Assembly: GCF_018271995.1 (NCBI RefSeq)
Contig: NZ_JAGUCO010000001.1
Coordinates: 558,001 to 622,000 of the forward strand
Source: Carboxylicivirga linearis
Lineage (GTDB): Bacteria; Bacteroidota; Bacteroidia; Bacteroidales; Marinilabiliaceae
Direction of reading: 5' to 3'
Length of the DNA stretch: 64,000 nucleotides
This document shows positions 1 through 64,000 of the stretch, in pieces. The notes beneath the pieces were generated by a model. That model did not search any database. It was not told where the DNA came from and saw only the letters and a list, made by a program, of their open reading frames with translations. The translations under genes were made by a program, and so were the position numbers. The first letter of the stretch is position 1; each line of letters begins with the position of its first letter.

Positions 1-747
1 GAGGGAGCGCCTGATAAAGAGATAGATCGGCACAATGAAATTGTCATTCCCTTTGGATTAGGTGTTAAGTATCGCATCAATAAAAGTTTTGATATTGGGG
101 CAGAAGTTCTGATGAGAAGTATGTCAGCTGATAATTTGGATGTTAATTTAAGTGGAGCCGATAATGACAGTTACATGTACACGTCAGTTAACTTAACTTA
201 CAAAATAGGAAAGAAAAATAAGCGACATGCAGCCTGGACATACAAAGACTTCAATATGGAGTATAAACGATTACGCCAGAATGATCCTTTGGCTGTGCGT
301 TTAGATTCTATAAGGTCTGAAATCGAATATCTGGCGGCTCAGGATTCTTTGGCCTCTGATACAACAACTATCTACACAGAGTCAATTATCTATCAGGAAG
401 GTATTTCAGAATCGGTATTTTTTGATTTTGATAAGTCAGATATTGATAGGAGGTCAGAACGAACCCTGGCTAAATTGGCAAGGGTAATGAAGGCTAATGA
501 AGAAATCAGAATTCGTATTGTTGGGTATTGCGATGAACGTGGTTCGGAAGAATATAACCTTGCATTAAGTAAGCGCCGTTGTAACTCAGTCTTGAATACA
601 TTGGTAAATCAATTTAAGTTACCGGCAGAGCGCTTCCAGATTGATCCAAGAGGTGAAAGTGAAATGTTATCAGATACAAAACAATTGCAGCCTTATGGCT
701 TGCATTTGGTCAATCGCAGGGTAGATATGTTTGTAATTGTTGAATAA
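1..747 (+). CDS. OmpA-family outer-membrane/peptidoglycan-binding protein, 5' end outside window
   Basis: The reading frame is open from base 1, so the gene begins before the window; 248 codons are visible. The first part resembles the end of an outer-membrane barrel (VKYRINKSFDIGAE). A charged linker follows, then an OmpA/MotB peptidoglycan-binding domain with FFDFDKSDIDRRS, a YCDERGSEEYNLALSKRR-type core and a closing NRRVDMFV. OmpA domains of this type bind diaminopimelate in peptidoglycan and tether the outer membrane. The next gene starts one base after the stop and is a clear paralogue: both carry the block YKIGKK(N/D)KRH..WTY. A tandem duplication within one operon is inferred. The ligand is not tested. 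Confidence 0.85.
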   Translation, partial: EGAPDKEIDRHNEIVIPFGLGVKYRINKSFDIGAEVLMRSMSADNLDVNLSGADNDSYMYTSVNLTYKIGKKNKRHAAWTYKDFNMEYKRLRQNDPLAVRLDSIRSEIEYLAAQDSLASDTTTIYTESIIYQEGISESVFFDFDKSDIDRRSERTLAKLARVMKANEEIRIRIVGYCDERGSEEYNLALSKRRCNSVLNTLVNQFKLPAERFQIDPRGESEMLSDTKQLQPYGLHLVNRRVDMFVIVE

Positions 748-748
748 T

Positions 749-2044
749 ATGAGCCGTAGTTACATTAAAATATTGTTGGCGGCTGTGTTATTTGTTTTCG
801 GACATTGGGCTAATGGTCAGTACTCAACCGATAATCGGGTGATATTTGAACATATGCGCTACAGCGCTGAAAAGCCATTTAATACATGGTCGGTTTCTTT
901 AGGTTACGGACCTTTAATCATGTATAACGATTTGGCCAATTATAAAGTATTTCCAATGCATTGGAAATTTGGGCCTAATATTACAGTGGCTAAGCAGTTA
1001 GTGCCGGCCTGGGCTTTTGACCTGCAGTTTCTTTCTGGTGATTTTGTTGCTGGTGGAAGCACGTTCTACAGTGAAGGAAATATCATGGAATTTTCCTTAA
1101 ATAGTCAAACCTATATTAACCAATTACTACTATTACCGGGACCACTCAATGATAAATGGAACTTTTATTTTAAATTGGGATTTGGATTAACAGCCTTCAG
1201 AACTAGAGTAAGATATAACGATACAGATGAGTTTGTTCATTTTGGAGATTTTGGTGAGGCAAATGAGGAGGATGGTTATATTGTTTTAGGGTACGATAAG
1301 GATGATCCAACAAAGAAGATTGCACGTGCAAAGGAGTTTGTTGTCCCCATTGGAGCAGGGGTTCAATATCGTTTAAATCGCAGTTTTGATTTGGCTTTTG
1401 AGACTTCGATGCGATTATCATTGGAGGATAAACTGGATAATATTTTAGTGGGTGCTCAAAATGACAAATATTGGAGTACCAGTATCAGCATCTGTTATAA
1501 GATTGGAAAGAAGGATAAGAGGCATAGCCGATGGACCTATAGGGGATATGGATTTAATGTATTTGGAGCACCTAAAAACGATCCTCTGCAAAATGAGATA
1601 AGAGTACTGGAAGAAGATTTTAAAAAGTATCAGGAAGGCAGAGTGGTCAAGAAAGATTCAATTACAGTTATTCATAGTGCACAAAAGGTATATGGAACAG
1701 CTAATCTGGTAACTGTGTTTTTTGAATTGGAAAAGTACAATGAAGTGGATAACGAGTCATTGGTTGAGTTGGCAACACTGGCTTTGAATATGACAAAGAA
1801 CAAATCGTGGAAAGCTGATATTTATGGTTATTCCGATGAGTATGATAAATCAGAAAATAATATTGAGATTAGCCGTAAACGCTGTGAAAGGATATTACAG
1901 TTTTTTGTCCGTGATTTAGGACTTGAAAGAGAACGTTTTGTTATTCATCCTTTAGGAGAAGAAGATATTTTACCCCAGGATATTACATCAAAGAAAGCTC
2001 GCTTAAGTATTAATCGAAGAGTTGATGTAGTGTTGAAAAAGTAA
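749..2044 (+). CDS. OmpA-family outer-membrane protein, paralogue of the preceding gene
   Basis: The protein has 431 residues. The ATG at 749, one base after the previous stop, gives a good signal peptide (MSRSYIKILLAAVLFVFGHW, cleavage near NGQ). A TTG at 737 would extend it by four residues with no gain. Residues about 30-260 look like a beta-barrel domain, followed by YKIGKKDKRHSRWTY as in the upstream paralogue, then a C-terminal OmpA-like domain (VFFELEKYNEVDNES, SRKRCERILQFF, NRRVDVVLKK). The OmpA core is more diverged here: the usual D in the FFDFDK motif is replaced by ELEK, so peptidoglycan binding may be altered. It is co-transcribed with the paralogue. Confidence 0.85.
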   Translation: MSRSYIKILLAAVLFVFGHWANGQYSTDNRVIFEHMRYSAEKPFNTWSVSLGYGPLIMYNDLANYKVFPMHWKFGPNITVAKQLVPAWAFDLQFLSGDFVAGGSTFYSEGNIMEFSLNSQTYINQLLLLPGPLNDKWNFYFKLGFGLTAFRTRVRYNDTDEFVHFGDFGEANEEDGYIVLGYDKDDPTKKIARAKEFVVPIGAGVQYRLNRSFDLAFETSMRLSLEDKLDNILVGAQNDKYWSTSISICYKIGKKDKRHSRWTYRGYGFNVFGAPKNDPLQNEIRVLEEDFKKYQEGRVVKKDSITVIHSAQKVYGTANLVTVFFELEKYNEVDNESLVELATLALNMTKNKSWKADIYGYSDEYDKSENNIEISRKRCERILQFFVRDLGLERERFVIHPLGEEDILPQDITSKKARLSINRRVDVVLKK

Positions 2045-2060
2045 TTCCGGATTAACTTTT

Positions 2061-2304
2061 TGCCATCGGGCTGTTTTGAACTGGGCTTTAAGCCCGACTT
2101 GTAGCTTATATAACGGCTAATCTTTGAGAAGGAAGATTGCATTACTGAAAAAAGTATGGAGGGTGTTAATAAATGGAGCCGATAAGTTTAGATTGAAAAT
2201 TGTACTAAACTATACTCGCCACGCAGTGGCAGCTTAACTTAACCCAAAGGCAGCGCCTTGGGGTAAGTAAACATTACAAAAATCATTTCGTCCTGAAAGG
2301 ACAG
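2061..2304. repeat. REP-like palindromes on the left side of the Y1 transposase
   Basis: Three short palindromes occupy this spacer: gggctttaagcccg at 2083-2096, aacccaaaggcagcgccttgg at 2241-2261 (20-odd bases, imperfect dyad), and cgtcctgaaaggacag at 2289-2304. The last two recur in inverted orientation on the other side of the transposase gene (2823-2843 and 2782-2797). The first recurs there in direct orientation (2853-2865). This is the arrangement known for REP-associated tyrosine transposases. No other gene is seen between 2045 and 2318. Confidence 0.65.
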
Positions 2305-2318
2305 CTAAAGAATTAAAA

Positions 2319-2774
2319 TTGTCTCAATCGTTATCAAAACTATTCATTCATATTGTCTTTCATATTAAATATGATAGTCCAATTATTCTAAGTGAGAATA
2401 AGAAAGAACTTTTTGCTTATATTGGATCTATAATAAAAGACAATGATTCATTTCCAATTATAATTAATGGGATGGAAGATCATTTGCACATTCTATGTAT
2501 TATGTCGAAAAATATTGCACTAGCAAAGCTTCTTGAGGAAATCAAAAGACATAGCAGTAGGCATGTTAAAACATTTGGGCTACATTATAGAAATTTTGCA
2601 TGGCAAGGTGGATATGGAGCTTTTTCAGTAAGTCCATCATTACTTGATAAGACCAAGAACTATATACAAAAACAGGAAGAACACCATAAGAAGTATAGTT
2701 TTAAGGATGAATATTTGTTATTTCTTAATGAATATGGAATTGTATATGATGATAGATATTTATGGACTGATTGA
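2319..2774 (+). CDS. REP-associated/IS200-like Y1 (HUH) transposase
   Basis: The 151-residue protein has the HUH motif H55-L-H57 (in DHLHIL) and a candidate catalytic tyrosine Y115 (in TKNYIQKQ), followed by EEHH. It fits the Y1 transposase family (IS200/RAYT), which cuts and joins single-stranded DNA at hairpins. The start is TTG; no ATG lies upstream in frame. Unlike a typical IS200 it is bordered by mirrored REP-like palindromes, which points to a domesticated RAYT rather than an autonomous IS. The family is clear from the motifs. Whether it is active cannot be seen. Confidence 0.85.
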   Translation: MSQSLSKLFIHIVFHIKYDSPIILSENKKELFAYIGSIIKDNDSFPIIINGMEDHLHILCIMSKNIALAKLLEEIKRHSSRHVKTFGLHYRNFAWQGGYGAFSVSPSLLDKTKNYIQKQEEHHKKYSFKDEYLLFLNEYGIVYDDRYLWTD

Positions 2775-2781
2775 TAATAAA

Positions 2782-2868
2782 CTGTCCTTACAGGACGCCA
2801 CTCAATAGACTTATTATCTACCAGAGGCGTTGCCATTGGGTTTAATTTAATTGGGCTTTCAGCCCGGA
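2782..2868. repeat. REP-like palindromes on the right side of the Y1 transposase
   Basis: ctgtccttacaggacg at 2782-2797 begins 8 bases after the transposase stop and is the inverted counterpart of 2289-2304 (one mismatch in the loop). agaggcgttgccattgggtt at 2823-2842 is the inverted counterpart of 2241-2260 with a few mismatches. gggctttcagccc at 2853-2865 matches 2083-2095 in direct orientation. Together the two sides bracket the gene symmetrically. Confidence 0.65.
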
Positions 2869-2987
2869 TAATTTTATTTGATAATGTCTACTTAATTAGA
2901 AGAGGGGATGTTGTTATTGTAGCCTTCCCTGAAAATCGGACAGTTTAGAATTAGACAAATTATTAATTTTAAGCAGTCTAAAAGAAT

Positions 2988-3254
2988 ATGAAAAAAGTAC
3001 GATTTACAGAGAGCCAGATCGTAAAGATCCTGAAAGAATTTGAAAGTGGCATAGATGCCCAAAGTTTATGTCGAGAACACGGCATATCAAAGGCTACATT
3101 TTATAATTGGCGAAAGAAATATTCCGGCATGGAAAGTTCCCAATTGAAACGTCTAAAAGAACTTGAGGAGGAGAACCGCAAGCTTAAACAGATGTTTGCA
3201 GACATTAGTCTTGATAATGTTATGCTCAAAGATTTATTAGGAAAAAAGTTTTAA
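2988..3254 (+). CDS. IS3-family transposase OrfA (helix-turn-helix)
   Basis: The 88-residue protein opens with the IS407-type HTH (residues about 5-50: ESQIVKILKEFE, CREHGISKATFYNWRKKY). It ends in a leucine-zipper-like helix (LKRLKELEEENRKLKQM). OrfA binds the terminal repeats and inhibits or shapes transposition. The last codons contain the heptamer A AAA AAG at 3242-3248, the classic -1 slippage site that joins OrfA to OrfB. Intact and full length. Confidence 0.93.
   Translation: MKKVRFTESQIVKILKEFESGIDAQSLCREHGISKATFYNWRKKYSGMESSQLKRLKELEEENRKLKQMFADISLDNVMLKDLLGKKF
3242..3248 (+). other. -1 programmed ribosomal frameshift site (A AAA AAG) of the IS3 element
   Basis: In the orfA frame the codons read GGA AAA AAG TTT TAA. 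A -1 slip on AAAAAAG enters the orfB frame, which is open from here through the first recognisable OrfB residues. The join gives KKVLKPCDKKVRSEYLQVTY, which looks like a normal IS3 OrfB N-terminus. OrfB has no ATG of its own near its start. No strong downstream stimulator hairpin was identified. Confidence 0.75.
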
Positions 3255-3286
3255 AGCCCTGTGATAAAAAAGTACGATCAGAATAC

Positions 3287-4123
3287 TTGCAGGTGACCTA
3301 CTCCATCAGTATTGGCAGGGCGTGCCGATTAACAGGGCTGCACCGTTCTATGTGGTATTATCAAAGTAAGCGTGATGACATTGAAGTCATAGATAAGCTT
3401 AATGCTATGGCTGAAAAATGGCCACATAGAGGCTTTGATGAGTACTATGGACGTATACGGAACGAAGGGTTGGTATGGAATCGCAAACGTGTTTTACGAG
3501 TGTACCGCCTGATGAAATTAAACCTGAGACGGAAGCGCAAGAGAAGATTGCCAGCTCGTATTAAAGAACCATTGACACAACCTCTAGGAATCAACCATAC
3601 ATGGTCGATGGATTTTATGAGCGACAGCCTTATATATGGTAAACGCTTTCGAGTTTTAAACATTATTGATGATTTTAATCGTGAAGCATTAGCCATAGAG
3701 CCAGATTTTTCATTACCTGGCGAGCGAGTTATAAAGGTGCTTAAAGAAGTTATATTTTGGCGTGGAAAGCCACGTGAGATAAGAGTGGATAATGGTCCAG
3801 AGTTCATCTCCAAAGCGCTTCAAAAATGGGCTAGTAGGAATGATATTAAGTTGAAATACATACAACCGGGTAGCCCAACTCAGAATGCCTACATTGAAAG
3901 GTTTAATTGCTTTTTTAGAGAAGATATACTGGATGCTTATCTATTTAATGATTTATCCCAAGTTCGTCATTTAGCATGGGAATGGATGACTGATTATAAT
4001 GAGACACATCCACATAAGTCTTTGGGTGGAATTAGTCCTTTACAATACATAAAACAAATAGATAACCACCAGATTCTAAATGGCAAAGAAAGTTCGCTTT
4101 GTGAATCTGTCAAGGATATATAA
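3287..4123 (+). CDS. IS3-family transposase OrfB (DDE integrase core)
   Basis: There are 278 residues from a TTG at 3287, but the natural product is probably an OrfAB fusion made by -1 frameshifting at 3242-3248; the frame is open back to that site. The HTH_21-like region lies at about residues 40-90 and the rve catalytic core after 100. The DDE triad is D109 (SMDFMSD), D168 (RVDNGPEF) and E204 (AYIERFN), with a D-35-E spacing. C-terminal HPHKSLGGISPLQY is intact. The triad and length suggest a functional enzyme. The 3' end overlaps the left arm of a hairpin at 4107-4153. Confidence 0.93.
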   Translation: MQVTYSISIGRACRLTGLHRSMWYYQSKRDDIEVIDKLNAMAEKWPHRGFDEYYGRIRNEGLVWNRKRVLRVYRLMKLNLRRKRKRRLPARIKEPLTQPLGINHTWSMDFMSDSLIYGKRFRVLNIIDDFNREALAIEPDFSLPGERVIKVLKEVIFWRGKPREIRVDNGPEFISKALQKWASRNDIKLKYIQPGSPTQNAYIERFNCFFREDILDAYLFNDLSQVRHLAWEWMTDYNETHPHKSLGGISPLQYIKQIDNHQILNGKESSLCESVKDI

Positions 4124-4153
4124 ACGGCTTCGTACCTCCGCCGTCCTTGACAG
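4107..4153. repeat. Long hairpin at the 3' end of orfB
   Basis: ctgtcaagga at 4107-4116 pairs perfectly with tccttgacag at 4144-4153. An inner stem acggc (4124-4128) pairs with gccgt (4140-4144). The hairpin spans the orfB stop. There is no T-run after it, so it is not a typical intrinsic terminator. It may protect the element from read-in or act in transposition. Confidence 0.6.
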
Positions 4154-4285
4154 AACCACCTAGCTCACTGAAAAAGCATTTAGAAATATGGTTTAACGAA
4201 AAGAAAAATGTCTATTTTGCATGTGTCTGATAAAGGGTAAGGCTAAATTATGAAGAAGTAATAATAGTTTGAACTTTTATGTAGA

Positions 4286-4316
4286 GGTGGTGTTTCTTTG
4301 ATACACCGCCTTTTTA
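4286..4316 (+). terminator. Intrinsic terminator
   Basis: Stem ggtggtgt (4286-4293) / acaccgcc (4303-4310, one G-U pair) with a 9-base loop, followed by five T. It sits just right of the IS element and may be the original terminator of the OmpA operon, now displaced from it by the insertions. Confidence 0.75.
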
Positions 4317-4396
4317 TATCTCAATTGCAATCATAATGGTTTCTTGTATCGATTAGGTAAGAGAATCCATATTTATTAACCTTAAAATCGAAACTT

Positions 4397-4594
4397 ATGA
4401 CAAAGAAAAAGACAAAAGTTTTTTGTAAAGGCATAAGTGACAAAGATTTTATTTATGAGATATTCTCTGATAAAGGTTTTGTTGCAGATGCAGGTAGTTT
4501 TTTTCATTCGGAGAATACCAGAAATTCAGATGGAGAAATAAGTAACAGCTTATCCGATTCTAATAATGAGGATAGCTGTTCTTCATGTCTTTAA
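4397..4594 (+). CDS. Small hypothetical protein with C-terminal CSSC motif
   Basis: The 65-residue product is not recognised. It has a basic start (MTKKKTKVF), two related segments (SDKDF and SDKGF), a Ser/Asn/Asp-rich second half, and ends ...EDSCSSCL, so a CxxC pair sits at the extreme C-terminus. No signal peptide or membrane segment is seen. Its stop overlaps the start of the following DCC-family oxidoreductase by 10 bp, implying translational coupling. A redox pair, a peptide substrate or a precursor peptide are all possible; none is shown. The coding call rests on the ATG, the overlap and non-random composition. Confidence 0.55.
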   Translation: MTKKKTKVFCKGISDKDFIYEIFSDKGFVADAGSFFHSENTRNSDGEISNSLSDSNNEDSCSSCL

Positions 4595-4992
4595 AAATGA
4601 AAAGTAAAACATCAAATACATCTTCTGTTACCACTATTTTTTATGATGGTTGGTGCAGATTGTGTTCTGGTGTGGTGGGTGTATTGATGAAAACAAAATC
4701 GGGTAGAAGGTTTACTTATGTGCCCATACAGCAAATTGATGATTATATTGATGATTCATTAGCAACTCCAAATGCAATAGATGGAAATGAGATTGTTGTC
4801 TATGTGAACCAAAAGTTGGTAAAAGGAGCAGATGCTGTACTTCTTATTTTAAATAATATGGGAGGTGTTTATAAGTTGCTTTCCAAGGTGTTAAATATTC
4901 TTCCTTCGCGATGGCTGAATGGTTTATATAGCTATATGGCCAATAACAGATACAGGTGGTTTGGTAAAAGAACCTCTTGTGAAATAGGTTAA
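4585..4992 (+). CDS. DCC-family (DUF393) thiol-disulfide oxidoreductase-like protein
   Basis: The 135-residue protein has the family signature near the N-terminus, FYDGWCRLC (D-x-x-C-x-x-C), the source of the name DCC. It ends in the usual NRYRWFGKRTSCE block. Such proteins have a thioredoxin-like fold, but few have defined substrates. The ATG at 4585 overlaps the preceding small gene; ATG 4597 is an alternative that removes four residues. It converges with the DUF4924 gene, whose stop overlaps this one by 4 bp. The family is secure and the function open. Confidence 0.87.
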   Translation: MSLKMKSKTSNTSSVTTIFYDGWCRLCSGVVGVLMKTKSGRRFTYVPIQQIDDYIDDSLATPNAIDGNEIVVYVNQKLVKGADAVLLILNNMGGVYKLLSKVLNILPSRWLNGLYSYMANNRYRWFGKRTSCEIG

Positions 4993-5531
4993 AGCTCTAA
5001 CTTCCCCATTTCATCCTGTTTATATTTTTTTGCCAATGTAGCTAAAAACTTACTTATTGATTTGACAGCAAGATCAGTTTGTGGACTTACCTCTTGTTTT
5101 TTTAGTTTAAGCAGAAAAGTGCTGTAAATGGCTGTTAGGCAAATCTCAATATCATTGGATAATTTCTGTCCCGACTTTTGATCAAATTCTCGGATGGTTG
5201 GTAATACGCTGTTGAATAAGTGTTGGTAGGTAACTTCATTGGGAGCTTTCATCAACTTCATATGTAAATGATTGATATCATTAACGGTGTTAGTGTTAAT
5301 CTGGAGATGACCGGATGATTGTTTATTCTCTAATTGCATCATTTCCGTCAGGTTAGCCCACCAATCTCTGATTTCCAATAGAGTATCTTCCGATTGATTG
5401 TAACTGGGTATGATGTTTTTATCAATGTTGGCCATGCTTACATTATTGGCTCTGATTAAATCCTCAATCTGCCACATGTAAAGAACATATTCAATAATGT
5501 TTTCTTGTTTCTTTTGGTTTGCTACAATCAT
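4989..5531 (-). CDS. DUF4924 family protein
   Basis: The 180-residue protein begins MIVANQKKQENIIEYVLYMW, the conserved opening of DUF4924, a Bacteroidota-specific family of helical proteins with no established role. No signal peptide or transmembrane helix is seen. It is the last gene of a leftward run (pth, S4 protein, DUF4924) and lies 13 bp from the S4 gene, so it is probably co-transcribed with pth. Family assignment is from the N-terminal block and length. Confidence 0.85.
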   Translation of the reverse strand: MIVANQKKQENIIEYVLYMWQIEDLIRANNVSMANIDKNIIPSYNQSEDTLLEIRDWWANLTEMMQLENKQSSGHLQINTNTVNDINHLHMKLMKAPNEVTYQHLFNSVLPTIREFDQKSGQKLSNDIEICLTAIYSTFLLKLKKQEVSPQTDLAVKSISKFLATLAKKYKQDEMGKLEL

Positions 5532-5544
5532 GATCTACTATATT

Positions 5545-5937
5545 TTAAAAATCCCAATCACCTTCCTGTAATCTCTCTATATCTCTTCGGTCTTTTTTGG
5601 TTGGTCGCCCAAGACCTTTGTTGCGCTGCGCACTGGAAGCCATTCTGGCCAGTTCAAGCATTTCTATTTGATCTGGTGGAGTAACATCTTCAATAAATCC
5701 GGGAGTTAACTTTGCACCCATTCGTTTTTCAGCTACATCTAAAACTTTATATGTTCGTGTAATAGGAGGTACACGAATATCAATTAAATCTCCGGTTTTC
5801 ACCATGCGTGATGATTTAACCGGCAGTTTGCTAATTGTAACTCGTCCTTTTTTACAAGCTTCGGCAGCCAGACTGCGGGTTTTAAACAGTCGAACGGCCC
5901 ATAAAAATTTATCGATACGTACTCCTGAGTTATCCAT
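5545..5937 (-). CDS. S4-domain RNA-binding protein (Hsp15/HslR-like)
   Basis: The 130-residue protein opens with an S4 domain (VRIDKFLWAVRLFKTRSLAAEACKKG, residues 5-30; continued by VKSSRMVKTGDLI). Its basic tail holds GRPTKKDRRDIER. This matches Hsp15-type heat-shock proteins, which bind stalled 50S subunits that still carry nascent chain-tRNA. It lies one base downstream of pth (peptidyl-tRNA hydrolase), which fits a shared role in ribosome rescue. Called hslR-like; orthology with the E. coli protein is not proven. Confidence 0.85.
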   Translation of the reverse strand: MDNSGVRIDKFLWAVRLFKTRSLAAEACKKGRVTISKLPVKSSRMVKTGDLIDIRVPPITRTYKVLDVAEKRMGAKLTPGFIEDVTPPDQIEMLELARMASSAQRNKGLGRPTKKDRRDIERLQEGDWDF

Positions 5938-5938
5938 T

Positions 5939-6502
5939 TTATTTATTATTGAATTGATTCATGGTTTGTGAGGCTCCAATAGTACCGAATGCTTTGATGA
6001 TATCAATAGCTAGTTTTTTTCGATCTTTTAAAGTCTCGTTCTCATCATCAGACCATCGACCTAAAACAAAATCTACTTGTTGGCCTTTCTGAAATTCGTT
6101 ACCGATACCAAATCTTAATCGTGAGTAATTGGTTCCTCCTAATATGCTCTGTATGCTTTTTAATCCGTTGTGGCCTGCATCACCACCTTTTGTTTTTAGT
6201 CTTAATGATCCAAAAGGAAGAGCCAGATCATCCACTATTACCAACAGATTTTTCAATGGAATCTTTTCCTTTTGCAGCCAATAATTAACGGCCTTACCAC
6301 TTAGGTTGACGTAAGTGTTGGGTTTTAAGAGTATAAACTGGCGCGATTTAAATTTATAGGTGCAAACAGCACCATATCTCTCATCTTTAAATTGCAAATC
6401 ATATTCACGAGCTAATTCATCTAATACGTCGAAGCCTATGTTATGTCGGGTTTGAGCGTATTCATCCCCTATATTTCCAAGTCCAACAATTAAGTATTTC
6501 AT
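5939..6502 (-). CDS. pth: Peptidyl-tRNA hydrolase
   Basis: The enzyme cleaves peptidyl-tRNA released from ribosomes. With the start at 6502 ([12 protein letters not shown]) the protein has 187 residues, the usual family length. Key residues are visible: the catalytic His in RHNIGF, Asn in TYVNLSG, Asp in VDDLALPFG, and [11 protein letters not shown]. The frame stays open to 6586 and an ATG at 6562 would add 20 residues. However, a good -7 box (TACTTTTG at 6568-6575) puts the RNA start near 6560, so the shorter form is preferred. It is followed by the S4-domain gene after one base. Confidence 0.93.
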
Positions 6503-6567
6503 TGACGGATCCTCTGTTTTATTTTGAGTTGATGTAAATATGGATTTAATAAAAGTTAGCATGTGTG

Positions 6568-6598
6568 CAAAAGTACAAAATGCCATTATTTATAAAAG
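6568..6598 (-). promoter_or_regulatory. Promoter of pth (Bacteroidota type)
   Basis: On the minus strand TACTTTTG (6575-6568) matches the -7 consensus TAnnTTTG. A T-rich CTTT/TTTT lies 18-19 bp upstream at the -33 position. The predicted RNA start is near 6560, giving a leader of about 58 bases to the chosen ATG. Confidence 0.55.
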
Positions 6599-6742
6599 TG
6601 TTGATATTAAAAAGACTCTGATAAAGAAAGCTTTATTTTTGAGTCTTGTGAAGCTGATGAATTGGGAATTTACTTTTGTAAATGACCAATTTAGAGGCAA
6701 ACGTAAAGAGAAAAATGGAGTTTTCTTGCAGAGACTAAATAC

Positions 6743-6770
6743 AAAAAACCTCCATATAAGAATATGGAGG
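6743..6770 (-). terminator. Intrinsic terminator of rplY
   Basis: On the minus strand a perfect 9-bp stem cctccatat / atatggagg with a 4-base loop is followed by TTTTTT. It lies about 22 bases after the rplY stop and separates rplY from pth. Confidence 0.85.
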
Positions 6771-6792
6771 TTTGTATTTTGTGTAATTAAAA

Positions 6793-7368
6793 TTACTCTG
6801 CTGATGCTTGCTGTGCAGCACGAGCTGCTCTTGTAAGTCTTACGGCAACAACTACTGCATTTTTAGCAGTTGTTAATTCGATGTTGTCGTATGACAATGC
6901 ACCTACCTGAATAGTTTTACCTAATCCAAGTTCAGTAATGTCAATTTTTAATGTGTCTGGAAGGTCTTTAGCTAAACCACGAACTTTTAGCTTACGCTTC
7001 TCCAACTGTAATTTACCACCGGCTTTAACACCTTCAGCTAAACCTGATAATTCAACAGGAATTTCAACGTTTACAGGCTTATCTTCTTTTACTTGTAAGA
7101 AGTCAAGGTGAAGAATTTGCTCTTCTACAGGGTGGAATTGTTTGTCCTGAAGAATACAAGGAACTACTTTACCATCCACATCAATATTAATGATGTATAC
7201 ATTAGGAGTGTAAATAATTTTTTTGAATTCTTTAGCAGGAGCTGCAAAGTGAATAATTTCTTCTCCACCATAAATTACACATGGTACCTTGTCTTCGCTA
7301 CGAAGTTGCTTGGTTGCTTTTTTACCTAAGTCAGTACGCTTAGTACCTTTGATTTCAATTGTTTTCAT
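6793..7368 (-). CDS. rplY: 50S ribosomal protein L25/general stress protein Ctc
   Basis: The 191-residue protein is the long, two-domain (CTC-type) form. An N-terminal L25 domain (residues 1-95, KGTKRTDLGKKATKQLR, VPCVIYGG, DFLQV) binds 5S rRNA. A C-terminal beta domain follows (ELSGLAEGVKAGGKL, KVRGLAKDLPDTLKIDI). The Ala/Gln-rich tail (ARAAQQASAE) is common in the phylum. It has its own terminator (6743-6770) and a -7 box upstream, and sits upstream of pth as in many Bacteroidota. Confidence 0.95.
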   Translation of the reverse strand: MKTIEIKGTKRTDLGKKATKQLRSEDKVPCVIYGGEEIIHFAAPAKEFKKIIYTPNVYIINIDVDGKVVPCILQDKQFHPVEEQILHLDFLQVKEDKPVNVEIPVELSGLAEGVKAGGKLQLEKRKLKVRGLAKDLPDTLKIDITELGLGKTIQVGALSYDNIELTTAKNAVVVAVRLTRAARAAQQASAE

Positions 7369-7447
7369 AATTCTTTTTTAAGTGCTACTCAAAATTAAGT
7401 ACTATGTGTTGGCTTAATTTCCCATCACACGTCGCCATAAGCGGCTG

Positions 7448-7455
7448 CAAAGATA
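7448..7455 (-). promoter_or_regulatory. Candidate -7 box of rplY
   Basis: TATCTTTG on the minus strand matches TAnnTTTG exactly. No clear TTTG is seen 19 bp upstream, so only the -7 element is claimed. Confidence 0.4.
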
Positions 7456-7460
7456 ATACT

Positions 7461-8399
7461 TTATAATAAGAATTGATTGCTTATTGATTGATAATTATAT
7501 ACTTTTTCTATTGTATCGGCAAAAAGCTGTGCTACAGAAAGAACTTTAATCTTCGAGCTTTGCTTTTTTAAAGGTAAAGAATCGGTTACATACAATTCTT
7601 TTAATGATGAGTTCTCGATACGCTCATAAGCTGGACCTGATAGAACAGCATGTGTTGTAAAGGCACGAACACTTCTTGCACCTGCCTCCATCATCATGTC
7701 GGCTGCTTTGGTCATTGTGCCTGCTGTATCAATCATGTCATCAACAATAATTACGTTTTTGTCGGTAACATCACCAATGATCCTCATTGAGTCAACCACA
7801 TTGGCTTTTGAACGCGATTTATGACAAATAACCATTGGTGTTTCCAAAAACTTAGCATATGTATTGGCTCTTTTAGTACCTCCCACATCCGGAGAAGCAA
7901 TAACCAAATTTTCAAGGTTCATATGCTTAATGTGCGGAACAAAAATAGATGAAGCATACAAATGATCAACCGGGATATCAAAGAATCCCTGGATTTGATC
8001 GGCATGTAAATCCATTGTTATTACACGGTCAACACCTGCTGTCATTAGCATATCGGCTACAAGTTTAGCCCCAATTGATACACGAGGTTGGTCTTTTCTG
8101 TCCTGACGGGCATATCCGAAATAAGGCATAACTGCCACAATTTTATAGGCAGAAGCTCTTTTAGCTGCATCAACCAACATTAATAATTCCATTAAATTAT
8201 CTGCAGGTGGAAATGTTGATTGGATGATGAATACATGAGATCCGCGAACGGTCTCCTCGTAAGCTGTGGCAAATTCGCCGTCACTAAATCGTAAGCAATT
8301 GTGACTTCCCAGTTCGCGACCCGAACTAAGGCTGATCTTTTCTGCCAGATATTTCGTAGCTGTTCCCGAGAATATCTTAATTGGAGCTTTCGGTGGCAT
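7461..8399 (-). CDS. prs: Ribose-phosphate pyrophosphokinase
   Basis: Makes PRPP from ribose 5-phosphate and ATP. PRPP is a precursor for the trp and his pathways encoded later in this window. The 312 residues contain the ATP-binding region (YFGYARQDRK), the flexible catalytic loop with MDLHADQIQGFFDIP, and the PRPP-binding loop VDDMIDTAGT. Length and motifs are those of class I bacterial enzymes. A -7 box TACCTTTG lies 48-55 bp upstream. The gene is monocistronic or leads into rplY. Confidence 0.96.
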   Translation of the reverse strand: MPPKAPIKIFSGTATKYLAEKISLSSGRELGSHNCLRFSDGEFATAYEETVRGSHVFIIQSTFPPADNLMELLMLVDAAKRASAYKIVAVMPYFGYARQDRKDQPRVSIGAKLVADMLMTAGVDRVITMDLHADQIQGFFDIPVDHLYASSIFVPHIKHMNLENLVIASPDVGGTKRANTYAKFLETPMVICHKSRSKANVVDSMRIIGDVTDKNVIIVDDMIDTAGTMTKAADMMMEAGARSVRAFTTHAVLSGPAYERIENSSLKELYVTDSLPLKKQSSKIKVLSVAQLFADTIEKVYNYQSISNQFLL

Positions 8400-8446
8400 T
8401 TAATAAGATGTTTATCAGATTAATTGATGAATGTTGCAATTTGCCG

Positions 8447-8454
8447 CAAAGGTA
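8447..8454 (-). promoter_or_regulatory. Candidate -7 box of prs
   Basis: TACCTTTG on the minus strand, followed by C, matches TAnnTTTG. The -33 region is not convincing. Confidence 0.4.
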
Positions 8455-8538
8455 AGAAATTCATATTTGCTTAACATGGGCAAGGCCATAAAAAAACTTA
8501 ATTGTTTTGATTTTAAATTGTGTAGGCCAACACTTGAT

Positions 8539-9144
8539 TTACCATTTGTTGTTGATATCTTCTATAAATGAGAGAATTTCATCCGTTCCTTCTCCGTTAA
8601 CGGCTGATGAATAAAAGACCGGAGGAAGTTCTTCCCATAATTTGAGGAGCTCTTGCTCATAGGCTTTCATATTCTCAGCGTATTGTTTTTGATTTAATTT
8701 ATCTGTTTTGGTAAATATTATGGAGATAGGAATGCCATTTTCAACCATCAGATTCATAAAATCAACATCCGCTTTTTGTGCCGGGAGACGAGAATCGATG
8801 AGAACAAAGAGACACATCATGTTCTCGCGGTTTCCAATATAATCAAGTATGATTTTACTAAATCCCGATCGAAGCTTTTTCGAAACTTTGGCATAACCGT
8901 ATCCCGGTAGATCAACCAGGTACCATTGGTCATTATTAATGGTGAAATGGTTTATTAATTGAGTTTTTCCTGGGGTAGAAGAAGTTTTGGCTAGTGCTTT
9001 TCGTTTGCAAAGCTTATTAATCAACGAAGATTTACCAACATTGGAACGACCGATAAAGGCATATTCGGGTTTGTTGGGTTTGGGACATTGCTTTACGGTA
9101 GAGCTACTTTTTAAAAAGGCCGCTTCTAATACTTCCATTCTCAA
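8539..9144 (-). CDS. engB: Ribosome-biogenesis GTP-binding protein YsxC/EngB
   Basis: The 201-residue GTPase carries G1 GRSNVGKS, G3 DLPGYG and G4 TKTD. This is the pattern of EngB (YihA/YsxC), which acts late in 50S subunit assembly. It starts MRMEVLEAAFLKSS; the second Met (9138) is an equally possible start. A good promoter lies just upstream on the minus strand. It is transcribed away from manA. Confidence 0.94.
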   Translation of the reverse strand: MRMEVLEAAFLKSSSTVKQCPKPNKPEYAFIGRSNVGKSSLINKLCKRKALAKTSSTPGKTQLINHFTINNDQWYLVDLPGYGYAKVSKKLRSGFSKIILDYIGNRENMMCLFVLIDSRLPAQKADVDFMNLMVENGIPISIIFTKTDKLNQKQYAENMKAYEQELLKLWEELPPVFYSSAVNGEGTDEILSFIEDINNKW

Positions 9145-9155
9145 TAATTTTGGTG

Positions 9156-9186
9156 CAAAGGTACAGCTAGTTCTTCAATAATAAAA
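9156..9186 (-). promoter_or_regulatory. Promoter of engB (Bacteroidota type)
   Basis: On the minus strand TTTT (9186-9183), a 19-base spacer and TACCTTTG (9163-9156) fit the TTTG / TAnnTTTG pattern. The start codon follows 11 bases after the -7 box. Confidence 0.55.
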
Positions 9187-9246
9187 TCCACTATTCTTAA
9201 TGGATGTTAATAATGCCTCGGTATTTAGTGTTTCTCTATCAATGTT

Positions 9247-9277
9247 TTTCAAATAAAGATAAAGAAGTCTATTTTTG
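9247..9277 (+). promoter_or_regulatory. Promoter of manA (Bacteroidota type)
   Basis: TTTC at 9247-9250, a 19-base spacer and TATTTTTG at 9270-9277 match the consensus closely. The manA ATG is 20 bases downstream, so the leader is short. Confidence 0.6.
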
Positions 9278-9297
9278 CATAAAATGATTTTTAAGCG

Positions 9298-10278
9298 ATG
9301 AGTAAATTATATCCACTCAAGTTTCAGTCCATACTCAAAGATAAGATATGGGGTGGTCATAAACTTGAATTGTTGTTAAACAAAGAGATTTCGCCTCTGC
9401 CTAATGCAGGTGAAAGTTGGGAGATCTCAGGTGTGCCTGGCAATGTGTCTGTTGTGTCAAATGGTTTTCTGGCCGGTAATTCATTGTCGGAGATTATTGA
9501 GATTTATATGGGAGACCTGGTCGGAGATAAGGTTTTTCAAAAGTTTGGAGAAGAGTTTCCTTTGTTGATTAAATTTATTGATGCCAATAATGTGTTGAGT
9601 ATTCAAGTGCATCCGGATGATGAATTGGCAAAGGAACGACACAATTCTTTTGGTAAAACAGAGATGTGGTATGTTATGCAAGCAGATAAGGGAGCTCAGT
9701 TAATATCTGGTTTTAGTAAAGAACTTAACAGGGATGAGTATGTGTCAAAGTTGAATTCTAATGAACTGGAATCAATAATGGCTTCTCACGAGGTGGCACC
9801 GGGTGATGTTTTCTTCATTCCAGCCGGTCGAGTTCATGCTATTGGTAAAGGTATTCTACTAGCTGAAATACAGCAAACATCTGATGTGACCTACCGAATT
9901 TATGATTTTAACCGAAAAGATGATAAAGGTAATACCCGTGAGTTGCATACGGATGAAGCGTTAGATGCCATTGATTATACTTATGTAGCTGAACCCAAAA
10001 CAAAATACACGGTTGATCCAAACAAAGTAAATGAGGTTGTTAAATGCGATTACTTTACAACCAATGTTTTAGAATTAGATCAAACGGTAAAGAAAGATTT
10101 TTACGGTTTAGACTCATTTTTGATTTACATGTGTGTGGAAGGAAAGGCTGAAATTGTTTATAATGGCGATGAGTTAGAAACTATTTTAATGGGTGAAACG
10201 GTATTAATACCGGCTGATTTGAAAGAGATTAATATTAAGCCTGAAGGTAAAGCTCGATTAATAGAGGTGCATCTTTAG
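9298..10278 (+). CDS. manA: Mannose-6-phosphate isomerase, class I
   Basis: Interconverts mannose 6-phosphate and fructose 6-phosphate. The 326-residue protein shows the cupin metal site QVHPDD with the following GKTEMWYV, and the second block GRVHAIGKG. The opening (PLKFQSILKDKIWGG) is typical of the short Bacteroidota/Firmicutes form. It stands alone between its own promoter and a terminator at 10302. Confidence 0.93.
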   Translation: MSKLYPLKFQSILKDKIWGGHKLELLLNKEISPLPNAGESWEISGVPGNVSVVSNGFLAGNSLSEIIEIYMGDLVGDKVFQKFGEEFPLLIKFIDANNVLSIQVHPDDELAKERHNSFGKTEMWYVMQADKGAQLISGFSKELNRDEYVSKLNSNELESIMASHEVAPGDVFFIPAGRVHAIGKGILLAEIQQTSDVTYRIYDFNRKDDKGNTRELHTDEALDAIDYTYVAEPKTKYTVDPNKVNEVVKCDYFTTNVLELDQTVKKDFYGLDSFLIYMCVEGKAEIVYNGDELETILMGETVLIPADLKEINIKPEGKARLIEVHL

Positions 10279-10301
10279 ACTTGGTTTATATGAAAAGATA
10301 G

Positions 10302-10331
10302 AATCCGGTTCTGTGAGGGCCGGATTTTTTT
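10302..10331 (+). terminator. Intrinsic terminator of manA
   Basis: Stem aatccgg (10302-10308) / ccggatt (10320-10326) followed by a run of T to 10331. Confidence 0.85.
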
Positions 10332-10461
10332 GATTGTTAGGATTTTTTCGCCTGTTGATTTTCTTGTGTGTATTTGGTTAAATATGCGTTCAGATAGTTA
10401 ATATTTGCATTTAATGTTAAATAATTAACAAAATGAATAAAGATCTTACAGCTAAATATTG

Positions 10462-10469
10462 TAGTTTTG
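10462..10469 (+). promoter_or_regulatory. Candidate -7 box of lysC-lysA
   Basis: TAGTTTTG matches TAnnTTTG and lies 45 bases before the lysC start. No good -33 element is seen. No lysine riboswitch or Lys-codon leader was found in this region. Confidence 0.4.
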
Positions 10470-10514
10470 TATTGCTTATTTAACTAAAAGCGAAAATTTT
10501 AAGATAGCAAAACA

Positions 10515-11828
10515 ATGAGAGTACTAAAATTTGGTGGAACATCAGTAGGCTCTGCACAACGAATGAAGGAGGTCGCTGATCTTATATCAGACGAACATAG
10601 AAAGATTGTGGTTTTATCGGCTATGTCCGGTACAACAAATAGTTTGGTTGAAATAACTAATTATTTATACAAGAAAAACCACGACGGTGCAAATGAACTA
10701 ATTAATGAGCTTGAACAAAAGTATTATGCTGAGGTAAAGGATTTATACTCAACTGATGAGTTCAAACAGAAAGGTTCAGAACTAATCAAATCTCATTTTG
10801 ATTATATCAAATCCTTCACCATTGATATGTTTACCGTTTTTGAAGAGAAAACAATTTTGGCTCAGGGAGAATTAATTTCAACCGCCATGTTTCATTTTTA
10901 TCTTCAGGAGAATGGTAAAAACTCTGTTTTGTTACCAGCCCTGGAATTTATGAGGATTGATAAAAACAATGAGCCAGATAATAGCTACATCAAAGAAAAT
11001 CTAACGACACTTTTAGATCAGGATAAAGATGCTGATATTTTTATCACTCAAGGATATATCTGCCGTAATGCTTTTGGTGAGGTAGATAACTTGCAACGGG
11101 GAGGAAGTGACTATTCTGCTTCGTTAATTGGAGCTGGTTGTAATGCCGAAGAAATTCAGATTTGGACGGATATTGATGGTATGCACAATAACGATCCCCG
11201 ATTTGTTGAAAATACCAAATCTATTGAAGAATTATCTTTTGATGAAGCAGCTGAGTTAGCTTATTTTGGAGCAAAAATTCTTCATCCAACCAGTGTTTTG
11301 CCAGCAAAGTTGGCTAATATTCCGGTTCATTTATTGAATACGATGCAACCGCAGGCTAAGGGAACACTTATTTCGTCAAATCAACGAAAAGAACGACTGG
11401 CCGCTATTGCTGCAAAAGATGGAATTACAGCAATTAAAATTAAGTCGGGACGCATGTTGTTGGCTTACGGTTTCTTGCGCAAAGTATTTGAAATTTTTGA
11501 AAGTTATAAAACGCCAATCGATATGATTACGACATCGGAGGTTGGAGTTTCTGTTACCATTGATGAAGATAAGCACCTACAAGAAATTGTGAATGACTTG
11601 AAAAAGTATGGTACTGTTGAGGTAGATACTGATCAGGTTATTGTTTGTGTTGTAGGAGATTTGGTAGCCGAAAATAAAGGATATGCCAATCAAATATTTG
11701 ATGCATTAAAAGATGTGCCAATTCGAATGATATCATACGGAGGAAGCAATTATAATGTGTCGTTATTGATTAATGCAGAAGATAAAAAGAAGGCTTTAAA
11801 CCTGCTGAGTGATAATTTATTTAACTAA
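10515..11828 (+). CDS. lysC: Aspartate kinase (monofunctional)
   Basis: Phosphorylates aspartate, the first step toward lysine/diaminopimelate, threonine and methionine. The 437 residues contain the kinase N-terminus (VLKFGGTSVGS), the catalytic region (FITQGYICRNAFGEVDNLQRGGSD is summarised by its GGSDYSA core) and two C-terminal ACT domains (about 300-437, ITAIKIKSGRM and VCVVGD). The ACT pair implies feedback control by an end product, probably lysine given lysA 8 bp downstream. No homoserine dehydrogenase domain is fused. Confidence 0.95.
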   Translation: MRVLKFGGTSVGSAQRMKEVADLISDEHRKIVVLSAMSGTTNSLVEITNYLYKKNHDGANELINELEQKYYAEVKDLYSTDEFKQKGSELIKSHFDYIKSFTIDMFTVFEEKTILAQGELISTAMFHFYLQENGKNSVLLPALEFMRIDKNNEPDNSYIKENLTTLLDQDKDADIFITQGYICRNAFGEVDNLQRGGSDYSASLIGAGCNAEEIQIWTDIDGMHNNDPRFVENTKSIEELSFDEAAELAYFGAKILHPTSVLPAKLANIPVHLLNTMQPQAKGTLISSNQRKERLAAIAAKDGITAIKIKSGRMLLAYGFLRKVFEIFESYKTPIDMITTSEVGVSVTIDEDKHLQEIVNDLKKYGTVEVDTDQVIVCVVGDLVAENKGYANQIFDALKDVPIRMISYGGSNYNVSLLINAEDKKKALNLLSDNLFN

Positions 11829-11836
11829 AAGGAGAA

Positions 11837-12991
11837 ATGAAATTTAATTTTCCGGTTGAGACCCTGACTAAGATAGATACACCTTTTTATTATTATGATA
11901 TGGAGTTGTTGAATGCAACTCTGGACGCAGTTGCAACTGAATCGGGTAAGTATGGATACAAAGTGCATTATGCAGTAAAAGCAAATGCTAATGATCGTAT
12001 TCTAACAGCCATTGAAAGCAAAGGTTTTGGTGCTGATTGCGTAAGTGGACAGGAAGTGCAAAAGGCCTTGGATTGTGGATTTGCTTCCAAAGGAATTGTT
12101 TTTGCCGGTGTAGGTAAATCCGACTGGGAAATCAATCTTGGATTGGATAACAACATTGCTTGTTTTAATGTAGAATCTATTCCTGAGCTTGAAATTATTG
12201 ACGAGTTGGCTGGTAAGAAAGGGAAAGTGGCAAAGGTAGCTTTGCGTATTAATCCAAATGTAAATGCCAATACACACCATTATATTACCACGGGTTTGAA
12301 TGAGAATAAATTCGGTATTAATCAATGGGATTTAGAGAAAGTGGTTAACACTCTTTCTGAATTAAAAAATGTTGAGCTGGAAGGTATTCATTTTCATATT
12401 GGGTCACAAATTACCGATTTACACTCTTTTAAAGATTTGTGTTTGCGCGTTAATGAATTGCAAAAATGGTTTGTTTCTCACCATATCATGCCTAAAGTGG
12501 TGAATGTTGGTGGAGGTTTAGGAATTAACTACGAACAACCCGATGAACAATCTATTCCTGATTTTGCAAGTTATTTTGCTTTATTCAATGAGTTGTTGGA
12601 GCTAATGCCAGGGCAGGAGTTGCATTTTGAGTTAGGCCGATCAATGGTTGGACAATGTGCTTCGTTGCTTTCAAAAGTGCTTTATATCAAAGAAGGAGTA
12701 CAAACTAATTTTGCCATTGTTGATGCTGGTATGAGTGATCTGATTCGTCCGGCATTATATCAGGCCTATCATAAAATTGAAAATCTGACTTCGTCATTGG
12801 ACGAAGAAAAATATGATGTTGTTGGACCTATTTGTGAATCAAGTGATTGTTTTGGAAAGGCCGTTGCTTTGCCTAAAACAAAAAGAGGTGACTTGATTGC
12901 TTTGCGTTCAGCAGGAGCTTACGGTGAAGTAATGGCTAATCAGTATAACCTTCGCACATTACCTAAAGCTTATTATTCAGATAGTTTATAA
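11837..12991 (+). CDS. lysA: Diaminopimelate decarboxylase
   Basis: PLP enzyme for the last step of lysine synthesis. The 384-residue protein shows the PLP lysine in HYAVKAN, the glycine-rich phosphate site GGGLGINYE, and the substrate-site cysteine in CESSDCFGK. It lies 8 bp after lysC, so the two form an operon. An intrinsic terminator follows at 13097. Confidence 0.95.
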   Translation: MKFNFPVETLTKIDTPFYYYDMELLNATLDAVATESGKYGYKVHYAVKANANDRILTAIESKGFGADCVSGQEVQKALDCGFASKGIVFAGVGKSDWEINLGLDNNIACFNVESIPELEIIDELAGKKGKVAKVALRINPNVNANTHHYITTGLNENKFGINQWDLEKVVNTLSELKNVELEGIHFHIGSQITDLHSFKDLCLRVNELQKWFVSHHIMPKVVNVGGGLGINYEQPDEQSIPDFASYFALFNELLELMPGQELHFELGRSMVGQCASLLSKVLYIKEGVQTNFAIVDAGMSDLIRPALYQAYHKIENLTSSLDEEKYDVVGPICESSDCFGKAVALPKTKRGDLIALRSAGAYGEVMANQYNLRTLPKAYYSDSL

Positions 12992-13096
12992 AAATAGCTT
13001 GTTAGTTATAAGGCAGTAGTTTTTTAAGGTTAAAGACTATAGATTAAAAGCTAAAACATGCAAAAATATTGTGCTTAGTGCAGTAATAGAATAAAG

Positions 13097-13127
13097 AGCG
13101 CGTGAATAATCACGCGCTTTTCTTTTT
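13097..13127 (+). terminator. Intrinsic terminator of lysC-lysA
   Basis: Perfect 9-bp stem agcgcgtga (13097-13105) / tcacgcgct (13110-13118) with a 4-base loop, followed by a T-rich tail that abuts the stop of the convergent Dabb gene. Confidence 0.88.
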
Positions 13128-13427
13128 TTAGAATTCGTAATCCACGCAAGATCTGGCTTCCAATACCTCTCTCACAATTTTACCAACTGCCACATGATCG
13201 GGGTGTTTAGCATAGGTTTCTAAATCTTCCATGCTGTCAAAAGTTGTGGTTAAAGCAATGTCAAATTGTTCTGCCTGATTTGTGTTTAATCCTACTTCAA
13301 TTGATTTCAATACACTTACTTTCTCTTTTAATCCCAATAAACCCGATTTAATTTCGGCAAGCTTAGCATCTTTAGTTTCCTTGCTTTCAAATGGTTTTAA
13401 TTGAAACAGAACGATGTGCTTAATCAT
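13128..13427 (-). CDS. Dabb-family (stress-responsive alpha/beta barrel) protein
   Basis: About 99 residues from MIKHIVLFQLKPF, the standard Dabb opening; a Met two residues earlier (13433) is equally possible. The region further upstream is poor coding sequence and was dropped. Dabb proteins are dimeric ferredoxin-like folds of varied or unknown function. The conserved HPDHVAVGKIV block is present. A -7 box TACTTTTG (13478-13471) lies upstream, overlapping the udk leader, so the two genes are divergently transcribed from a compact region. Confidence 0.85.
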   Translation of the reverse strand: MIKHIVLFQLKPFESKETKDAKLAEIKSGLLGLKEKVSVLKSIEVGLNTNQAEQFDIALTTTFDSMEDLETYAKHPDHVAVGKIVREVLEARSCVDYEF

Positions 13428-13470
13428 AGTCATTATTTTTAGTAGTTTTGTAGTCTTAAATTTTTTATAG

Positions 13471-13478
13471 CAAAAGTA
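13471..13478 (-). promoter_or_regulatory. Candidate -7 box of the Dabb gene
   Basis: TACTTTTG followed by C on the minus strand matches TAnnTTTG. On the opposite strand TAGTTTTG at 13443-13450 is a candidate -7 box for udk. The divergent promoters would overlap. Confidence 0.4.
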
Positions 13479-13483
13479 CAAAA

Positions 13484-14101
13484 ATGCTGATAATTGGTAT
13501 TGCCGGAGGGACTGGATCGGGTAAAACTACCGTAGTTCGAAAAATAATTGAACGATTACCTAAAGATGAGGTGGCTGTTTTGCCTCAGGATTCATATTAT
13601 AAAGATAATAAGCATATTCCGTTGGAAGAACGTCAGAAAATGAATTTTGACCATCCGGATGCGATTGAATTTGATTTATTGTATGATCATCTGGCAGAAC
13701 TAAAAAAAGGTAATGCTATTGAGCAGCCAAAGTATTCTTATTTAACCTGTACGCGTTCTGAAGATACTATTACAGTATTGCCTCGCGATGTGGTGATTGT
13801 TGAAGGAATTCTAATATTAGGAAATGAACGTTTAAGGAGTCTGATGGATTTGAAAGTGTTTGTGGACGCCGAGGCGGATGACCGATTAGCAAGGGTGATA
13901 CATCGTGATATTGAAGAGCGCGGGCGTACTATCGATAAGGTGTTGGATCGGTATGGTGAGACCGTAAAGCCTATGCACTTGCAATTTATTGAACCAACAA
14001 AGAGGTATGCAGATTTAATTGTGCCTCAGGGAGGTAATAATCATATAGCTATTAATATTTTAACTAACTTTATAGAAAGAAACTTATCATGTTTTAACTA
14101 A
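13484..14101 (+). CDS. udk: Uridine kinase
   Basis: Phosphorylates uridine and cytidine in pyrimidine salvage. The 205-residue P-loop kinase has GIAGGTGSGKTT at the N-terminus, the QDSYYKD substrate motif, the NFDHPDAIEFD block and the R-rich lid (HRDIEERGRT). All are standard for Udk. The next gene follows after 11 bp and is probably co-transcribed. Confidence 0.95.
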   Translation: MLIIGIAGGTGSGKTTVVRKIIERLPKDEVAVLPQDSYYKDNKHIPLEERQKMNFDHPDAIEFDLLYDHLAELKKGNAIEQPKYSYLTCTRSEDTITVLPRDVVIVEGILILGNERLRSLMDLKVFVDAEADDRLARVIHRDIEERGRTIDKVLDRYGETVKPMHLQFIEPTKRYADLIVPQGGNNHIAINILTNFIERNLSCFN

Positions 14102-14112
14102 ACCCTTTGCCT

Positions 14113-14832
14113 ATGCTTGATAATATTCGTGTGGAAGATATTTTGTTTCTCGATATTGAAACCGTTCCGGATCAACCCGCATTTGATCAAGTGAGTCCAG
14201 CCATGCAGGAACTGTGGGAAAAGAAATCAGTTTATTTCCGAAAAGAAGAAGAAACAGCTGAGGAAGTTTATGGCAGGGCAGGTATTTATGCTGAGTTTGG
14301 TAAAATTGTTTGTATTTCAGTTGGGGCGATTGCTCAAAGAGATGGGCAGCGAATATTCAGGTTGAAATCGTTTGCTGGTGATGATGAAAAAAAGCTCTTG
14401 ATTGAGTTTAAAGAAATGTTGGAGCATTTTACATCAAAGCCCACCCGAAATATTTGCGGCCATAATGCGCGCGAATTTGACTTTCCGTTTATTGCCCGGC
14501 GAATGTTAATCCGTGGAGTTGGACTTCCCGAAGTGCTGGATGTTGCAGGTAAGAAACCATGGGAAGTTAAGTTTTTGGATACGCTTGATTTATGGAAGTT
14601 TGGCGATTATAAACATTACACTTCCCTTAACCTTTTAACTACTATTTTTGGTATTCCTTCACCTAAGGATGATATTGATGGTAGTCAGGTGGCTCAGGTT
14701 TTTTACGAAGAAAAAGATATTGAACGTATAGCCAGGTATTGTGAAAAAGATGTATTGGCTACTGCTCAACTGTTTTTACGTCTTAAAGGAGAGTCACTGA
14801 TTGAGGAGGATGCAATTGAACTGGCTAATTAA
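14113..14832 (+). CDS. Predicted 3'-5' exonuclease of the PolB-like exonuclease family
   Basis: About 239 residues from ATG 14113; a TTG at 14107 is less likely. The DnaQ/PolB-type exonuclease motifs are visible: Exo I FLDIETVPD (catalytic D and E), Exo II GHNAREFDFPF (D), and Exo III CEKDVLATAQL (D). This is the stand-alone exonuclease family (DNA_pol_B_exo2) with no polymerase domain. It converges with the hydrolase gene, overlapping it by 4 bp. Activity is inferred from the motifs and the substrate is unknown. Confidence 0.85.
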   Translation: MLDNIRVEDILFLDIETVPDQPAFDQVSPAMQELWEKKSVYFRKEEETAEEVYGRAGIYAEFGKIVCISVGAIAQRDGQRIFRLKSFAGDDEKKLLIEFKEMLEHFTSKPTRNICGHNAREFDFPFIARRMLIRGVGLPEVLDVAGKKPWEVKFLDTLDLWKFGDYKHYTSLNLLTTIFGIPSPKDDIDGSQVAQVFYEEKDIERIARYCEKDVLATAQLFLRLKGESLIEEDAIELAN

Positions 14833-15635
14833 TCCAAAAGGAAATAAGCCAGCGTTTTAACAAGTAGCTCAGGTTGTTCGGCATGTAACCAATGATCCGC
14901 ATTGGGGATGGTTACAATTTCGGCATCCTTAAAGTATTTTCGAATGATTAAAGTGTCTTCATCCATCACATAACCCGATTTTTCACCTGTGATAAATATG
15001 GAAGGTAAAGCAACATGGTGGGCTTCTGGATCCAGATCTGAAAATCCATCCATAATATTTTCAAGATTCTCTTTTAGCACAGGTAAGTTCAGTCTCCATT
15101 GATAATCTCCTGCCTTTGTGCGATCGATGTTCTTCAATAAAAACTGACGTAATGTTTTTGATGGTAGATATTGCGCTAACTGTTTGTCAATGTCAGTACG
15201 GCTTTTAGCTTCTTTGTATTCTAATTTTAATAGTGATTTTATTATCAGAGAATGATTATTGGTAATTTGTGCATAGTTGCTGTATGAAGCATATGATTTG
15301 GGCGCAATGTCCAATACAACTAACTTATCAATCAACTCGGGGTAGGTTAAAGCAAATCGCATAACTGTTTTACCTCCCATGGAATGGCCAGCTAAATGAG
15401 CTTTTTCAATTTTATTATCAAGAAAAAACTCATGTAAATCATCAGCCATAACCGTATAATTCATTTCTGAATCATGTGGTGACTGACCATGATTGCGCTG
15501 ATCGATCAGGTAAACATGGTAATCGTTTTGCAGTTGACGGGCAATGCTAACCCAATTGTCAGAAGCCCCGTACAAACCATGTAAAATGATTAGTTTGGGG
15601 CCATCCGATCCGTATTCTCTGAAAAAGAGTTTCAT
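14829..15635 (-). CDS. Alpha/beta-fold hydrolase (YbfF-like esterase)
   Basis: The 268-residue protein has the oxyanion-hole motif HGLYGASDNW, the nucleophile elbow GHSMGG, an acid region near SIFITGEKSGYVMDEDT, and the catalytic His in NADHWLHAEQP. This is the YbfF-like acyl esterase subgroup. There is no signal peptide, so it is cytoplasmic. It starts 7 bp from the pdxJ stop and is probably co-transcribed with pdxJ. Confidence 0.88.
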   Translation of the reverse strand: MKLFFREYGSDGPKLIILHGLYGASDNWVSIARQLQNDYHVYLIDQRNHGQSPHDSEMNYTVMADDLHEFFLDNKIEKAHLAGHSMGGKTVMRFALTYPELIDKLVVLDIAPKSYASYSNYAQITNNHSLIIKSLLKLEYKEAKSRTDIDKQLAQYLPSKTLRQFLLKNIDRTKAGDYQWRLNLPVLKENLENIMDGFSDLDPEAHHVALPSIFITGEKSGYVMDEDTLIIRKYFKDAEIVTIPNADHWLHAEQPELLVKTLAYFLLD

Positions 15636-15642
15636 GGTAAAA

Positions 15643-16359
15643 TTATTTTACTAACAACTCTTTGTACATATGAATTGTTCGTTCTAATCCGTAATATAAG
15701 GCATCGCAGATCAGAGCATGACCAATGGATACTTCTTTAAGAAAAGGAATTTTTTCATTAAAGTACTTGAGGTTCTCAAGACTTAAATCGTGACCTGCAT
15801 TAATTTTCAAACCTATTTTATTTGCCAGGTTGGCTGCCTCTACAAACGGAGCAATAGCCGCTTCTTTATCCTTGCGATAATTGGTGGCATAAGGTTCGGT
15901 GTAAAACTCAATACGATCAGTATTGGTTTTAACCGCATTACTAATATTCTCCAGGTCAGTATCAATAAATATTGATGTACGAACACCTGCTTCGCTAAAC
16001 TGGCCAATTACATCCTGAAGAAAACCCATATTGTTAATGGTATCCCATCCTGCATTAGACGTTAATGCTTCAGGAGGATCGGGCACCAAGGTTACCTGAT
16101 GAGGTCGAACGCTAAGCACTAAATCAATAAATTCTTTAGAAGGATATCCTTCTATATTAAACTCAGTTGTGATGATCGGACGTATGTCATTTACATCCTG
16201 ATAGCGTATATGGCGTTCATCCGGACGTGGGTGAACGGTTACTCCTTCAGCTCCAAATTGCTGCACATCAACAGCCGCTTTTAATACATTGGGCATGTTG
16301 CCGCCACGTGAATTTCTTATCGTTGCGATCTTATTAATATTAACACTCAGCTTCGTCAT
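15643..16359 (-). CDS. pdxJ: Pyridoxine 5'-phosphate synthase
   Basis: Condenses 1-deoxyxylulose 5-phosphate with 3-amino-2-oxopropyl phosphate in vitamin B6 synthesis. The 238-residue TIM barrel carries [17 protein letters not shown], the [13 protein letters not shown] block, QVTLVPDPP, and the C-terminal [11 protein letters not shown] and SIGHAL. All are hallmark PdxJ segments. It is divergent from the CBS/nadK cluster, which matches the common Bacteroidota neighbourhood. Confidence 0.95.
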
Positions 16360-16528
16360 TTCTGAATTATTGATGAATAAACGCTTTTTGGTGGTTAAAA
16401 AAACTTAATAAACTATGGTGTGGGTTGATTGTTTAATACATTGAAAGTATTTTTAATAAACAAACAACCATTCATTAATAGGGTTTTAATTGTATGGCAA
16501 AATTATAAAGTATTTCTAAAAGTATCGT

Positions 16529-17194
16529 ATGTTAGCAAAAGAATTAATATCAGATGTGGTTCCGGCTCTTAAAACCTCCGATACAGGTTTGGATGCAATC
16601 AATTGGATGGAAGTGTTCAGGGTATCGCATTTGCCTATTGTTAATAACAAAGCTTTCTTAGGTATAATCTCTGATGTTGACATTTATGATTTGAATAAAG
16701 CAAATGAACCGCTGGGAAATCATCCCTTATCCTATGCTAAGCCTTATGTTCTAGAATATCAGCATATTTACGACGTTATAGAATTGGCTTCAAGATTGCA
16801 GCTGACGGTGGTTCCGGTTTTAGATGCCAACGAAGATTATCTCGGATTAATTACTCAGCAGCAATTGCTACAGCGTTTTGCAGATTTAATTGCAGCACAT
16901 ACCCCGGGCGGTATTGTTGAATTGGAGCTTCAGCTGAGAGATTATTCTTTGTCGGAGATAGCAAGGCTGGTTGAGGATGCGGATGCAAAAATACTTAGTT
17001 TATACGTTAGCCAAATGATGGAGGGTGATAGGTACTCGATAGCAATAAAATTAAATAGAACCGATTTAGAGCCTGTACTTACTGCATTTGACAGATATGG
17101 TTATTCTGTAAAAACAACCTATGTAGGTAATGATTCTCATGATGAAACGGTTAAAAGAAATTACGATTCGCTTATGAAGTACCTGAGTATGTGA
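16529..17194 (+). CDS. CBS-domain protein
   Basis: The 221-residue protein has a pair of CBS motifs (residues about 5-60, HLPIVNNKAFLGIISDVDI; and 75-125, TVVPVLDANEDYLGLITQQ). An ACT-like C-terminal half follows (GGIVELELQLRDYSLSEIARL). CBS pairs sense adenine nucleotides in many proteins. The target is unknown here, but the gene commonly precedes nadK in this phylum. Its stop overlaps the region of the following gene's possible GTG start. Confidence 0.87.
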   Translation: MLAKELISDVVPALKTSDTGLDAINWMEVFRVSHLPIVNNKAFLGIISDVDIYDLNKANEPLGNHPLSYAKPYVLEYQHIYDVIELASRLQLTVVPVLDANEDYLGLITQQQLLQRFADLIAAHTPGGIVELELQLRDYSLSEIARLVEDADAKILSLYVSQMMEGDRYSIAIKLNRTDLEPVLTAFDRYGYSVKTTYVGNDSHDETVKRNYDSLMKYLSM

Positions 17195-17208
17195 TTCAAA
17201 AAGCTACT

Positions 17209-18645
17209 ATGCAATTAAATGAAGATGGTCAGAAAATAGTCGTTATAGTATGGCTGGTTATACTGGCAACGTGTTCATTTGAAGCTTATGGGCGAAAGCT
17301 TGAAACGAATAGCGGAAAAACAGAAACTAAAGATAGTGTCCTTGTCAAGCAAATAATCATTTCAGGCAACAAGGTTACAAAGCCGCGTGTCATATTGAAT
17401 GAACTGGAATTTGTAACGGGTGATACCTTATGGGTAAATCAATTAGGACAATTCATAACTCGTAGCAGAGATAATTTGCTAAATACATCTCTTTTTAATT
17501 TTGTTACCATTACCTATAGCAATCAGCTTGACGGAACTGTTATCTTTCATATTAAAGTGGATGAACGATGGTATTGGTGGTTTTTTCCAATATTTGAGCA
17601 TACCGATAGAAACCTCAGTTCTTTTTTAGAAAGTGGTGATTGGTCAAGAATGAATTATGGCATTTATCTTAAACGAGATAATTTCAGAGGAAGAAAGGAA
17701 CTGCTTAAATTAAGGATTAAACTAGGGTTCTCAACGCAGTTCTCCTTGCGATTTGATTCACCGGAATACAAGCGAAAAACAGGATGGGGGATGGAAGTGA
17801 ATGCAAAAGCATTTAATAATATACCCTTTGTTACCATTGAAAACAGACCTGTATTTGTATCTGTGAATAATGAGATGTCGCAATTCTACTATAAGTCGGC
17901 TGTTAATTATGGCTTGCGAACTGATTTATATCAAAGGCATAAATTGGAATTAACATATGAAGGGTATAATGTGTCTGACTCAATCATTGATATAAATCCT
18001 AATTACCTGACAGAAGGTGATTCAAAAATGGAATACCTGAGTTTGTCTTATCAATTTAAATACGATAAACGAGACTCCAAGGTTTACCCCCTCGAAGGGA
18101 CGGGCTTTCAGTTGGATGCTACGAAGTTGGGGCTGGGGGTTTTAAACGATAAGTTGGATGATTGGAGTTTGCACCTGTTAATTCAGCAATATGCTGCTTT
18201 GGGTAAGCGTTGGCACTGGGGAGGAGTGGCAGAAGGAAGAATAGGAACCAGTGATGCTTTACCTTATGTTCTAAATCAGGGGTTAGGATATAAGACATTT
18301 ATGAATGGTTATGAGTTATATGTGATGGATGGTGTAAGAAATGGCATGATTCAGAATAAACTATTATTTACGTTGTTGGAACCAAGGGTAAAAAGTATTG
18401 GTTTTATGCCATTGACTCAGTTTGCTAAAATTCATTATGCTTTTTATTTAAAGGCCTTTTTCGACACAGGGTACGCCTGGCAAAGTAACCCTGATCCAGC
18501 CAATGATATGGTAAATAGCTGGCAATATGGATATGGTATAGGTTTAGATCTGGTAACCTTTTACGATAAGGTATTCAGTTTTAATTATTCTATAAATAAG
18601 TTGGGGTACCATGGTTTTTTTGTTCACTTTAACCTCGATTTATAA
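17209..18645 (+). CDS. Omp85-superfamily protein with one POTRA domain
   Basis: About 478 residues from ATG 17209 (a GTG at 17191 overlaps the CBS stop and is an alternative). A hydrophobic signal segment (IVVIVWLVILATCSFEAYG) is followed by one POTRA domain (about residues 45-120, VKQIIISGNKVTKPRVILNE). The remaining ~350 residues are a beta-barrel with the Omp85 signature YDKRDSKVYPLEGTGFQL. BamA in the same cluster has five POTRAs, so this is a distinct single-POTRA paralogue. Its role in outer-membrane protein or lipid transport is not known. Confidence 0.8.
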   Translation: MQLNEDGQKIVVIVWLVILATCSFEAYGRKLETNSGKTETKDSVLVKQIIISGNKVTKPRVILNELEFVTGDTLWVNQLGQFITRSRDNLLNTSLFNFVTITYSNQLDGTVIFHIKVDERWYWWFFPIFEHTDRNLSSFLESGDWSRMNYGIYLKRDNFRGRKELLKLRIKLGFSTQFSLRFDSPEYKRKTGWGMEVNAKAFNNIPFVTIENRPVFVSVNNEMSQFYYKSAVNYGLRTDLYQRHKLELTYEGYNVSDSIIDINPNYLTEGDSKMEYLSLSYQFKYDKRDSKVYPLEGTGFQLDATKLGLGVLNDKLDDWSLHLLIQQYAALGKRWHWGGVAEGRIGTSDALPYVLNQGLGYKTFMNGYELYVMDGVRNGMIQNKLLFTLLEPRVKSIGFMPLTQFAKIHYAFYLKAFFDTGYAWQSNPDPANDMVNSWQYGYGIGLDLVTFYDKVFSFNYSINKLGYHGFFVHFNLDL

Positions 18646-18760
18646 GCTTTCACTTACCTTTGTTATTATTGCATAACTATCTTTATAAATATTTTGCTTG
18701 GTTATAATCATTAAACCCAAGTTGAAATAATAGAATAAATAATTATATAAATCTGAACAG

Positions 18761-19639
18761 ATGAAAATCGCTGTTTTTGGAAAGCAATTCAATACATCCT
18801 TTTACGATTCATGCAGAATGCTTTTTAATGTACTGAAGAGTAATGATGTAGAGGTGATTATTTATAAGCCTTTTTATGAATTTTTGCTGGCTCAGGTGAA
18901 AATGAAACCCGAGATTGTTGGCTTCTTCGATTCTACTGCAGACTTGGTTGGAGTTGATCAGGTATTTAGTATTGGAGGCGATGGTACTTTTTTGGAAGCA
19001 GTAAGTTTTGTTCGTAATACAGAAATTCCTATTGTTGGAATTAATAGTGGTCGCTTAGGTTTTTTAGCTGATGTGTCGCAAAATAAAATGGAATCAACCA
19101 TTCAGGAGGTTTTGAACGGTAATTATGAAGTACATCAGTTAGATCTGCTTACTCTTAAAACCGACAATCAGCTTTTTATGGAAAATCCATATGCTTTAAA
19201 CGAGTTGTCGATTGTTAAGCGAGACAGTTCGTCTATGATCACTATTCATACCTATATTAATGATGAGTTTGTGAATTCGTATTGGGCCGACGGTTTGATT
19301 ATTGCAACTTCAACCGGTTCAACAGCCTATTCTTTAAGTGTCGGAGGTCCTATTATTCACCCTGATGCCGATAACTTTGTTATCACACCTATTGCGCCAC
19401 ATAATTTAACGGTACGACCTATGGTTGTTCCTAATAATGTGGAAATAACTTTAAAAGTAGAAGGGCGTGATACGAAATTTCTGGCGGCATTGGATTCTCG
19501 CAGTGAAGCTTTTGAAGATACTGTGCATCTAAAAGTGAAAAAAGCAGATTTTAGTATTAATGTTATAAAACTACCCGATTATTCTTTCTTTACCACCCTG
19601 CGTAATAAGCTAATGTGGGGGCTCGACAGGCGTAATTAA
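18761..19639 (+). CDS. nadK: NAD kinase
   Basis: Makes NADP from NAD. The 292-residue protein contains the GGDGTFLEA motif, the NSGRLGFLADV block, and the conserved TSTGSTAYSLSVGGPI segment followed by PIAPHNLTVRP. All are diagnostic of ATP-NAD kinases. It lies 115 bp after the Omp85-like gene and 100 bp before the DUF6089 gene. Confidence 0.95.
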   Translation: MKIAVFGKQFNTSFYDSCRMLFNVLKSNDVEVIIYKPFYEFLLAQVKMKPEIVGFFDSTADLVGVDQVFSIGGDGTFLEAVSFVRNTEIPIVGINSGRLGFLADVSQNKMESTIQEVLNGNYEVHQLDLLTLKTDNQLFMENPYALNELSIVKRDSSSMITIHTYINDEFVNSYWADGLIIATSTGSTAYSLSVGGPIIHPDADNFVITPIAPHNLTVRPMVVPNNVEITLKVEGRDTKFLAALDSRSEAFEDTVHLKVKKADFSINVIKLPDYSFFTTLRNKLMWGLDRRN

Positions 19640-19742
19640 TTATCTTTATCGGCAATAAAATTGAAAATTAACGTTTATTAGTTGAGGTGATTAGTGGTTT
19701 GGTTGAGACAACCTTTGAAATAATCAATTAAATAATACATTT

Positions 19743-20546
19743 GTGGCAGGAGTTATAAAACGACTTGTGAAGAACTTTAACCCTTGGGTATATTTGAGTT
19801 TAAGAAAAGGCAAAAAAAACACAGTAATATTTCTACTGGGCGTTTTGTTTCTTGTTGGACAAAATATATTTGCTCAAGACAGACTTGAGCTAGGTGGTTT
19901 TATTGGGACTTCATATTATTTTGGAGATTTAAATCCGTCCAAACAATTCTATAAACCTCGTTTGGCATTGGGGGGTGTTGGCAGATATGCATATAGCGAT
20001 CGTTTGGCTTTTAAAGCGTCATTATATATGGGAGGAATAAGTGGAGATTATTCAGATGAAAGCTTAAATTATAAAGATTTAAGACCCTCGGCAGAGCAGA
20101 ATGGAAGGCCTACATATGAGTTTAGTAATACCATTGGAGATGCAACTGTTCAGGTAGAGTTTAATTTTTTATCATATGATCATAAATATATATCAAATAC
20201 CAACTTCACACCATATCTGTCAGTGGGCTTAGGCACAATGATTTATAGTCGAAAAACGGGGGATGCTGAAAATCTTACTACGAAACCAACTTTTATATTA
20301 TCTTTGCCCTTCGGTGTTGGTGTAAAATATAAGGTTAACAAATGGGTTAGAGTTGGAGCAGAATGGTCGTTCCGCAAAACCTTTGTCGATGATCTTGATT
20401 ATGAAGGTCCTGGCGCAATTGACCCAAGTAACCCTTATGGCGACAACACCACATGGACACATAATAATGATTGGGTTTCGTTTGCAGGAGTATACGTAAC
20501 TGTGAGTATGTTCAGGCGTAAATCAACCTGTAACGGAGGCTATTAA
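19743..20546 (+). CDS. DUF6089-type outer-membrane beta-barrel protein
   Basis: The 267-residue protein has a GTG start; no ATG is available upstream of the signal segment (VIFLLGVLFLVGQNIFAQ, residues about 28-45). The mature part (LELGGFIGTSYYFGDLNP, then alternating strands ending in VYVTVSMF) is an 8-strand-like barrel of the DUF6089 family. The family is regularly found between nadK and uppS in Bacteroidota. The function is unknown; position suggests a link to envelope assembly. Confidence 0.82.
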   Translation: MAGVIKRLVKNFNPWVYLSLRKGKKNTVIFLLGVLFLVGQNIFAQDRLELGGFIGTSYYFGDLNPSKQFYKPRLALGGVGRYAYSDRLAFKASLYMGGISGDYSDESLNYKDLRPSAEQNGRPTYEFSNTIGDATVQVEFNFLSYDHKYISNTNFTPYLSVGLGTMIYSRKTGDAENLTTKPTFILSLPFGVGVKYKVNKWVRVGAEWSFRKTFVDDLDYEGPGAIDPSNPYGDNTTWTHNNDWVSFAGVYVTVSMFRRKSTCNGGY

Positions 20547-20562
20547 AAACAGAACAGTTGAC

Positions 20563-21306
20563 ATGTCAGTAAAAGACCAACTGATAAAAGATAGATTACC
20601 TAAGCACGTTGCTGTCATAATGGATGGTAACGGACGGTGGGCCAAAAAAAGAGGAAATGCCAGAGTTTTTGGGCATAAACATGGAGTTACTGCGGTGCGT
20701 GAAGTAACAGAGGCCTCGGCTGAGTTGGGAATAGAATATTTGACCCTTTATGCATTTAGTACCGAAAACTGGAGTAGACCTAAAACAGAGGTTGATGCTC
20801 TTATGAGTTTATTGGTTACAACCATAAGCTCTGAGACCAAAACATTGATGAAAAACAATGTGAGGCTAAATGCAATTGGTTGTAAAAGTAATTTGCCAGG
20901 AAGCGTTCAAAAACGTTTGGATGAATGTATTGATAAAACTTCCGGGAATACAGGTTTAACACTTACACTGGCCTTAAGTTATAGCTCACGTTGGGAGATT
21001 TTAGAAGCTGTAAAAACAATAGTTTCAGATGTGGAGGCCAAAAAGGTTGATCTTACTCAATTAGATGATGCAATGTTTGGGTCCTATTTGTCAACCAAAG
21101 ATATTCCCGATCCGGAATTAATGATTAGAACCAGTGGAGAGCAACGAATAAGTAACTTTTTGCTTTGGCAATTAGCTTATTCCGAGCTATATTTCTGCGA
21201 TATATTATGGCCCGATTTCAGAAGAGAAGATTTTTACAGAGCCATACTCGATTACCAGGGGCGCGAAAGACGATTTGGCAAAACAGGTGATCAAATAACA
21301 AAATAA
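20563..21306 (+). CDS. uppS: Undecaprenyl diphosphate synthase
   Basis: Cis-prenyltransferase that makes the C55 lipid carrier for peptidoglycan and surface polysaccharide. The 247 residues show the catalytic MDGNGRWAKKRG near residue 20, GHKHGVTAVREV, YAFSTENWSRP, and the C-terminal RTSGEQRISNFLLWQ and ELYFCDILWPDF blocks. It lies 16 bp after DUF6089 and 84 bp before bamA. Confidence 0.96.
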   Translation: MSVKDQLIKDRLPKHVAVIMDGNGRWAKKRGNARVFGHKHGVTAVREVTEASAELGIEYLTLYAFSTENWSRPKTEVDALMSLLVTTISSETKTLMKNNVRLNAIGCKSNLPGSVQKRLDECIDKTSGNTGLTLTLALSYSSRWEILEAVKTIVSDVEAKKVDLTQLDDAMFGSYLSTKDIPDPELMIRTSGEQRISNFLLWQLAYSELYFCDILWPDFRREDFYRAILDYQGRERRFGKTGDQITK

Positions 21307-21390
21307 AAGTTGGAGAATAATGTATTGTTTTCGAAAAAAAAGGGAATAATACATATTTCTAAAACCTAAACGAACAAACTGTTGAATTAA

Positions 21391-23958
21391 ATGAAAGGTA
21401 TTTACCACTATAAGTATTTATTGGTTTTTGTTTTATTCTTGTCTTCTACATTTGCAATAGGGCAGGATGTTCCCAATATTTCCTATTCAGGTTCTCCTAA
21501 GCGTTACGAAATTTCTAGTATTGAGGTTGTTGGTATTCAGAATCTTGATCCAAAGATGCTAGCAAAGCTTAGTGGATTAAGAGAAGGGCAAGAAATTCCG
21601 GTTCCGGGAGATGAAATTTCGCAAGCAATCAGAAAATACTGGGACCAAGGACTTTTTTCGGATGTAAAGATTCGAGCCAAACATATTGAAGGACGTAAGA
21701 TTGATTTAGAGATATATCTTCAGGAACGTCCCCGTTTATCTGAAATGACTTTTACTGGATTGAAGAAAAGTGAAGTTGAAACGGTTCGCGAGAAAGTATC
21801 TATGATGAAAGGTTCTCAGGTAACTCCTTTCTTAATTGATAAAGCTGAGAAATATATTAAAGATTACTTTGTTGATAAAGGATTTTATAATACTGAAGTA
21901 AATATCATTCAAAAGGATGACCCGGCAAAAGCCAATCATGTTTTGCTGGAGATTAATGTCGACAAAAAAGATAAAGTAAAAGTTAATTCATTGATTTTCG
22001 AAGGTAATGAAGTACTTACCGATGGTAAGTTGAATAAAGCCATGAAGAAGACCAATGAAAAAGGGAAAATCCTTAATTTTTTCAGAACCAAAAAATTTAT
22101 TGCTGAAAAATATGAGGAAGACCTGACTGCGGTAATCGATAAGTATAATGAAATAGGACATAGAGATGCCCGAATTGTATCTGAAGAAGTTACTCGTAAT
22201 ATTGAGGATAATACGGTTGATGTAAAAATTAAGATCGAAGAGGGAAACAAATATTATTTTGGTGATATTTCATGGGTAGGTAACACAATTTATCCAAGCG
22301 ATTATCTTTCTTATAAATTAAGAATAAAGAAAGGTGATGTATTCAACCAGAAGTTATTGGGTGAACGTATAATGGATGATGAAGATGCCGTTCAAAACGA
22401 ATACATGGATAATGGTTATTTGTTCTCAAATATTAATCCGGTTGAAATAAGTGTGAAGGGTGATACAATTGATTTGGAGATGAGGGTTTATGAAGGACAA
22501 CAAGCTTCTATCAATAACGTAATTATTAGAGGTAATACCAAAACACATGAGCATGTTGTTCGTCGTGAAATCAGAACAAAACCAGGGCAATTATTTAGTA
22601 AGTCCGAATTAATCCGTACGGTTCGTGAGTTGGCTCAATTGGGGCACTTCGACCCTGAAAATATTTCACCGGATGTACAACCTAATCAGGATAACGGAAC
22701 GGTTGATCTGGTTTATCAATTAGAAGAGAAGGCTAATGACCAGATTGAACTTTCTGGTGGTTGGGGAGCTGGTATGTTTGTGGGTTCATTAGGTCTGAAA
22801 TTTACTAACTTCTCAATACGCAATATATTTAATGGAGAGGCATGGCGCCCTCTTCCAACGGGTGATGGACAAACATTGGCTTTACGAGCTCAAACAAACG
22901 GTAAGTATTATCAATCATATAGTATGTCGTTTACTGAGCCTTGGTTAGGTGGTAAAAAACCTAATTCATTAAGTCTCTCAATCTATCATTCTATTCAAAC
23001 AGGTGTAAGTAGTAGTTACTATAATCCGTCGTACGGTTACGGTGGTTACCCTGGTTACGGAAGTAGTTACCCTGGATACGGTGGATCTAGTGATATTACA
23101 CAGCACATGAAAATTACCGGAGCTTCGGTAGGTTTTGGGAAGCGATTAAGATGGCCTGATGACTGGTTTACTTTGTATACTGAGGCAAGTTACCAGCGTT
23201 ATGACCTATTAGATTGGAATTACTTTATTATGCAGAATGGTATTTCCAACAATTTAAACTTTAAAGTTGTTTTAAGTCGACGTTCCATTGATAATCCAAT
23301 TTATACCCGAAGAGGTTCAGACTTCTCTGTAGGAGTTGAATTTACGCCGCCATGGTCGATGTTCTCTGATAAAGACTGGTCCAATCAGAATATTTCAGAT
23401 GAAGAGAGATATCAACGAATTGAATATCATAAGTGGACCTTCAAAGGAGCTGTCTTCAAGCCAATCGATACTGCTGAGAAGCTTGTGGTAATGGGCCGCA
23501 TGGAAATGGGATTCCTTGGATATTATAATAAGTACCTACAGTCACCTTTCGAGAAATTTATCTTAGGTGGTGATGGTATGTCGGGTTATAGTATGTATGG
23601 TAGTGAAACGATTGGTTTAAGAGGTTATGAAAACTCCTCACTAACACCGTATAATACTGAGGGATCATATGACGGTAATATTTACAATAAGTTATCACTT
23701 GAAGTAAGATACCCATTGGCATTACAACCTTCAGCTACTGTTTTTGCATTAGGTTTCTTAGAAGCGGGTAATGCATGGAGTCAATATGAAGATTTTAACC
23801 CATTCGAATTGAAACGATCAGCAGGTGTTGGTTTACGAATTTTCTTGCCTATATTTGGGCTGATGGGAATTGACTGGGGATATGGATTTGATGATAGTCC
23901 GTACCGACAAAATGCAGGAGGAAGTCAATTTCACTTCGTGATAGGTCAAAGTTTCTAA
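21391..23958 (+). CDS. bamA: Outer-membrane protein assembly factor BamA
   Basis: The 855-residue protein has a signal peptide (YLLVFVLFLSSTFAIGQ), five POTRA domains (about residues 35-450, each with a YEIS/V.G...... pattern), and a 16-strand barrel ending in FHFVIGQSF with the C-terminal aromatic residue of Omp85 proteins. It inserts beta-barrel proteins into the outer membrane. A Gly/Tyr/Pro-rich stretch (codons at 23009-23092, repeated YGGYPGYG units) interrupts the barrel, probably in a loop. It is followed by the periplasmic OmpH/Skp chaperones, the usual arrangement. Confidence 0.95.
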   Translation: MKGIYHYKYLLVFVLFLSSTFAIGQDVPNISYSGSPKRYEISSIEVVGIQNLDPKMLAKLSGLREGQEIPVPGDEISQAIRKYWDQGLFSDVKIRAKHIEGRKIDLEIYLQERPRLSEMTFTGLKKSEVETVREKVSMMKGSQVTPFLIDKAEKYIKDYFVDKGFYNTEVNIIQKDDPAKANHVLLEINVDKKDKVKVNSLIFEGNEVLTDGKLNKAMKKTNEKGKILNFFRTKKFIAEKYEEDLTAVIDKYNEIGHRDARIVSEEVTRNIEDNTVDVKIKIEEGNKYYFGDISWVGNTIYPSDYLSYKLRIKKGDVFNQKLLGERIMDDEDAVQNEYMDNGYLFSNINPVEISVKGDTIDLEMRVYEGQQASINNVIIRGNTKTHEHVVRREIRTKPGQLFSKSELIRTVRELAQLGHFDPENISPDVQPNQDNGTVDLVYQLEEKANDQIELSGGWGAGMFVGSLGLKFTNFSIRNIFNGEAWRPLPTGDGQTLALRAQTNGKYYQSYSMSFTEPWLGGKKPNSLSLSIYHSIQTGVSSSYYNPSYGYGGYPGYGSSYPGYGGSSDITQHMKITGASVGFGKRLRWPDDWFTLYTEASYQRYDLLDWNYFIMQNGISNNLNFKVVLSRRSIDNPIYTRRGSDFSVGVEFTPPWSMFSDKDWSNQNISDEERYQRIEYHKWTFKGAVFKPIDTAEKLVVMGRMEMGFLGYYNKYLQSPFEKFILGGDGMSGYSMYGSETIGLRGYENSSLTPYNTEGSYDGNIYNKLSLEVRYPLALQPSATVFALGFLEAGNAWSQYEDFNPFELKRSAGVGLRIFLPIFGLMGIDWGYGFDDSPYRQNAGGSQFHFVIGQSF

Positions 23959-24016
23959 TAATTAGTTGGTTATGTGTTTGGTTTGATTTTTGTGATGATT
24001 TGATAGAACCAAAAAA

Positions 24017-24538
24017 ATGATAACTATGAAAAACATTGTATTAGTAGCACTTTTGTTTGTATCAACTTTAGTTAGTGCGCAAAAGTATGCTTTTGTTGAT
24101 TCAGAGTACATTCTTCGCAATATACCTGCTTATGAAGCTGCTAACGAACAGTTAAATCAGCTTTCTGCTAAATGGCAGAAAGAGATAGAATCACGTTATG
24201 AGGAAGTATCGCAATTATATCAGGCCTATCAAACCGAAAATGTGTTTCTATCAAGTGAAATGAAAGCGAAGCGCGAGGATGAAATTGTTGAAAAAGAACA
24301 GCAAGCCAAGCAACTTCAACAATCATATTTCGGACAAGAGGGTGAATTGTTTAAGCGAAGAGAATCGCTGGTTAAACCCATTCAAGACGATATATTTAAT
24401 GCAATTACCGAAATTGCAGCAGATAATAATTACGTAGCTGTATTTGACAAGGCGTCAGGTATGGGTATTATGTATGTGGATCCAAAACACGATATTAGTG
24501 ATGATGTTTTGGTGAAGCTTGGTTATAAAAGTGAGTAA
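24017..24538 (+). CDS. OmpH/Skp-family periplasmic chaperone (first of three)
   Basis: The 173-residue protein has a signal peptide (MKNIVLVALLFVSTLVSAQ), then KYAFVDSEYILRNIP, a long charged coiled coil (about residues 40-110) and a C-terminal core NNYVAVFDKASGMGIMYVDP. Skp-type trimers hold unfolded outer-membrane proteins for BamA. The start at 24017 follows an A-run; Met4 is possible. It is the first of three tandem paralogues. Confidence 0.9.
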   Translation: MITMKNIVLVALLFVSTLVSAQKYAFVDSEYILRNIPAYEAANEQLNQLSAKWQKEIESRYEEVSQLYQAYQTENVFLSSEMKAKREDEIVEKEQQAKQLQQSYFGQEGELFKRRESLVKPIQDDIFNAITEIAADNNYVAVFDKASGMGIMYVDPKHDISDDVLVKLGYKSE

Positions 24539-24554
24539 AAAAGAAAAATAGATT

Positions 24555-24605
24555 CATAAGAAAATGCCGGATAGGAGTTTATTTTTCCTATTGTCTTTTC
24601 TTATG
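24555..24605. other. Hairpin between ompH copies 1 and 2
   Basis: cataagaaaa (24555-24564) pairs perfectly with ttttcttatg (24596-24605), and an inner ataggag/ctcctat-like stem adds pairing. There is no T-run directly after it, so RNA processing or partial attenuation is more likely than full termination. Confidence 0.5.
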
Positions 24606-24631
24606 CTTGTAAGAACTAACAATTAAGAATA

Positions 24632-25144
24632 ATGAACAAGGTTGTAGGAATATTAACACTGGTTTTCTTAAGTGCTTTTACAGTTCAGGCCCAACAGCCA
24701 ATGAAATTTGGACATTTAAATTCAAATGAATTGATGGCGGCGATGCCTGAGTTACAAGCAATGCAAACTCAAATGGAATCTGAGTTTAAAGTAAAAGAAG
24801 ATCAGCTTGCAGTGATGCAGGAAGAATTGCAAGGAAAGCAACAGGAATATCAGCAAAATGCCTCTGCATTAACTCCACCGGAGCGTCAGCAAAAGGAGCA
24901 AGAACTTGCCGAAATGAGTCAAAAGGTGCAAAACTATTACATGTTGGCTCAACAACAAATGCAAGCTAAGCAACAAGAGATGACTGCTCCAATAGTACAA
25001 AAGCTAAAAGCTGCTATTGAAGAAGTGGGTGACGAGGAAGGTTTCTTATATATATTTGATTTATCCTCAAAAGTACCTGTTTTTAATTCGGAAAAAAGTA
25101 TTGATGTTACGGCTTTGGTTAAAGCTAAATTAGGCATCCAGTAA
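24632..25144 (+). CDS. OmpH/Skp-family periplasmic chaperone (second of three)
   Basis: The 170-residue protein has a signal peptide (VVGILTLVFLSAFTVQAQQ), MKFGHLNSNELMAAMPE, a Gln/Glu-rich coiled coil, and the C-terminal EEGFLYIFDLSSKVPVFNS core. It is closer to copy 3 than to copy 1: both share FGHxxxxxV/L, the GxxYIFDxSS block and the VKAK end. A recent duplication of copies 2 and 3 is inferred. Confidence 0.9.
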   Translation: MNKVVGILTLVFLSAFTVQAQQPMKFGHLNSNELMAAMPELQAMQTQMESEFKVKEDQLAVMQEELQGKQQEYQQNASALTPPERQQKEQELAEMSQKVQNYYMLAQQQMQAKQQEMTAPIVQKLKAAIEEVGDEEGFLYIFDLSSKVPVFNSEKSIDVTALVKAKLGIQ

Positions 25145-25172
25145 TAATAAATGACTAAGAAATAATAAGTAT

Positions 25173-25682
25173 ATGAAATTAGTAAAAGTATTCGTCGTAT
25201 TAGTAGCATTTGCTTTCGGTGGAAAGTCATTTGCTCAGGAGTTGAAATTTGGACATATCGATGTTCAGAAAGTACTTACTGAATTGCCAGCTAAATTAGA
25301 AGCTGATAAAACTTTACAAGGAGAAGCGACAAAATTGCAAAATCAGTTGCAGGTTATGCAATCAGAATTAGAGAAAATGTATACCGATTACATGACTCAA
25401 AAGGATAGTTTACCTGATTTGATCCGTGCTACAAAAGAAAAAGAAATTCAGGATAAAGACCAGCGTTTGCAACAATACAGCCAAATGGCTCAGCAGGAAA
25501 TCAATAAGAAAGAGCAGCAACTATTAGCTCCTATTGTTCAGAAACTGCAAACAGCCATAGATGAAGTTGGACAAGAGCAAGGGTTAATTTACATCTTTGA
25601 TATCAGCTCTCAGGTAGTAGTTTATCATTCTGATAAAAGTATTGATTGTTCTGAATTAGTGAAAGCTAAAATGGCGCAATAA
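25173..25682 (+). CDS. OmpH/Skp-family periplasmic chaperone (third of three)
   Basis: The 169-residue protein has a signal peptide (VKVFVVLVAFAFGGKSFAQ), LKFGHIDVQKVLTELP, a coiled coil and QGLIYIFDISSQVVVYHSDKS. It lies 28 bp after copy 2 and is followed by a strong terminator, closing the bamA-ompH unit. Confidence 0.9.
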   Translation: MKLVKVFVVLVAFAFGGKSFAQELKFGHIDVQKVLTELPAKLEADKTLQGEATKLQNQLQVMQSELEKMYTDYMTQKDSLPDLIRATKEKEIQDKDQRLQQYSQMAQQEINKKEQQLLAPIVQKLQTAIDEVGQEQGLIYIFDISSQVVVYHSDKSIDCSELVKAKMAQ

Positions 25683-25704
25683 AAAATATTAGCAATGTAT
25701 CAAA

Positions 25705-25736
25705 GCGGGTGACTTTTATAAGTCACCCGCTTTTGT
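25705..25736 (+). terminator. Intrinsic terminator of the bamA-ompH unit
   Basis: Perfect 11-bp stem agcgggtgact (25705-25715) / agtcacccgct (25722-25732) with a 6-base loop and a short T tail. Confidence 0.88.
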
Positions 25737-25774
25737 ATCTTTAAGTTTTAAAACATCACATAAATATATCTAAA

Positions 25775-26590
25775 ATGGGTCCTATTGCAGTTTTCGATTC
25801 AGGTTATGGAGGATTAACGGTTTTGAATAAGATTAGAAAACACTTACCGCAATACGACTATATTTATTTAGGTGATAATGCTCGAACCCCATATGGAACA
25901 AGATCTTTTGAGGTGGTTTATGAATACACGCTTCAGGCTGTAAGACGATTGTTTGATATGGGAGCACACCTTGTTATTCTTGCTTGTAATACGGCTTCTG
26001 CAAAAGCTTTACGAAATATTCAACAGAAAGACCTACCATTAATTGACCCGCAAAGGCGTGTGTTAGGAGTAATTCGCCCAAGTGTTGAGAAAGTTGGTGA
26101 GTTGTGTAATAGTGGTCATATGGGTGTTTTAGGTACAACAGGAACGGTACAGTCAGAATCTTATATGATGGAGATTCATAAGCTCTTTCCGAATATAAGA
26201 GTTACACAGGAAGCCTGTCCGATGTGGGTTCCTCTGGTTGAAAATAATGAGTTTAAAAGTGAAGGTGCCGACTATTTTGTCAAGAAGAATGTAAACGTTT
26301 TAATGGAGAAAGATTCGCTAATTGATACTATTATTTTAGGATGTACCCATTATCCTTTATTAGTGCCTAAGATTAAGCAATACTTGCCTGAAGGAGTAAA
26401 TATTATAGAGCAAGGTGATATTGTAGGAGAAAGCCTGAAAGATTATCTAAACCGTCATCCCGAGATGAATGCAAAATGTTCAAAAAACGGAACGATTCAT
26501 TTTTATACCACAGAAAGTGCAGAGAAGTTTAAGCAAACGGCAGGCATCTTTTTTAATGGAGATATCAACGTCGAAAAAATACATTTATAG
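25775..26590 (+). CDS. murI: Glutamate racemase
   Basis: Supplies D-glutamate for peptidoglycan. The 271-residue protein has FDSGYGGLTVL (catalytic region), LACNTASAKAL with the first catalytic Cys, and GCTHYPLL with the second. It follows the ompH terminator but keeps the usual envelope-cluster position. Confidence 0.95.
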   Translation: MGPIAVFDSGYGGLTVLNKIRKHLPQYDYIYLGDNARTPYGTRSFEVVYEYTLQAVRRLFDMGAHLVILACNTASAKALRNIQQKDLPLIDPQRRVLGVIRPSVEKVGELCNSGHMGVLGTTGTVQSESYMMEIHKLFPNIRVTQEACPMWVPLVENNEFKSEGADYFVKKNVNVLMEKDSLIDTIILGCTHYPLLVPKIKQYLPEGVNIIEQGDIVGESLKDYLNRHPEMNAKCSKNGTIHFYTTESAEKFKQTAGIFFNGDINVEKIHL

Positions 26591-26688
26591 CCACCGGAAA
26601 AAGGTCTCCGGCAGCTATATTGATATGATTGTTTATAGATAATTGTCGCCTGTTTAAGTCTAATTTCTATCTTCCAAACTCTAATTGC

Positions 26689-27207
26689 TTATTCTTCCTT
26701 GTACCAACCTGAATACATTAAGTAGTTGTTGGCAATTTTATTTATCATTTCTTTAGTTTGATTAGGCTCAATGTCCTTTACCTTTTTGGCGGGAACACCA
26801 GCATACACACTGTTAGGCTCAATAACTGTGCCTGTTAATACCAAAGAGTTGGCTGCAATAATAGAATTAGATCCTACCACTACATGATCTAAAACAGTTG
26901 CCCCAATACCAACCAGAACATTATCTTCGATTTTAGCTCCATGAATAGTTACATTATGGCCTATGGAAACATTATCGCCAATTTCAATGGTAGATTTCTG
27001 ATACAAGGTATGTAGTACCGATCCATCCTGTATGTTTACTTTGTTGCCAATGCGGATAGAGTTAACATCACCACGTAAAACTGCATTAAACCAGATACTG
27101 CAATCATCTCCAATCTCCACATCTCCGATAACAGTTGCATTTTCTGCCAAATAAACATTGTTACCCATTTTAGGAGTAAATCCTCTTACTTCTTTAATTA
27201 ATGCCAT
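26689..27207 (-). CDS. Gamma-carbonic-anhydrase-like hexapeptide-repeat protein (YrdA/PaaY type)
   Basis: The 172-residue left-handed beta-helix protein has repeated hexapeptides (IGDVEIGDDCSIW, IGDNVSIGHNVTIHG, VLVGIGATVLD, IIAANSLV) and ends YAGVPAKKVKDI. The His residues expected at the zinc site (HTLY, GHN, HG) are present, so catalysis is possible. Many relatives act in other metabolism and no specific activity is claimed. Confidence 0.87.
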   Translation of the reverse strand: MALIKEVRGFTPKMGNNVYLAENATVIGDVEIGDDCSIWFNAVLRGDVNSIRIGNKVNIQDGSVLHTLYQKSTIEIGDNVSIGHNVTIHGAKIEDNVLVGIGATVLDHVVVGSNSIIAANSLVLTGTVIEPNSVYAGVPAKKVKDIEPNQTKEMINKIANNYLMYSGWYKEE

Positions 27208-27547
27208 TGTATAATGTAAAATTTGTGTTTGTTTTTAAATAATAGATTGTACAAAAATACAATCATCTGCTTAAGAATTTACATTCAAGAGCGGCTAATG
27301 TTGCATTTCAATAAAAAAGAAAGAGGTATTAAGAATAAATGTTCAAAACCTGCTATACAACAGTTTATAAAAAGCGCTCGAATATGACAAAGGTCACTTA
27401 ATGAAGAAGTGCTTATCAATACCTTTACTGTAAATTTTGTAAGAAATTAATGTATTTATAACTTAGATGAAGGCATTAATGTTATTACAAGGCGTGAGCA
27501 TAACATTATAACAATAACCGAGTTACTTAAATCAGAACTTGTCGATC
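27208..27547. other. Intergenic region upstream of korA
   Basis: These 340 bp hold no convincing gene. A short dyad TGAC-AAAG-GTCA lies at 27385-27396 and could be a regulator half-site pair. AT-rich sequence with repeated ATAACA words runs from 27495 to 27520. No TAnnTTTG box with proper spacing was found. Confidence 0.4.
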
Positions 27548-29395
27548 ATGGGTAAAAGATCAAAAGTTATCGAAAAAGAAGAGGTAGTTGTAAGGTTTTC
27601 TGGCGATTCCGGTGACGGAATGCAGCTAACCGGAACATTATTTTCCTACACTTCTGCAATTTTTGGAAATGACATTTCCACGTTCCCCGATTATCCTGCT
27701 GAGATCAGGGCTCCACAAGGAACCATTAGCGGCGTATCAGGATTTCAAATTCATTTTGGGCATTCAGAGGTTTACACACCAGGCGATTATTGCGATGTTC
27801 TGGTGGCTATGAATCCGGCGGCTTTAAAAGCAAATGCCAAATGGATGAAACCCGGGGGAACCATCATACTGGATGTTGACAGCTGTGATGAGAAAAATTT
27901 AGTCAAAGCCGGATATCATACTGATGATCCTATAATTGAAGACAAATTAGGGGATTATCATATTGTAAAGGCTCCCATTACCACTTTAACCAAAGAGAGT
28001 TTAAAGGATATGGGCCTTGATAATAAGAGTATCCTGCGAAGCAAAAATATGTATGCTTTAGGATTGGTTTATTGGGTCTTCGATCGCCCATTGGGTCATA
28101 CAAAAGAATATATTCAAAAGAAGTTTAAAAAGAATCCTTTAATTGTTGAAGCCAATTTAAAGGTATTGGATGATGGGTATAACTATGGTAATATAATACA
28201 GGCAGTTACACCTTCGTATCATATTCATCCGGCAGATATAAAGAAAGGTAAATATCGTAACTTAAGCGGTAATACAGCCGTTGCCTGGGGTTTTCTGGCT
28301 GCTGCAGAAAAAAGTAATCTGAAGTTGTTTTTAGGTTCATATCCTATTACTCCAGCTACCGAAATATTACAGGAGTTAAGTGCTCGTAAAGATTTGGGCG
28401 TTAAAGTATTTCAGGCAGAAGATGAAATTGCCGGTATTTGTACAGCAATAGGAGCCAGTTTTGCTGGTAGTCTTGCCATCACAACCACTTCAGGACCCGG
28501 TTTAGCGCTAAAAGGTGAAGCCATTGGTTTGGCAGTGATGGCTGAACTTCCAATTGTTATTGTAAATGTGCAGCGTGGAGGACCGTCAACAGGTTTGCCC
28601 ACAAAGACAGAGCAGTCTGATTTAATGCAGGCTTTATATGGACGTAATGGAGAAAGTCCGGTGGTAGTTATTGCAGCAAGCTCTCCGACCAATAGTTTTG
28701 ATTATGCTTTTTATGCGGCCAAGGTAGCAGTAGAGCATATGACACCAGTTATTTTACTAACCGACGGATTTATTGCCAACGGTACTCAACCATGGTTAAT
28801 TCCGGATTTGGCTGATTGGCCCGAAATTAATGTGCCTAAGGTAGATGAAGGGATGAAAGATTGGAATGCGTATCAACGCGATCCGGAATCACTGTCACGT
28901 TACTGGGCAACTCCCGGTACTAAAGGGTTTGAACATCGTTTGGGTGGGTTAGAGAAAGATGCTGTAACAGGAGCTGTTTCTCATGATGCCATGAATCATC
29001 AGAAAATGGTTGAAATACGAGAAGAGAAAGTGCAACGTGTAGCTAATCATATTCCGGAACTGGAAGTGATAGGTGAAGATGATGCAGAACTTTTAATCGT
29101 AGGTTGGGGTGGTACTTTTGGACACCTTTTTACTGCATATGAGGAATTAACGCATGAAGGCCATCATGTTGCATTGGCGCATTTCAATTATATCAAACCT
29201 CTTCCTTTAAATACCTATGATGTATTAAAAAGGTATAAGAAGATTGTGGTTTGTGAATTAAATATGGGCCAGTTTGCCAATTATCTTACAATGAATTTTC
29301 CTGATTTGGAATACAAGAAATTTAATAAGATACAAGGGCAACCGTTTACGGTGGTTGAATTAAAAGAACATTTTAAATCATTGCTGGAGGAATAG
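27548..29395 (+). CDS. korA: 2-oxoacid:ferredoxin oxidoreductase, fused gamma-alpha subunit (2-oxoglutarate type)
   Basis: About 615 residues from ATG 27548; a TTG at 27539 is less likely. The N-terminal gamma domain (residues 10-190, VVRFSGDSGDGMQLTG, EIRAPQGTISGVSG) is fused to the alpha (pyrimidine-binding) domain (from about 230, SYPITPATEILQ, FQAEDEIAGICTAIGASFAG, TTTSGPGLALKGEAIGLA). A transketolase-C-like end follows (GWGGTFGHL). With KorB it oxidises 2-oxoglutarate to succinyl-CoA, reducing ferredoxin. The fused form is typical of Bacteroidota. 2-oxoglutarate as substrate is inferred from subunit architecture. Confidence 0.92.
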   Translation: MGKRSKVIEKEEVVVRFSGDSGDGMQLTGTLFSYTSAIFGNDISTFPDYPAEIRAPQGTISGVSGFQIHFGHSEVYTPGDYCDVLVAMNPAALKANAKWMKPGGTIILDVDSCDEKNLVKAGYHTDDPIIEDKLGDYHIVKAPITTLTKESLKDMGLDNKSILRSKNMYALGLVYWVFDRPLGHTKEYIQKKFKKNPLIVEANLKVLDDGYNYGNIIQAVTPSYHIHPADIKKGKYRNLSGNTAVAWGFLAAAEKSNLKLFLGSYPITPATEILQELSARKDLGVKVFQAEDEIAGICTAIGASFAGSLAITTTSGPGLALKGEAIGLAVMAELPIVIVNVQRGGPSTGLPTKTEQSDLMQALYGRNGESPVVVIAASSPTNSFDYAFYAAKVAVEHMTPVILLTDGFIANGTQPWLIPDLADWPEINVPKVDEGMKDWNAYQRDPESLSRYWATPGTKGFEHRLGGLEKDAVTGAVSHDAMNHQKMVEIREEKVQRVANHIPELEVIGEDDAELLIVGWGGTFGHLFTAYEELTHEGHHVALAHFNYIKPLPLNTYDVLKRYKKIVVCELNMGQFANYLTMNFPDLEYKKFNKIQGQPFTVVELKEHFKSLLEE

Positions 29396-30415
29396 ATGAT
29401 GTCAGTAGAAAATCAATTAAAGTTTACCGATTTTAAAAGCGATCAGAGTGTTAAATGGTGCCCGGGATGTGGTGATCATGCAATTCTGAATTCTGTTCAA
29501 AAAGCAATGGCTAATCTTGGATATTCCAATGAAGATGTTGCAGTTATATCTGGTATTGGATGTTCATCCCGATTTCCTTATTACATGGAAACGTATGGCT
29601 TTCATACCATTCATGGTCGTGGTTCGGCTATTGCCTCAGGAGTTAAAGTTGCCAATCCTAAACTAAAGGTTTGGCAAATTACGGGTGATGGTGATGCACT
29701 GGCTATTGGAGGTAATCACTTTATTCATACCATTCGACGTAATGTTGATTTGAATGTGATTCTTTTTAATAACCAGATTTATGGATTGACAAAAGGACAA
29801 TATTCACCTACTTCAAAACGGGGTTTTATCTCTAAAACATCACCTTTCGGAACAGTTGAATCACCTTTCCGTCCAGGTGAATTGTGTATAGGTGCGCGTG
29901 GCCATTTCTTTGCCCGTTGCATTGATAAAGATTTAAAACACTCTGTGGAAATGATGGAGGAAGCTGCCGGTCATCAGGGGACTTCAATAATTGAAGTTTT
30001 ACAAAACTGTGTAATCTATAACGATAAAACACACAATGCAATAACCGATAAAGCGCATTCCGAAGATCGGACCATCAAACTGGAACATGGCAAGCCCATG
30101 ATTTTTGGTAAGGAAAAAAATAAAGGATTGCTGTTGGATGGTTTGAACCTAAAAGTTGTGACCATTGGCGAAAACGGAGTTACTGAAGGTGATATTTTGG
30201 TACATGATGCTCATTGTGAAGATACAACTTTACACCTGAAGCTGGCTGATATGGAGTATCCCGACTTTCCTGTTGCACTGGGCGTGATTAGAGCAGTAAA
30301 AGCACCGGTTTATGATCAGTGTGTGGAAACACAGCTGGAGGAGGTGCAGGAAATAAGTAAGATTAAATCTTTTAATGATTTGATACACTCGGGTGATACC
30401 TGGGATGTTGAATAA
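29396..30415 (+). CDS. korB: 2-oxoacid:ferredoxin oxidoreductase, beta subunit
   Basis: The 339-residue thiamine-diphosphate subunit shows WCPGCGDHAIL, GIGCSSRFPYY, HTIHGRGSAIASG and the TPP motif GDGDALAIGGNHFIHT...N. The ATG abuts the korA stop; a second ATG follows directly. It pairs with KorA. Electrons go to ferredoxin, consistent with anaerobic central metabolism. A terminator lies 25 bp downstream. Confidence 0.93.
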   Translation: MMSVENQLKFTDFKSDQSVKWCPGCGDHAILNSVQKAMANLGYSNEDVAVISGIGCSSRFPYYMETYGFHTIHGRGSAIASGVKVANPKLKVWQITGDGDALAIGGNHFIHTIRRNVDLNVILFNNQIYGLTKGQYSPTSKRGFISKTSPFGTVESPFRPGELCIGARGHFFARCIDKDLKHSVEMMEEAAGHQGTSIIEVLQNCVIYNDKTHNAITDKAHSEDRTIKLEHGKPMIFGKEKNKGLLLDGLNLKVVTIGENGVTEGDILVHDAHCEDTTLHLKLADMEYPDFPVALGVIRAVKAPVYDQCVETQLEEVQEISKIKSFNDLIHSGDTWDVE

Positions 30416-30440
30416 ACGACAGAATGAACACCTGTCTTAT

Positions 30441-30470
30441 AGCCGTGATAATTAATTTATCACGGCTTTT
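30441..30470 (+). terminator. Intrinsic terminator of korAB
   Basis: Perfect 11-bp stem agccgtgataa (30441-30451) / ttatcacggct (30457-30467) and a short T tail. The 3' arm overlaps the last codons of the convergent tetR gene. Confidence 0.85.
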
Positions 30471-31146
30471 CATTGTTCAATAGTTTTGATACAAAATGGC
30501 ATAACATTTCCTTAACCGGGCTGTAATCTTCGTCTGATATTTTAATGTCTGTCAGTCGGGGCAGGTGAACTGCAAAAAAACTATGGTTGTTTGCCATTTC
30601 AATCAGGTTACTGGCTAATGCATGTGGATACTTAAATTGCGGATCTACCTCTTCAATTACTTTTGCAATTTTCTCCGATAATTCTTTAAAATTTATAAAG
30701 AAACCATCTTTGTTATCCTTATCCACTGCTTTGGTATGATAGGCTTTAGCTCCTTCGGCAATCACCAATCTTTGCAAAATACTTTCGTTGACATACTCAA
30801 TGGCCGGATTTTCGCGATAGGCTTCAACCAGGGTATCAATAATGATGTTTAGTTTTTTTCTACTTGATTCAATATTGAGCGTATTGATGTCAATTAAGTA
30901 GCTTAACCATTCCCAGTACCACGAAACCAAATATATAAGTAATAGATGTTTATTTTCGAAATAGCGGTAAATAGAGGCCTCAGTTGATTTGATTTTACCT
31001 GCCAGTTTCTTAAAAGTAAATGATTCAAAACCTATCTCATCTATCAGAAGGATGCTGTTTTTTATTATTTTCTGTCCCAAAGGGGTTTCCTGAGGATCTC
31101 TCAGGTATAGCTTTGGATTAAGGCTTATTTTAATTCCTATCGACAT
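30460..31146 (-). CDS. TetR/AcrR-family transcriptional regulator
   Basis: About 228 residues from MSIGIKISLNPKLYL; 15 further codons upstream look non-coding. The HTH lies at residues 25-70 (ILLIDEIGFESFTFKKLAGKI, TEASIYRYFENKHLLL), with a helical ligand domain after it. The gene is divergent from the SulP transporter, and the spacer holds a perfect 10-bp-arm palindrome (31235-31260), a likely operator. The ligand is unknown. Its stop lies inside the korB terminator. Confidence 0.88.
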   Translation of the reverse strand: MSIGIKISLNPKLYLRDPQETPLGQKIIKNSILLIDEIGFESFTFKKLAGKIKSTEASIYRYFENKHLLLIYLVSWYWEWLSYLIDINTLNIESSRKKLNIIIDTLVEAYRENPAIEYVNESILQRLVIAEGAKAYHTKAVDKDNKDGFFINFKELSEKIAKVIEEVDPQFKYPHALASNLIEMANNHSFFAVHLPRLTDIKISDEDYSPVKEMLCHFVSKLLNNEKP

Positions 31147-31234
31147 TCGGATTGTATGTTTAAAGCAAAAATAATCTTTTCTGCAAAACAAAATTGATAA
31201 TGGAGCGTTAAAGTAAAGTGTTCTTGAGTAATAG

Positions 31235-31260
31235 TAATACTATCATTATAGATAGTATTA
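31235..31260. promoter_or_regulatory. Probable TetR operator (perfect inverted repeat)
   Basis: TAATACTATC (31235-31244), six bases, then GATAGTATTA (31251-31260) form a perfect 10-bp inverted repeat. A partial extra half-site (TAGTATT) follows at 31263-31269. It sits between divergent tetR and sulP, 43 bp before the sulP start, as TetR operators usually do. Confidence 0.7.
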
Positions 31261-31302
31261 GTTAGTATTCTCTAATCCATTGAATCAGTGAAATTATAGT
31301 CT

Positions 31303-32901
31303 ATGAAAGAAAAAAAGAATGTCAGTTTACTGGGCAGCTTAAAACAGGATTTTCCTGCTTCAATAGTTGTGTTCCTTGTTGCAGTGCCTCTGTGTTTAGG
31401 TATTGCCTTAGCTTCCGGAGCTCCCTTGTTTTCAGGAATCATTTCAGGAATTATTGGTGGAATTGTGGTAGGAGCCATTAGTGGTTCTCAGTTAGGTGTA
31501 AGTGGGCCTGCAGCAGGTTTGGCTGTTATTGTTCTATCCGCCATAAGTGAGTTAGGAGCTTTTGAAACGTTTCTTTTAGCGGTAGTTATTAGTGGTATCA
31601 TTCAAGTTGTTTTAGGATTTGCCAAGGCAGGAATAATAGGTTACTACTTTCCGTCTTCGGTGATTAAAGGGATGTTATCTGGTATTGGTATCATTATTAT
31701 CCTCAAACAAATACCTCATGCCTTTGGGTATGATAAAGATTTTGAAGGAAGTTTAGCCTTTGTACAACCCGATGGACACAATACGCTTACCGAGTTATAT
31801 CATATGCTGGGAGCGATTAGTCCCGGTGCTGTTATTATTACTATCGTTTCAATGATTGTGCTGATACTATGGGAGCGTCCGTTTATGAAGCGCATTCGAT
31901 TATTTAATATTATCCAGGGACCTTTAGTAGTTGTAATATTCGGTATTATTCTCAATCTTATTTTCTCTGGTTCTGAATCGTTCGCATTACGCGCAGAACA
32001 AGTGGTAGCCATTCCGGTTGCTGAAAGTTTCACTGGATTTTTGGGTCAATTTACCTTCCCCGATTTCAGCCAATGGTTGAATAAAGATATTTGGATTATT
32101 GGTGCAACTATTGCCATAGTTGCCAGTCTTGAAACCCTACTTTGTTTGGAAGCGACCGATAAGTTGGATCCCCATAAAAGAATTACCCCTGTTAATTTGG
32201 AATTGAAAGCACAGGGAATAGGTAATATTTTATCAGGTTTAGTAGGAGGATTACCAATTACACAAGTAATTGTTCGTAGTTCAACCAACATACAATCAGG
32301 CGGACAGACAAAGATGTCAGCCATTTTTCATGGTGTCATCATGTTAATTAGTGCAATGGCTATTCCAAAAATTCTGAATTTAATCCCCTTGGCCAGTCTG
32401 GCAGCTATACTTTTTGTAGTGGGGTATAAATTAGCCAAACCTGTTGTTTTTAAGCAAATGTATAAGCTGGGTAAAGAGCATTTTGCTCCTTTCATGGTTA
32501 CCATAGTTGGTATCATTTTTACCGATTTGCTAATTGGTATCATCATGGGATTGGTTGTAGCTGTAATGTACATTCTTTATAACAATTTCAAAAAGCCATT
32601 TTTGGTTGAGTCGGAAGATGACCTGAAAAATGGAGTCATCCATTTGAGTCTGGCGCAGGATGTTACTTTTATCAATAAGGCCAGTATTATGAATACCCTT
32701 AGCGAAATACCCAATGGAGCAAAAGTTGTGATAGATGCTTCTAAATCCATCAATATCGATCAGGATGTAATTGAAATCATCAGAGAGTTTGAAACAAACG
32801 CTGAGTACAGAGATATTGATCTTACCATTAAGAAGCGGGAGAAAAGAGGCGTTAGTAATCAACGACGAATTGTAGAATCGGCATTAAGTATGAGTAATTA
32901 A
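31303..32901 (+). CDS. SulP-family anion transporter, probably bicarbonate
   Basis: The 532-residue protein has about 10-12 transmembrane helices (VFLVAVPLCLGIALASGAPLF, then SGPAAGLAVIVL as the SulP signature region). A short cytosolic STAS-like tail begins about residue 440 (VIHLSLAQDVTFINKASI, KVVIDASKSINID). SulP proteins move sulfate, bicarbonate and other anions. A beta carbonic anhydrase starts 15 bp downstream, so bicarbonate uptake (BicA-like) is the favoured role. No sulfate-assimilation genes are nearby. Confidence 0.88.
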   Translation: MKEKKNVSLLGSLKQDFPASIVVFLVAVPLCLGIALASGAPLFSGIISGIIGGIVVGAISGSQLGVSGPAAGLAVIVLSAISELGAFETFLLAVVISGIIQVVLGFAKAGIIGYYFPSSVIKGMLSGIGIIIILKQIPHAFGYDKDFEGSLAFVQPDGHNTLTELYHMLGAISPGAVIITIVSMIVLILWERPFMKRIRLFNIIQGPLVVVIFGIILNLIFSGSESFALRAEQVVAIPVAESFTGFLGQFTFPDFSQWLNKDIWIIGATIAIVASLETLLCLEATDKLDPHKRITPVNLELKAQGIGNILSGLVGGLPITQVIVRSSTNIQSGGQTKMSAIFHGVIMLISAMAIPKILNLIPLASLAAILFVVGYKLAKPVVFKQMYKLGKEHFAPFMVTIVGIIFTDLLIGIIMGLVVAVMYILYNNFKKPFLVESEDDLKNGVIHLSLAQDVTFINKASIMNTLSEIPNGAKVVIDASKSINIDQDVIEIIREFETNAEYRDIDLTIKKREKRGVSNQRRIVESALSMSN

Positions 32902-32916
32902 TTAAATCCCAATGTT

Positions 32917-33549
32917 ATGAATAATTTAATGACACAAACCAAAAATTCGCAGTCGCAGATTAGTTCTGCAGAGGCCCTTAAAATGTTGATTGATGGAAAC
33001 AGGCGATTTGTTGAGAGCAATGTATTGAACCGTGATTTTATACAACAGATTAATGAAACATCGGATGCTCAGTACCCGTTTGCTGCAATTGTAAGTTGCA
33101 TCGACTCACGTATACCAACAGAAATTGTTTTTGATCAGGGAATTGGTGATGTTTTCAATGTTAGAATTGCAGGTAATATTGTGAATGAAGATATTTTAGG
33201 TAGTCTTGAATTTGCCTGTAAAATAAGTGGATCGAAGTTAATAGTTGTGATGGGCCACACAAACTGTGGCGCCATTAAAGGTGCGTGCGATGATGCCCAA
33301 CTGGGTAATTTATCTGTTTTGCTTAAGAAAATAAAACCAGCAGTAGATAGTATTCACACCAACTTTGGTGTTGACCGTAGTTCCGAGAATCTCACATTTG
33401 TAAATAAAGTTGCAGAAAAAAATGTAGAAATAACTATCCAAAAACTACTGGATGACAGTAAAGTATTGAAAGAGTTATACGAGAGTGGAGAGATTGATAT
33501 TGTAGGAGCCATGTATGATGTAAATACCGGAAAAGTGAAATTTTCATAG
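32917..33549 (+). CDS. Beta-class carbonic anhydrase
   Basis: The 210-residue enzyme has the zinc motif CIDSR (C and D-R dyad) and HTNCG (H and C), plus the GNIVNEDILGSLEFA block. It interconverts CO2 and bicarbonate. There is no signal peptide, so it is cytoplasmic. It is coupled to the SulP gene (15 bp) and, with it, forms a probable bicarbonate-handling operon under the divergent TetR regulator. Met1 or Met5 may be the start. Confidence 0.94.
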   Translation: MNNLMTQTKNSQSQISSAEALKMLIDGNRRFVESNVLNRDFIQQINETSDAQYPFAAIVSCIDSRIPTEIVFDQGIGDVFNVRIAGNIVNEDILGSLEFACKISGSKLIVVMGHTNCGAIKGACDDAQLGNLSVLLKKIKPAVDSIHTNFGVDRSSENLTFVNKVAEKNVEITIQKLLDDSKVLKELYESGEIDIVGAMYDVNTGKVKFS

Positions 33550-33599
33550 TTTTCTCATTATTATATAGTAGCCATAATAATAGTGTTTTAGGTTGATTG

Positions 33600-33637
33600 A
33601 AAAAGCTTGTGGTTAATACTGCAGGCTTTTTGGTTTT
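33600..33637 (+). terminator. Intrinsic terminator of the SulP-carbonic anhydrase operon
   Basis: Stem aaaaagc (33600-33606) / gcttttt (33625-33631), extended inward by wobble pairs, followed by a T-rich tail. Confidence 0.7.
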
Positions 33638-33736
33638 TTACGCTTTTATAGCCACAATTACATATTGCAAACAAAAGAATTGGTGATGGACAATAACTTT
33701 TGAGATTATTAAAGTAATATGATGGAACATTTTGCT

Positions 33737-33944
33737 TAGCGAGCAACTATTTCACTTAGGATTGTAACAATTTTACATAGGCGAGAAAGATATTTATTAG
33801 AGCGAGTCGTAAATAAACCCAGGCGAGGCACAAATATGATAGAGCGAGCTAAGCTCGCCTACCTATATACATAGCTCGCTTAAGTAAATAGGCAGCTCGC
33901 CTGATCAAAAACATAGCTCGCCAATATAAAAATTACACTCGCCT
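33737..33944. repeat. Mirror-symmetric array of (A/T)GGCGAG boxes at exact 21-bp spacing
   Basis: GCGAG starts at 33739, 33781, 33802, 33823 and 33844; a degenerate copy sits in phase at 33760. After a central dyad GCGAGCT-A-AGCTCGC (33844-33858) the complement CTCGC starts at 33854, 33875, 33896, 33917 and 33938. Every interval is 21 bp (42 where the degenerate copy lies). The spacers are 14 bp, AT-rich and not conserved. The two arms are symmetric about base 33851. No ORF covers it. The pattern suggests a cooperative protein-binding site; its role is unknown. Confidence 0.9.
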
Positions 33945-34145
33945 TATTATATTAGTGCTATAATTTTTAATTCTGATGCAATTCGTTACTAATATCCAGA
34001 GTTCGACAGTAATTTTAGGTTCATAACAGAGATTGATCTATATCATAAAAATGCATTTGTGAATGATATTTTATCATTAAATTGCAGCTCTAATAATGAA
34101 TTTAAAAGTTTTTTGAGGTGCTTCGGATAAAAATGGAATCGATTG

Positions 34146-34178
34146 TTTGGAATATTCAAAATATATTTCTCATATTTG
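34146..34178 (+). promoter_or_regulatory. Promoter of the trp operon
   Basis: TTTG at 34146-34149 and CATATTTG at 34171-34178 (one base off TAnnTTTG) are separated by 21 bases. The predicted RNA start is near 34185, about 15 bases before the leader-peptide ATG. Confidence 0.5.
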
Positions 34179-34199
34179 CATCTCAACAACAAGGAAATA

Positions 34200-34262
34200 A
34201 TGAATTTGATTACAAAAAATACAGGCTGGTGGCACCATTTAATACTTTCAACAAGGAGTTGA
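34200..34262 (+). CDS. trpL: trp operon leader peptide (tandem Trp codons)
   Basis: A 20-codon ORF reads MNLITKNTGWWHHLILSTRS. The two adjacent Trp codons are at 34227-34232 and two His codons follow. AAGGAA lies 5 bases upstream as a ribosome-binding site. A strong terminator follows 31 bases after the stop, then trpE. This is the classic arrangement of ribosome-mediated attenuation: stalling at scarce Trp-tRNA prevents termination. Confidence 0.88.
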   Translation: MNLITKNTGWWHHLILSTRS

Positions 34263-34333
34263 GGGCCATAGCCGTATACAGTATAACGAACACAAGAAGG
34301 CTTACCTAACTCCAGGTAAGCCTTCTTTTTTTT
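34224..34333 (+). terminator. trp attenuator (terminator with competing antiterminator)
   Basis: Terminator: perfect 14-bp stem aagaaggcttacct (34294-34307) / aggtaagccttctt (34314-34327) with a 6-base loop and a T-run to 34333. Antiterminator: ggagttgagg (34255-34264) can pair with cctaactcc (34305-34313), taking the stem's top and loop. A pre-emptor stem pairs the Trp-codon segment ggctggtggc (34224-34233) with gccatagcc (34265-34273). The antiterminator strand includes the leader stop codon, so a ribosome finishing the peptide would block it. Confidence 0.85.
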
Positions 34334-34358
34334 AATTAAATTGTGAAAAACTAAACCA

Positions 34359-35774
34359 ATGGAACTTAAAAATATAACATGCAAAGCAACTCCCATACCG
34401 GCCAATGTAGCTGATGTTACCACCCCGGTTAGCTTGTACCTGAAATTGCGCGATGAATATCCTAATACTATCTTATTAGAGAGTAGTGATTATCACGGAA
34501 ATACCAATTCCATGTCATTTATTTGCTTTAATCCAACCTACGATTTTATTGCAGATAAAGGCAAAGTTTTATTAGGTGAGGCGCATAAAGAGCTGGAGAG
34601 CATTACCATTGATAAGGATAATAATGTACCGCAGTTGCTGGATGAATTTATTAAGAGTTTCAAGGTGAGGATGGACGATTGCCCGGTTAAAGTGAATGGT
34701 TTATTCGGATACACAACCTTTGATGCGGTGCAATATTTCGATACTTTGGATTTTGAGTCTCCTGTTTTAGATGCGCATAAAATTCCTGAAATGCGCTACA
34801 CTTTTTACAAGTATATTATTGCATTTAACCACTTTAGTAATCAGTTGTATTTGATCGAAAACCTAAACGAAGGTGAAGAATCGGCTGCCAACGAATTGAT
34901 TGATACTTTTTATAACAGAGCTATACCGGCTTTCAACTTCGAACCAGCGAATAACGAAACTTCGAACCTGACCAACGAAGAATACATGGCGATGGTGACC
35001 AAAGGAAAAGAACACTGCTTTAGAGGTGACGTTTTCCAGATTGTGTTATCGCGTCAGTTCAAACAATCGTTTAAAGGCGATGAATTTAATGTATACCGTG
35101 CCTTACGAAACATTAATCCATCGCCTTATTTATTTTATTTCGATTACGGATCGTATAAGATATTCGGGTCGTCGCCTGAGGCTCAATTAGTGATTCAAAA
35201 CAATGAGGCAACTATCAATCCTATTGCAGGAACGTTCAAACGTACCGGTGATGATGTGAAAGATCAGGAATTGGCCATTAAGCTAAGTGAGGATGAAAAG
35301 GAAAATGCCGAACATGTGATGTTGGTTGATCTGGCCCGAAACGATTTAAGTCGCAACTGCGAGAAGGTAAAAGTAAATACGTATAAAGAGGTTCAGTATT
35401 ACTCGCATGTGTTGCATTTGGTGTCGGATGTAAGCGGACAGCTTCAGGAAGGATCCATTGCTGCTCGTGTGATGGCTGATACTTTTCCTGCAGGTACTTT
35501 ATCCGGTGCTCCTAAATACAAGGCTATGCAGTTGATTGATTCCATCGAAAATCAAAATCGTGGTTATTACGGCGGTTGCATCGGTAATATTGGTCTTGAC
35601 GGAAGCTTTAATCAAGCAATTATGATTCGCTCGTTTCTGAGTAAAAACAATACACTTTTCTACCAGGCCGGTGCTGGTGTAGTAAGCGAATCAAAAGAAG
35701 AAAACGAGTTGGCTGAAGTCAATAATAAACTCGGAGCATTGAAAAAAGCCATTGAAATGGCACAAGATTTTTAA
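34359..35774 (+). CDS. trpE: Anthranilate synthase component I
   Basis: Chorismate-using subunit for the first step of Trp synthesis. The 471 residues contain LLESSDYHGNTNSMSFI (the LLES motif of Trp feedback binding), FQIVLSRQF, GSSPEAQL, PIAGTFKR and LVDLARNDLSR. The C-terminal GAGVVSESKEENELAE is complete. It begins 25 bases after the attenuator T-run and is 48 bp before trpG. Confidence 0.96.
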   Translation: MELKNITCKATPIPANVADVTTPVSLYLKLRDEYPNTILLESSDYHGNTNSMSFICFNPTYDFIADKGKVLLGEAHKELESITIDKDNNVPQLLDEFIKSFKVRMDDCPVKVNGLFGYTTFDAVQYFDTLDFESPVLDAHKIPEMRYTFYKYIIAFNHFSNQLYLIENLNEGEESAANELIDTFYNRAIPAFNFEPANNETSNLTNEEYMAMVTKGKEHCFRGDVFQIVLSRQFKQSFKGDEFNVYRALRNINPSPYLFYFDYGSYKIFGSSPEAQLVIQNNEATINPIAGTFKRTGDDVKDQELAIKLSEDEKENAEHVMLVDLARNDLSRNCEKVKVNTYKEVQYYSHVLHLVSDVSGQLQEGSIAARVMADTFPAGTLSGAPKYKAMQLIDSIENQNRGYYGGCIGNIGLDGSFNQAIMIRSFLSKNNTLFYQAGAGVVSESKEENELAEVNNKLGALKKAIEMAQDF

Positions 35775-35822
35775 TTGAATAACTAAGCTAAGCAGTAAAG
35801 CAGAAGCATTAAGCAATATATT

Positions 35823-36392
35823 ATGAAGATTCTGATTCTGGATAATTACGATTCGTTTACATACAATCTGGTCCATTACGTTGAGGAGATTTTGAATGAG
35901 AAGGTGGATGTTTACCGTAATGATGAAATATCAATTGCAGAGATTGCCAACTATGATAAGATTCTGTTATCGCCCGGCCCGGGTATTCCTGATGAAGCGG
36001 GTATATTAAAAGAGCTGATTAAAACATATATGTCAACTAAAAGTATTTTGGGCGTGTGTTTAGGTTGTCAGGCTATTGGTGAGGTTTGTGGCGGAAGTAT
36101 TCGCAATCTGAATAAGGTGTATCACGGTGTGGCTACTAAGGTGAAAGTTACCAGTCGCGATGAGTATTTGTTCGACTCCATTCCCGATGAGTTTATGGCA
36201 GGAAGATATCATAGCTGGGTGGTGAACGAAGAAGATTTACCGGCAGAGCTGACCATTACCTCGCGCGATGAAGAAGGACAGATAATGGGGGTATGTCATA
36301 AAGAATATGATGTGCGGGGAGTTCAGTTTCACCCGGAATCGGTATTAACTGAGAACGGAAAACAAATGATTCGTAACTGGTTGAAAAAATAG
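35823..36392 (+). CDS. trpG: Anthranilate synthase component II (glutamine amidotransferase)
   Basis: The 189-residue class-I amidotransferase supplies ammonia to TrpE. The triad is visible: Cys in GVCLGCQAIGE, and His and Glu in QFHPESVLT. It begins MKILILDNYDSFTYNLVHYVE. It is a separate gene, not fused to trpE or trpD. Confidence 0.96.
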   Translation: MKILILDNYDSFTYNLVHYVEEILNEKVDVYRNDEISIAEIANYDKILLSPGPGIPDEAGILKELIKTYMSTKSILGVCLGCQAIGEVCGGSIRNLNKVYHGVATKVKVTSRDEYLFDSIPDEFMAGRYHSWVVNEEDLPAELTITSRDEEGQIMGVCHKEYDVRGVQFHPESVLTENGKQMIRNWLKK

Positions 36393-36465
36393 TGATAGAG
36401 TGCATAGTGCCAGGTGATAAGTGCCTCTATGCACCATGCACTGATCACTAAGCACTTTTTAATCA
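36391..36465. repeat. Quasi-palindromic word spacer between trpG and trpD
   Basis: Nested inverted words: agtgat (36391-36396) / atcact (36444-36449), agtgcat (36399-36405) / atgcact (36436-36442), and tgcatag (36401-36407) / ctatgca (36427-36433). A short T-run follows at 36455-36459, so weak termination inside the operon is possible. Confidence 0.6.
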
Positions 36466-36497
36466 AGCCTAAAAACTAACGAACTAATTTTAAACCA

Positions 36498-37493
36498 ATG
36501 ATTAAAACCATATTAAAAGAGTTACTCAACTATAAAACATTATCGCGTAGTCAGGCCAAAGAAATGTTGGTGAATATTGCTGCCGAAAGATATAATCAGT
36601 CGGAGGTGGTTACCTTCCTTACGGTGTTTATGATGCGCCCTGTTACGGTTGATGAGCTTTCGGGATTCAGAGATGCTTTATTGGAGCTGTGTCACAGAGT
36701 TGATCTTTCGGAGTTTAACACTATTGATATGTGCGGTACTGGTGGCGATGGTAAAAATACCTTTAATGTTTCCACTCTTTCGTCATTGATTGTTGCCGGA
36801 GCAGGTGCTAAAGTAGCCAAGCATGGTAACTATGGTGTTTCTTCTTCATGCGGATCATCCAATGTGATGGAACATTTGGGCTATCAGTTTACATCGGAAG
36901 AAGATAAATTGAAAGAGCAGCTTGATAAAGCCAATATTTGTTTCTTGCATGCACCTATGTTTCACCCTGCCATGAAAGCTGTCGGACCTATTCGCAGAGA
37001 GTTGGGGCTAAAAACGTTCTTTAATATGTTGGGACCTCTGGTGAATCCATCCTTTCCACAGAATCAGCTGGTAGGTGTTTTTAGTCTGGAGCTAGCGCGG
37101 ATCTATCAATACATATTTCAACAAGGCAACAAGAATTATAGCATAATTCATTCATTGGATGGTTACGATGAAATATCATTGACCGGCGACTTTAAAGCTA
37201 TCACGCAAGATGGCGAACAGTTGTATTCACCTAATGACTTTGGAATGGAAGCGGTTAAGCCGGAAGATATCTTTGGTGGAGATACGGTGCCGGAAGCTGC
37301 TGATATCTTTGTTAAAGTGTTGGAAGGTAACGGAACCAAGGCTCAGAATAGCGTAGTGATTGCCAATGCCGCATCGGCTCTTCAATGTTATTATCCCGAA
37401 AGAAGTCTGGAGCAGTGTATCGAGGATGCCAAAAAATCTTTAAGTGATGGTAAAGCTGCCGAAGTATTGTCAACCCTGTTGAGCCTGTCATAA
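36498..37493 (+). CDS. trpD: Anthranilate phosphoribosyltransferase
   Basis: Transfers PRPP to anthranilate. The 331 residues contain the PRPP-binding CGTGGDGKNTFNVST, KHGNYGVSSSCGSSNVMEHLG, HPAMKAVGPIRRELGLKTFFN and NPLVNP-like GPLVNPSFPQNQLVGV. It is followed by trpC after 9 bp. Confidence 0.96.
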   Translation: MIKTILKELLNYKTLSRSQAKEMLVNIAAERYNQSEVVTFLTVFMMRPVTVDELSGFRDALLELCHRVDLSEFNTIDMCGTGGDGKNTFNVSTLSSLIVAGAGAKVAKHGNYGVSSSCGSSNVMEHLGYQFTSEEDKLKEQLDKANICFLHAPMFHPAMKAVGPIRRELGLKTFFNMLGPLVNPSFPQNQLVGVFSLELARIYQYIFQQGNKNYSIIHSLDGYDEISLTGDFKAITQDGEQLYSPNDFGMEAVKPEDIFGGDTVPEAADIFVKVLEGNGTKAQNSVVIANAASALQCYYPERSLEQCIEDAKKSLSDGKAAEVLSTLLSLS

Positions 37494-37502
37494 ATTTGTA
37501 CA

Positions 37503-38288
37503 ATGAATATTCTTGATAAAATAATAATAAGAAAGAAGGAAGAAGTAGTAGCTGCCAAAGCTAAAGTTTCGATAGAAGCATTGAAACAGTCAGAGGCTTT
37601 TGGCCTGAAGGTTCCTTCTTTAAAAGCCTATTTGACTGATCCAACTAAATCGGGAGTGATTACCGAGTTTAAGCGTCAGTCGCCATCGAAAGGGCTTATT
37701 AACGGAACGGCTCAGGTAAAAGATGTCGTTACCGCCTACGAAAAAGCAGGAGCATCAGCATTGTCTGTTCTAACCGATACCGATTTTTTTGGAGGAACAT
37801 TTGAGGACTTGAAGGAAGCCCGATCGGTTACTACCATTCCCATCCTGAGAAAAGATTTTATGGTGGATCCGTATCAGATGTACGAAGCCAAATCAATAGG
37901 AGCAAGCGCCATTTTATTGATTGCCGCTTGTCTTTCAAATCAACAGGCAGAAGAACTGGGAGCAGCCGCTCATGAATTAGGCTTGGAGGTACTGATGGAG
38001 CTACACGCCGAAAGCGAATTGGAACGGCTAAATGAATATGTTGATGTAGTTGGAATCAACAACCGTAACCTGAAAACATTTGAGGTGAATCTAAAGCATT
38101 CGGTTGCTTTGGCTCAGCAATTACCTAAAGATAAAATTCGTATTTCGGAGAGTGGGATTCACTCAGCTGATGATGTGTTTTACTTGCGCGAGAATGGGTT
38201 TAATGGTTTTCTGATTGGCGAAAACTTCATGAAGACCAATGATCCGGGTCAGGCTTGTATCGATTTCTGTAACGCCATTAAACGATAA
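37503..38288 (+). CDS. trpC: Indole-3-glycerol phosphate synthase
   Basis: A 261-residue TIM barrel with EFKRQSPSKG, LSVLTDTDFFGG, ILRKDFMVDPYQ, VGINNRNLKTFEVN and ISESGI. These are all active-site blocks of the family. It is separate from trpF, which begins 3 bases after its stop. Confidence 0.96.
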   Translation: MNILDKIIIRKKEEVVAAKAKVSIEALKQSEAFGLKVPSLKAYLTDPTKSGVITEFKRQSPSKGLINGTAQVKDVVTAYEKAGASALSVLTDTDFFGGTFEDLKEARSVTTIPILRKDFMVDPYQMYEAKSIGASAILLIAACLSNQQAEELGAAAHELGLEVLMELHAESELERLNEYVDVVGINNRNLKTFEVNLKHSVALAQQLPKDKIRISESGIHSADDVFYLRENGFNGFLIGENFMKTNDPGQACIDFCNAIKR

Positions 38289-38291
38289 ACC

Positions 38292-38948
38292 ATGATCCAT
38301 CTGCCCCAAATAAAAATCTGCGGAATGCGCAATTCTGATAATATAAGGGAGGTATTGAAGCTGTTGCCGGATTATCTTGGGTTTATCTTTTATCCTAAAT
38401 CGCCTCGCTTTGTAACAGAATACCCAACTGTAGATTTTCCGTCCACGGTTAAAAAAGTGGGTGTATTTGTAAATGCATCGGAGCGCGAGATACGTGAGAA
38501 AAGAGTCAGTTTTGGGTTGGATGTTCTGCAGCTTCATGGTGATGAGTCACCTGAGTTGTGCCATATATTAAAGCAGAGTGGAGTTGAAATTATTAAAGTA
38601 TTCAGGGTAGATGAGAATTTTGATTTTGAATTACCCCGTAAGTATGAAGACTTTGTTGATTACTTTTTGTTTGATACAGCAACCAAAGAATATGGTGGCA
38701 GTGGCAAGAAGTTCGACTGGCGCTTGTTGAAAGATTATAATAATGCCCGCCCTATCTTTTTAAGTGGAGGCATTGGGCCTGATGATGCAGCCTCTATTTT
38801 GGAGATAGAGGGTCTCAATATAAAAGCTATCGATATCAACAGTTGTTTTGAAATTGAGCCTGCTTTAAAAGATGTTGAAAAGCTAAAATTGTTTATTTCT
38901 GAACTAAGAAAGGGGATGAAGGAAACGATAGATTTGAAAAGCGGATAA
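38292..38948 (+). CDS. trpF: Phosphoribosylanthranilate isomerase
   Basis: A 218-residue TIM barrel beginning IKICGMRNSDNI with the catalytic Cys. GFIFYPKSPRFV, VGVFVN, LQLHGDE, LFDTATKEYGGSGKKFDW and LSGGIGPDD follow. It is tightly coupled to trpC. A structured repeat separates it from trpB. Confidence 0.95.
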   Translation: MIHLPQIKICGMRNSDNIREVLKLLPDYLGFIFYPKSPRFVTEYPTVDFPSTVKKVGVFVNASEREIREKRVSFGLDVLQLHGDESPELCHILKQSGVEIIKVFRVDENFDFELPRKYEDFVDYFLFDTATKEYGGSGKKFDWRLLKDYNNARPIFLSGGIGPDDAASILEIEGLNIKAIDINSCFEIEPALKDVEKLKLFISELRKGMKETIDLKSG

Positions 38949-38958
38949 GTATTGGTTC

Positions 38959-39154
38959 GGCCTCATTAGGGATGATAGATGAGGTGATGAAGAGCTTTTG
39001 AAAGACCGGGAAGCAGAGAACTTGTTCGAAGATTACCCGGCCGCACTTAAGCTCTTCGAAAATCAGAAATCATCGCTAATGCAGCCTTGATTTTCTTTGT
39101 TTCGTTTCTTGTATCAAGACAAGAAATGAAAAGCCCAGCGGCTAGAGCGAAACG
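38959..39154 (+). repeat. Structured dispersed repeat, copy A (trpF-trpB spacer)
   Basis: About 195 bp, shared with 47535-47730. Predicted helices: cattagggatga (38964-38975) / tcatcgctaatg (39070-39081, one mismatch), gaagagctt (38989-38997) / aagctcttc (39049-39057), and ccggg (39006-39010) / cccgg (39036-39040). The loop gagaacttgttcgaaga and the segment gcagccttgattttctttgt are almost unchanged between copies. A hairpin tttcttgt-atcaag-acaagaaa closes the right part. Helix sequences differ between copies but stay paired. Confidence 0.8.
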
Positions 39155-39221
39155 AAATTATCAGGGGGTAAATAATCGGAAATAGGAGAAAAATTAGTTA
39201 AGATCGATTAAGAAATTCACT

Positions 39222-40415
39222 ATGAGTGATAAAAGTAAATATCAAGTTGACGAAAATGGGATGTACGGTCGTTTTGGCGGAGCGTTTATCCCTGAGATGT
39301 TGCAACCTAATATCGATAATCTGAAGAAGGTTTATCTCGATATTATCAATTCTGAAGCGTTTCAGAAAGAGTACAAATCATTGTTGAAGGATTATGTAGG
39401 GCGTCCATCACCACTATACCTTGCCAAGCGACTTTCAGAGAAATACGGTACAAATGTTTACCTAAAGCGCGAGGATCTAAATCACACGGGAGCTCACAAA
39501 ATCAACAATACTGTGGGGCAGATTTTGATTGCCAAACATATGGGTAAAGAGCGTATTATAGCCGAAACAGGAGCAGGACAGCATGGAGTGGCAACAGCTA
39601 CAGCTTGTGCTTTGATGGGCTTAAAATGCGTGGTTTATATGGGCGAAGTAGACATTAAACGCCAGGCGCCAAATGTTGCCCGTATGAAGATGTTGGGCGC
39701 TGAAGTAAAAGCAGCGCAATCGGGTAGTAAAACCCTAAAAGATGCGACCAACGAGGCAATGCGCGATTGGATCTGTAATCCGGAAGATACTTTTTATTTG
39801 ATTGGTTCGGTGGTTGGTCCGCATCCTTATCCTGATATGGTAGCCCGGTTGCAGGCTATCATAAGTGAGGAGATTGCTTGGCAGATTAAAGAAAAAACGG
39901 ATAAAGAATATCCTGATTATGTGATTGCCTGTGTGGGAGGTGGTAGTAATGCCGCCGGATCGTTCTATCATTTTCTGGATGATGAGCGGGTTAAATTAGT
40001 TGCTGTAGAAGCTTCCGGTATGGGAGTCTCTTCAGGCGAAACAGCTGCAACCATAGCCATGGGCGATTTGGGGGTTATTCATGGGAGTAAAACCTTTCTG
40101 ATGCAAAGTGATGATGGTCAGATTACAGAACCTTATTCGATCTCTGCAGGTTTGGATTATCCGGGAATTGGACCGATCCATGCCCATCTTCACGATACCA
40201 AAAGAGCCACTATCATTTCGGCAACCGATCAGGAAGCTTTGGATTCAGCATTGGAATTAACCCAGCTGGAAGGCATCATTCCTGCATTGGAGTCGTCGCA
40301 TGCACTGGCTGCTTTGGGTAAGATGAAATTCAAACCCGATGATGCCGTTGTGATCACTATCTCAGGTCGTGGTGACAAAGATATGGAGACTTATATGAAC
40401 CGATTTGGCTTTTAA
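39222..40415 (+). CDS. trpB: Tryptophan synthase beta subunit
   Basis: The 397-residue PLP enzyme has the lysine motif HTGAHKINN, the opening GRFGGAFIPEML, ETGAGQHGVATATACALMG, CVGGGSNAAGSF and a C-terminal SGRGDKDM. This is the TrpB1 type that works with TrpA. It converts indole and serine to Trp. Confidence 0.97.
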   Translation: MSDKSKYQVDENGMYGRFGGAFIPEMLQPNIDNLKKVYLDIINSEAFQKEYKSLLKDYVGRPSPLYLAKRLSEKYGTNVYLKREDLNHTGAHKINNTVGQILIAKHMGKERIIAETGAGQHGVATATACALMGLKCVVYMGEVDIKRQAPNVARMKMLGAEVKAAQSGSKTLKDATNEAMRDWICNPEDTFYLIGSVVGPHPYPDMVARLQAIISEEIAWQIKEKTDKEYPDYVIACVGGGSNAAGSFYHFLDDERVKLVAVEASGMGVSSGETAATIAMGDLGVIHGSKTFLMQSDDGQITEPYSISAGLDYPGIGPIHAHLHDTKRATIISATDQEALDSALELTQLEGIIPALESSHALAALGKMKFKPDDAVVITISGRGDKDMETYMNRFGF

Positions 40416-40450
40416 TTGTGATGAGTGAAAGTTAAAGTGGTTGTGCGAGC

Positions 40451-40487
40451 TGTAAATAAACTAATGTCTACTGACTTAAAACTAATC
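40451..40487. repeat. Dispersed spacer word, copy 1 (trpB-trpA)
   Basis: TGTAAATAAACT...CTACTGACT..AAAACTAA. The same arrangement occurs at 41364-41400, and its inverted and direct forms occur at 46893-46963. Confidence 0.6.
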
Positions 40488-40500
40488 AACTAAGATTAAC

Positions 40501-41283
40501 ATGAACAGAATACAAAAACTCTTACAAGAGAAAAAAGATATATTTTCGGCCTATTTCACTGCTGGTTATCCTCACTTGGAAGATACGATGCCTGTTTTGG
40601 AAGCTTTGCAGGAAGCAGGAACCGATTTGGTTGAGTTAGGAATGCCTTTTTCCGATCCTTTGGCAGATGGACCAACCATCCAAAAAAGTAGTGAGGATGC
40701 ATTGGAGAATGGGATGAGCATCAAAAAGCTTTTTGAGCAAATAAAAGATATGCGTAAAACCATTGATATGCCTATCGTTCTGATGGGATATTTCAATCCT
40801 GTTTTTAAATATGGTGTTGAGGCTTTTGTTGCTAAATGTAAAGAAGTAGGTGTGGATGGGGTGATTCTTCCAGATCTTCCATTTGATGAATACAACGATA
40901 AGTATCAACAACTTTTTGAAGATGCTAATATTTCAAACATCTTTTTAATCACGCCACAAACTCCTGATGAGCGTATTAAATTGATAGATGCCAATAGTAA
41001 TGGATTTATCTATATGGTTTCGTCAGCTGCGGTAACAGGAGCTAAAAGTGGTTTGTCGGATCAACAGTTAGCATATTTCAACCGGGTTAATAATTTGGGA
41101 TTATCAACTCCAAGAATTATTGGTTTTGGTATCAGTAATAAAGAAACATTTACCACAGCCTGTAAATATGCATCGGGTGCTATTGTGGGAAGCGCCTTTG
41201 TAAAGCTATTAGCCGAAAAAGGAGCCGATAAAGTGTCAATCAACGATTTTGTAAAAGGTATAAAAGATACCTCTGAAAAATAG
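40501..41283 (+). CDS. trpA: Tryptophan synthase alpha subunit
   Basis: The 260-residue TIM barrel cleaves indole-3-glycerol phosphate. Motifs are AYFTAGYPHLE, LVELGMPFSDPLADGPTIQ (catalytic E and D), GVDGVILPDLPFDE and FGISNKET. It ends the trpEGDCFBA operon. Confidence 0.96.
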   Translation: MNRIQKLLQEKKDIFSAYFTAGYPHLEDTMPVLEALQEAGTDLVELGMPFSDPLADGPTIQKSSEDALENGMSIKKLFEQIKDMRKTIDMPIVLMGYFNPVFKYGVEAFVAKCKEVGVDGVILPDLPFDEYNDKYQQLFEDANISNIFLITPQTPDERIKLIDANSNGFIYMVSSAAVTGAKSGLSDQQLAYFNRVNNLGLSTPRIIGFGISNKETFTTACKYASGAIVGSAFVKLLAEKGADKVSINDFVKGIKDTSEK

Positions 41284-41363
41284 ATTTGAATCATAATATA
41301 TAACTAGTGAATTAAGTTAGTTGAGATATTAATATCAAAGTCAATTATGAATTTTAAGCGGCA

Positions 41364-41400
41364 TGTAAATAAACTACTGCCTACTGACTAAAAACTAACA
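41364..41400. repeat. Dispersed spacer word, copy 2 (trpA-purU)
   Basis: TGTAAATAAACTACTGCCTA then CTGACTAAAAACTAACA; direct repeat of 40451-40487. Confidence 0.6.
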
Positions 41401-41436
41401 CACTATTTTAATGAACAACTAAACAATAGAATTTAA

Positions 41437-42294
41437 ATGAGAGAAACGGCTATTCTACGGATACATTGCCCTGATCAAAGAGGAATTGTAGCGAAAGTAA
41501 CAGATTTTATTCATCGTTACAACGGTAATGTGGTGTATCTCGATCAGCATACTGATTATAGTGAGGATCGTTTTTTTATGCGTGTGGAATGGGATTTGGA
41601 AGGATTTGAGATTCCAACGGAACAGATTAAAGATGTGATTCAAGAGAAATTGGCTTGGCCAATGGAAATGGTCTGGTCATTGAAATTCTCGCATCAGGTG
41701 CCACGCATGGCTATTTTTGTAAGCCGTTCGTCCCACTGTTTATATGATTTACTGGCTCGTTATAGTGCAGGTGAATTAAATGTTGAGATCCCTTTAATTA
41801 TCAGTAATCATAAAGATCTGGAGAAAGTAGCGAAACAATTCGGGCTACCCTATTATTATCTTCCCGTAACAAAAGATACCAAGGAAGAAGTTGAGAAAGA
41901 ACAGATTCGTTTGTTGGAAGAGAATAAAGTTGATTTTATTGTGTTGGCGCGTTACATGCAGATTCTTTCATCTGAATTTAATGAGTTATATCCTAATCGA
42001 ATCATCAATATTCACCACTCTTTCTTACCTGCTTTTGCCGGAGCTAAGCCATACCATGCAGCCCATTCAAGAGGTGTGAAAATTATTGGAGCGACCGGTC
42101 ATTATGTAACATCTGATTTAGATGCAGGACCTATCATCGAACAGGATGTAACGCGAATCACGCATCATGATACCGTTCAGACTTTGGTTCAAAAAGGTAA
42201 GGACATTGAAAAAATTGTGCTTTCAAAAGCTGTTCAGGCACATGTTGATCGCAAAACGCTGGTATATAAAAACAAAACAATCATCTTTGCTTAA
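41437..42294 (+). CDS. purU: Formyltetrahydrofolate deformylase
   Basis: Releases formate from 10-formyl-THF. The 285 residues comprise an N-terminal ACT domain (ILRIHCPDQRGIVAKV, residues 5-80) and a formyltransferase-like domain with VLARYMQILS, NIHHSFLPAFAGAKPYHAAHSRGVKIIGATGHYV (its core is HHSFLPAF) and DAGPIIEQD. The ACT domain distinguishes it from PurN. It follows trpA by 153 bp and may read through from the operon. Confidence 0.94.
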   Translation: MRETAILRIHCPDQRGIVAKVTDFIHRYNGNVVYLDQHTDYSEDRFFMRVEWDLEGFEIPTEQIKDVIQEKLAWPMEMVWSLKFSHQVPRMAIFVSRSSHCLYDLLARYSAGELNVEIPLIISNHKDLEKVAKQFGLPYYYLPVTKDTKEEVEKEQIRLLEENKVDFIVLARYMQILSSEFNELYPNRIINIHHSFLPAFAGAKPYHAAHSRGVKIIGATGHYVTSDLDAGPIIEQDVTRITHHDTVQTLVQKGKDIEKIVLSKAVQAHVDRKTLVYKNKTIIFA

Positions 42295-42312
42295 TACTAA
42301 AATATTCCAACG

Positions 42313-42834
42313 ATGAAGAAAAGTATTTTATCATTCTTATTATCTGTCTTTTGTATTTCTCTATTTGCTCAGTCATCGCCTGATGACAGAGGTTATATTG
42401 TTAAAGTTGGGGATAAAGCACCTGATTTTGAAATGGAATTAACTGATGGTACAAAAGTAAAGCTGTCCGACCTGAAAGGACAGGTGGTAATGCTTCAGTT
42501 TACTGCCAGTTGGTGTGGTGTTTGCCGAAAAGAGATGCCGCATATCGAAAAGCAAATCTGGCAGGCCTATAAGGATAAAGGATTGAAACTTTATGGCATT
42601 GATCGCGATGAACCTGTGAAAAAAGCTTTGGAATTAAAGAATGATACCAAAGTGACTTATGATATGGGATTAGATCCCGGAGCTGATATTTTTGGTCTTT
42701 ATGCTGATAAAAAAGCGGGTGTTACTCGTAATGTGCTGATTGATCGTGATGGGAAAATAATTTTCCTGACCAGGCTTTTTAATGAGGATGAGTTTGGTGA
42801 GTTGGTTGATAAGATTGGGGCGGAGTTGAAATAA
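42313..42834 (+). CDS. TlpA-like periplasmic thioredoxin-fold protein
   Basis: The 173-residue protein has a signal peptide (SILSFLLSVFCISLFAQS), then GDKAPDFEMELTDGTKVKLSDLKGQ and the active site SWCGVC (CxxC) before RKEMPHIE. It belongs to the AhpC/TSA-TlpA redoxin group. The likely location is periplasmic or membrane-anchored; the partner is unknown. It lies 18 bp after purU. Confidence 0.9.
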   Translation: MKKSILSFLLSVFCISLFAQSSPDDRGYIVKVGDKAPDFEMELTDGTKVKLSDLKGQVVMLQFTASWCGVCRKEMPHIEKQIWQAYKDKGLKLYGIDRDEPVKKALELKNDTKVTYDMGLDPGADIFGLYADKKAGVTRNVLIDRDGKIIFLTRLFNEDEFGELVDKIGAELK

Positions 42835-42862
42835 GTCCGTAGAAGAAAGTCCGAAGTCCGAT
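42835..42862. repeat. Left word block of IVS-type gene 1
   Basis: Three copies of (a)gtccg(a), inverted relative to the tcggact copies at 43268-43300 after the gene. Confidence 0.6.
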
Positions 42863-42890
42863 ATGAAATACTAACTCAAATCTACATATT

Positions 42891-43241
42891 ATGAAGTCAT
42901 TTAGAGAATTGATGGTTTGGCAGAAGTCGATCGATTTTGTTACAGAAGTGTATGATATCACAACTGTTTTTCCTGAAGAAGAGAAATTTGGTCTAACAAA
43001 TCAAATTAGAAGAGCCTCTGTTTCTATTCCATCGAATATAGCTGAAGGGTATGGTAGAAAATCAGACGGTGACTTTTCAAGGTTTCTTTCCATTGCAATT
43101 GGTTCAAATTACGAAGTGCAAACTCAGTTGGAAATTGCGAAGAACGTGGGGTACCTAACAATAGATGATTTAAACAAAGCTATTGACAAGCTGGAAGAGA
43201 TTGATAAAATGCTTAAGGGATTAAAAGCAAAATTGAAATAA
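42891..43241 (+). CDS. Four-helix-bundle protein, 23S rRNA-IVS family (copy 1)
   Basis: The 116-residue protein has the family pattern F.EL.VWQKS.., [41 protein letters not shown]. The family is found in rRNA intervening sequences, as the Avd accessory protein of diversity-generating retroelements, and widely as orphan genes in Bacteroidota. It lies between the TlpA-like gene and hisH. It is flanked by inverted words: agtccga on the left (42849-42862) and tcggact on the right (43270-43296). Confidence 0.9.
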   Translation: MKSFRELMVWQKSIDFVTEVYDITTVFPEEEKFGLTNQIRRASVSIPSNIAEGYGRKSDGDFSRFLSIAIGSNYEVQTQLEIAKNVGYLTIDDLNKAIDKLEEIDKMLKGLKAKLK

Positions 43242-43242
43242 T

Positions 43243-43899
43243 ATGAATGAAAATTCAGAAAAACATACTTCGGACTCCGAACTTGGAGCTTCGGACTCTC
43301 AAAAAATCGTTATTATAAAATACAATGCCGGTAATATCCGATCTGTTTTAAATGCATTAAACAGATTGGGATATGAGGCTGAGATATCGGCAGATCCAGA
43401 AGTAATTAAAAGTGCAGATAAGGTTATTTTTCCCGGTGTTGGGGAAGCTAGTACAACCATGAAATATCTTAGAGAAACAGGTCTGGATGATTTGATTGTA
43501 AATCTGAAGCAACCTGTTTTTGGAATCTGTTTAGGTATGCAATTAATGTGTAGTTGGTCAGAAGAAGGAGATGTTGACTGTCTGGGTATCTTCGATGAAA
43601 AAGTGCGTAAGTTTCAGTTGCCAGAAGGAAATCCTGATAACATTAAAATTCCGCACATGGGTTGGAACTCTATCTATAATGTGAATAGTGCACTGTTTGA
43701 TGATTCTTTGGAAAACGAGTTTGTGTATTTCGTGCATAGTTTTTATGTGGCTAAAGGACCTGATACAGCTGCAACAACCAAATACATAATTGAGTATAGC
43801 TCGGCTCTTCAAAAGGATAATTTTTATGCAACACAGTTCCATCCTGAGAAAAGTGGATCGGTTGGGGAGCGTATTTTGTCAAATTTCTTAAGTCTGTAA
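43243..43899 (+). CDS. hisH: Imidazole glycerol phosphate synthase, glutaminase subunit
   Basis: The 218-residue amidotransferase has Cys in GICLGMQLMC, His in QFHPEKSG (and Glu), and the opening IKYNAGNIRSVLNALNRLG. The first 20 residues (MNENSEKHTSDSELGASDSQ) are an extension not seen in the family. They are translated from the right-hand repeat block of the preceding IVS-type gene. No Met lies at the normal start, so the insertion seems to have replaced the original start codon. It feeds ammonia to HisF. Confidence 0.93.
   Translation: MNENSEKHTSDSELGASDSQKIVIIKYNAGNIRSVLNALNRLGYEAEISADPEVIKSADKVIFPGVGEASTTMKYLRETGLDDLIVNLKQPVFGICLGMQLMCSWSEEGDVDCLGIFDEKVRKFQLPEGNPDNIKIPHMGWNSIYNVNSALFDDSLENEFVYFVHSFYVAKGPDTAATTKYIIEYSSALQKDNFYATQFHPEKSGSVGERILSNFLSL
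43268..43300. repeat. Right word block of IVS-type gene 1, inside hisH
   Basis: Two copies of cttcggact(c) bracket ccgaacttggag. It is inverted relative to 42835-42862 and codes for the extra N-terminus of HisH. Confidence 0.6.
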
Positions 43900-43902
43900 A
43901 AA

Positions 43903-44628
43903 ATGGGGAAGATAGATATTATACCTGCTATTGATATTATTGAAGGCAAATGTGTTCGATTGAGTCAGGGTGATTACGCAAGCAAAAAGGTTTATAACGA
44001 AGATCCATTGGAAGTAGCTCGTGAGTTTGAAGATAATGGCATTCAGCGTTTGCATGTAGTAGATTTGGATGGAGCTAAAGCCGGACACATCATCAACTAT
44101 AAAACGCTCGAGAATATAGCTGGCAAAACAAACCTGGTGGTTGATTTTGGTGGTGGTTTGAAAACCACTGAAGATCTAAGAATTGCTTTTGAATGCGGAG
44201 CACAGATGATTACCGGAGGTAGTATCGCGGTTAAAAATCGTCCTGAATTTGAGGGATGGATTGAGCAATATGGAAGCGAGAAAATTATCCTGGGAGCGGA
44301 TGCTAAAGACAATAGAATAGCAGTAACAGGTTGGATTGAAGAAACCGATCAGGAACTGATACCATTCATAAAGGATTATTCAGCAAAGGGGATTCAAAAA
44401 GTCATTTGTACTGATATTAGTAAAGATGGTATGCTGCAAGGTCCTGCCATTGATTTATACAAAGATATACTGGCCGAAATTCCTGATTTGTATCTTGTAG
44501 CCAGTGGAGGAGTTAGTAATATCGAAGATATAGAGAAGCTAGCCGAAGCCAATGTGCCTGCAGTTATTTTTGGTAAAGCAATTTATGAGGGACGAATTGG
44601 GTTGAAAGAGTTGCAAAGATTTCTTTAA
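43903..44628 (+). CDS. hisA: ProFAR isomerase (phosphoribosylformimino-AICAR-P isomerase)
   Basis: A 241-residue TIM barrel with [68 protein letters not shown] and [11 protein letters not shown]. These are the duplicated half-barrel motifs of HisA. It starts 3 bases after the hisH stop. Confidence 0.95.
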
Positions 44629-44630
44629 AT

Positions 44631-44658
44631 AGGCAGAAGAATGTAAGGCAGAAGGCAG
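44631..44658. repeat. Left word block of IVS-type gene 2
   Basis: ggcagaag occurs at 44632-44639 and 44647-44654. Its complement cttctgcc is at 45048-45055, directly after the gene's stop. Confidence 0.6.
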
Positions 44659-44684
44659 TAGATGATGTAACTAAACTTAAGAAT

Positions 44685-45047
44685 ATGAAAACGTATAGAG
44701 ATTTAATTGTTTGGCAAAAAGGTATGGATCTGGTTGAGGATACTTATAAGCTGACAAAACATTTTCCTGCTGAAGAATTATATTGTTTGACTCAACAAGT
44801 TCGAAGATGCGTAATATCAATTCCTTCAAATATCGCTGAAGGATATGGAAGAAATCACACAAAGGATTACATACGTTTCCTACAGATATCTTCTGGATCG
44901 CTTTATGAGCTTCAAACACAAATTGAGATCGCTTTACGTTTAGAATATATTGTCAAGGAAGATTTTGATAAAGTGAACAATTTATCTATCGAGATTGAGA
45001 AGATGTTATCAAGTTTAATATATAAACTTAAGCAGTCATCTAAATAA
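44685..45047 (+). CDS. Four-helix-bundle protein, 23S rRNA-IVS family (copy 2)
   Basis: The 120-residue protein has [70 protein letters not shown], the same family as copies 1 and 3. It is inserted between hisA and hisF in the operon direction. The three copies are clearly diverged from each other, so they are not a recent triplication. Confidence 0.9.
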
Positions 45048-45080
45048 CTTCTGCCCTCTGCCTGTCGAACTTAAAACTTA
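45048..45080. repeat. Right word block of IVS-type gene 2
   Basis: cttctgccctctgcctg followed by two ..acttaaaa words. It is inverted relative to 44631-44658 and begins immediately after the stop codon. Confidence 0.6.
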
Positions 45081-45088
45081 AAAAAAAC

Positions 45089-45847
45089 ATGCTTGCAAAA
45101 CGTATTATACCATGCCTCGATATAAAAAACGGACAAACCGTTAAAGGGGTAAAGTTTGTAGAAATTAAAGAAGTTGGAGACCCTGTTGAGTTGGGTGCAT
45201 TGTATGCTGAACAAGGAGCTGATGAATTGGTTTTTCTTGATATCACTGCCAGTCACGAAGGGCGCAAGACTTTTGTTGATCTGGTAAAGCGTATTGCTCG
45301 TAATATTAATATCCCGTTTACCGTTGGTGGCGGAATAAGTGAGTTGAGCGATGCTGATGCACTTTTAAATGCTGGGGCAGATAAGATTTCCATTAATTCC
45401 TCAGCTGTGCGAAATCCGCAATTGATTGATGATCTGGCAAAGAATTTTGGAAGTCAGTTTGTGGTGGCAGCCATTGATGCCAAACATGATCAGGGAGATG
45501 ACTGGATTGTTACAGTAAACGGTGGACGTATACCAACAGAAAAGAAACTTTTTCCATGGGCTAAGGAAGCTGAAGATCGAGGTGCAGGTGAGATTCTTTT
45601 TACCAGTATGGATCATGATGGAGTGAAAACAGGTTTCGCGAATGAAGCTTTGGCTAAACTAAGTGATGACTTGTCTATTCCAATTATTGCTTCGGGTGGA
45701 GCAGGCGCAATGGAACACTTTAAAGATGTTTTTACATTGGGTAAAGCTGATGCAGGACTTGCAGCTAGTATTTTTCACTTTAAAGAGATTCCGATACCTG
45801 ACTTGAAGAGGTATTTGAATGGGGAGGGGATTCCGATAAGATTATGA
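45089..45847 (+). CDS. hisF: Imidazole glycerol phosphate synthase, cyclase subunit
   Basis: A 252-residue TIM barrel with [21 protein letters not shown] (catalytic Asp), [33 protein letters not shown] and [14 protein letters not shown] (second catalytic Asp). It pairs with HisH, which lies on the far side of hisA and IVS-type gene 2. Confidence 0.96.
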
Positions 45848-45848
45848 A

Positions 45849-45882
45849 ATAGCTGCTAGCTTCTGGCTACTAGCTGTTAGCT
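45849..45882. repeat. Left word block of IVS-type gene 3
   Basis: tagctgctagc and ggctactagct (45865-45875). The complement agctagtagcc is at 46245-46255. A T-run (45882-45888) follows, so partial termination is possible. Confidence 0.6.
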
Positions 45883-45888
45883 TTTTTT

Positions 45889-46239
45889 ATGAAAAACTAC
45901 AAGCAACTTAAAATTTGGCAAAAGGGGATTGAGATTGTTAAAGCAACTTATGATTTAACAGCTCAGTTACCAGATATCGAAAAGTTTAATTTGGTATCTC
46001 AGATGAACAGGTGTTCTGTTTCAATTCCTTCTAATATAGCTGAAGGAAGTAGCAGAAGAAGTGATAAGGATTATCATCGATATGTTGAAATTGCACTTGG
46101 TAGTTGTTTTGAATTAGATACACAATTGGAAATTGTTAAATTACAGTATTCACACTTAGAGGAGTTTGTTAAAATATTAGAGAATTTAATTGAAGAAGAA
46201 GCTAAAATGCTGCAATCCTTCATGAAAAAATTAAAGTAA
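45889..46239 (+). CDS. Four-helix-bundle protein, 23S rRNA-IVS family (copy 3)
   Basis: The 116-residue protein has [71 protein letters not shown]. It lies between hisF and hisIE, again co-oriented and flanked by inverted word blocks, here built from tagct words. Confidence 0.9.
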   Translation: MKNYKQLKIWQKGIEIVKATYDLTAQLPDIEKFNLVSQMNRCSVSIPSNIAEGSSRRSDKDYHRYVEIALGSCFELDTQLEIVKLQYSHLEEFVKILENLIEEEAKMLQSFMKKLK

Positions 46240-46242
46240 TAC

Positions 46243-46279
46243 ATAGCTAGTAGCCAGCAGCTAGTAGCTAATAGCTAAA
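46243..46279. repeat. Right word block of IVS-type gene 3
   Basis: tagctagtagcc, agcagctagtagct and aatagct. It is inverted relative to 45849-45882. The same word family recurs after hisB at 63906-63944. Confidence 0.6.
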
Positions 46280-46288
46280 AGGTAAAAC

Positions 46289-46888
46289 ATGAAAATAGAT
46301 TTTCAAAAACTGGGAAACGGCCTTGTGCCGGCAATTATTCAGGATAATACCACCAACAAAGTATTGATGTTGGGATTTATGAATGAAGAAGCCTACGAAA
46401 AAACAAAGGAGGAAAGAAAAGTTACTTTTTATAGCCGAACCAAAGAACGTCTTTGGACAAAAGGTGAAGAGTCAGGTAACTTTTTGAATGTGGTTTCGAT
46501 AGCTGTTGACTGTGATGATGATACTTTGTTGATCAAAGTAAACCCAGTTGGACCAGTTTGTCATAAAGGAACAGATACTTGTTGGGAAGAGGAAAATAAG
46601 CAAGATGATTTATTGTTCCTGAAGACCTTACAGGACTTTATTGATAAGCGTAAAGAAGAAATGCCAGAAGGCTCGTACACCACTCATTTATTCAATAAAG
46701 GTATTCGCAAGATAACTCAAAAAGTAGGTGAAGAAGCCATAGAAACAGTGATTGGAGCCATGGCAAATGATGATGAGAATTTTCTATATGAAGGTGCTGA
46801 TCTTCTTTATCACTTGATTGTATTGCTTACTTACAAAGGCTATCGTATCGAAGATTTAGCTCGCGAGTTAAAGAGTAGACACAAATAA
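46289..46888 (+). CDS. hisIE: Bifunctional phosphoribosyl-AMP cyclohydrolase/phosphoribosyl-ATP diphosphatase
   Basis: The 199-residue fusion covers two His steps. The HisI domain (residues 1-105) has VLMLGFMNEEAYEKT, FYSRTKERLWTKGEESGN, the metal-site DCDDDTLL, and GPVCHKGTDTCW. The HisE domain (110-199) has GSYTTHLFNKGIRKITQKVGEEAIE and EGADLLYHLIVLL. It ends this his block. Confidence 0.95.
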   Translation: MKIDFQKLGNGLVPAIIQDNTTNKVLMLGFMNEEAYEKTKEERKVTFYSRTKERLWTKGEESGNFLNVVSIAVDCDDDTLLIKVNPVGPVCHKGTDTCWEEENKQDDLLFLKTLQDFIDKRKEEMPEGSYTTHLFNKGIRKITQKVGEEAIETVIGAMANDDENFLYEGADLLYHLIVLLTYKGYRIEDLARELKSRHK

Positions 46889-46892
46889 AATG

Positions 46893-46963
46893 TAGCTTGT
46901 TAGTTTTTAGTCAGTAGAGAGTAGTATATACTATAAACTACTGACCACTGACTTTTCAACTAA
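46893..46963. repeat. Dispersed spacer word, inverted pair (hisIE-HD spacer)
   Basis: gttagtttttagtcagtag (46899-46917) is the inverse of the ctactgactaaaaactaac word seen at 41381-41399. A direct form, ctactgaccactgacttttc, follows at 46938-46957, giving an inverted pair around agtatatact. Confidence 0.6.
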
Positions 46964-46967
46964 TCGC

Positions 46968-47507
46968 ATGAATCCACAAGAAATAATAGATAAATACTAT
47001 CAACCTGGCAGTCCGTTGTGGACTGTTTTGGTTGAACATAGTATGGCTGTTACCAAAATGGCATTGTCAATTGCTCAGAATCATCCTGAGTTAAAAACCG
47101 ATATTCAATTTATTAAAGAGGCCTCCATGCTTCATGATATTGGGATCTTCTATACCAATGCCCCCGATTTGCATTGTGTTGGAGATAAGCCTTATATCTG
47201 TCATGGATATATGGGCCGTGAATTATTGAAAAAAGAAGGGTATACTTTACATGCTTTAGTTTGTGAACGACATACCGGAACCGGATTGTCTGTTGAAGAT
47301 ATCAAATCTCAAAATTTACCTTTACCACTTCGAGACATGAGGCCTCAATCTATTGAAGAACAAATCATTTGTTTTGCTGATAAATTCTTCAGTAAGAGCG
47401 GAAATCTTATGCAACCCAAAAGCGTTGAAAAAATACGTAAATCAATGGCTAAACACGGGCAGAAGCAGGTTGATCAGTTCGATCGATGGTGTGAACAGTT
47501 TTTGTAA
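46968..47507 (+). CDS. HD-domain phosphohydrolase
   Basis: The 179-residue protein has the HD metal motif: an early His (VEHSMAVTKMAL), the HD doublet in SMLHDIGIF, CHGYMGRELL, CERHTGTG, and a late Asp in CFADKFFSK. It resembles small bacterial HD hydrolases acting on nucleotides or phosphoesters; the substrate is unknown. It follows hisIE by 79 bp. Confidence 0.87.
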   Translation: MNPQEIIDKYYQPGSPLWTVLVEHSMAVTKMALSIAQNHPELKTDIQFIKEASMLHDIGIFYTNAPDLHCVGDKPYICHGYMGRELLKKEGYTLHALVCERHTGTGLSVEDIKSQNLPLPLRDMRPQSIEEQIICFADKFFSKSGNLMQPKSVEKIRKSMAKHGQKQVDQFDRWCEQFL

Positions 47508-47534
47508 AGGTTGTATTTAATCTTGATACATGTT

Positions 47535-47730
47535 GGCCTCATTGGAGATATGGAGTTTTTTGAAGTTGAACATTAGTAAGACTGGGAAGCTGAGAACTTG
47601 TTCGAAGATCACCCAGCCGCACTTAGGTTCAACAAATAAAAAAGACAAATCTCCAATGCAGCCTTGATTTTCTTTGTTTCGTTTCTTGTATCAAGACAAG
47701 AAATGAAAAGCCTCCGCGGCTGGAGCGGTT
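47535..47730 (+). repeat. Structured dispersed repeat, copy B
   Basis: This copy matches 38959-39154 in order and spacing. Helices: cattggagat (47540-47549) / atctccaatg (47649-47658), gttgaac (47565-47571) / gttcaac (47627-47633), and ctggg (47582-47586) / cccag (47612-47616). Each has base changes relative to copy A that keep pairing. The unpaired core gagaacttgttcgaagat and the tail gcagccttgattttctttgt with its hairpin are conserved. It lies after the HD gene and before a convergent gene. Confidence 0.8.
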
Positions 47731-47772
47731 AATAATATACTTAGTTATACGGGAACTGAATGAGAAAGAATG

Positions 47773-48105
47773 TTAGTGAATAAAATTAAAAGTTTCATCA
47801 AACCATCTTCCTACAAAAGGAATGTATCTGAATCGTCCTTGAATGGCTGCCAACAAACCCATCAGCCATAGAATAAAGACTGCAAAACCTAATATCCCGC
47901 CAAAAAATCCTAAGTAAAGAACCGATAAGAAATATTGTACAGATGATAAGGCAAAGGCTATGAGGTTTATACCAAGAGCCTGACGAAGGTGAAAGCGGGC
48001 AATCTCACTTTGAGGTCTTTCACTTTGTCGCATGATAAGTGCAATAATCCACCCAAGTAGGGTAATGTAGCTTACTATAGCAATGGTTTTGCTTTGATCG
48101 TTCAT
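47773..48105 (-). CDS. DUF4870 family membrane protein
   Basis: The 110-residue protein has three predicted membrane segments (IAIVSYITLLGWIIALIM, LIAFALSSVQYFLSVLYLG, GILGFAVFILWLMGLLAAI). It carries the family block FHLRQALGINL and ends in YIPFVGRWFDE. DUF4870 proteins resemble Tic20-like helical hairpins, and their role is not established. It follows the lipoprotein gene by 6 bp. Confidence 0.87.
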   Translation of the reverse strand: MNDQSKTIAIVSYITLLGWIIALIMRQSERPQSEIARFHLRQALGINLIAFALSSVQYFLSVLYLGFFGGILGFAVFILWLMGLLAAIQGRFRYIPFVGRWFDETFNFIH

Positions 48106-48111
48106 AATAGG

Positions 48112-48645
48112 TTAAGGTTCTATGGTTTTTGAATCAATAATTTTTCCTTCGGTTATAAATGACAGCCCCTGTTGACCACTGGTGTTTATCATTAAGGCTT
48201 GTGTCAATAGTGAACTTTTCTCTTTTTCGCCACCCCACTTAACTATAAAGTTGGCTCCTGTATCTCCCGTATAGGTTGTTTTATTAATTACCAGTTCATA
48301 TGATTGTAGCGGATGAAGTTGAAGCATTTTCGAGTCTTCGATGTGTTTTTTCTTTAAATTACCTTCGCTATTGTAATAATCAAGTGTGTAAACACTAATA
48401 GTATCTGTTAAGCTTGTGTTTCGCATACTTAATGTAATTGTCAGCGGAAATAGTCTTGATTGGTCAAGATGATACACATCGGTATAAACGGGCACATATA
48501 TGGTTTCGGTATACGTTGTTTTGTCAAACGAAACTTCAGTTAAGTCATCAATGCTAAAATGTAATTTTCTATCAATTTTTTTGTTGCTTTCACATGCTGT
48601 CAACAATAAAAGCAAAGCACCGAATATTCCTATACACTTCATCAT
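48112..48645 (-). CDS. DUF3124 family lipoprotein
   Basis: The 177-residue protein has a lipobox (GALLLLLTAC, lipidated Cys at about residue 18). A DUF3124 domain follows (TIYVPVYTDVYHLDQ, FPLTITLSMRNTSLTDTI, YTGDTGANFIVKWG). The function is unknown; localisation is periplasmic, lipid-anchored. It forms a two-gene unit with the DUF4870 gene. Confidence 0.85.
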   Translation of the reverse strand: MMKCIGIFGALLLLLTACESNKKIDRKLHFSIDDLTEVSFDKTTYTETIYVPVYTDVYHLDQSRLFPLTITLSMRNTSLTDTISVYTLDYYNSEGNLKKKHIEDSKMLQLHPLQSYELVINKTTYTGDTGANFIVKWGGEKEKSSLLTQALMINTSGQQGLSFITEGKIIDSKTIEP

Positions 48646-48704
48646 AGCCCATGTAATTTATTGAAGCAAAATACAAAAACTTTCATTTATTTTCATTTTA
48701 GGTA

Positions 48705-48735
48705 TTGCCTTATTTATTTTTTTACACAATCTTTG
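48705..48735 (+). promoter_or_regulatory. Candidate promoter of the MATE transcription unit
   Basis: TTGC at 48705-48708, 19 bases, then AATCTTTG at 48728-48735, close to TTTG / TAnnTTTG. It predicts a leader of about 130 bases before the small ORF. Confidence 0.4.
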
Positions 48736-48749
48736 CTCTATCGTGAAAA

Positions 48750-48819
48750 CAATGAGATACATATCGTTTCAACTGGCCAATTGCGTCAACTATAACTTCT
48801 AGTTAGGTCGGTCTCATTG
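48750..48819 (+). promoter_or_regulatory. Structured 5' leader upstream of the MATE exporter
   Basis: caatgaga (48750-48757) pairs perfectly with tctcattg (48812-48819), enclosing about 54 bases with further short complementary segments (aactggccaattg). It does not match a riboswitch class I can recognise. With the small ORF after it, cis-regulation of the exporter is plausible. Confidence 0.4.
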
Positions 48820-48869
48820 TAGTATTTATTCAATTTTTCAAACAAATTTTAATTAAAGGAGGATTTACC

Positions 48870-49001
48870 ATGAGGACACATGTTGTTTATCAGATTGCTG
48901 TACCCGTATGTTGGGGTTTTAACAATTCAGAAAAAGGATTTATGAAGAGAGTATCAAGCTCAAAATTCAGATTTAAACAAAAATTAAAACACGATGGCTA
49001 G
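48870..49001 (+). CDS. Small ORF upstream of and overlapping the MATE gene (possible leader peptide)
   Basis: The 43-codon ORF encodes a basic peptide (MRTHVVYQIAVPVCWGFNNS...KFRFKQKLKHDG, abridged). AAAGGAGG at 48856-48863 is a near-perfect Shine-Dalgarno sequence, which is unusual in this phylum. The stop overlaps the MATE ATG (48994) by 8 bases, so translation may be coupled. No homologue is recognised. Confidence 0.5.
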   Translation: MRTHVVYQIAVPVCWGFNNSEKGFMKRVSSSKFRFKQKLKHDG

Positions 49002-50430
49002 GCAAAATATCAGTATATTATCAAGGAAATTAAAGGAAAGAAGTTTGAGTAGCATTTGGAAAGATTTCAAAGAAGCTTTTGGTGGATCGGAGCAGGATTA
49101 CACTAAAATTCCTTTAGGAAAGGCTGTGTTTTTATTGGCTGTTCCAATGGTGCTCGAAATGATTATGGAATCGGTTTTTGCCGTAGTTGATATCTATTTC
49201 GTTGGTCGATTAGGTGCCGACGCAGTAGCAACTGTAGGTATTACCGAAAGTATATTAACGGTTATTTATGCCATCTCGTTTGGATTGAGTATGGCAACAA
49301 CCGCATTGGTTTCCCGCCGTATCGGCGAGAAGAAAGGTGATGAGGCGGGCCACGAAGGATTACAAGCTATTATTACAGGTATAGTTGTGTCCCTTTTGAT
49401 TGCCATTCCAGGAATGGTTTTCGCTAAAGATCTTCTGCATTTGATGGGGGCTTCTGAGAATATTGTTGAGGAACTCTCTTCGTATACCAGTATCATGTTT
49501 GGCGGTAACCTGGTTATCATGCTTCTGTTTATTAACAATGCTATATTCCGTGGAGCAGGCGATGCCAATATTGCTATGTGGGTTCTTTGGATTGCGAACG
49601 GATTGAATATGATTCTCGATCCATTATTGATATTCGGTATTGGACCATTCCCTGAGATGGGAATTGCAGGAGCTGCTGTGGCTACTAATATCGGTAGAGG
49701 AATTGCTGTAATTGTGCAACTATTTTTATTATTCAGAGGAAAAGGACGTGTTAGTCTTAAAGGAATACCTTTGATAATTGAATGGAAACGCATTCGTCAT
49801 TTAATAAGTATTTCTTTGGGTGGCATTGCGCAGTCATTAATTGCCACTTCCAGCTGGATTTTTATGGTACGCATTATTTCCAATTTTGGAAGTGAAGTGT
49901 TAGCCGGTTATACCATCGGAATTAGAATCATCATTTTTACCTTGCTTCCATCGTGGGGCTTGAGTAATGCCGCATCAACATTGGTTGGTCAGAATTTGGG
50001 AGCACGCGAACCAGAAAGAGCTGAAAAAGCTGTTTGGGGTGTGGCACGTATTAATGTTATTTTTCTTGGAGTACTGAGCGTATTGTTTATTGCATTTCCT
50101 GGATGGTTTGTAAGGTTATTTACCGATGAGGTTGAGGTGGTAAATTCAGGTATAGAATGTCTGCGAATTGTGGCATATGGCTTTACTTTTTATGGAGTAG
50201 GAATGGTAATGATTCAGGCTTTTAATGGAGCTGGTGATACCCGAACACCAACACGTATTAATGTTTTTGCTTTCTGGTTGATTGAAATACCATTGGCTTA
50301 TTTATTGGCTATGACAGTTAAAATGGAACAAACAGGAGTTTTTTATGCCATCATTATTGCAGAATCGAGCATGACTATCATTGCAGCCTGGTTATTTAAA
50401 AGGGGGCGATGGAAGAAACAGGAGGTATAA
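48994..50430 (+). CDS. MATE-family multidrug exporter
   Basis: The 478-residue protein has 12 predicted membrane helices in two six-helix halves (PMVLEMIMESVFAVVDIYFVGRLG; later SLGGIAQSLIATSSWIFMVRI). Conserved MATE loops include GAGDANIAMW and GAGDTRTPTRIN. It exports cations or drugs using Na+ or H+ gradients. It starts inside the preceding small ORF. The substrate cannot be told. Confidence 0.93.
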   Translation: MARQNISILSRKLKERSLSSIWKDFKEAFGGSEQDYTKIPLGKAVFLLAVPMVLEMIMESVFAVVDIYFVGRLGADAVATVGITESILTVIYAISFGLSMATTALVSRRIGEKKGDEAGHEGLQAIITGIVVSLLIAIPGMVFAKDLLHLMGASENIVEELSSYTSIMFGGNLVIMLLFINNAIFRGAGDANIAMWVLWIANGLNMILDPLLIFGIGPFPEMGIAGAAVATNIGRGIAVIVQLFLLFRGKGRVSLKGIPLIIEWKRIRHLISISLGGIAQSLIATSSWIFMVRIISNFGSEVLAGYTIGIRIIIFTLLPSWGLSNAASTLVGQNLGAREPERAEKAVWGVARINVIFLGVLSVLFIAFPGWFVRLFTDEVEVVNSGIECLRIVAYGFTFYGVGMVMIQAFNGAGDTRTPTRINVFAFWLIEIPLAYLLAMTVKMEQTGVFYAIIIAESSMTIIAAWLFKRGRWKKQEV

Positions 50431-50579
50431 TTAGCTAACAAATATCCTTATTTGTGTCATTTTTTAAAGCTAGTTTTGAAATAGAATAGTTGTTGTTTAA
50501 CAGTAGGCAGAAAATTGATTTCTATAAGTTTAATGTCTAACTATTTATTTGCAATGGAAATTTAAAACAAAATAATACT

Positions 50580-52625
50580 ATGAAGAAGATCGCATTTTTG
50601 GCTCTGGTTGTTGTTTTAACGACTGCTTGCTGTCGCGAAAGTAAAAATCAGGAAATGAAAGAAGTGGCAAATATTTCGAAATCAACGGTTAAGTCAACTG
50701 TACAAGCTTTAATTACTCAATATGGAGGTGATGTTAAAGCAGTTGCTGAGAGAGGCGTTGAGCACGCTGCTTCGTTGTGGCGAAATACTGATGGAACAGA
50801 GGATGCATTTAAATCGTACTGTTTAAATCATTTTATTGCAGACACCAAGGAAAAGGCTCTGACATTTGAGAAGATCAGTCGTAATATTGAAATACTGAGA
50901 GGACATTTCAATAAAATCAGCCTTGATTTGCAACGTCCGCTTCAGGAGCCAATGGGTGAAATTTTTGACATAGATAAGGCTTTTGGCGGATACAGTGCTA
51001 ATGCCCATTTAATTGAAGATATGTATCGCAATAAAATTGCGTTTACAATAGCTTTGAATTTTCCATATTATAGTTTGAAGGAGAAAGAAAAATTGGGTGA
51101 AGACTGGACTCGTCAGCAATGGGCTTTTGCTCGATTGGGCGATATGTTTACAGCTCGTATACCGGCTTCCATTCTGCAAAATGTATCAGAGGTATCTGCA
51201 GCATCTGAAATGTATATTGCTAATTATAATATTCATATGGGGCATTTGACCGATCAAAGCGGTAATAGCTTCTTTCCTGATGATATGGTTTTGTTGTCTC
51301 ACTGGAACCTACGCGACGAAATTAAGTCGCAATACAGTAAAGGAATAGATGGTGTTGAAGTACAAGGAAAGGTTTATGCGGTGATGAAGCGAATCATTGA
51401 TCAAACCATTCCTGAAAAAGTAATTAATAATCCAACCTATGAATGGGATCCGGTTACTAACATTGTTTATTTGGATGGCAAGGCAATTGAGGCTTCTCCT
51501 GAAGGAAATGAGCGTTATCAACAGATCATCAATAATTTTCATGCCATGCGAGCCATGGATGAATATTCGCCTTTGAATACTGCTGTCAAGCGTGCTTTTG
51601 AAGGTGGTATGGAAATTACACAAAAAGATGCTGAAAAGCTTTTTAAGAAGTTTATGTCATCAGGTGAGTTGAAAAAAGTGGCTGAATTAATAAAAGAACG
51701 CTTAGATCGCGATTTAAAACCCTGGGACATTTGGTATGATGGATTTAAAGCTCGTAGCAATATCAATGAAGAAAACCTGAATGCCATCACACAAAAACGC
51801 TATCCGAATGCACAGGCTTTGGATGCTGATTTAGCCAATATGTTGGTCAAATTAGGTTTTACAAAAGAGAAAGCTCAATTTTTGTCTGATCGAATTGATG
51901 TGGATGCTGCCCGTGGTTCGGGACATGCGTGGGGAGCCGCTATGAAAGGTGAGAATGCTCACTTACGTACCCGAATTCCATCAACAGGTATGGATTACAA
52001 AGGCTATAATATTGCAGTACATGAGTTTGGTCATAATGTGGAACAAACCATCTCGTTGTATGATGTGGATTACTATATGCTTAATGGAGTACCTAACACT
52101 GCTTTTACCGAGGCCTTAGCCTTTATCTTTCAGAAGCGAGACCTCGAGTTGTTGGGAATTGATAATAAAAATCCTGAAAAAGAAGCATTACAAACATTAG
52201 ATAATTTCTGGAATACCTTTGAGATAATGGGAGTGTCATTGCTCGACCAAAGAATGTGGTTGTGGCTGTATGATCATCCGGAAGCCAATGCTGATCAGCT
52301 AAAAGAAGCTGTGATAAAAATGGCTGTTGATATCTGGAATGAATTTTATGCCCCTGTATTTGGGATGAAAGATGAGCCCATACTGGCTATTTATTCGCAT
52401 ATGATTAATAGTCCTATTTACTTATCGAACTACGCATTTGGACACCTAATTCAGTTTCAGGTAGAGCAATATTTAAAAACAGGAGATTTTGCTAATGAAG
52501 TGGAACGGTTGTTCCGTATAGGATGTTTAACACCTAATGCATGGATGCAGGAAGGATTGGGAGAAGATATCTCAATTAAGTCAATAATTAAGGAAGCAGG
52601 TAAAACTGTTGAAGCAGTTTCTTAA
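50580..52625 (+). CDS. Putative gluzincin-type zinc metallopeptidase lipoprotein
   Basis: The 681-residue protein has a lipobox (LVVVLTTAC, Cys17). The zinc-site helix HEFGHN lies at about residue 483, with a downstream Glu in NTAFTEALAF about 30 residues later, giving an HExxH+E gluzincin pattern. It resembles uncharacterised Bacteroidota peptidases; similarity to dipeptidyl-peptidase III is possible, but its HExxxH signature is absent. It would be anchored facing the periplasm or outside. The function is unproven. Confidence 0.7.
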   Translation: MKKIAFLALVVVLTTACCRESKNQEMKEVANISKSTVKSTVQALITQYGGDVKAVAERGVEHAASLWRNTDGTEDAFKSYCLNHFIADTKEKALTFEKISRNIEILRGHFNKISLDLQRPLQEPMGEIFDIDKAFGGYSANAHLIEDMYRNKIAFTIALNFPYYSLKEKEKLGEDWTRQQWAFARLGDMFTARIPASILQNVSEVSAASEMYIANYNIHMGHLTDQSGNSFFPDDMVLLSHWNLRDEIKSQYSKGIDGVEVQGKVYAVMKRIIDQTIPEKVINNPTYEWDPVTNIVYLDGKAIEASPEGNERYQQIINNFHAMRAMDEYSPLNTAVKRAFEGGMEITQKDAEKLFKKFMSSGELKKVAELIKERLDRDLKPWDIWYDGFKARSNINEENLNAITQKRYPNAQALDADLANMLVKLGFTKEKAQFLSDRIDVDAARGSGHAWGAAMKGENAHLRTRIPSTGMDYKGYNIAVHEFGHNVEQTISLYDVDYYMLNGVPNTAFTEALAFIFQKRDLELLGIDNKNPEKEALQTLDNFWNTFEIMGVSLLDQRMWLWLYDHPEANADQLKEAVIKMAVDIWNEFYAPVFGMKDEPILAIYSHMINSPIYLSNYAFGHLIQFQVEQYLKTGDFANEVERLFRIGCLTPNAWMQEGLGEDISIKSIIKEAGKTVEAVS

Positions 52626-52676
52626 TTTAAAAACAACAATTTTAAGGGTCTAATAATAAAAGTTTAATAAAAAAAT

Positions 52677-52708
52677 AAAGCGGGTAGTCAGCCCGCTTTT
52701 ATTTTACC
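52677..52708. terminator. Bidirectional intrinsic terminator
   Basis: Stem aaagcggg (52677-52684) / cccgcttt (52692-52699) with T-rich sequence to the right and A-rich sequence to the left. It serves the peptidase gene on + and the sigma-factor gene on -. Confidence 0.82.
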
Positions 52709-52737
52709 AAAAATATTAAGAGTCAATTATTAATCGA

Positions 52738-53229
52738 TTATTCAATCAATTTCTGTAATTTTTTACGTCCGAAAAAGATTCGGCTTTTAACCGTACCGAT
52801 AGGCATATCAAGCGTTTCGGCAATTTCTTTGTATTTATAACCTTCCATATGCATTTTAAGCGGTTGCTTAAAATCAGAGTTTAGATTATTCATATGTTTG
52901 TGAATCTCACCTGTGTAATGGAGTACATCTGGAGTGTCGTCTGTATAGTACTTGTTAGATAGGTAGTTAACCTCATCAACTAACATAGGTGCCTGACGCA
53001 TCTTGTACCGACGGCGATAATTGTTGATAAATGAATTTCGCATGATTGTGTGCATCCAGGCAGAAAAATTGGTATTCATAACAAATTTTTCACGAGATGA
53101 TAGTGCGCGAAAATTTGTTTCCTGAACAAGATCATGAGCATCTTCTTCGTTGGCAGTTAAGCTTAGGGCGTAGCTAAACATTTTTTGTTGAAGGTTCAAC
53201 AAACGGTTGTTAAATTGTTCTGCGGTCAT
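52738..53229 (-). CDS. ECF-type RNA polymerase sigma factor
   Basis: The 163-residue sigma-70 factor has region 2 (FSYALSLTANEEDAHDLVQETNFRAL; AWMHTIMRNSFINNYRR) and region 4 (FKQPLKMHMEGYKYKEIAETLDMPIGTVKSRIFFGRKKL). Region 3 is absent, as in ECF factors. No anti-sigma gene is adjacent, so control is unknown. Confidence 0.92.
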   Translation of the reverse strand: MTAEQFNNRLLNLQQKMFSYALSLTANEEDAHDLVQETNFRALSSREKFVMNTNFSAWMHTIMRNSFINNYRRRYKMRQAPMLVDEVNYLSNKYYTDDTPDVLHYTGEIHKHMNNLNSDFKQPLKMHMEGYKYKEIAETLDMPIGTVKSRIFFGRKKLQKLIE

Positions 53230-53733
53230 TTTTTTGGGATTTTCGTTAACAACTTGTTTTACTCAACACAACTGCTTGGGTGTTTAACAGCTGGCAATTT
53301 CTAAAACATAAAATTTAGTAAAAAAAAATAATATATACAACTGAAAGTCAATCTCGTTAGATTAAAATGCAAAAAAGTAATCAAATACTCAAATACAAAT
53401 TAAAGGTGAACAAAAATTAATTAACTACCAAATTTGTTTAAGTTTTTTTTAATGGAGTTAATCAATTTTGAATTCAAAAAAAGACATAAGCATCTTAAAT
53501 ACAACAAGAAAAGTAAGTGTTAAGACGTGTTAATTTTTTAAACTTATGTGGAGGTGTTTTGTTTTTGCAAATACAATTAGCGAATTCTTTCTGTATTAGG
53601 GAAAACAAATTAAATTTGAATAATCATACAGAAAAAAGGACGAAAGAAATTTAATAGTATTATCCGGGTAAGTTAAAACATTGTAACAATCCGGGTGTTA
53701 ATTTTATTTCACACTTTATAGTTAAAGGTAAAT
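53230..53733. other. Long AT-rich intergenic region upstream of the cytochrome bd operon
   Basis: These 504 bp hold no convincing gene. ATCCGGGT occurs twice in direct orientation (53662-53669 and 53689-53696), with ATTGT-A-ACAAT (53680-53690) between them. These could be regulator sites for cydAB. No TAnnTTTG box with good spacing was identified. The region also carries the sigma gene's promoter, not located. Confidence 0.4.
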
Positions 53734-53946
53734 ATGTATTGGGTAAAAAGGGTATATCAGTTTTACATTGACGGTTTTAAAAGTATGCCTGCATGGGGAC
53801 GAAATTTATGGGTGATTATTTTAATTAAGCTTTTTATCATGTTTGCTGTACTTAAAATGTTTTTTTTCAGAGACACGCTGAAAAATAGGTATCAGACAGA
53901 TGAAGAAAGAGCTAACCATGTATTAGAAGAATTGATTAATAATTAA
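53734..53946 (+). CDS. DUF4492 family small membrane protein
   Basis: The 70-residue protein has one hydrophobic helix (LWVIILIKLFIMFAVLKMFFF) and the opening YWVKRVYQFYIDGFKSMP typical of DUF4492. The family is regularly encoded just before cydA in Bacteroidota. It lies 16 bp before cydA. A role in bd-oxidase assembly or stability is inferred from this context only. Confidence 0.85.
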   Translation: MYWVKRVYQFYIDGFKSMPAWGRNLWVIILIKLFIMFAVLKMFFFRDTLKNRYQTDEERANHVLEELINN

Positions 53947-53962
53947 TACAAATTATATTACA

Positions 53963-55558
53963 ATGCTTGAAAACATTGATCTTACCCTTGTTAATTGGTC
54001 AAGGGCGCAATTTGCATTAACAGCCATGTTTCATTGGTTGTTTGTTCCTCTCACTTTAGGATTAGGATTTATAGTTGCTTTTATGGAAAGCATTTATGTT
54101 CGCACTGGTGATTTGGAGTGGAAAAGGATAACCAAATTCTGGATGAAGCTATTCGGAATTAACTTTGCCATTGGAGTGGCAACGGGTATTATTCTGGAGT
54201 TTGAGTTTGGAACCAACTGGTCAAACTATTCATGGTTTGTAGGTGATATTTTTGGAGCTCCTTTGGCAATTGAAGGTATAATGGCTTTTTTCCTTGAGAG
54301 TACCTTTATAGCTGTAATGTTTTTTGGGTGGGGAAAGGTTAGCAAAAAATTCCATTTGGTTGCCACCTGGCTAACGGCTATCGGAGCCAACTTATCGGCC
54401 TTATGGATTTTAGTGGCCAATGCCTGGATGCAGAATCCTGTTGGAATGAAGTTTAATCCTGAAACGGCTCGTAACGAAATGGTCAATTTCTGGGATGTTT
54501 TCTTGTCTGAAACAGCTGTTAATAAATTCTTGCATACAACCACATCAGGGTATGTTCTAGCATCCATTTTTGTGGTGGGTATTAGTTCATGGTTTCTTTT
54601 AAAGAAAAGGCATATTCTGTTTGCGAAACGAAGCATTGTAATCGCATCGGTATTTGGAATTATTTCATCAGCTATGTTGATTGGTACCGGTGATGGATCA
54701 GCCAGGGAGATTGCACGTAATCAACCTATGAAATTTGCTGCCATGGAATCGTTGATGGAAGGTCAGACGCAAGCACCGCTAATTGCTGTTGGCTTATTCG
54801 GTAAAGCCCCTGATGATCCACTGAATAAAGATTCGGAGTCGGATTTTTTAGTGAAAATTGAAATTCCCAATATGTTATCATACATGGCCTTTTTGAAGGT
54901 TGATGCTTTTGTTCCCGGAATTAAAGATTTGGTTTTGGGGAATGAGGTACGCAACATCATGTCTTATAAAGAAAAGATACGGCGAGGCTATGAAGCACAA
55001 CAAACCTTAAAGGCTTTTAAGGAATCAAAAAACAGCGATCCGGAGGAATATGCTCGATTAAAAGCAAAATTCAATGATAAAGAATGGGTTGATAATTATT
55101 TTCGATACTTCGGTTATGGAAATTATTACGATCCTGATCCCGAGCAATTAGAATTAAATGCCTTTAAGATAGTTCCGCCTATTTCAATGTCGTTTTATGC
55201 CTTTCATATAATGGTTGGATTAGGTATGCATTTTTTACTGCTTTTTGTAGTGCTGCTTTGGTTAACTGCCCGAAATAAAATAGAGGATAAGAAAGTTGTT
55301 TTATATACAGCTTTATGGACCATTCCTTTGGCATATGTTGCAAGCCAGGCAGGCTGGATTGTGGCTGAGGTTGGTCGTCAGCCTTGGGTTATACAGGATT
55401 TAATGCCAACCATGTCGGCTGTATCAAAAATTGATTCTACTTCAGTGATGATCACTTTCTGGTTATTTACCATCACCTTTGTTGGATTAGCTATTGCCGA
55501 AGTTAAGATTATGACAAAGCAAATTAAAAACGGACCTAAAGAAGGAGGAGACAAATAA
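53963..55558 (+). CDS. cydA: Cytochrome bd ubiquinol oxidase subunit I
   Basis: The 531-residue membrane protein has SRAQFALTAMFHWLFVPLTLG (haem b595/His19 region), EFGTNWSNYSWFVGDIFGAPLAIEG-type helix 3 (core GTNWSNYSWFVG), and the GWIVAEVGRQPWVIQ block. The Q-loop lies about residues 250-400 and is of the shorter type. It forms the high-affinity terminal oxidase with CydB. The stop overlaps the cydB ATG by one base. Confidence 0.95.
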   Translation: MLENIDLTLVNWSRAQFALTAMFHWLFVPLTLGLGFIVAFMESIYVRTGDLEWKRITKFWMKLFGINFAIGVATGIILEFEFGTNWSNYSWFVGDIFGAPLAIEGIMAFFLESTFIAVMFFGWGKVSKKFHLVATWLTAIGANLSALWILVANAWMQNPVGMKFNPETARNEMVNFWDVFLSETAVNKFLHTTTSGYVLASIFVVGISSWFLLKKRHILFAKRSIVIASVFGIISSAMLIGTGDGSAREIARNQPMKFAAMESLMEGQTQAPLIAVGLFGKAPDDPLNKDSESDFLVKIEIPNMLSYMAFLKVDAFVPGIKDLVLGNEVRNIMSYKEKIRRGYEAQQTLKAFKESKNSDPEEYARLKAKFNDKEWVDNYFRYFGYGNYYDPDPEQLELNAFKIVPPISMSFYAFHIMVGLGMHFLLLFVVLLWLTARNKIEDKKVVLYTALWTIPLAYVASQAGWIVAEVGRQPWVIQDLMPTMSAVSKIDSTSVMITFWLFTITFVGLAIAEVKIMTKQIKNGPKEGGDK

Positions 55559-56694
55559 TGTTTGGAGAATTATCACATTTAGCTTTACAGCAATATTGGT
55601 GGGTTATAGTCTCTCTGTTGGGAGCCTTGTTAGTATTTCTCATGTTTGTGCAGGGAGGTCAAACCTTGATTTATACTATAGGTAAAACAGACTTGCAAAG
55701 AACAATGTTAGTGAATACCCTTGGTCGTAAATGGGAGTTTACTTTTACTACCCTGGTAACCTTTGGCGGAGCATTCTTTGCTTCGTTCCCATTGTTTTAT
55801 AGTACCAGTTTTGGTGGTGCCTACTGGGTATGGATTATTATTTTATTTGCTTTTGTGCTGCAGGCAGTGTCATACGAATTCAGAACAAGACCTAATAATT
55901 TTTTTGGAGCCAAAACTTTTGAGACCTTCCTGTTTATTAATGGATTAATAGGAACCATCTTTATTGGAACAGCAGTAGCCACTTTCTTTACAGGTTCTGC
56001 TTTTTCGGTTAATGATATGAATCAGTCTCAATGGGAATTGACAACTCATGGTTTGGAAGCGGCTTTTAATTTGCATAATTTGTCGTTAGGATTAGCTGTT
56101 TTCTTTTTAGCACGTGTTTTAGGATTACTTTATTTTATAAATAGCGTACAGCATGAAGAAATAGAAAAACGTGCCCGCAAGCATTTGTTGTACAATGGAA
56201 TTCCATTTGTTGTATTTTTCCTAACTTTTTTAATCTGGTTATTACTAAGAGATGGTTTTGCTGTAAATCCGCAAACACAAGAAGTGTTTATGGAACCCTA
56301 TAAATACTTTCATAATCTGATAGCAATGCCTGTTGTATTGATTATGTTGGTTATAGGTGTAATTGCTGTTTTATTTGGATTAATTGCATCTATTCTAACT
56401 AATAAATGTACCAGGGGAATTTGGTCAGCTGGTGGAGGAACTGTATTAACTGTTTTAAGTCTGTTAATGTTAGCTGGATTTAATAATACAGCTTTTTATC
56501 CATCAACATATGATTTGCAAAGTTCTTTGACGATACAGAATTCTTCTTCAAGTCATTTTACATTGACTGCCATGAGTTATGTATCACTATTGGTGCCATT
56601 TGTTTTGGCATACATAGTGTATGTTTGGAGAGCTATCAATAACAAACCAATCGACGAAGATGAGATGTCTTCGGATGATTTACATGTTTACTAA
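55558..56694 (+). CDS. cydB: Cytochrome bd ubiquinol oxidase subunit II
   Basis: The 378-residue protein has about eight or nine membrane helices. It includes QQYWWVIVSLLGALLVFLMFVQGGQ and FGGAYWVWIIILFAFVLQAVSYEFR. It starts within the cydA stop (TAATG), giving translational coupling. A 41-codon CydX-like gene follows. Confidence 0.93.
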   Translation: MFGELSHLALQQYWWVIVSLLGALLVFLMFVQGGQTLIYTIGKTDLQRTMLVNTLGRKWEFTFTTLVTFGGAFFASFPLFYSTSFGGAYWVWIIILFAFVLQAVSYEFRTRPNNFFGAKTFETFLFINGLIGTIFIGTAVATFFTGSAFSVNDMNQSQWELTTHGLEAAFNLHNLSLGLAVFFLARVLGLLYFINSVQHEEIEKRARKHLLYNGIPFVVFFLTFLIWLLLRDGFAVNPQTQEVFMEPYKYFHNLIAMPVVLIMLVIGVIAVLFGLIASILTNKCTRGIWSAGGGTVLTVLSLLMLAGFNNTAFYPSTYDLQSSLTIQNSSSSHFTLTAMSYVSLLVPFVLAYIVYVWRAINNKPIDEDEMSSDDLHVY

Positions 56695-56711
56695 CGAATA
56701 AAAGAAGTGAT

Positions 56712-56837
56712 ATGAATTACTTACCTCAGATATTATGGTATTTAACTCTTCCTGCAACAATAGCTATTAGTTACTATGCAGTACTGAAGGGATTACAATG
56801 GTTCGATAGATCCATTGCGAAAGAAGACAAAGAGTAG
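56712..56837 (+). CDS. CydX-like small membrane subunit of cytochrome bd
   Basis: The 41-residue protein MNYLPQILWYLTLPATIAIS (first 20) has one hydrophobic helix followed by YYAVLKGLQWFDRS and a charged end. It lies 17 bp after cydB and before the operon terminator. E. coli CydX has the same size, topology and position, but no sequence orthology is claimed. Confidence 0.7.
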   Translation: MNYLPQILWYLTLPATIAISYYAVLKGLQWFDRSIAKEDKE

Positions 56838-56847
56838 GATATATAAG

Positions 56848-56880
56848 AAACTCCTGAATCGAATGATTCGGGAGTTTTTA
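56848..56880 (+). terminator. Intrinsic terminator of the cyd operon
   Basis: 13-bp stem aaactcctgaatc (56848-56860) / gattcgggagttt (56865-56877, one G-U pair), 4-base loop and T tail. Confidence 0.9.
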
Positions 56881-56892
56881 TTTATTATCTAA

Positions 56893-57624
56893 TTAGGATT
56901 TAGATCCTAATAACCATTTAATAATCGAAACAATAATATAATAAAGGATGGTTGCTGCAATTCCTCCCAGTCCTAATAGGGCAATTGAGATGAGCGCAAA
57001 GCCCAACAATATAAATCGTTCTTTATTATCTGACCATTTTAGATTTTTAAATTTCAATGAGAACATTGATATCTCACTTACCAACAGTAGGCTGAAAATA
57101 AAAATTAGGATTAGAATGATAATTGGATTTAGCCATCCGAACCATTCCGGTTTATTCAGAAACATATAAGCAAAAGAGGCTGTGAATATTCCTGTTGCCG
57201 TAGTTGTTAAACCCAGAAAGTTTTCTGTCTGACGAGTGTCAACATTAAATTTAGCGAGGCGAAGAGCTGAAAATATCACCAAAATAAATGGACTGACAAT
57301 CCAGAACTGCTCTGGTGTTTGCATCTCAGAAAAAGGAACACTAAAGCTTCCCATGATTTTTAATCTTATGATGGCCGACCAGATGGAAGCCGGAGCCATA
57401 CCAAAGCTGATCAAATCAGCTAAAGAATCCAGTTCTTTTCCCATCTCACTATAGGCCTTCAAAGCTCTGGCAGCGAAACCGTCACTAAAATCAAATAAGG
57501 CACCTATAAAAATAAACCATATGGCTTTGTCAACCATCCCGTTTAATGCCAGAAAAGTGGCAAGGGTACCACACAATACATTTAAACTGGTTAAAAAGTT
57601 TGGAGCGTGTTTTAAAACTTGCAT
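56893..57624 (-). CDS. pssA: CDP-diacylglycerol-serine O-phosphatidyltransferase
   Basis: About 243 residues from MQVLKHAPNFLTSLN. The CDP-alcohol phosphotransferase motif DG-x2-AR-x8-G-x3-D-x3-D is complete (SDGFAARALKAYSEMGKELD, then SLAD). There are six or more membrane helices. It makes phosphatidylserine for phosphatidylethanolamine. Fifteen extra upstream codons are poor and were dropped. Confidence 0.92.
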   Translation of the reverse strand: MQVLKHAPNFLTSLNVLCGTLATFLALNGMVDKAIWFIFIGALFDFSDGFAARALKAYSEMGKELDSLADLISFGMAPASIWSAIIRLKIMGSFSVPFSEMQTPEQFWIVSPFILVIFSALRLAKFNVDTRQTENFLGLTTTATGIFTASFAYMFLNKPEWFGWLNPIIILILIFIFSLLLVSEISMFSLKFKNLKWSDNKERFILLGFALISIALLGLGGIAATILYYIIVSIIKWLLGSKS

Positions 57625-57784
57625 GTTAATTTTGTATTTGTGCCGAAATATAATGAAACCTTTACACATTCAAAATTTGATGCTAAAGAAGAGTACTTAC
57701 AATTAATTAAGAATTAAAGTAATTTAATAATGAAATAACGTTTAGTGTGTAAAAAATGTTTATTTTTGATGTTCCTAAACCGAA

Positions 57785-58213
57785 ATGAATATGACTATGT
57801 GGACAGAAGAACTATCCGTAAACAATGTTGAAATCGACAACGAACACAAAAAACTATTTGATCTGCTTAATGATTTCTACAAAGGAATTCAGAGTAATTC
57901 GCCAAAATTTCAACTGCAAGAATTAATAGTTGGATTATTAGATTACACCAAAACTCATTTTGCCAGAGAAGAAGATTATATGAAGCGAATTGGCTATCCT
58001 GAGTTTGATGACCATCAACAACAACATGCAGCTTTTATTGAAAAAGCGCAGTCGTTTCATACCAAACTAACCGAAGGTAAAATGATTCTATCATTGGAAG
58101 TAACTAACTTTTTGAAGCAGTGGTTGGTAAATCATATTAAAGGAACCGATCAGAAATATGCCCGATATGCAAGTGAAAATGCAGATAGATTAAAGCAGTT
58201 TGCTTATAATTAG
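57785..58213 (+). CDS. Bacteriohemerythrin
   Basis: The 142-residue four-helix protein carries the di-iron ligand pattern: His in NEHKKLFD, HFAREEDYM (HxxxE), DDHQQQHAAF (HxxxH) and HIKGTD (HxxxxD). It binds O2 and may store, deliver or sense it. Being next to a bd-oxidase operon is consistent with oxygen handling, but they are separate transcripts. Confidence 0.93.
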   Translation: MNMTMWTEELSVNNVEIDNEHKKLFDLLNDFYKGIQSNSPKFQLQELIVGLLDYTKTHFAREEDYMKRIGYPEFDDHQQQHAAFIEKAQSFHTKLTEGKMILSLEVTNFLKQWLVNHIKGTDQKYARYASENADRLKQFAYN

Positions 58214-58234
58214 GTAGGAAAATTTAAAGAATTG

Positions 58235-58265
58235 TTTGCAATTAATGTTAATACCTTTATATTTG
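58235..58265 (+). promoter_or_regulatory. Promoter of the hisG operon (perfect Bacteroidota consensus)
   Basis: TTTG (58235-58238), 19 bases, TATATTTG (58258-58265). It matches TTTG-N19-TAnnTTTG without mismatch. The first leader peptide starts 20 bases downstream. Confidence 0.78.
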
Positions 58266-58285
58266 CTTCAAATTATTTAAAAGAC

Positions 58286-58336
58286 ATGACAAATTGTATC
58301 CATCATCATCATCATTTAAACCTGCAAACTCGGTAG
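58286..58336 (+). CDS. hisL: his operon leader peptide 1 (five consecutive His codons)
   Basis: The 16-codon ORF reads MTNCIHHHHHLNLQTR; codons 6-10 (58301-58315) are all CAT. A terminator follows 40 bases later. It is a standard His-sensing attenuation leader. Confidence 0.9.
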   Translation: MTNCIHHHHHLNLQTR

Positions 58337-58406
58337 GCGGTGATTGTTGTGTGTATACTTTAAACAATATTTATCCAAGGCTTACCAAAATGGTAAGCCT
58401 TTTTTA
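58332..58406 (+). terminator. his attenuator 1
   Basis: Terminator: perfect 11-bp stem aaggcttacca (58377-58387) / tggtaagcctt (58391-58401), 3-base loop, T-run. Antiterminator: ggtaggc (58332-58338), covering the leader stop codon, pairs with gcttacc (58380-58386; one G-U). Confidence 0.83.
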
Positions 58407-58418
58407 TTTTATATTAGA

Positions 58419-58475
58419 ATGAATAATAAGAATCATCATAGCGTACATCATTTTCATGCTAATCCTCAGGGATAA
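58419..58475 (+). CDS. his operon leader peptide 2 (second His-rich leader)
   Basis: The 18-codon ORF reads MNNKNHHSVHHFHANPQG with five His codons (HH, HH, H). It lies between attenuator 1 and a second terminator. No separate promoter is seen, so it would be translated only on transcripts that pass attenuator 1. Confidence 0.83.
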   Translation: MNNKNHHSVHHFHANPQG

Positions 58476-58541
58476 GTCGGAATTCTTATATAAAAATATC
58501 AGAGACAAGGCTTATCCGTTATCGGGTGAGCCTTTTATTTT
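58470..58541 (+). terminator. his attenuator 2
   Basis: Terminator: 12-bp stem aaggcttatccg (58507-58518) / cgggtgagcctt (58523-58534, two G-U), 4-base loop, T-rich tail. Antiterminator: ggataag (58470-58476), covering the stop codon of leader 2, is perfectly complementary to cttatcc (58511-58517). Confidence 0.8.
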
Positions 58542-58565
58542 AAAAACTAATTAATCATTACCATA

Positions 58566-59426
58566 ATGGAAACCAAAATCAGAATTGCATTACAGAAAAA
58601 AGGACGTTTGAACGAAGATTCAATGAAATTATTAAAAGAAGCCGGAATTAAATTTAATTCAGGAAGTGGTAAGTTGGTAGCTTCTTCTCCAAACTTCCCC
58701 ATTGAAGTATTGTATCTTCGCGATGATGATATCCCTCAAACCGTAGCTGATTCAGTAGCTGATATAGGTATTGTTGGCGAAAACGAAATGGCTGAAAAGA
58801 ATTTTGATCTCACTATTGCCAAGCGCTTGGGATTTAGTAAATGTCGTTTGTCTTTAGCTATTCCAAAGGCAGATGAATATCCAGGAAATAAGTACTTCGA
58901 AGGTAAGAAAATTGCTACTTCATATCCTGTTATTCTGGAGAAATACTTGAAAGAACAAAATATCAAAGCCGATATTCACGAAATTGCAGGATCGGTTGAG
59001 ATTGCACCAGGAATTGGGTTGGCTGATGGCATTTTTGATATTGTGAGCTCGGGTAGTACCTTAGTGGCTAATCGACTGAAAGAAGTTGAAGTTGTGATGC
59101 AGTCAGAGGCATTGTTGGTTTCTGCTCCTAATTTAAGCCCTGAGAAACAACAATTGTTGGATGAAATTATTTTCCGAATTAACTCGGTGATGGCTGCCAA
59201 CTCTAATAAGTACATATTAATGAATGTGCCAAATGATAAGGTAGATGAGATTGTAAATGTGCTTCCTGGAATGAAAAGCCCTACTGTTTTGCCATTGGCT
59301 GATAAAGGATGGAGCTCTGTGCACTCGGTAATTCAGGAAAAGAAATTTTGGGAGATCATCGGACAGCTGAAAAGTATAGGTGCTGAAGGTATCTTGGTTA
59401 TTCCTATTGAGAAAATGATTCTGTAA
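58566..59426 (+). CDS. hisG: ATP phosphoribosyltransferase (long form)
   Basis: First and controlling step of His synthesis. The 286 residues include the catalytic domain (RIALQKKGRLNEDSMKLL, DIGIVGENEM) and the PRPP loop region DIVSSGSTLVANRLKEVE. A C-terminal ACT-like regulatory domain (about 210-286, KYILMNVPNDKVDEIV, SVIQEKKFWEIIGQL) is also present. The long form is feedback-inhibited by His and needs no HisZ. Confidence 0.95.
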   Translation: METKIRIALQKKGRLNEDSMKLLKEAGIKFNSGSGKLVASSPNFPIEVLYLRDDDIPQTVADSVADIGIVGENEMAEKNFDLTIAKRLGFSKCRLSLAIPKADEYPGNKYFEGKKIATSYPVILEKYLKEQNIKADIHEIAGSVEIAPGIGLADGIFDIVSSGSTLVANRLKEVEVVMQSEALLVSAPNLSPEKQQLLDEIIFRINSVMAANSNKYILMNVPNDKVDEIVNVLPGMKSPTVLPLADKGWSSVHSVIQEKKFWEIIGQLKSIGAEGILVIPIEKMIL

Positions 59427-59443
59427 GATTTAAAATTAACCTG

Positions 59444-60736
59444 ATGCAAAAAATAGTATATCCCGCAAAGGAGTCATGGGAAGAGTTGCTCGAACGTCCT
59501 GACAATGGATTGGAAGACTTATTTGATACAGCCCGTGGTGTGTTGGAAGATGTGAAGCGTAACAAGGATGCGGCTTTAATTAAATATACCCGTATGTTTG
59601 ATGGCGTTGAGCTGGAGGATTTTAAAGTGTCGCAAGCAGAAATTAATGAAGCTTGTATCAATATTAGTAGCGACCTGAAAGAAGCTATCTTAACAGCCAA
59701 GCAAAATATCGAAACATTTCATCAGGCTCAGCTTCGCGAGGTGAAAGTGATTGAAACCATGCCAGGTGTGCAATGCTGGCAAAAAGCTGTGCCAATCGAG
59801 AAAGTGGGATTGTATATTCCAGGAGGAACAGCTCCGCTTTTTTCAACTGTTTTAATGTTGGCTATTCCAGCAAAAATTGCAGGATGTAAAGAAGTTGTTT
59901 TGTGTACTCCTGCTGGTAAAGATGGTAAGATCAATCCTGCTATTTTATATGCGGCCAACCTGGTTGGAGTAACTAAGATATTTAAGTTGGGTGGAATTCA
60001 GGCAATTGGAGCTATGGCTTATGGTACTGAAACAGTTCCTTCAGTATCGAAGATATTTGGTCCGGGTAACCGATTTGTGACAGCAGCCAAGCAAGTGGTA
60101 AGTCTGAAGGATGTGGCCATTGATATGCCTGCAGGACCTTCGGAAGTGATGGTGATGGCTGACGAGAGTGCTGAGCCTGCTTTTATTGCAGCTGATCTTC
60201 TATCACAGGCTGAGCATGGTGCCGATAGTCAGGTGATATTGGTAACAAACAACGAAGCCTTATTGGATAAAGTTGAAAAGGCACTGGACGAACAACTCAA
60301 TCAATTATCGCGAAAAGAAGTGGCTGAGAAAGCGTTGGACAACAGTCGAATGATTGTATTAAAGTCGGTGGATGAGATGTTGGAGATGTGCAACGAATAT
60401 GCACCAGAGCATTTGATTATTTCGATGAGAGATGATGAGGAGATCGGTGCTAAAGTAATGAACGCTGGTTCGATATTCTTAGGTAATTATTCGCCTGAGA
60501 GTGCAGGAGATTATGCTTCGGGAACCAATCATACATTGCCTACACACGGATATGCCAAATCGTATAGCGGGGTAAGTACCGAGAGTTTTATGAAGAAGAT
60601 TACCTATCAGAAAATATCTGAGAAAGGAATTCAGAAGCTAGGACCCGCGATTGAAATTATGGCAGCAGCCGAACAGTTATATGCACATAAAAATGCGGTA
60701 ACTGTTAGGCTTCAAAAAATCAAAGAATCGAAATAA
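59444..60736 (+). CDS. hisD: Histidinol dehydrogenase
   Basis: The 430-residue zinc enzyme oxidises histidinol to His in two steps. Motifs are GLYIPGGTAPLFSTVLML, GGIQAIGAMAYGT, FGPGNRFVTAAKQ, DMPAGPSEVMVMAD, LLSQAEHGADSQ (zinc ligand His) and the late HTLPTHGYA. It lies 17 bp after hisG. Confidence 0.96.
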   Translation: MQKIVYPAKESWEELLERPDNGLEDLFDTARGVLEDVKRNKDAALIKYTRMFDGVELEDFKVSQAEINEACINISSDLKEAILTAKQNIETFHQAQLREVKVIETMPGVQCWQKAVPIEKVGLYIPGGTAPLFSTVLMLAIPAKIAGCKEVVLCTPAGKDGKINPAILYAANLVGVTKIFKLGGIQAIGAMAYGTETVPSVSKIFGPGNRFVTAAKQVVSLKDVAIDMPAGPSEVMVMADESAEPAFIAADLLSQAEHGADSQVILVTNNEALLDKVEKALDEQLNQLSRKEVAEKALDNSRMIVLKSVDEMLEMCNEYAPEHLIISMRDDEEIGAKVMNAGSIFLGNYSPESAGDYASGTNHTLPTHGYAKSYSGVSTESFMKKITYQKISEKGIQKLGPAIEIMAAAEQLYAHKNAVTVRLQKIKESK

Positions 60737-60756
60737 CTTCTAATCCTTGTGTTAAA

Positions 60757-61794
60757 ATGAAAACGCTTGATGAGCTTTTAAGATCAAATATAAAAGGGCT
60801 TAAGCCCTATTCATCCGCTCGTGATGAATTTACCGGAGCAGCTTCGGTTTATCTCGATGCCAATGAAAATCCATTTAATCAGCCATACAATCGCTACCCA
60901 GATCCATACCAACGTAATCTGAAAGCAAAGATTGCACCGATCAAAGGTGTAAATGCTGATCAGATCTTTTTAGGAAACGGAAGCGATGAACCCATCGATT
61001 TATTGTTTCGTGCTTTTTGTGAACCGGGTAAGGATAATGTGGTAAGTATCGATCCTACTTACGGAATGTATCAGGTGGCTGCCGACATCAACAATATAGA
61101 AGTGCGTAAAGTGTTGCTGACCGAGGATTTTCAGTTGGATGTGGATGCGCTATTAACCGCTGCAGATGATAATTCTAAATTACTATTTCTTTGTTCTCCC
61201 AATAATCCAACAGGAAACTGTTTTAAAGAGGATGATATTGTAGCTATTGTCAAAGAGTTCGATGGTATTGTTGTTTTGGATGAGGCCTACATCGATTTTG
61301 CACCTGAGAAAAGTTTATTGAAGCGTATTGACGAATTTTCAAACTTTGTTGTATTACAAACTTTCTCCAAGGCATGGGGAATGGCAGGTATACGTTTGGG
61401 GATGGCTTTTGCCTCGAAAGAGTTGATAAAAGTGCTGAGTAATATAAAATATCCATACAATATTAATATACTTACACAGGAAAAAGCATCGGAACTTTTG
61501 GATAAGGAAGATGATAAGCAGCAATGGGTTGAAACGTTGCTGAAAGAAAGAGAACAAATGAATTCCGATCTTCAGCAATTCTCATTCGTACAAAAGATTT
61601 ATCCATCAGATGCCAATTATCTGTTGGTAAAAGTGGATGATGCCCGAGGTTTGTATGATTATCTTGTGGGTGAGGAAATTATTATTCGCGATCGTTCGTC
61701 GGTGGCATTATGTGCCGGGTGTTTACGAATTACTGTGGGGACAGCTGATGAAAATAAGCTATTGATGAAAGCATTAAAAACATATCAGAAATAA
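60757..61794 (+). CDS. hisC: Histidinol-phosphate aminotransferase
   Basis: The 345-residue PLP aminotransferase has YLDANENPFN, RYPDPYQRNLK, FLGNGSDEPIDLLFRAF, CSPNNPTGN, VLDEAYIDF and the PLP lysine in TFSKAWGMAGIRLG. It lies 20 bp after hisD. Confidence 0.95.
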   Translation: MKTLDELLRSNIKGLKPYSSARDEFTGAASVYLDANENPFNQPYNRYPDPYQRNLKAKIAPIKGVNADQIFLGNGSDEPIDLLFRAFCEPGKDNVVSIDPTYGMYQVAADINNIEVRKVLLTEDFQLDVDALLTAADDNSKLLFLCSPNNPTGNCFKEDDIVAIVKEFDGIVVLDEAYIDFAPEKSLLKRIDEFSNFVVLQTFSKAWGMAGIRLGMAFASKELIKVLSNIKYPYNINILTQEKASELLDKEDDKQQWVETLLKEREQMNSDLQQFSFVQKIYPSDANYLLVKVDDARGLYDYLVGEEIIIRDRSSVALCAGCLRITVGTADENKLLMKALKTYQK

Positions 61795-61814
61795 GTTTTA
61801 AATCCAATTCAATA

Positions 61815-62711
61815 ATGAAAATCCAAATTCTATTAAGTGTGTTACTGTTGAGTGCAAATACAATGTACGGTCAAAAAGAAAAAATCAACCTTTGGGAGGG
61901 TCAAGCACCCTTTAATAACGATGTTCAGGTAGAAGAGCAGGATGTTAATAATCGTGTTTCGCGAGTTACTGTTCCGCAGCTTTATCATTACCCTGTAAAA
62001 AGCAAGGAAGCCAAACCAGCCATTATTATTATTCCCGGTGGAGGATATGCTCGCGAGGCTATCGATCACGAGGGGTATATGGCAGCTGAATGGTTTAATA
62101 AACTAGGATTCGAGGCTTTTGTGTTGAAGTATCGTTTGCCCGATGATGATTTGTTTGAAAACTCAAGCTATGTTCCATTGATGGATGCGCAGCAGGCGGT
62201 TTATTTGGTTCGATCCAAAGCCAAAGAATATAATATCAATCCGGCAAGAGTGGGTGTAATTGGTTTCTCGGCGGGTGGACATTTGGCTGCATCTGTGTCC
62301 ACCTTGTTTACTCATCCGGTTGATGATAAAAGAACATCAGAAGAGGTTCGCCCTGATTTTTCGGTATTGATGTACCCTGTTATTAGCATGGATAAAGCAT
62401 GCACACACATGGGAAGTCGTGAGAATTTGATTGGTAAAGATCCAGCCGTTAGTATGGTTGATTATTTCTCGGTAGAAAACCAGGTGACTGAAAAAACACC
62501 GGTTACCCTAATGGTTCATGCCATTAACGATGGGGCTGTGCCTGTTGAAAACTCAGACCGATATGCCCAAAACTTGTTTGAAAAAGGTGGCGATGTTACT
62601 AAAGTGATTCTTCCTACCGGAGGTCATGGATTTGGATTTGCTGCCGACAGGCCAGTTGCTTATTGGACTCAGTATTTAGAAGTGTGGTTGAAAACCAAGA
62701 TTATTAAGTAA
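61815..62711 (+). CDS. Secreted alpha/beta hydrolase (BD-FAE/acetylxylan-esterase-like)
   Basis: The 298-residue protein has a signal peptide (IQILLSVLLLSANTMYGQ), the oxyanion motif IPGGGYARE, the nucleophile GFSAGGHLAAS, an acid region HAINDGAVPVENS and the catalytic His in GGHGFGF. It resembles esterases acting on plant polysaccharide side groups. It sits inside the his operon between hisC and hisB with 20- and 54-bp spacers and has no obvious link to His synthesis. A small hairpin (gcgaattt/aattcg) lies at 62731-62747. Confidence 0.88.
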   Translation: MKIQILLSVLLLSANTMYGQKEKINLWEGQAPFNNDVQVEEQDVNNRVSRVTVPQLYHYPVKSKEAKPAIIIIPGGGYAREAIDHEGYMAAEWFNKLGFEAFVLKYRLPDDDLFENSSYVPLMDAQQAVYLVRSKAKEYNINPARVGVIGFSAGGHLAASVSTLFTHPVDDKRTSEEVRPDFSVLMYPVISMDKACTHMGSRENLIGKDPAVSMVDYFSVENQVTEKTPVTLMVHAINDGAVPVENSDRYAQNLFEKGGDVTKVILPTGGHGFGFAADRPVAYWTQYLEVWLKTKIIK

Positions 62712-62765
62712 GGTTGGTAGCGCGAATTTCTAATTCGTGCTTGAGCTATTTAAAAATTAATCTAA

Positions 62766-63899
62766 ATGCAAAAGAAAAAAATACTATTTATAGATCGGGA
62801 CGGTACCCTTATTGTGGAACCTCCCGTAGATTACCAGGTCGATAGTCTGGAGAAGCTGGAGTATTTTCCTGGTGTTTTTCAAAACTTATCAAAGATAGCT
62901 CAGCAACTCGATTTCTACCTGGCTATGGTCACCAATCAGGATGGATTGGGAACGGCTTCTTTTCCGGAAGATACCTTTTGGCCGGCTCAAAATAAGATGA
63001 TGAAGGCTTTAGAGGGGGAAGGAATCACCTTTGATAAGGTGCATATCGATCCTACCTTGCCCGAAGAGAATGCGCCTACGCGTAAGCCCGGAACTGCAAT
63101 GCTAACTGAATACATCGAAGGAGATTACGATTTGGAAGGTTCATTTGTAATTGGAGATCGAATTACCGATGTGCAACTGGCTAAGAATCTGGGTTGTAAA
63201 GCTATTTTACTTCAAGGTAAAGAAGCAGGAGATAAGATGTTGGCCGAAGCTGGGTTAACAGAGGTGTGTGCCTTGCTTACTGACCAATGGAATGAGGTAG
63301 CTGCCTTTTTATTTAAATCAGAAAGAAGTGCCGAAGTGGTGCGTTCAACTGCTGAAACAAGCATAAAGGTGGCTGTTAATTTGGATGGATCGGGCAAGTG
63401 CAATATATCAACCGGATTGAATTTCTTCGATCATATGTTGGAGCAGATAGGTCGTCACTCGGGGTGTGATTTAACGGTTGAGGTAAAGGGCGATTTACAT
63501 GTCGACGAACATCATACCATGGAAGATACGGCCATTGTGTTGGGCGAGGCTTTTAAAAAGGCTTTGGGCGATAAACGTGGAATTGAGCGTTATGGTTTTT
63601 GCCTGCCTATGGATGATTGTCTGGCGCAAGTAGCCATCGATTTTGGTGGACGACCCTGGTTGGTGTGGGAAACCGAATTTAAGCGCGAGATGATTGGCGA
63701 TACTCCTACCGAGATGTTTCATCATTTCTTCAAGAGTTTTTCCGATGCGGCAGCCTGCAACCTTAATATAAAGGCCGAAGGAGGCAACGAGCATCATAAA
63801 ATAGAAGGTATTTTTAAAGCACTGGCACGTGCCATCAGGGCCGCCATTCGCAAAGATCCATACAACGATCAACTACCCAGTACCAAAGGGATGTTGTAA
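62766..63899 (+). CDS. hisB: Bifunctional histidinol-phosphatase/imidazoleglycerol-phosphate dehydratase
   Basis: The 377-residue fusion has an N-terminal HAD phosphatase ([13 protein letters not shown], residues 1-165, with [14 protein letters not shown]) and a C-terminal IGPD dehydratase (from about 195, [50 protein letters not shown]). It covers steps 6 and 8. With hisG, hisD, hisC and the distant hisH-A-F-IE block it completes the pathway. Confidence 0.96.
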
Positions 63900-63905
63900 A
63901 AAAAA

Positions 63906-63944
63906 TAGCTATTAGCTATTGGCTGCTGGCTGATAGCTAATAGT
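63906..63944. repeat. tagct-word quasi-palindrome after hisB
   Basis: tagctattagctattggctgctggctgatagctaatag-type words (abridged: tagctattagct ... gatagctaatag), the same family that flanks IVS-type gene 3. Confidence 0.55.
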
Positions 63945-64000
63945 TTATCAATAATAACTATAACTACACTGCAGGTTGCTGATCCTTTCTTTATTTACAG

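Follow-up and report, generated by a model that had tools for sequence, protein, structure and literature searches.

A mirror array of GCGAG boxes at two-turn steps in Carboxylicivirga linearis, most likely one of a large class of intergenic repeats

The window, a 64,000-nucleotide stretch of the Carboxylicivirga linearis genome, holds a mirror-symmetric array of short boxes in the noncoding DNA between the gene end at 33549 and the gene start at 34359 (Table 1). The array ends about 260 bp ahead of a probable trp leader peptide. The Trp-Trp-His-His reading frame (34200–34262) and the strong terminator-like hairpin that follows it upstream of trpE (34294–34327) have similar sequences in congeners, and from their sequence they probably form a trp attenuator in this genus.

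Table 1. The mirror array and neighbouring features, with positions in the window.
Feature	Position	Strand	Remarks
Carbonic anhydrase family gene	32917..33549	+	context
Hairpin, intrinsic-terminator-like, 3' of carbonic anhydrase gene	33600..33631	+	array starts about 100 bp further on
Mirror array, whole	33739..33942	.	10 good boxes and 1 degenerate
Array, left arm	33739..33848	+	GCGAG at 33739, 33781, 33802, 33823, 33844; 33760 degenerate; 21-bp step
Degenerate in-phase box, GATTG	33760..33764	+	
Array, central dyad GCGAGCTAAGCTCGC	33844..33858	.	box-to-box step 10 bp, one helical turn
Array, right arm	33854..33942	-	CTCGC at 33854, 33875, 33896, 33917, 33938; 21-bp step
Probable trp leader peptide, Trp-Trp-His-His	34200..34262	+	similar reading frames in congeners; own sequence reading
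Hairpin, terminator-like, before trpE; probable attenuator	34294..34327	+	
trpE, anthranilate synthase component I	34359..35774	+	best model trpE_most, below its curated cut-off

Direct reading and a script agree on all ten GCGAG and CTCGC starts. Every step within an arm is 21 bp and the junction step, at GCGAGCTAAGCTCGC, is 10 bp, which places the boxes of both arms on nearly one face of the helix. An earlier note on this DNA had given the same box coordinates, the 21-bp steps with exact two-turn phasing, the degenerate in-phase box at 33760 and the meeting of the arms at a GCGAG/CTCGC dyad, and all of these were borne out. With up to two mismatches allowed, pairs of GGCGAG-like boxes 21 bp apart occur seven times in the window against 0.81 expected, a count that none of 100 shuffles equalled. 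No other signal in the window, at periods of 14 to 30 bp, scores as high as the array (five-unit periodicity score 87.8; runner-up, 64.9), and across five Markov copies the maxima for periods of 19–23 bp were 44–50. Weaker 21-bp peaks at 7679, 18073 and 24737 were set aside, as all lie inside open reading frames. Tandem Repeats Finder reports the right-arm part only (33852–33922; period 21, 3.4 copies, 70% matches). Over the 11 units of the array, mean identity is 0.95 in the five box columns (0.91–1.00 for each, the exact box being present in 10 of the 11 units) and 0.58 in the other columns; this conservation of the box columns was reached in none of 5,000 simulations of uniform decay from one ancestral unit.

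The position next to trp had suggested a link that did not survive comparison with other genomes. We label the genome of the window G000 and its congeners G001, G006, G007, G009, G011 and G013; C denotes a contig and L a fetched stretch. In the DNA read ahead of trpE in 13 congeners, G001 and G013 (the latter on the minus strand) among them, no GCGAG array occurs, which rules out trp regulation as the role of the array. The gene neighbouring the trp region in G001 and G006 differs from that in G000. Upstream of trp, G001 has a weak 22-bp AACCC array (score 56.8), too weak to build on.

The search for periodic arrays that the earlier note had proposed found them in G000, G001, G007 and Draconibacterium mangrovi (Marinilabiliales). 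A second GCGAG mirror array of G000 (array 2, C115:282274–282414) has an ortholog in G001, which carries a further one at C1:2293291 (G001_2293) upstream of a gene that we take to be lepA; G007 has two (G007_C1 and G007_C76) and D. mangrovi one. The D. mangrovi array came from a scan of named genomes with at least 120 stretches, of which the 80 listed were tested for array extension; G+C content was below 0.5 in 2 of 120 (L113 and L156). The junction is exactly 10 bp in the window array, in array 2 and its G001 ortholog, in G001_2293 and in D. mangrovi, which amount to four independent arrays, but 27 and 26 bp in the two G007 arrays. The latter (L083, 8560–8812; L084, 8935–9192) have a longer word, roughly TAGCGAGCAATTTC. 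By hand count, 49 of the 52 steps in six GCGAG mirror arrays are exactly 21 bp and the other three, all in G007_C1, are 20 bp; the count takes in in-phase degenerate boxes and leaves out two stray box matches of G007_C76. In each of the four GCGAG arrays tested, the box columns are better conserved than uniform decay would leave them.

A widely conserved GCGAG element is ruled out by its near-absence from other genomes. With up to two mismatches, the 10-bp-junction pattern was found among 393 genomes drawn from the order in G000 only (a reversed control, in three), and the exact pattern among 71 family genomes in G000 and G001 only (controls, none). No exact GCGAG pair at 21 bp occurs in G006, although its trpE is 96% identical to that of G000, the same closeness as G001. 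Two-box matches are weak alone (6 and 8 real ones in G000 against 5 and 2 for the reversed control), and 12 of the 14 real ones fall in two arrays. Across G000, G001, G006 and G007 the exact dyad GCGAGN5CTCGC occurs in three places, two of them array centres and the third in a frame open across all 501 bases fetched, with no isolated operator-like copy. The gap between convergent amidase-like and typA-like genes (L278, L281 and L277) holds a GCGAG mirror array in G007 and a small reading frame, which we assume may be a diacylglycerol kinase, in G009 and G011. A 21-bp-like array of ATTATTT words (L087, about 4780–5090; G001:C1:3932848) was a chance find made through a GCGAG pair.

Arrays of this step are not confined to one word. 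A scan for arrays irrespective of word covered about 2.06 Mb of G000, G001 and G007, and a period spectrum (8–65 bp) was computed over 221 kb of noncoding DNA of three congeners, with two rRNA regions masked. The 21-bp period yielded 20 matches with z above 6 (best z, 14.5) and the 22-bp period 7 (best, 12.3); further ones came at the multiples 42 bp (10), 41 bp (3) and 63 bp (5). There were none at 31 or 32 bp, seven weak ones at 8 bp (best, 6.9) and 0–4 at other periods; a 1-Mb Markov null gave 0 or 1 match per period. In all, there are about 25 intergenic arrays with a period of 21 or 22 bp and many different boxes, and besides multiples of 21 no period is comparably strong. The stretches of G000, G001 and G007 were partly picked for GCGAG arrays, which biases 5 of the 25; the other 20 were not known beforehand. 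Array words include TTTGGCAAAT, CCCCWAGGGG, GCC with GGC, TATTATTT, A5-core-T5 and TTTCATAACTATGGAAA, and G000 by itself has arrays with GCGAG, TTTGGCAAAT, TATTATTT, A5-core-T5 and others. Many other arrays consist of loop-less palindromic boxes, for example CCCCTAGGGG and TGTCATCATGACA, a form that suits recognition of double-stranded DNA. The box-over-spacer contrast is significant for several arrays of the class, but not for all (G001_2518: P 0.31). At G007:C1:320990 (L351 from 990) and G007:C1:283693 (L349 from 3693), two palindromic words alternate with a 41-bp double step.

These arrays prefer gaps between convergent genes. The scan gave 27 matches at 21 or 22 bp whose z was 6 or more, from which we dropped two 21-bp matches of G001 (2092716 and 2719580) that read as tRNA-like sequence and one at a contig edge. 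The remaining 24 divide into 12 arrays in convergent gaps, 11 in codirectional gaps and 1 in a divergent gap, whereas the respective shares of intergenic bases are 12.8%, 61% and 26%; genes were called by longest reading frame, which makes the context approximate. The convergent excess has P 1e-5 and the divergent deficit P 0.006. With an orthologous pair and an adjacent pair each counted once, the figures are 11 of 22 convergent (P 3e-5) and 1 of 22 divergent (P 0.011). Most likely, the window array belongs to a large and rapidly renewed class of intergenic repeats in the genus, in which the word varies and the two-turn step (21 or 22 bp) is kept.

As to what the step is for, our best explanation, which we hold tentatively, is that the array seats a chain of a DNA-binding protein at two-turn steps and is quickly renewed. 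Each array would seat identical subunits of a candidate DNA-binding protein along one helix face. In the mirror type, a dimer would occupy the central one-turn dyad, and further subunits would polymerise outwards from it in both directions, head to tail, with one box per two turns. Such a chain could act locally at gene 3' ends as a nucleoprotein block or boundary, for example where converging transcription meets. We counted in favour of this reading the 49 of 52 exact 21-bp steps despite nearly random spacers (aligned noncoding DNA of G000 and G001 has 0.17 indel events per substitution), the spectrum peak at 21 and 22 bp, the 10-bp junction in four independent arrays, the conservation of box columns, the loop-less palindromic boxes, which are like dimer sites, and the convergent-gap excess with its divergent-gap deficit. 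The differing boxes within one genome argue against a single sequence-specific protein. The box drift in array 2 described below, the lack of isolated dyads, a G006 genome without a GCGAG pair, the 26- and 27-bp junctions of G007 and the weak contrast of G001_2518 argue against the protein chain itself, and a preference for convergent gaps would be equally expected if such DNA were merely tolerated there.

Plain satellite turnover ranks second, close behind the protein filament, and is a possibility that we take seriously, if with some doubt. Slippage and hairpin-templated template switching would copy units in tandem and inverted; the product, without function, would be tolerated at gene 3' ends and decay, and the two-turn step would come from copying, not selection. 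Comparison of the sister species G000 and G001 speaks for this. Arrays at corresponding places share a 22-bp period and differ in word in two pairs: C115:74269 (ATCAGGACA core) with 2343713 (GTCTCACGTGTA core), and C115:246175 with 2518048. The intervals between the syntenic blocks differ, with 0.4 to 1.6 kb extra in one genome, and the positional correspondence of each pair is likely. In a third pair (C115:363193 and 2638971) the periods are 21 and 23 bp. Presence at loci is patchy, too: C115:164946 and G001 2593542 have no counterpart, and opposite each of them the other genome has a gap of about 50 bp. The avoidance of divergent promoter gaps is likewise in keeping with satellite turnover.

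The only orthologous pair that we found, array 2 in G000 and G001, points the same way. Its boxes changed at 6 of 40 positions and its spacers at 13 of 101, without an indel; changes are as frequent in boxes as in spacers, so that the boxes appear unprotected and the length kept, with the proviso that 19 substitutions lead one to expect only about 3 indels. The earlier note had held that boxes are conserved over spacers, which stands within the window array (0.95 against 0.58) and fails between these relatives; drift of boxes as fast as spacers, which it had named as evidence against its reading, is what this pair displays, for array 2 and not for the window array. Since changes are denser in array 2 (19 of 141) than in its flanks (3 of 90; P 0.011), hypermutation of the array was considered as an explanation; it was dropped because mean noncoding divergence in aligned G000 and G001 stretches is 19% (4522 of 23456). 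At its centre, the G001 ortholog forms a long perfect palindrome, as expected from template switching, whereas the G000 copy is imperfect there. Against satellite turnover, uniform decay does not produce the contrast between box columns and the rest, spacers change in sequence yet seldom in length, and copying offers no obvious reason for one period across many sequences.

A bolder version of the protein-filament idea, which we consider unlikely, is a cellular system with a two-turn ruler that builds or maintains arrays at gene 3' ends. The word would co-evolve with it and be replaced array by array, as in centromere-like drive, and the mirror type would be the seed of a bidirectional protein filament.

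Less likely again is an RNA element, in which the transcribed arms would pair into an extended rod, box against box at 21-nt intervals, and serve as a 3'-UTR stabiliser, a bidirectional terminator or a protein-binding RNA. Pairing of the arms as RNA can occur, contrary to the earlier note, and the window array folds better than dinucleotide shuffles (z −4.8 and −3.8), though the inverted boxes alone account for this pairing: with the spacers alone shuffled, z is about −1, and the spacers add nothing. Array 2 folds more strongly (z −7.0). Against a null with intact boxes and shuffled spacers, folding still exceeded chance in array 2, its G001 ortholog, G001_2293 and G007_C1 (z −2.7 to −9.7), which points to extra pairing in their spacers; it did so weakly in D. 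mangrovi (z −1.7 and −2.4) and not at all in G007_C76 (z 0.5 and 0.1). By hand reading, three of the six core-box changes in the array 2 pair put T for C opposite a G and would thus keep a G-U pair, a point also in favour of an RNA. Against it, six arrays of the class fold no better than shuffles (z −0.7 to +1.4, from 40 mononucleotide shuffles of each strand), many arrays have box palindromes that lack a loop, the window array lies about 100 bp past the upstream terminator-like hairpin, and an Rfam search of 33000–34700 gave no family at gathering score, its three sub-threshold matches all lying outside the array. Owing to the loop-less boxes, the six non-folding arrays and the sufficiency of the boxes for the pairing of the window array, we rate a DNA-level reading over RNA.

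Very improbable is a length-measuring insertion that, by analogy with CRISPR adaptation, would duplicate a short box and set a spacer of fixed length next to it, the array growing away from the dyad or towards it: the short constant box, the variable spacers of near-constant length and G001_2293, whose two outermost left boxes are degenerate and central boxes intact, would fit, but no spacer source was found (0 of 15 full 16-nt matches in 0.86 Mb of genome), 11-mer sharing by spacers in the same 0.86 Mb is no better than in shuffles (P 0.19), and some spacers are alike within and between arrays. CRISPR arrays themselves alternate constant and variable parts at constant length, as the array does, with direct repeats of about 21 nt or more; here the repeat is 5–7 bp, not a long direct repeat, and the arms are inverted.

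Bacterial satellites of 22 and 44 nt are reportedly the subject of a paper in the Journal of Bacteriology in 2020. That no described element resembles the array, as the earlier note had it, was too strong, since relevant parts of PMC8161180 describe noncoding 20–21-nt satellites with a conserved short word. There, Subirana and Messeguer report satellites of constant length and variable sequence from Bacillus and other bacteria, most of which have a characteristic short word in all repeats, and suggest small RNAs or a protein whose polymerisation on DNA depends on repeats of constant size; in a 52-nt class, short words and their reverse often occur within one repeat (PMC8161180). Noncoding bacterial satellites of 20–22 nt also appear in the relevant parts of another paper by these authors (PMC6749651). 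A mirror array is not described in the relevant parts of PMC8161180. The window array shares with the 20–22-nt satellites a constant 21-bp size, a noncoding position, several same-length families in one genome (G000) and a conserved short word. It is not head-to-tail throughout, being inverted at 33844–33858, which makes this a kinship of kind rather than membership, as the authors may not require that arrangement. The arrays also differ in their near-random spacers at exact length, their mirror form around a one-turn dyad, their shortness (about 100–350 bp) and the different words that sister species carry in corresponding places.

STAR-like elements of Staphylococcus aureus and other CRISPR-like false arrays are similar in having GC-rich short repeats with variable spacers that can be mistaken for CRISPRs, according to the relevant parts of PMC5294841, which give the STAR-like signature as T[G/A/T]TGTTG[G/T]GGCCC[C/A]. 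The array lacks this signature (the window has one match with two mismatches, at 37025, against 2.76 expected) and differs from these elements, as far as they are described there, in its two-turn step and inverted arms. REP and BIME palindromes resemble the arrays in being intergenic dyad elements with a tendency to sit at the 3' ends of genes. PMC3733652 describes REPs as palindromic repeats of 20–40 bp in high copy, whereas each array here has its own word at a fixed phase.

Within the literature searched, which included few subscription journals and was available in part, no established function was found for bacterial satellites of constant length and variable sequence, and the mirror layout around a one-turn dyad, spacers that combine near-random sequence with near-exact length, and word replacement between sister species look new. 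In the short arrays of this genus, length can be cleanly told apart from word, the step being nearly exact, the spacers nearly random and the word different between sister species at corresponding places; the reader of the two-turn step thereby becomes experimentally addressable.

Beyond the genus, one clear array, with a 20-bp step, was seen in 50.7 kb of noncoding DNA of 20 relatives in the family, along with one match each at 21 and 22 bp, neither clean; the array step may differ by genus. In one family relative (G017; L358, from about 4567 onwards), CCCGGG boxes follow 20-bp steps in DNA treated as noncoding. A Prevotellaceae MAG (L113, 5545 onwards) and a Tannerella MAG (L125, 1 onwards) hold near-perfect 21-bp tandem units with the palindromic words CTCTCGCGAGAG and GGCGAGACGYCTCGC.
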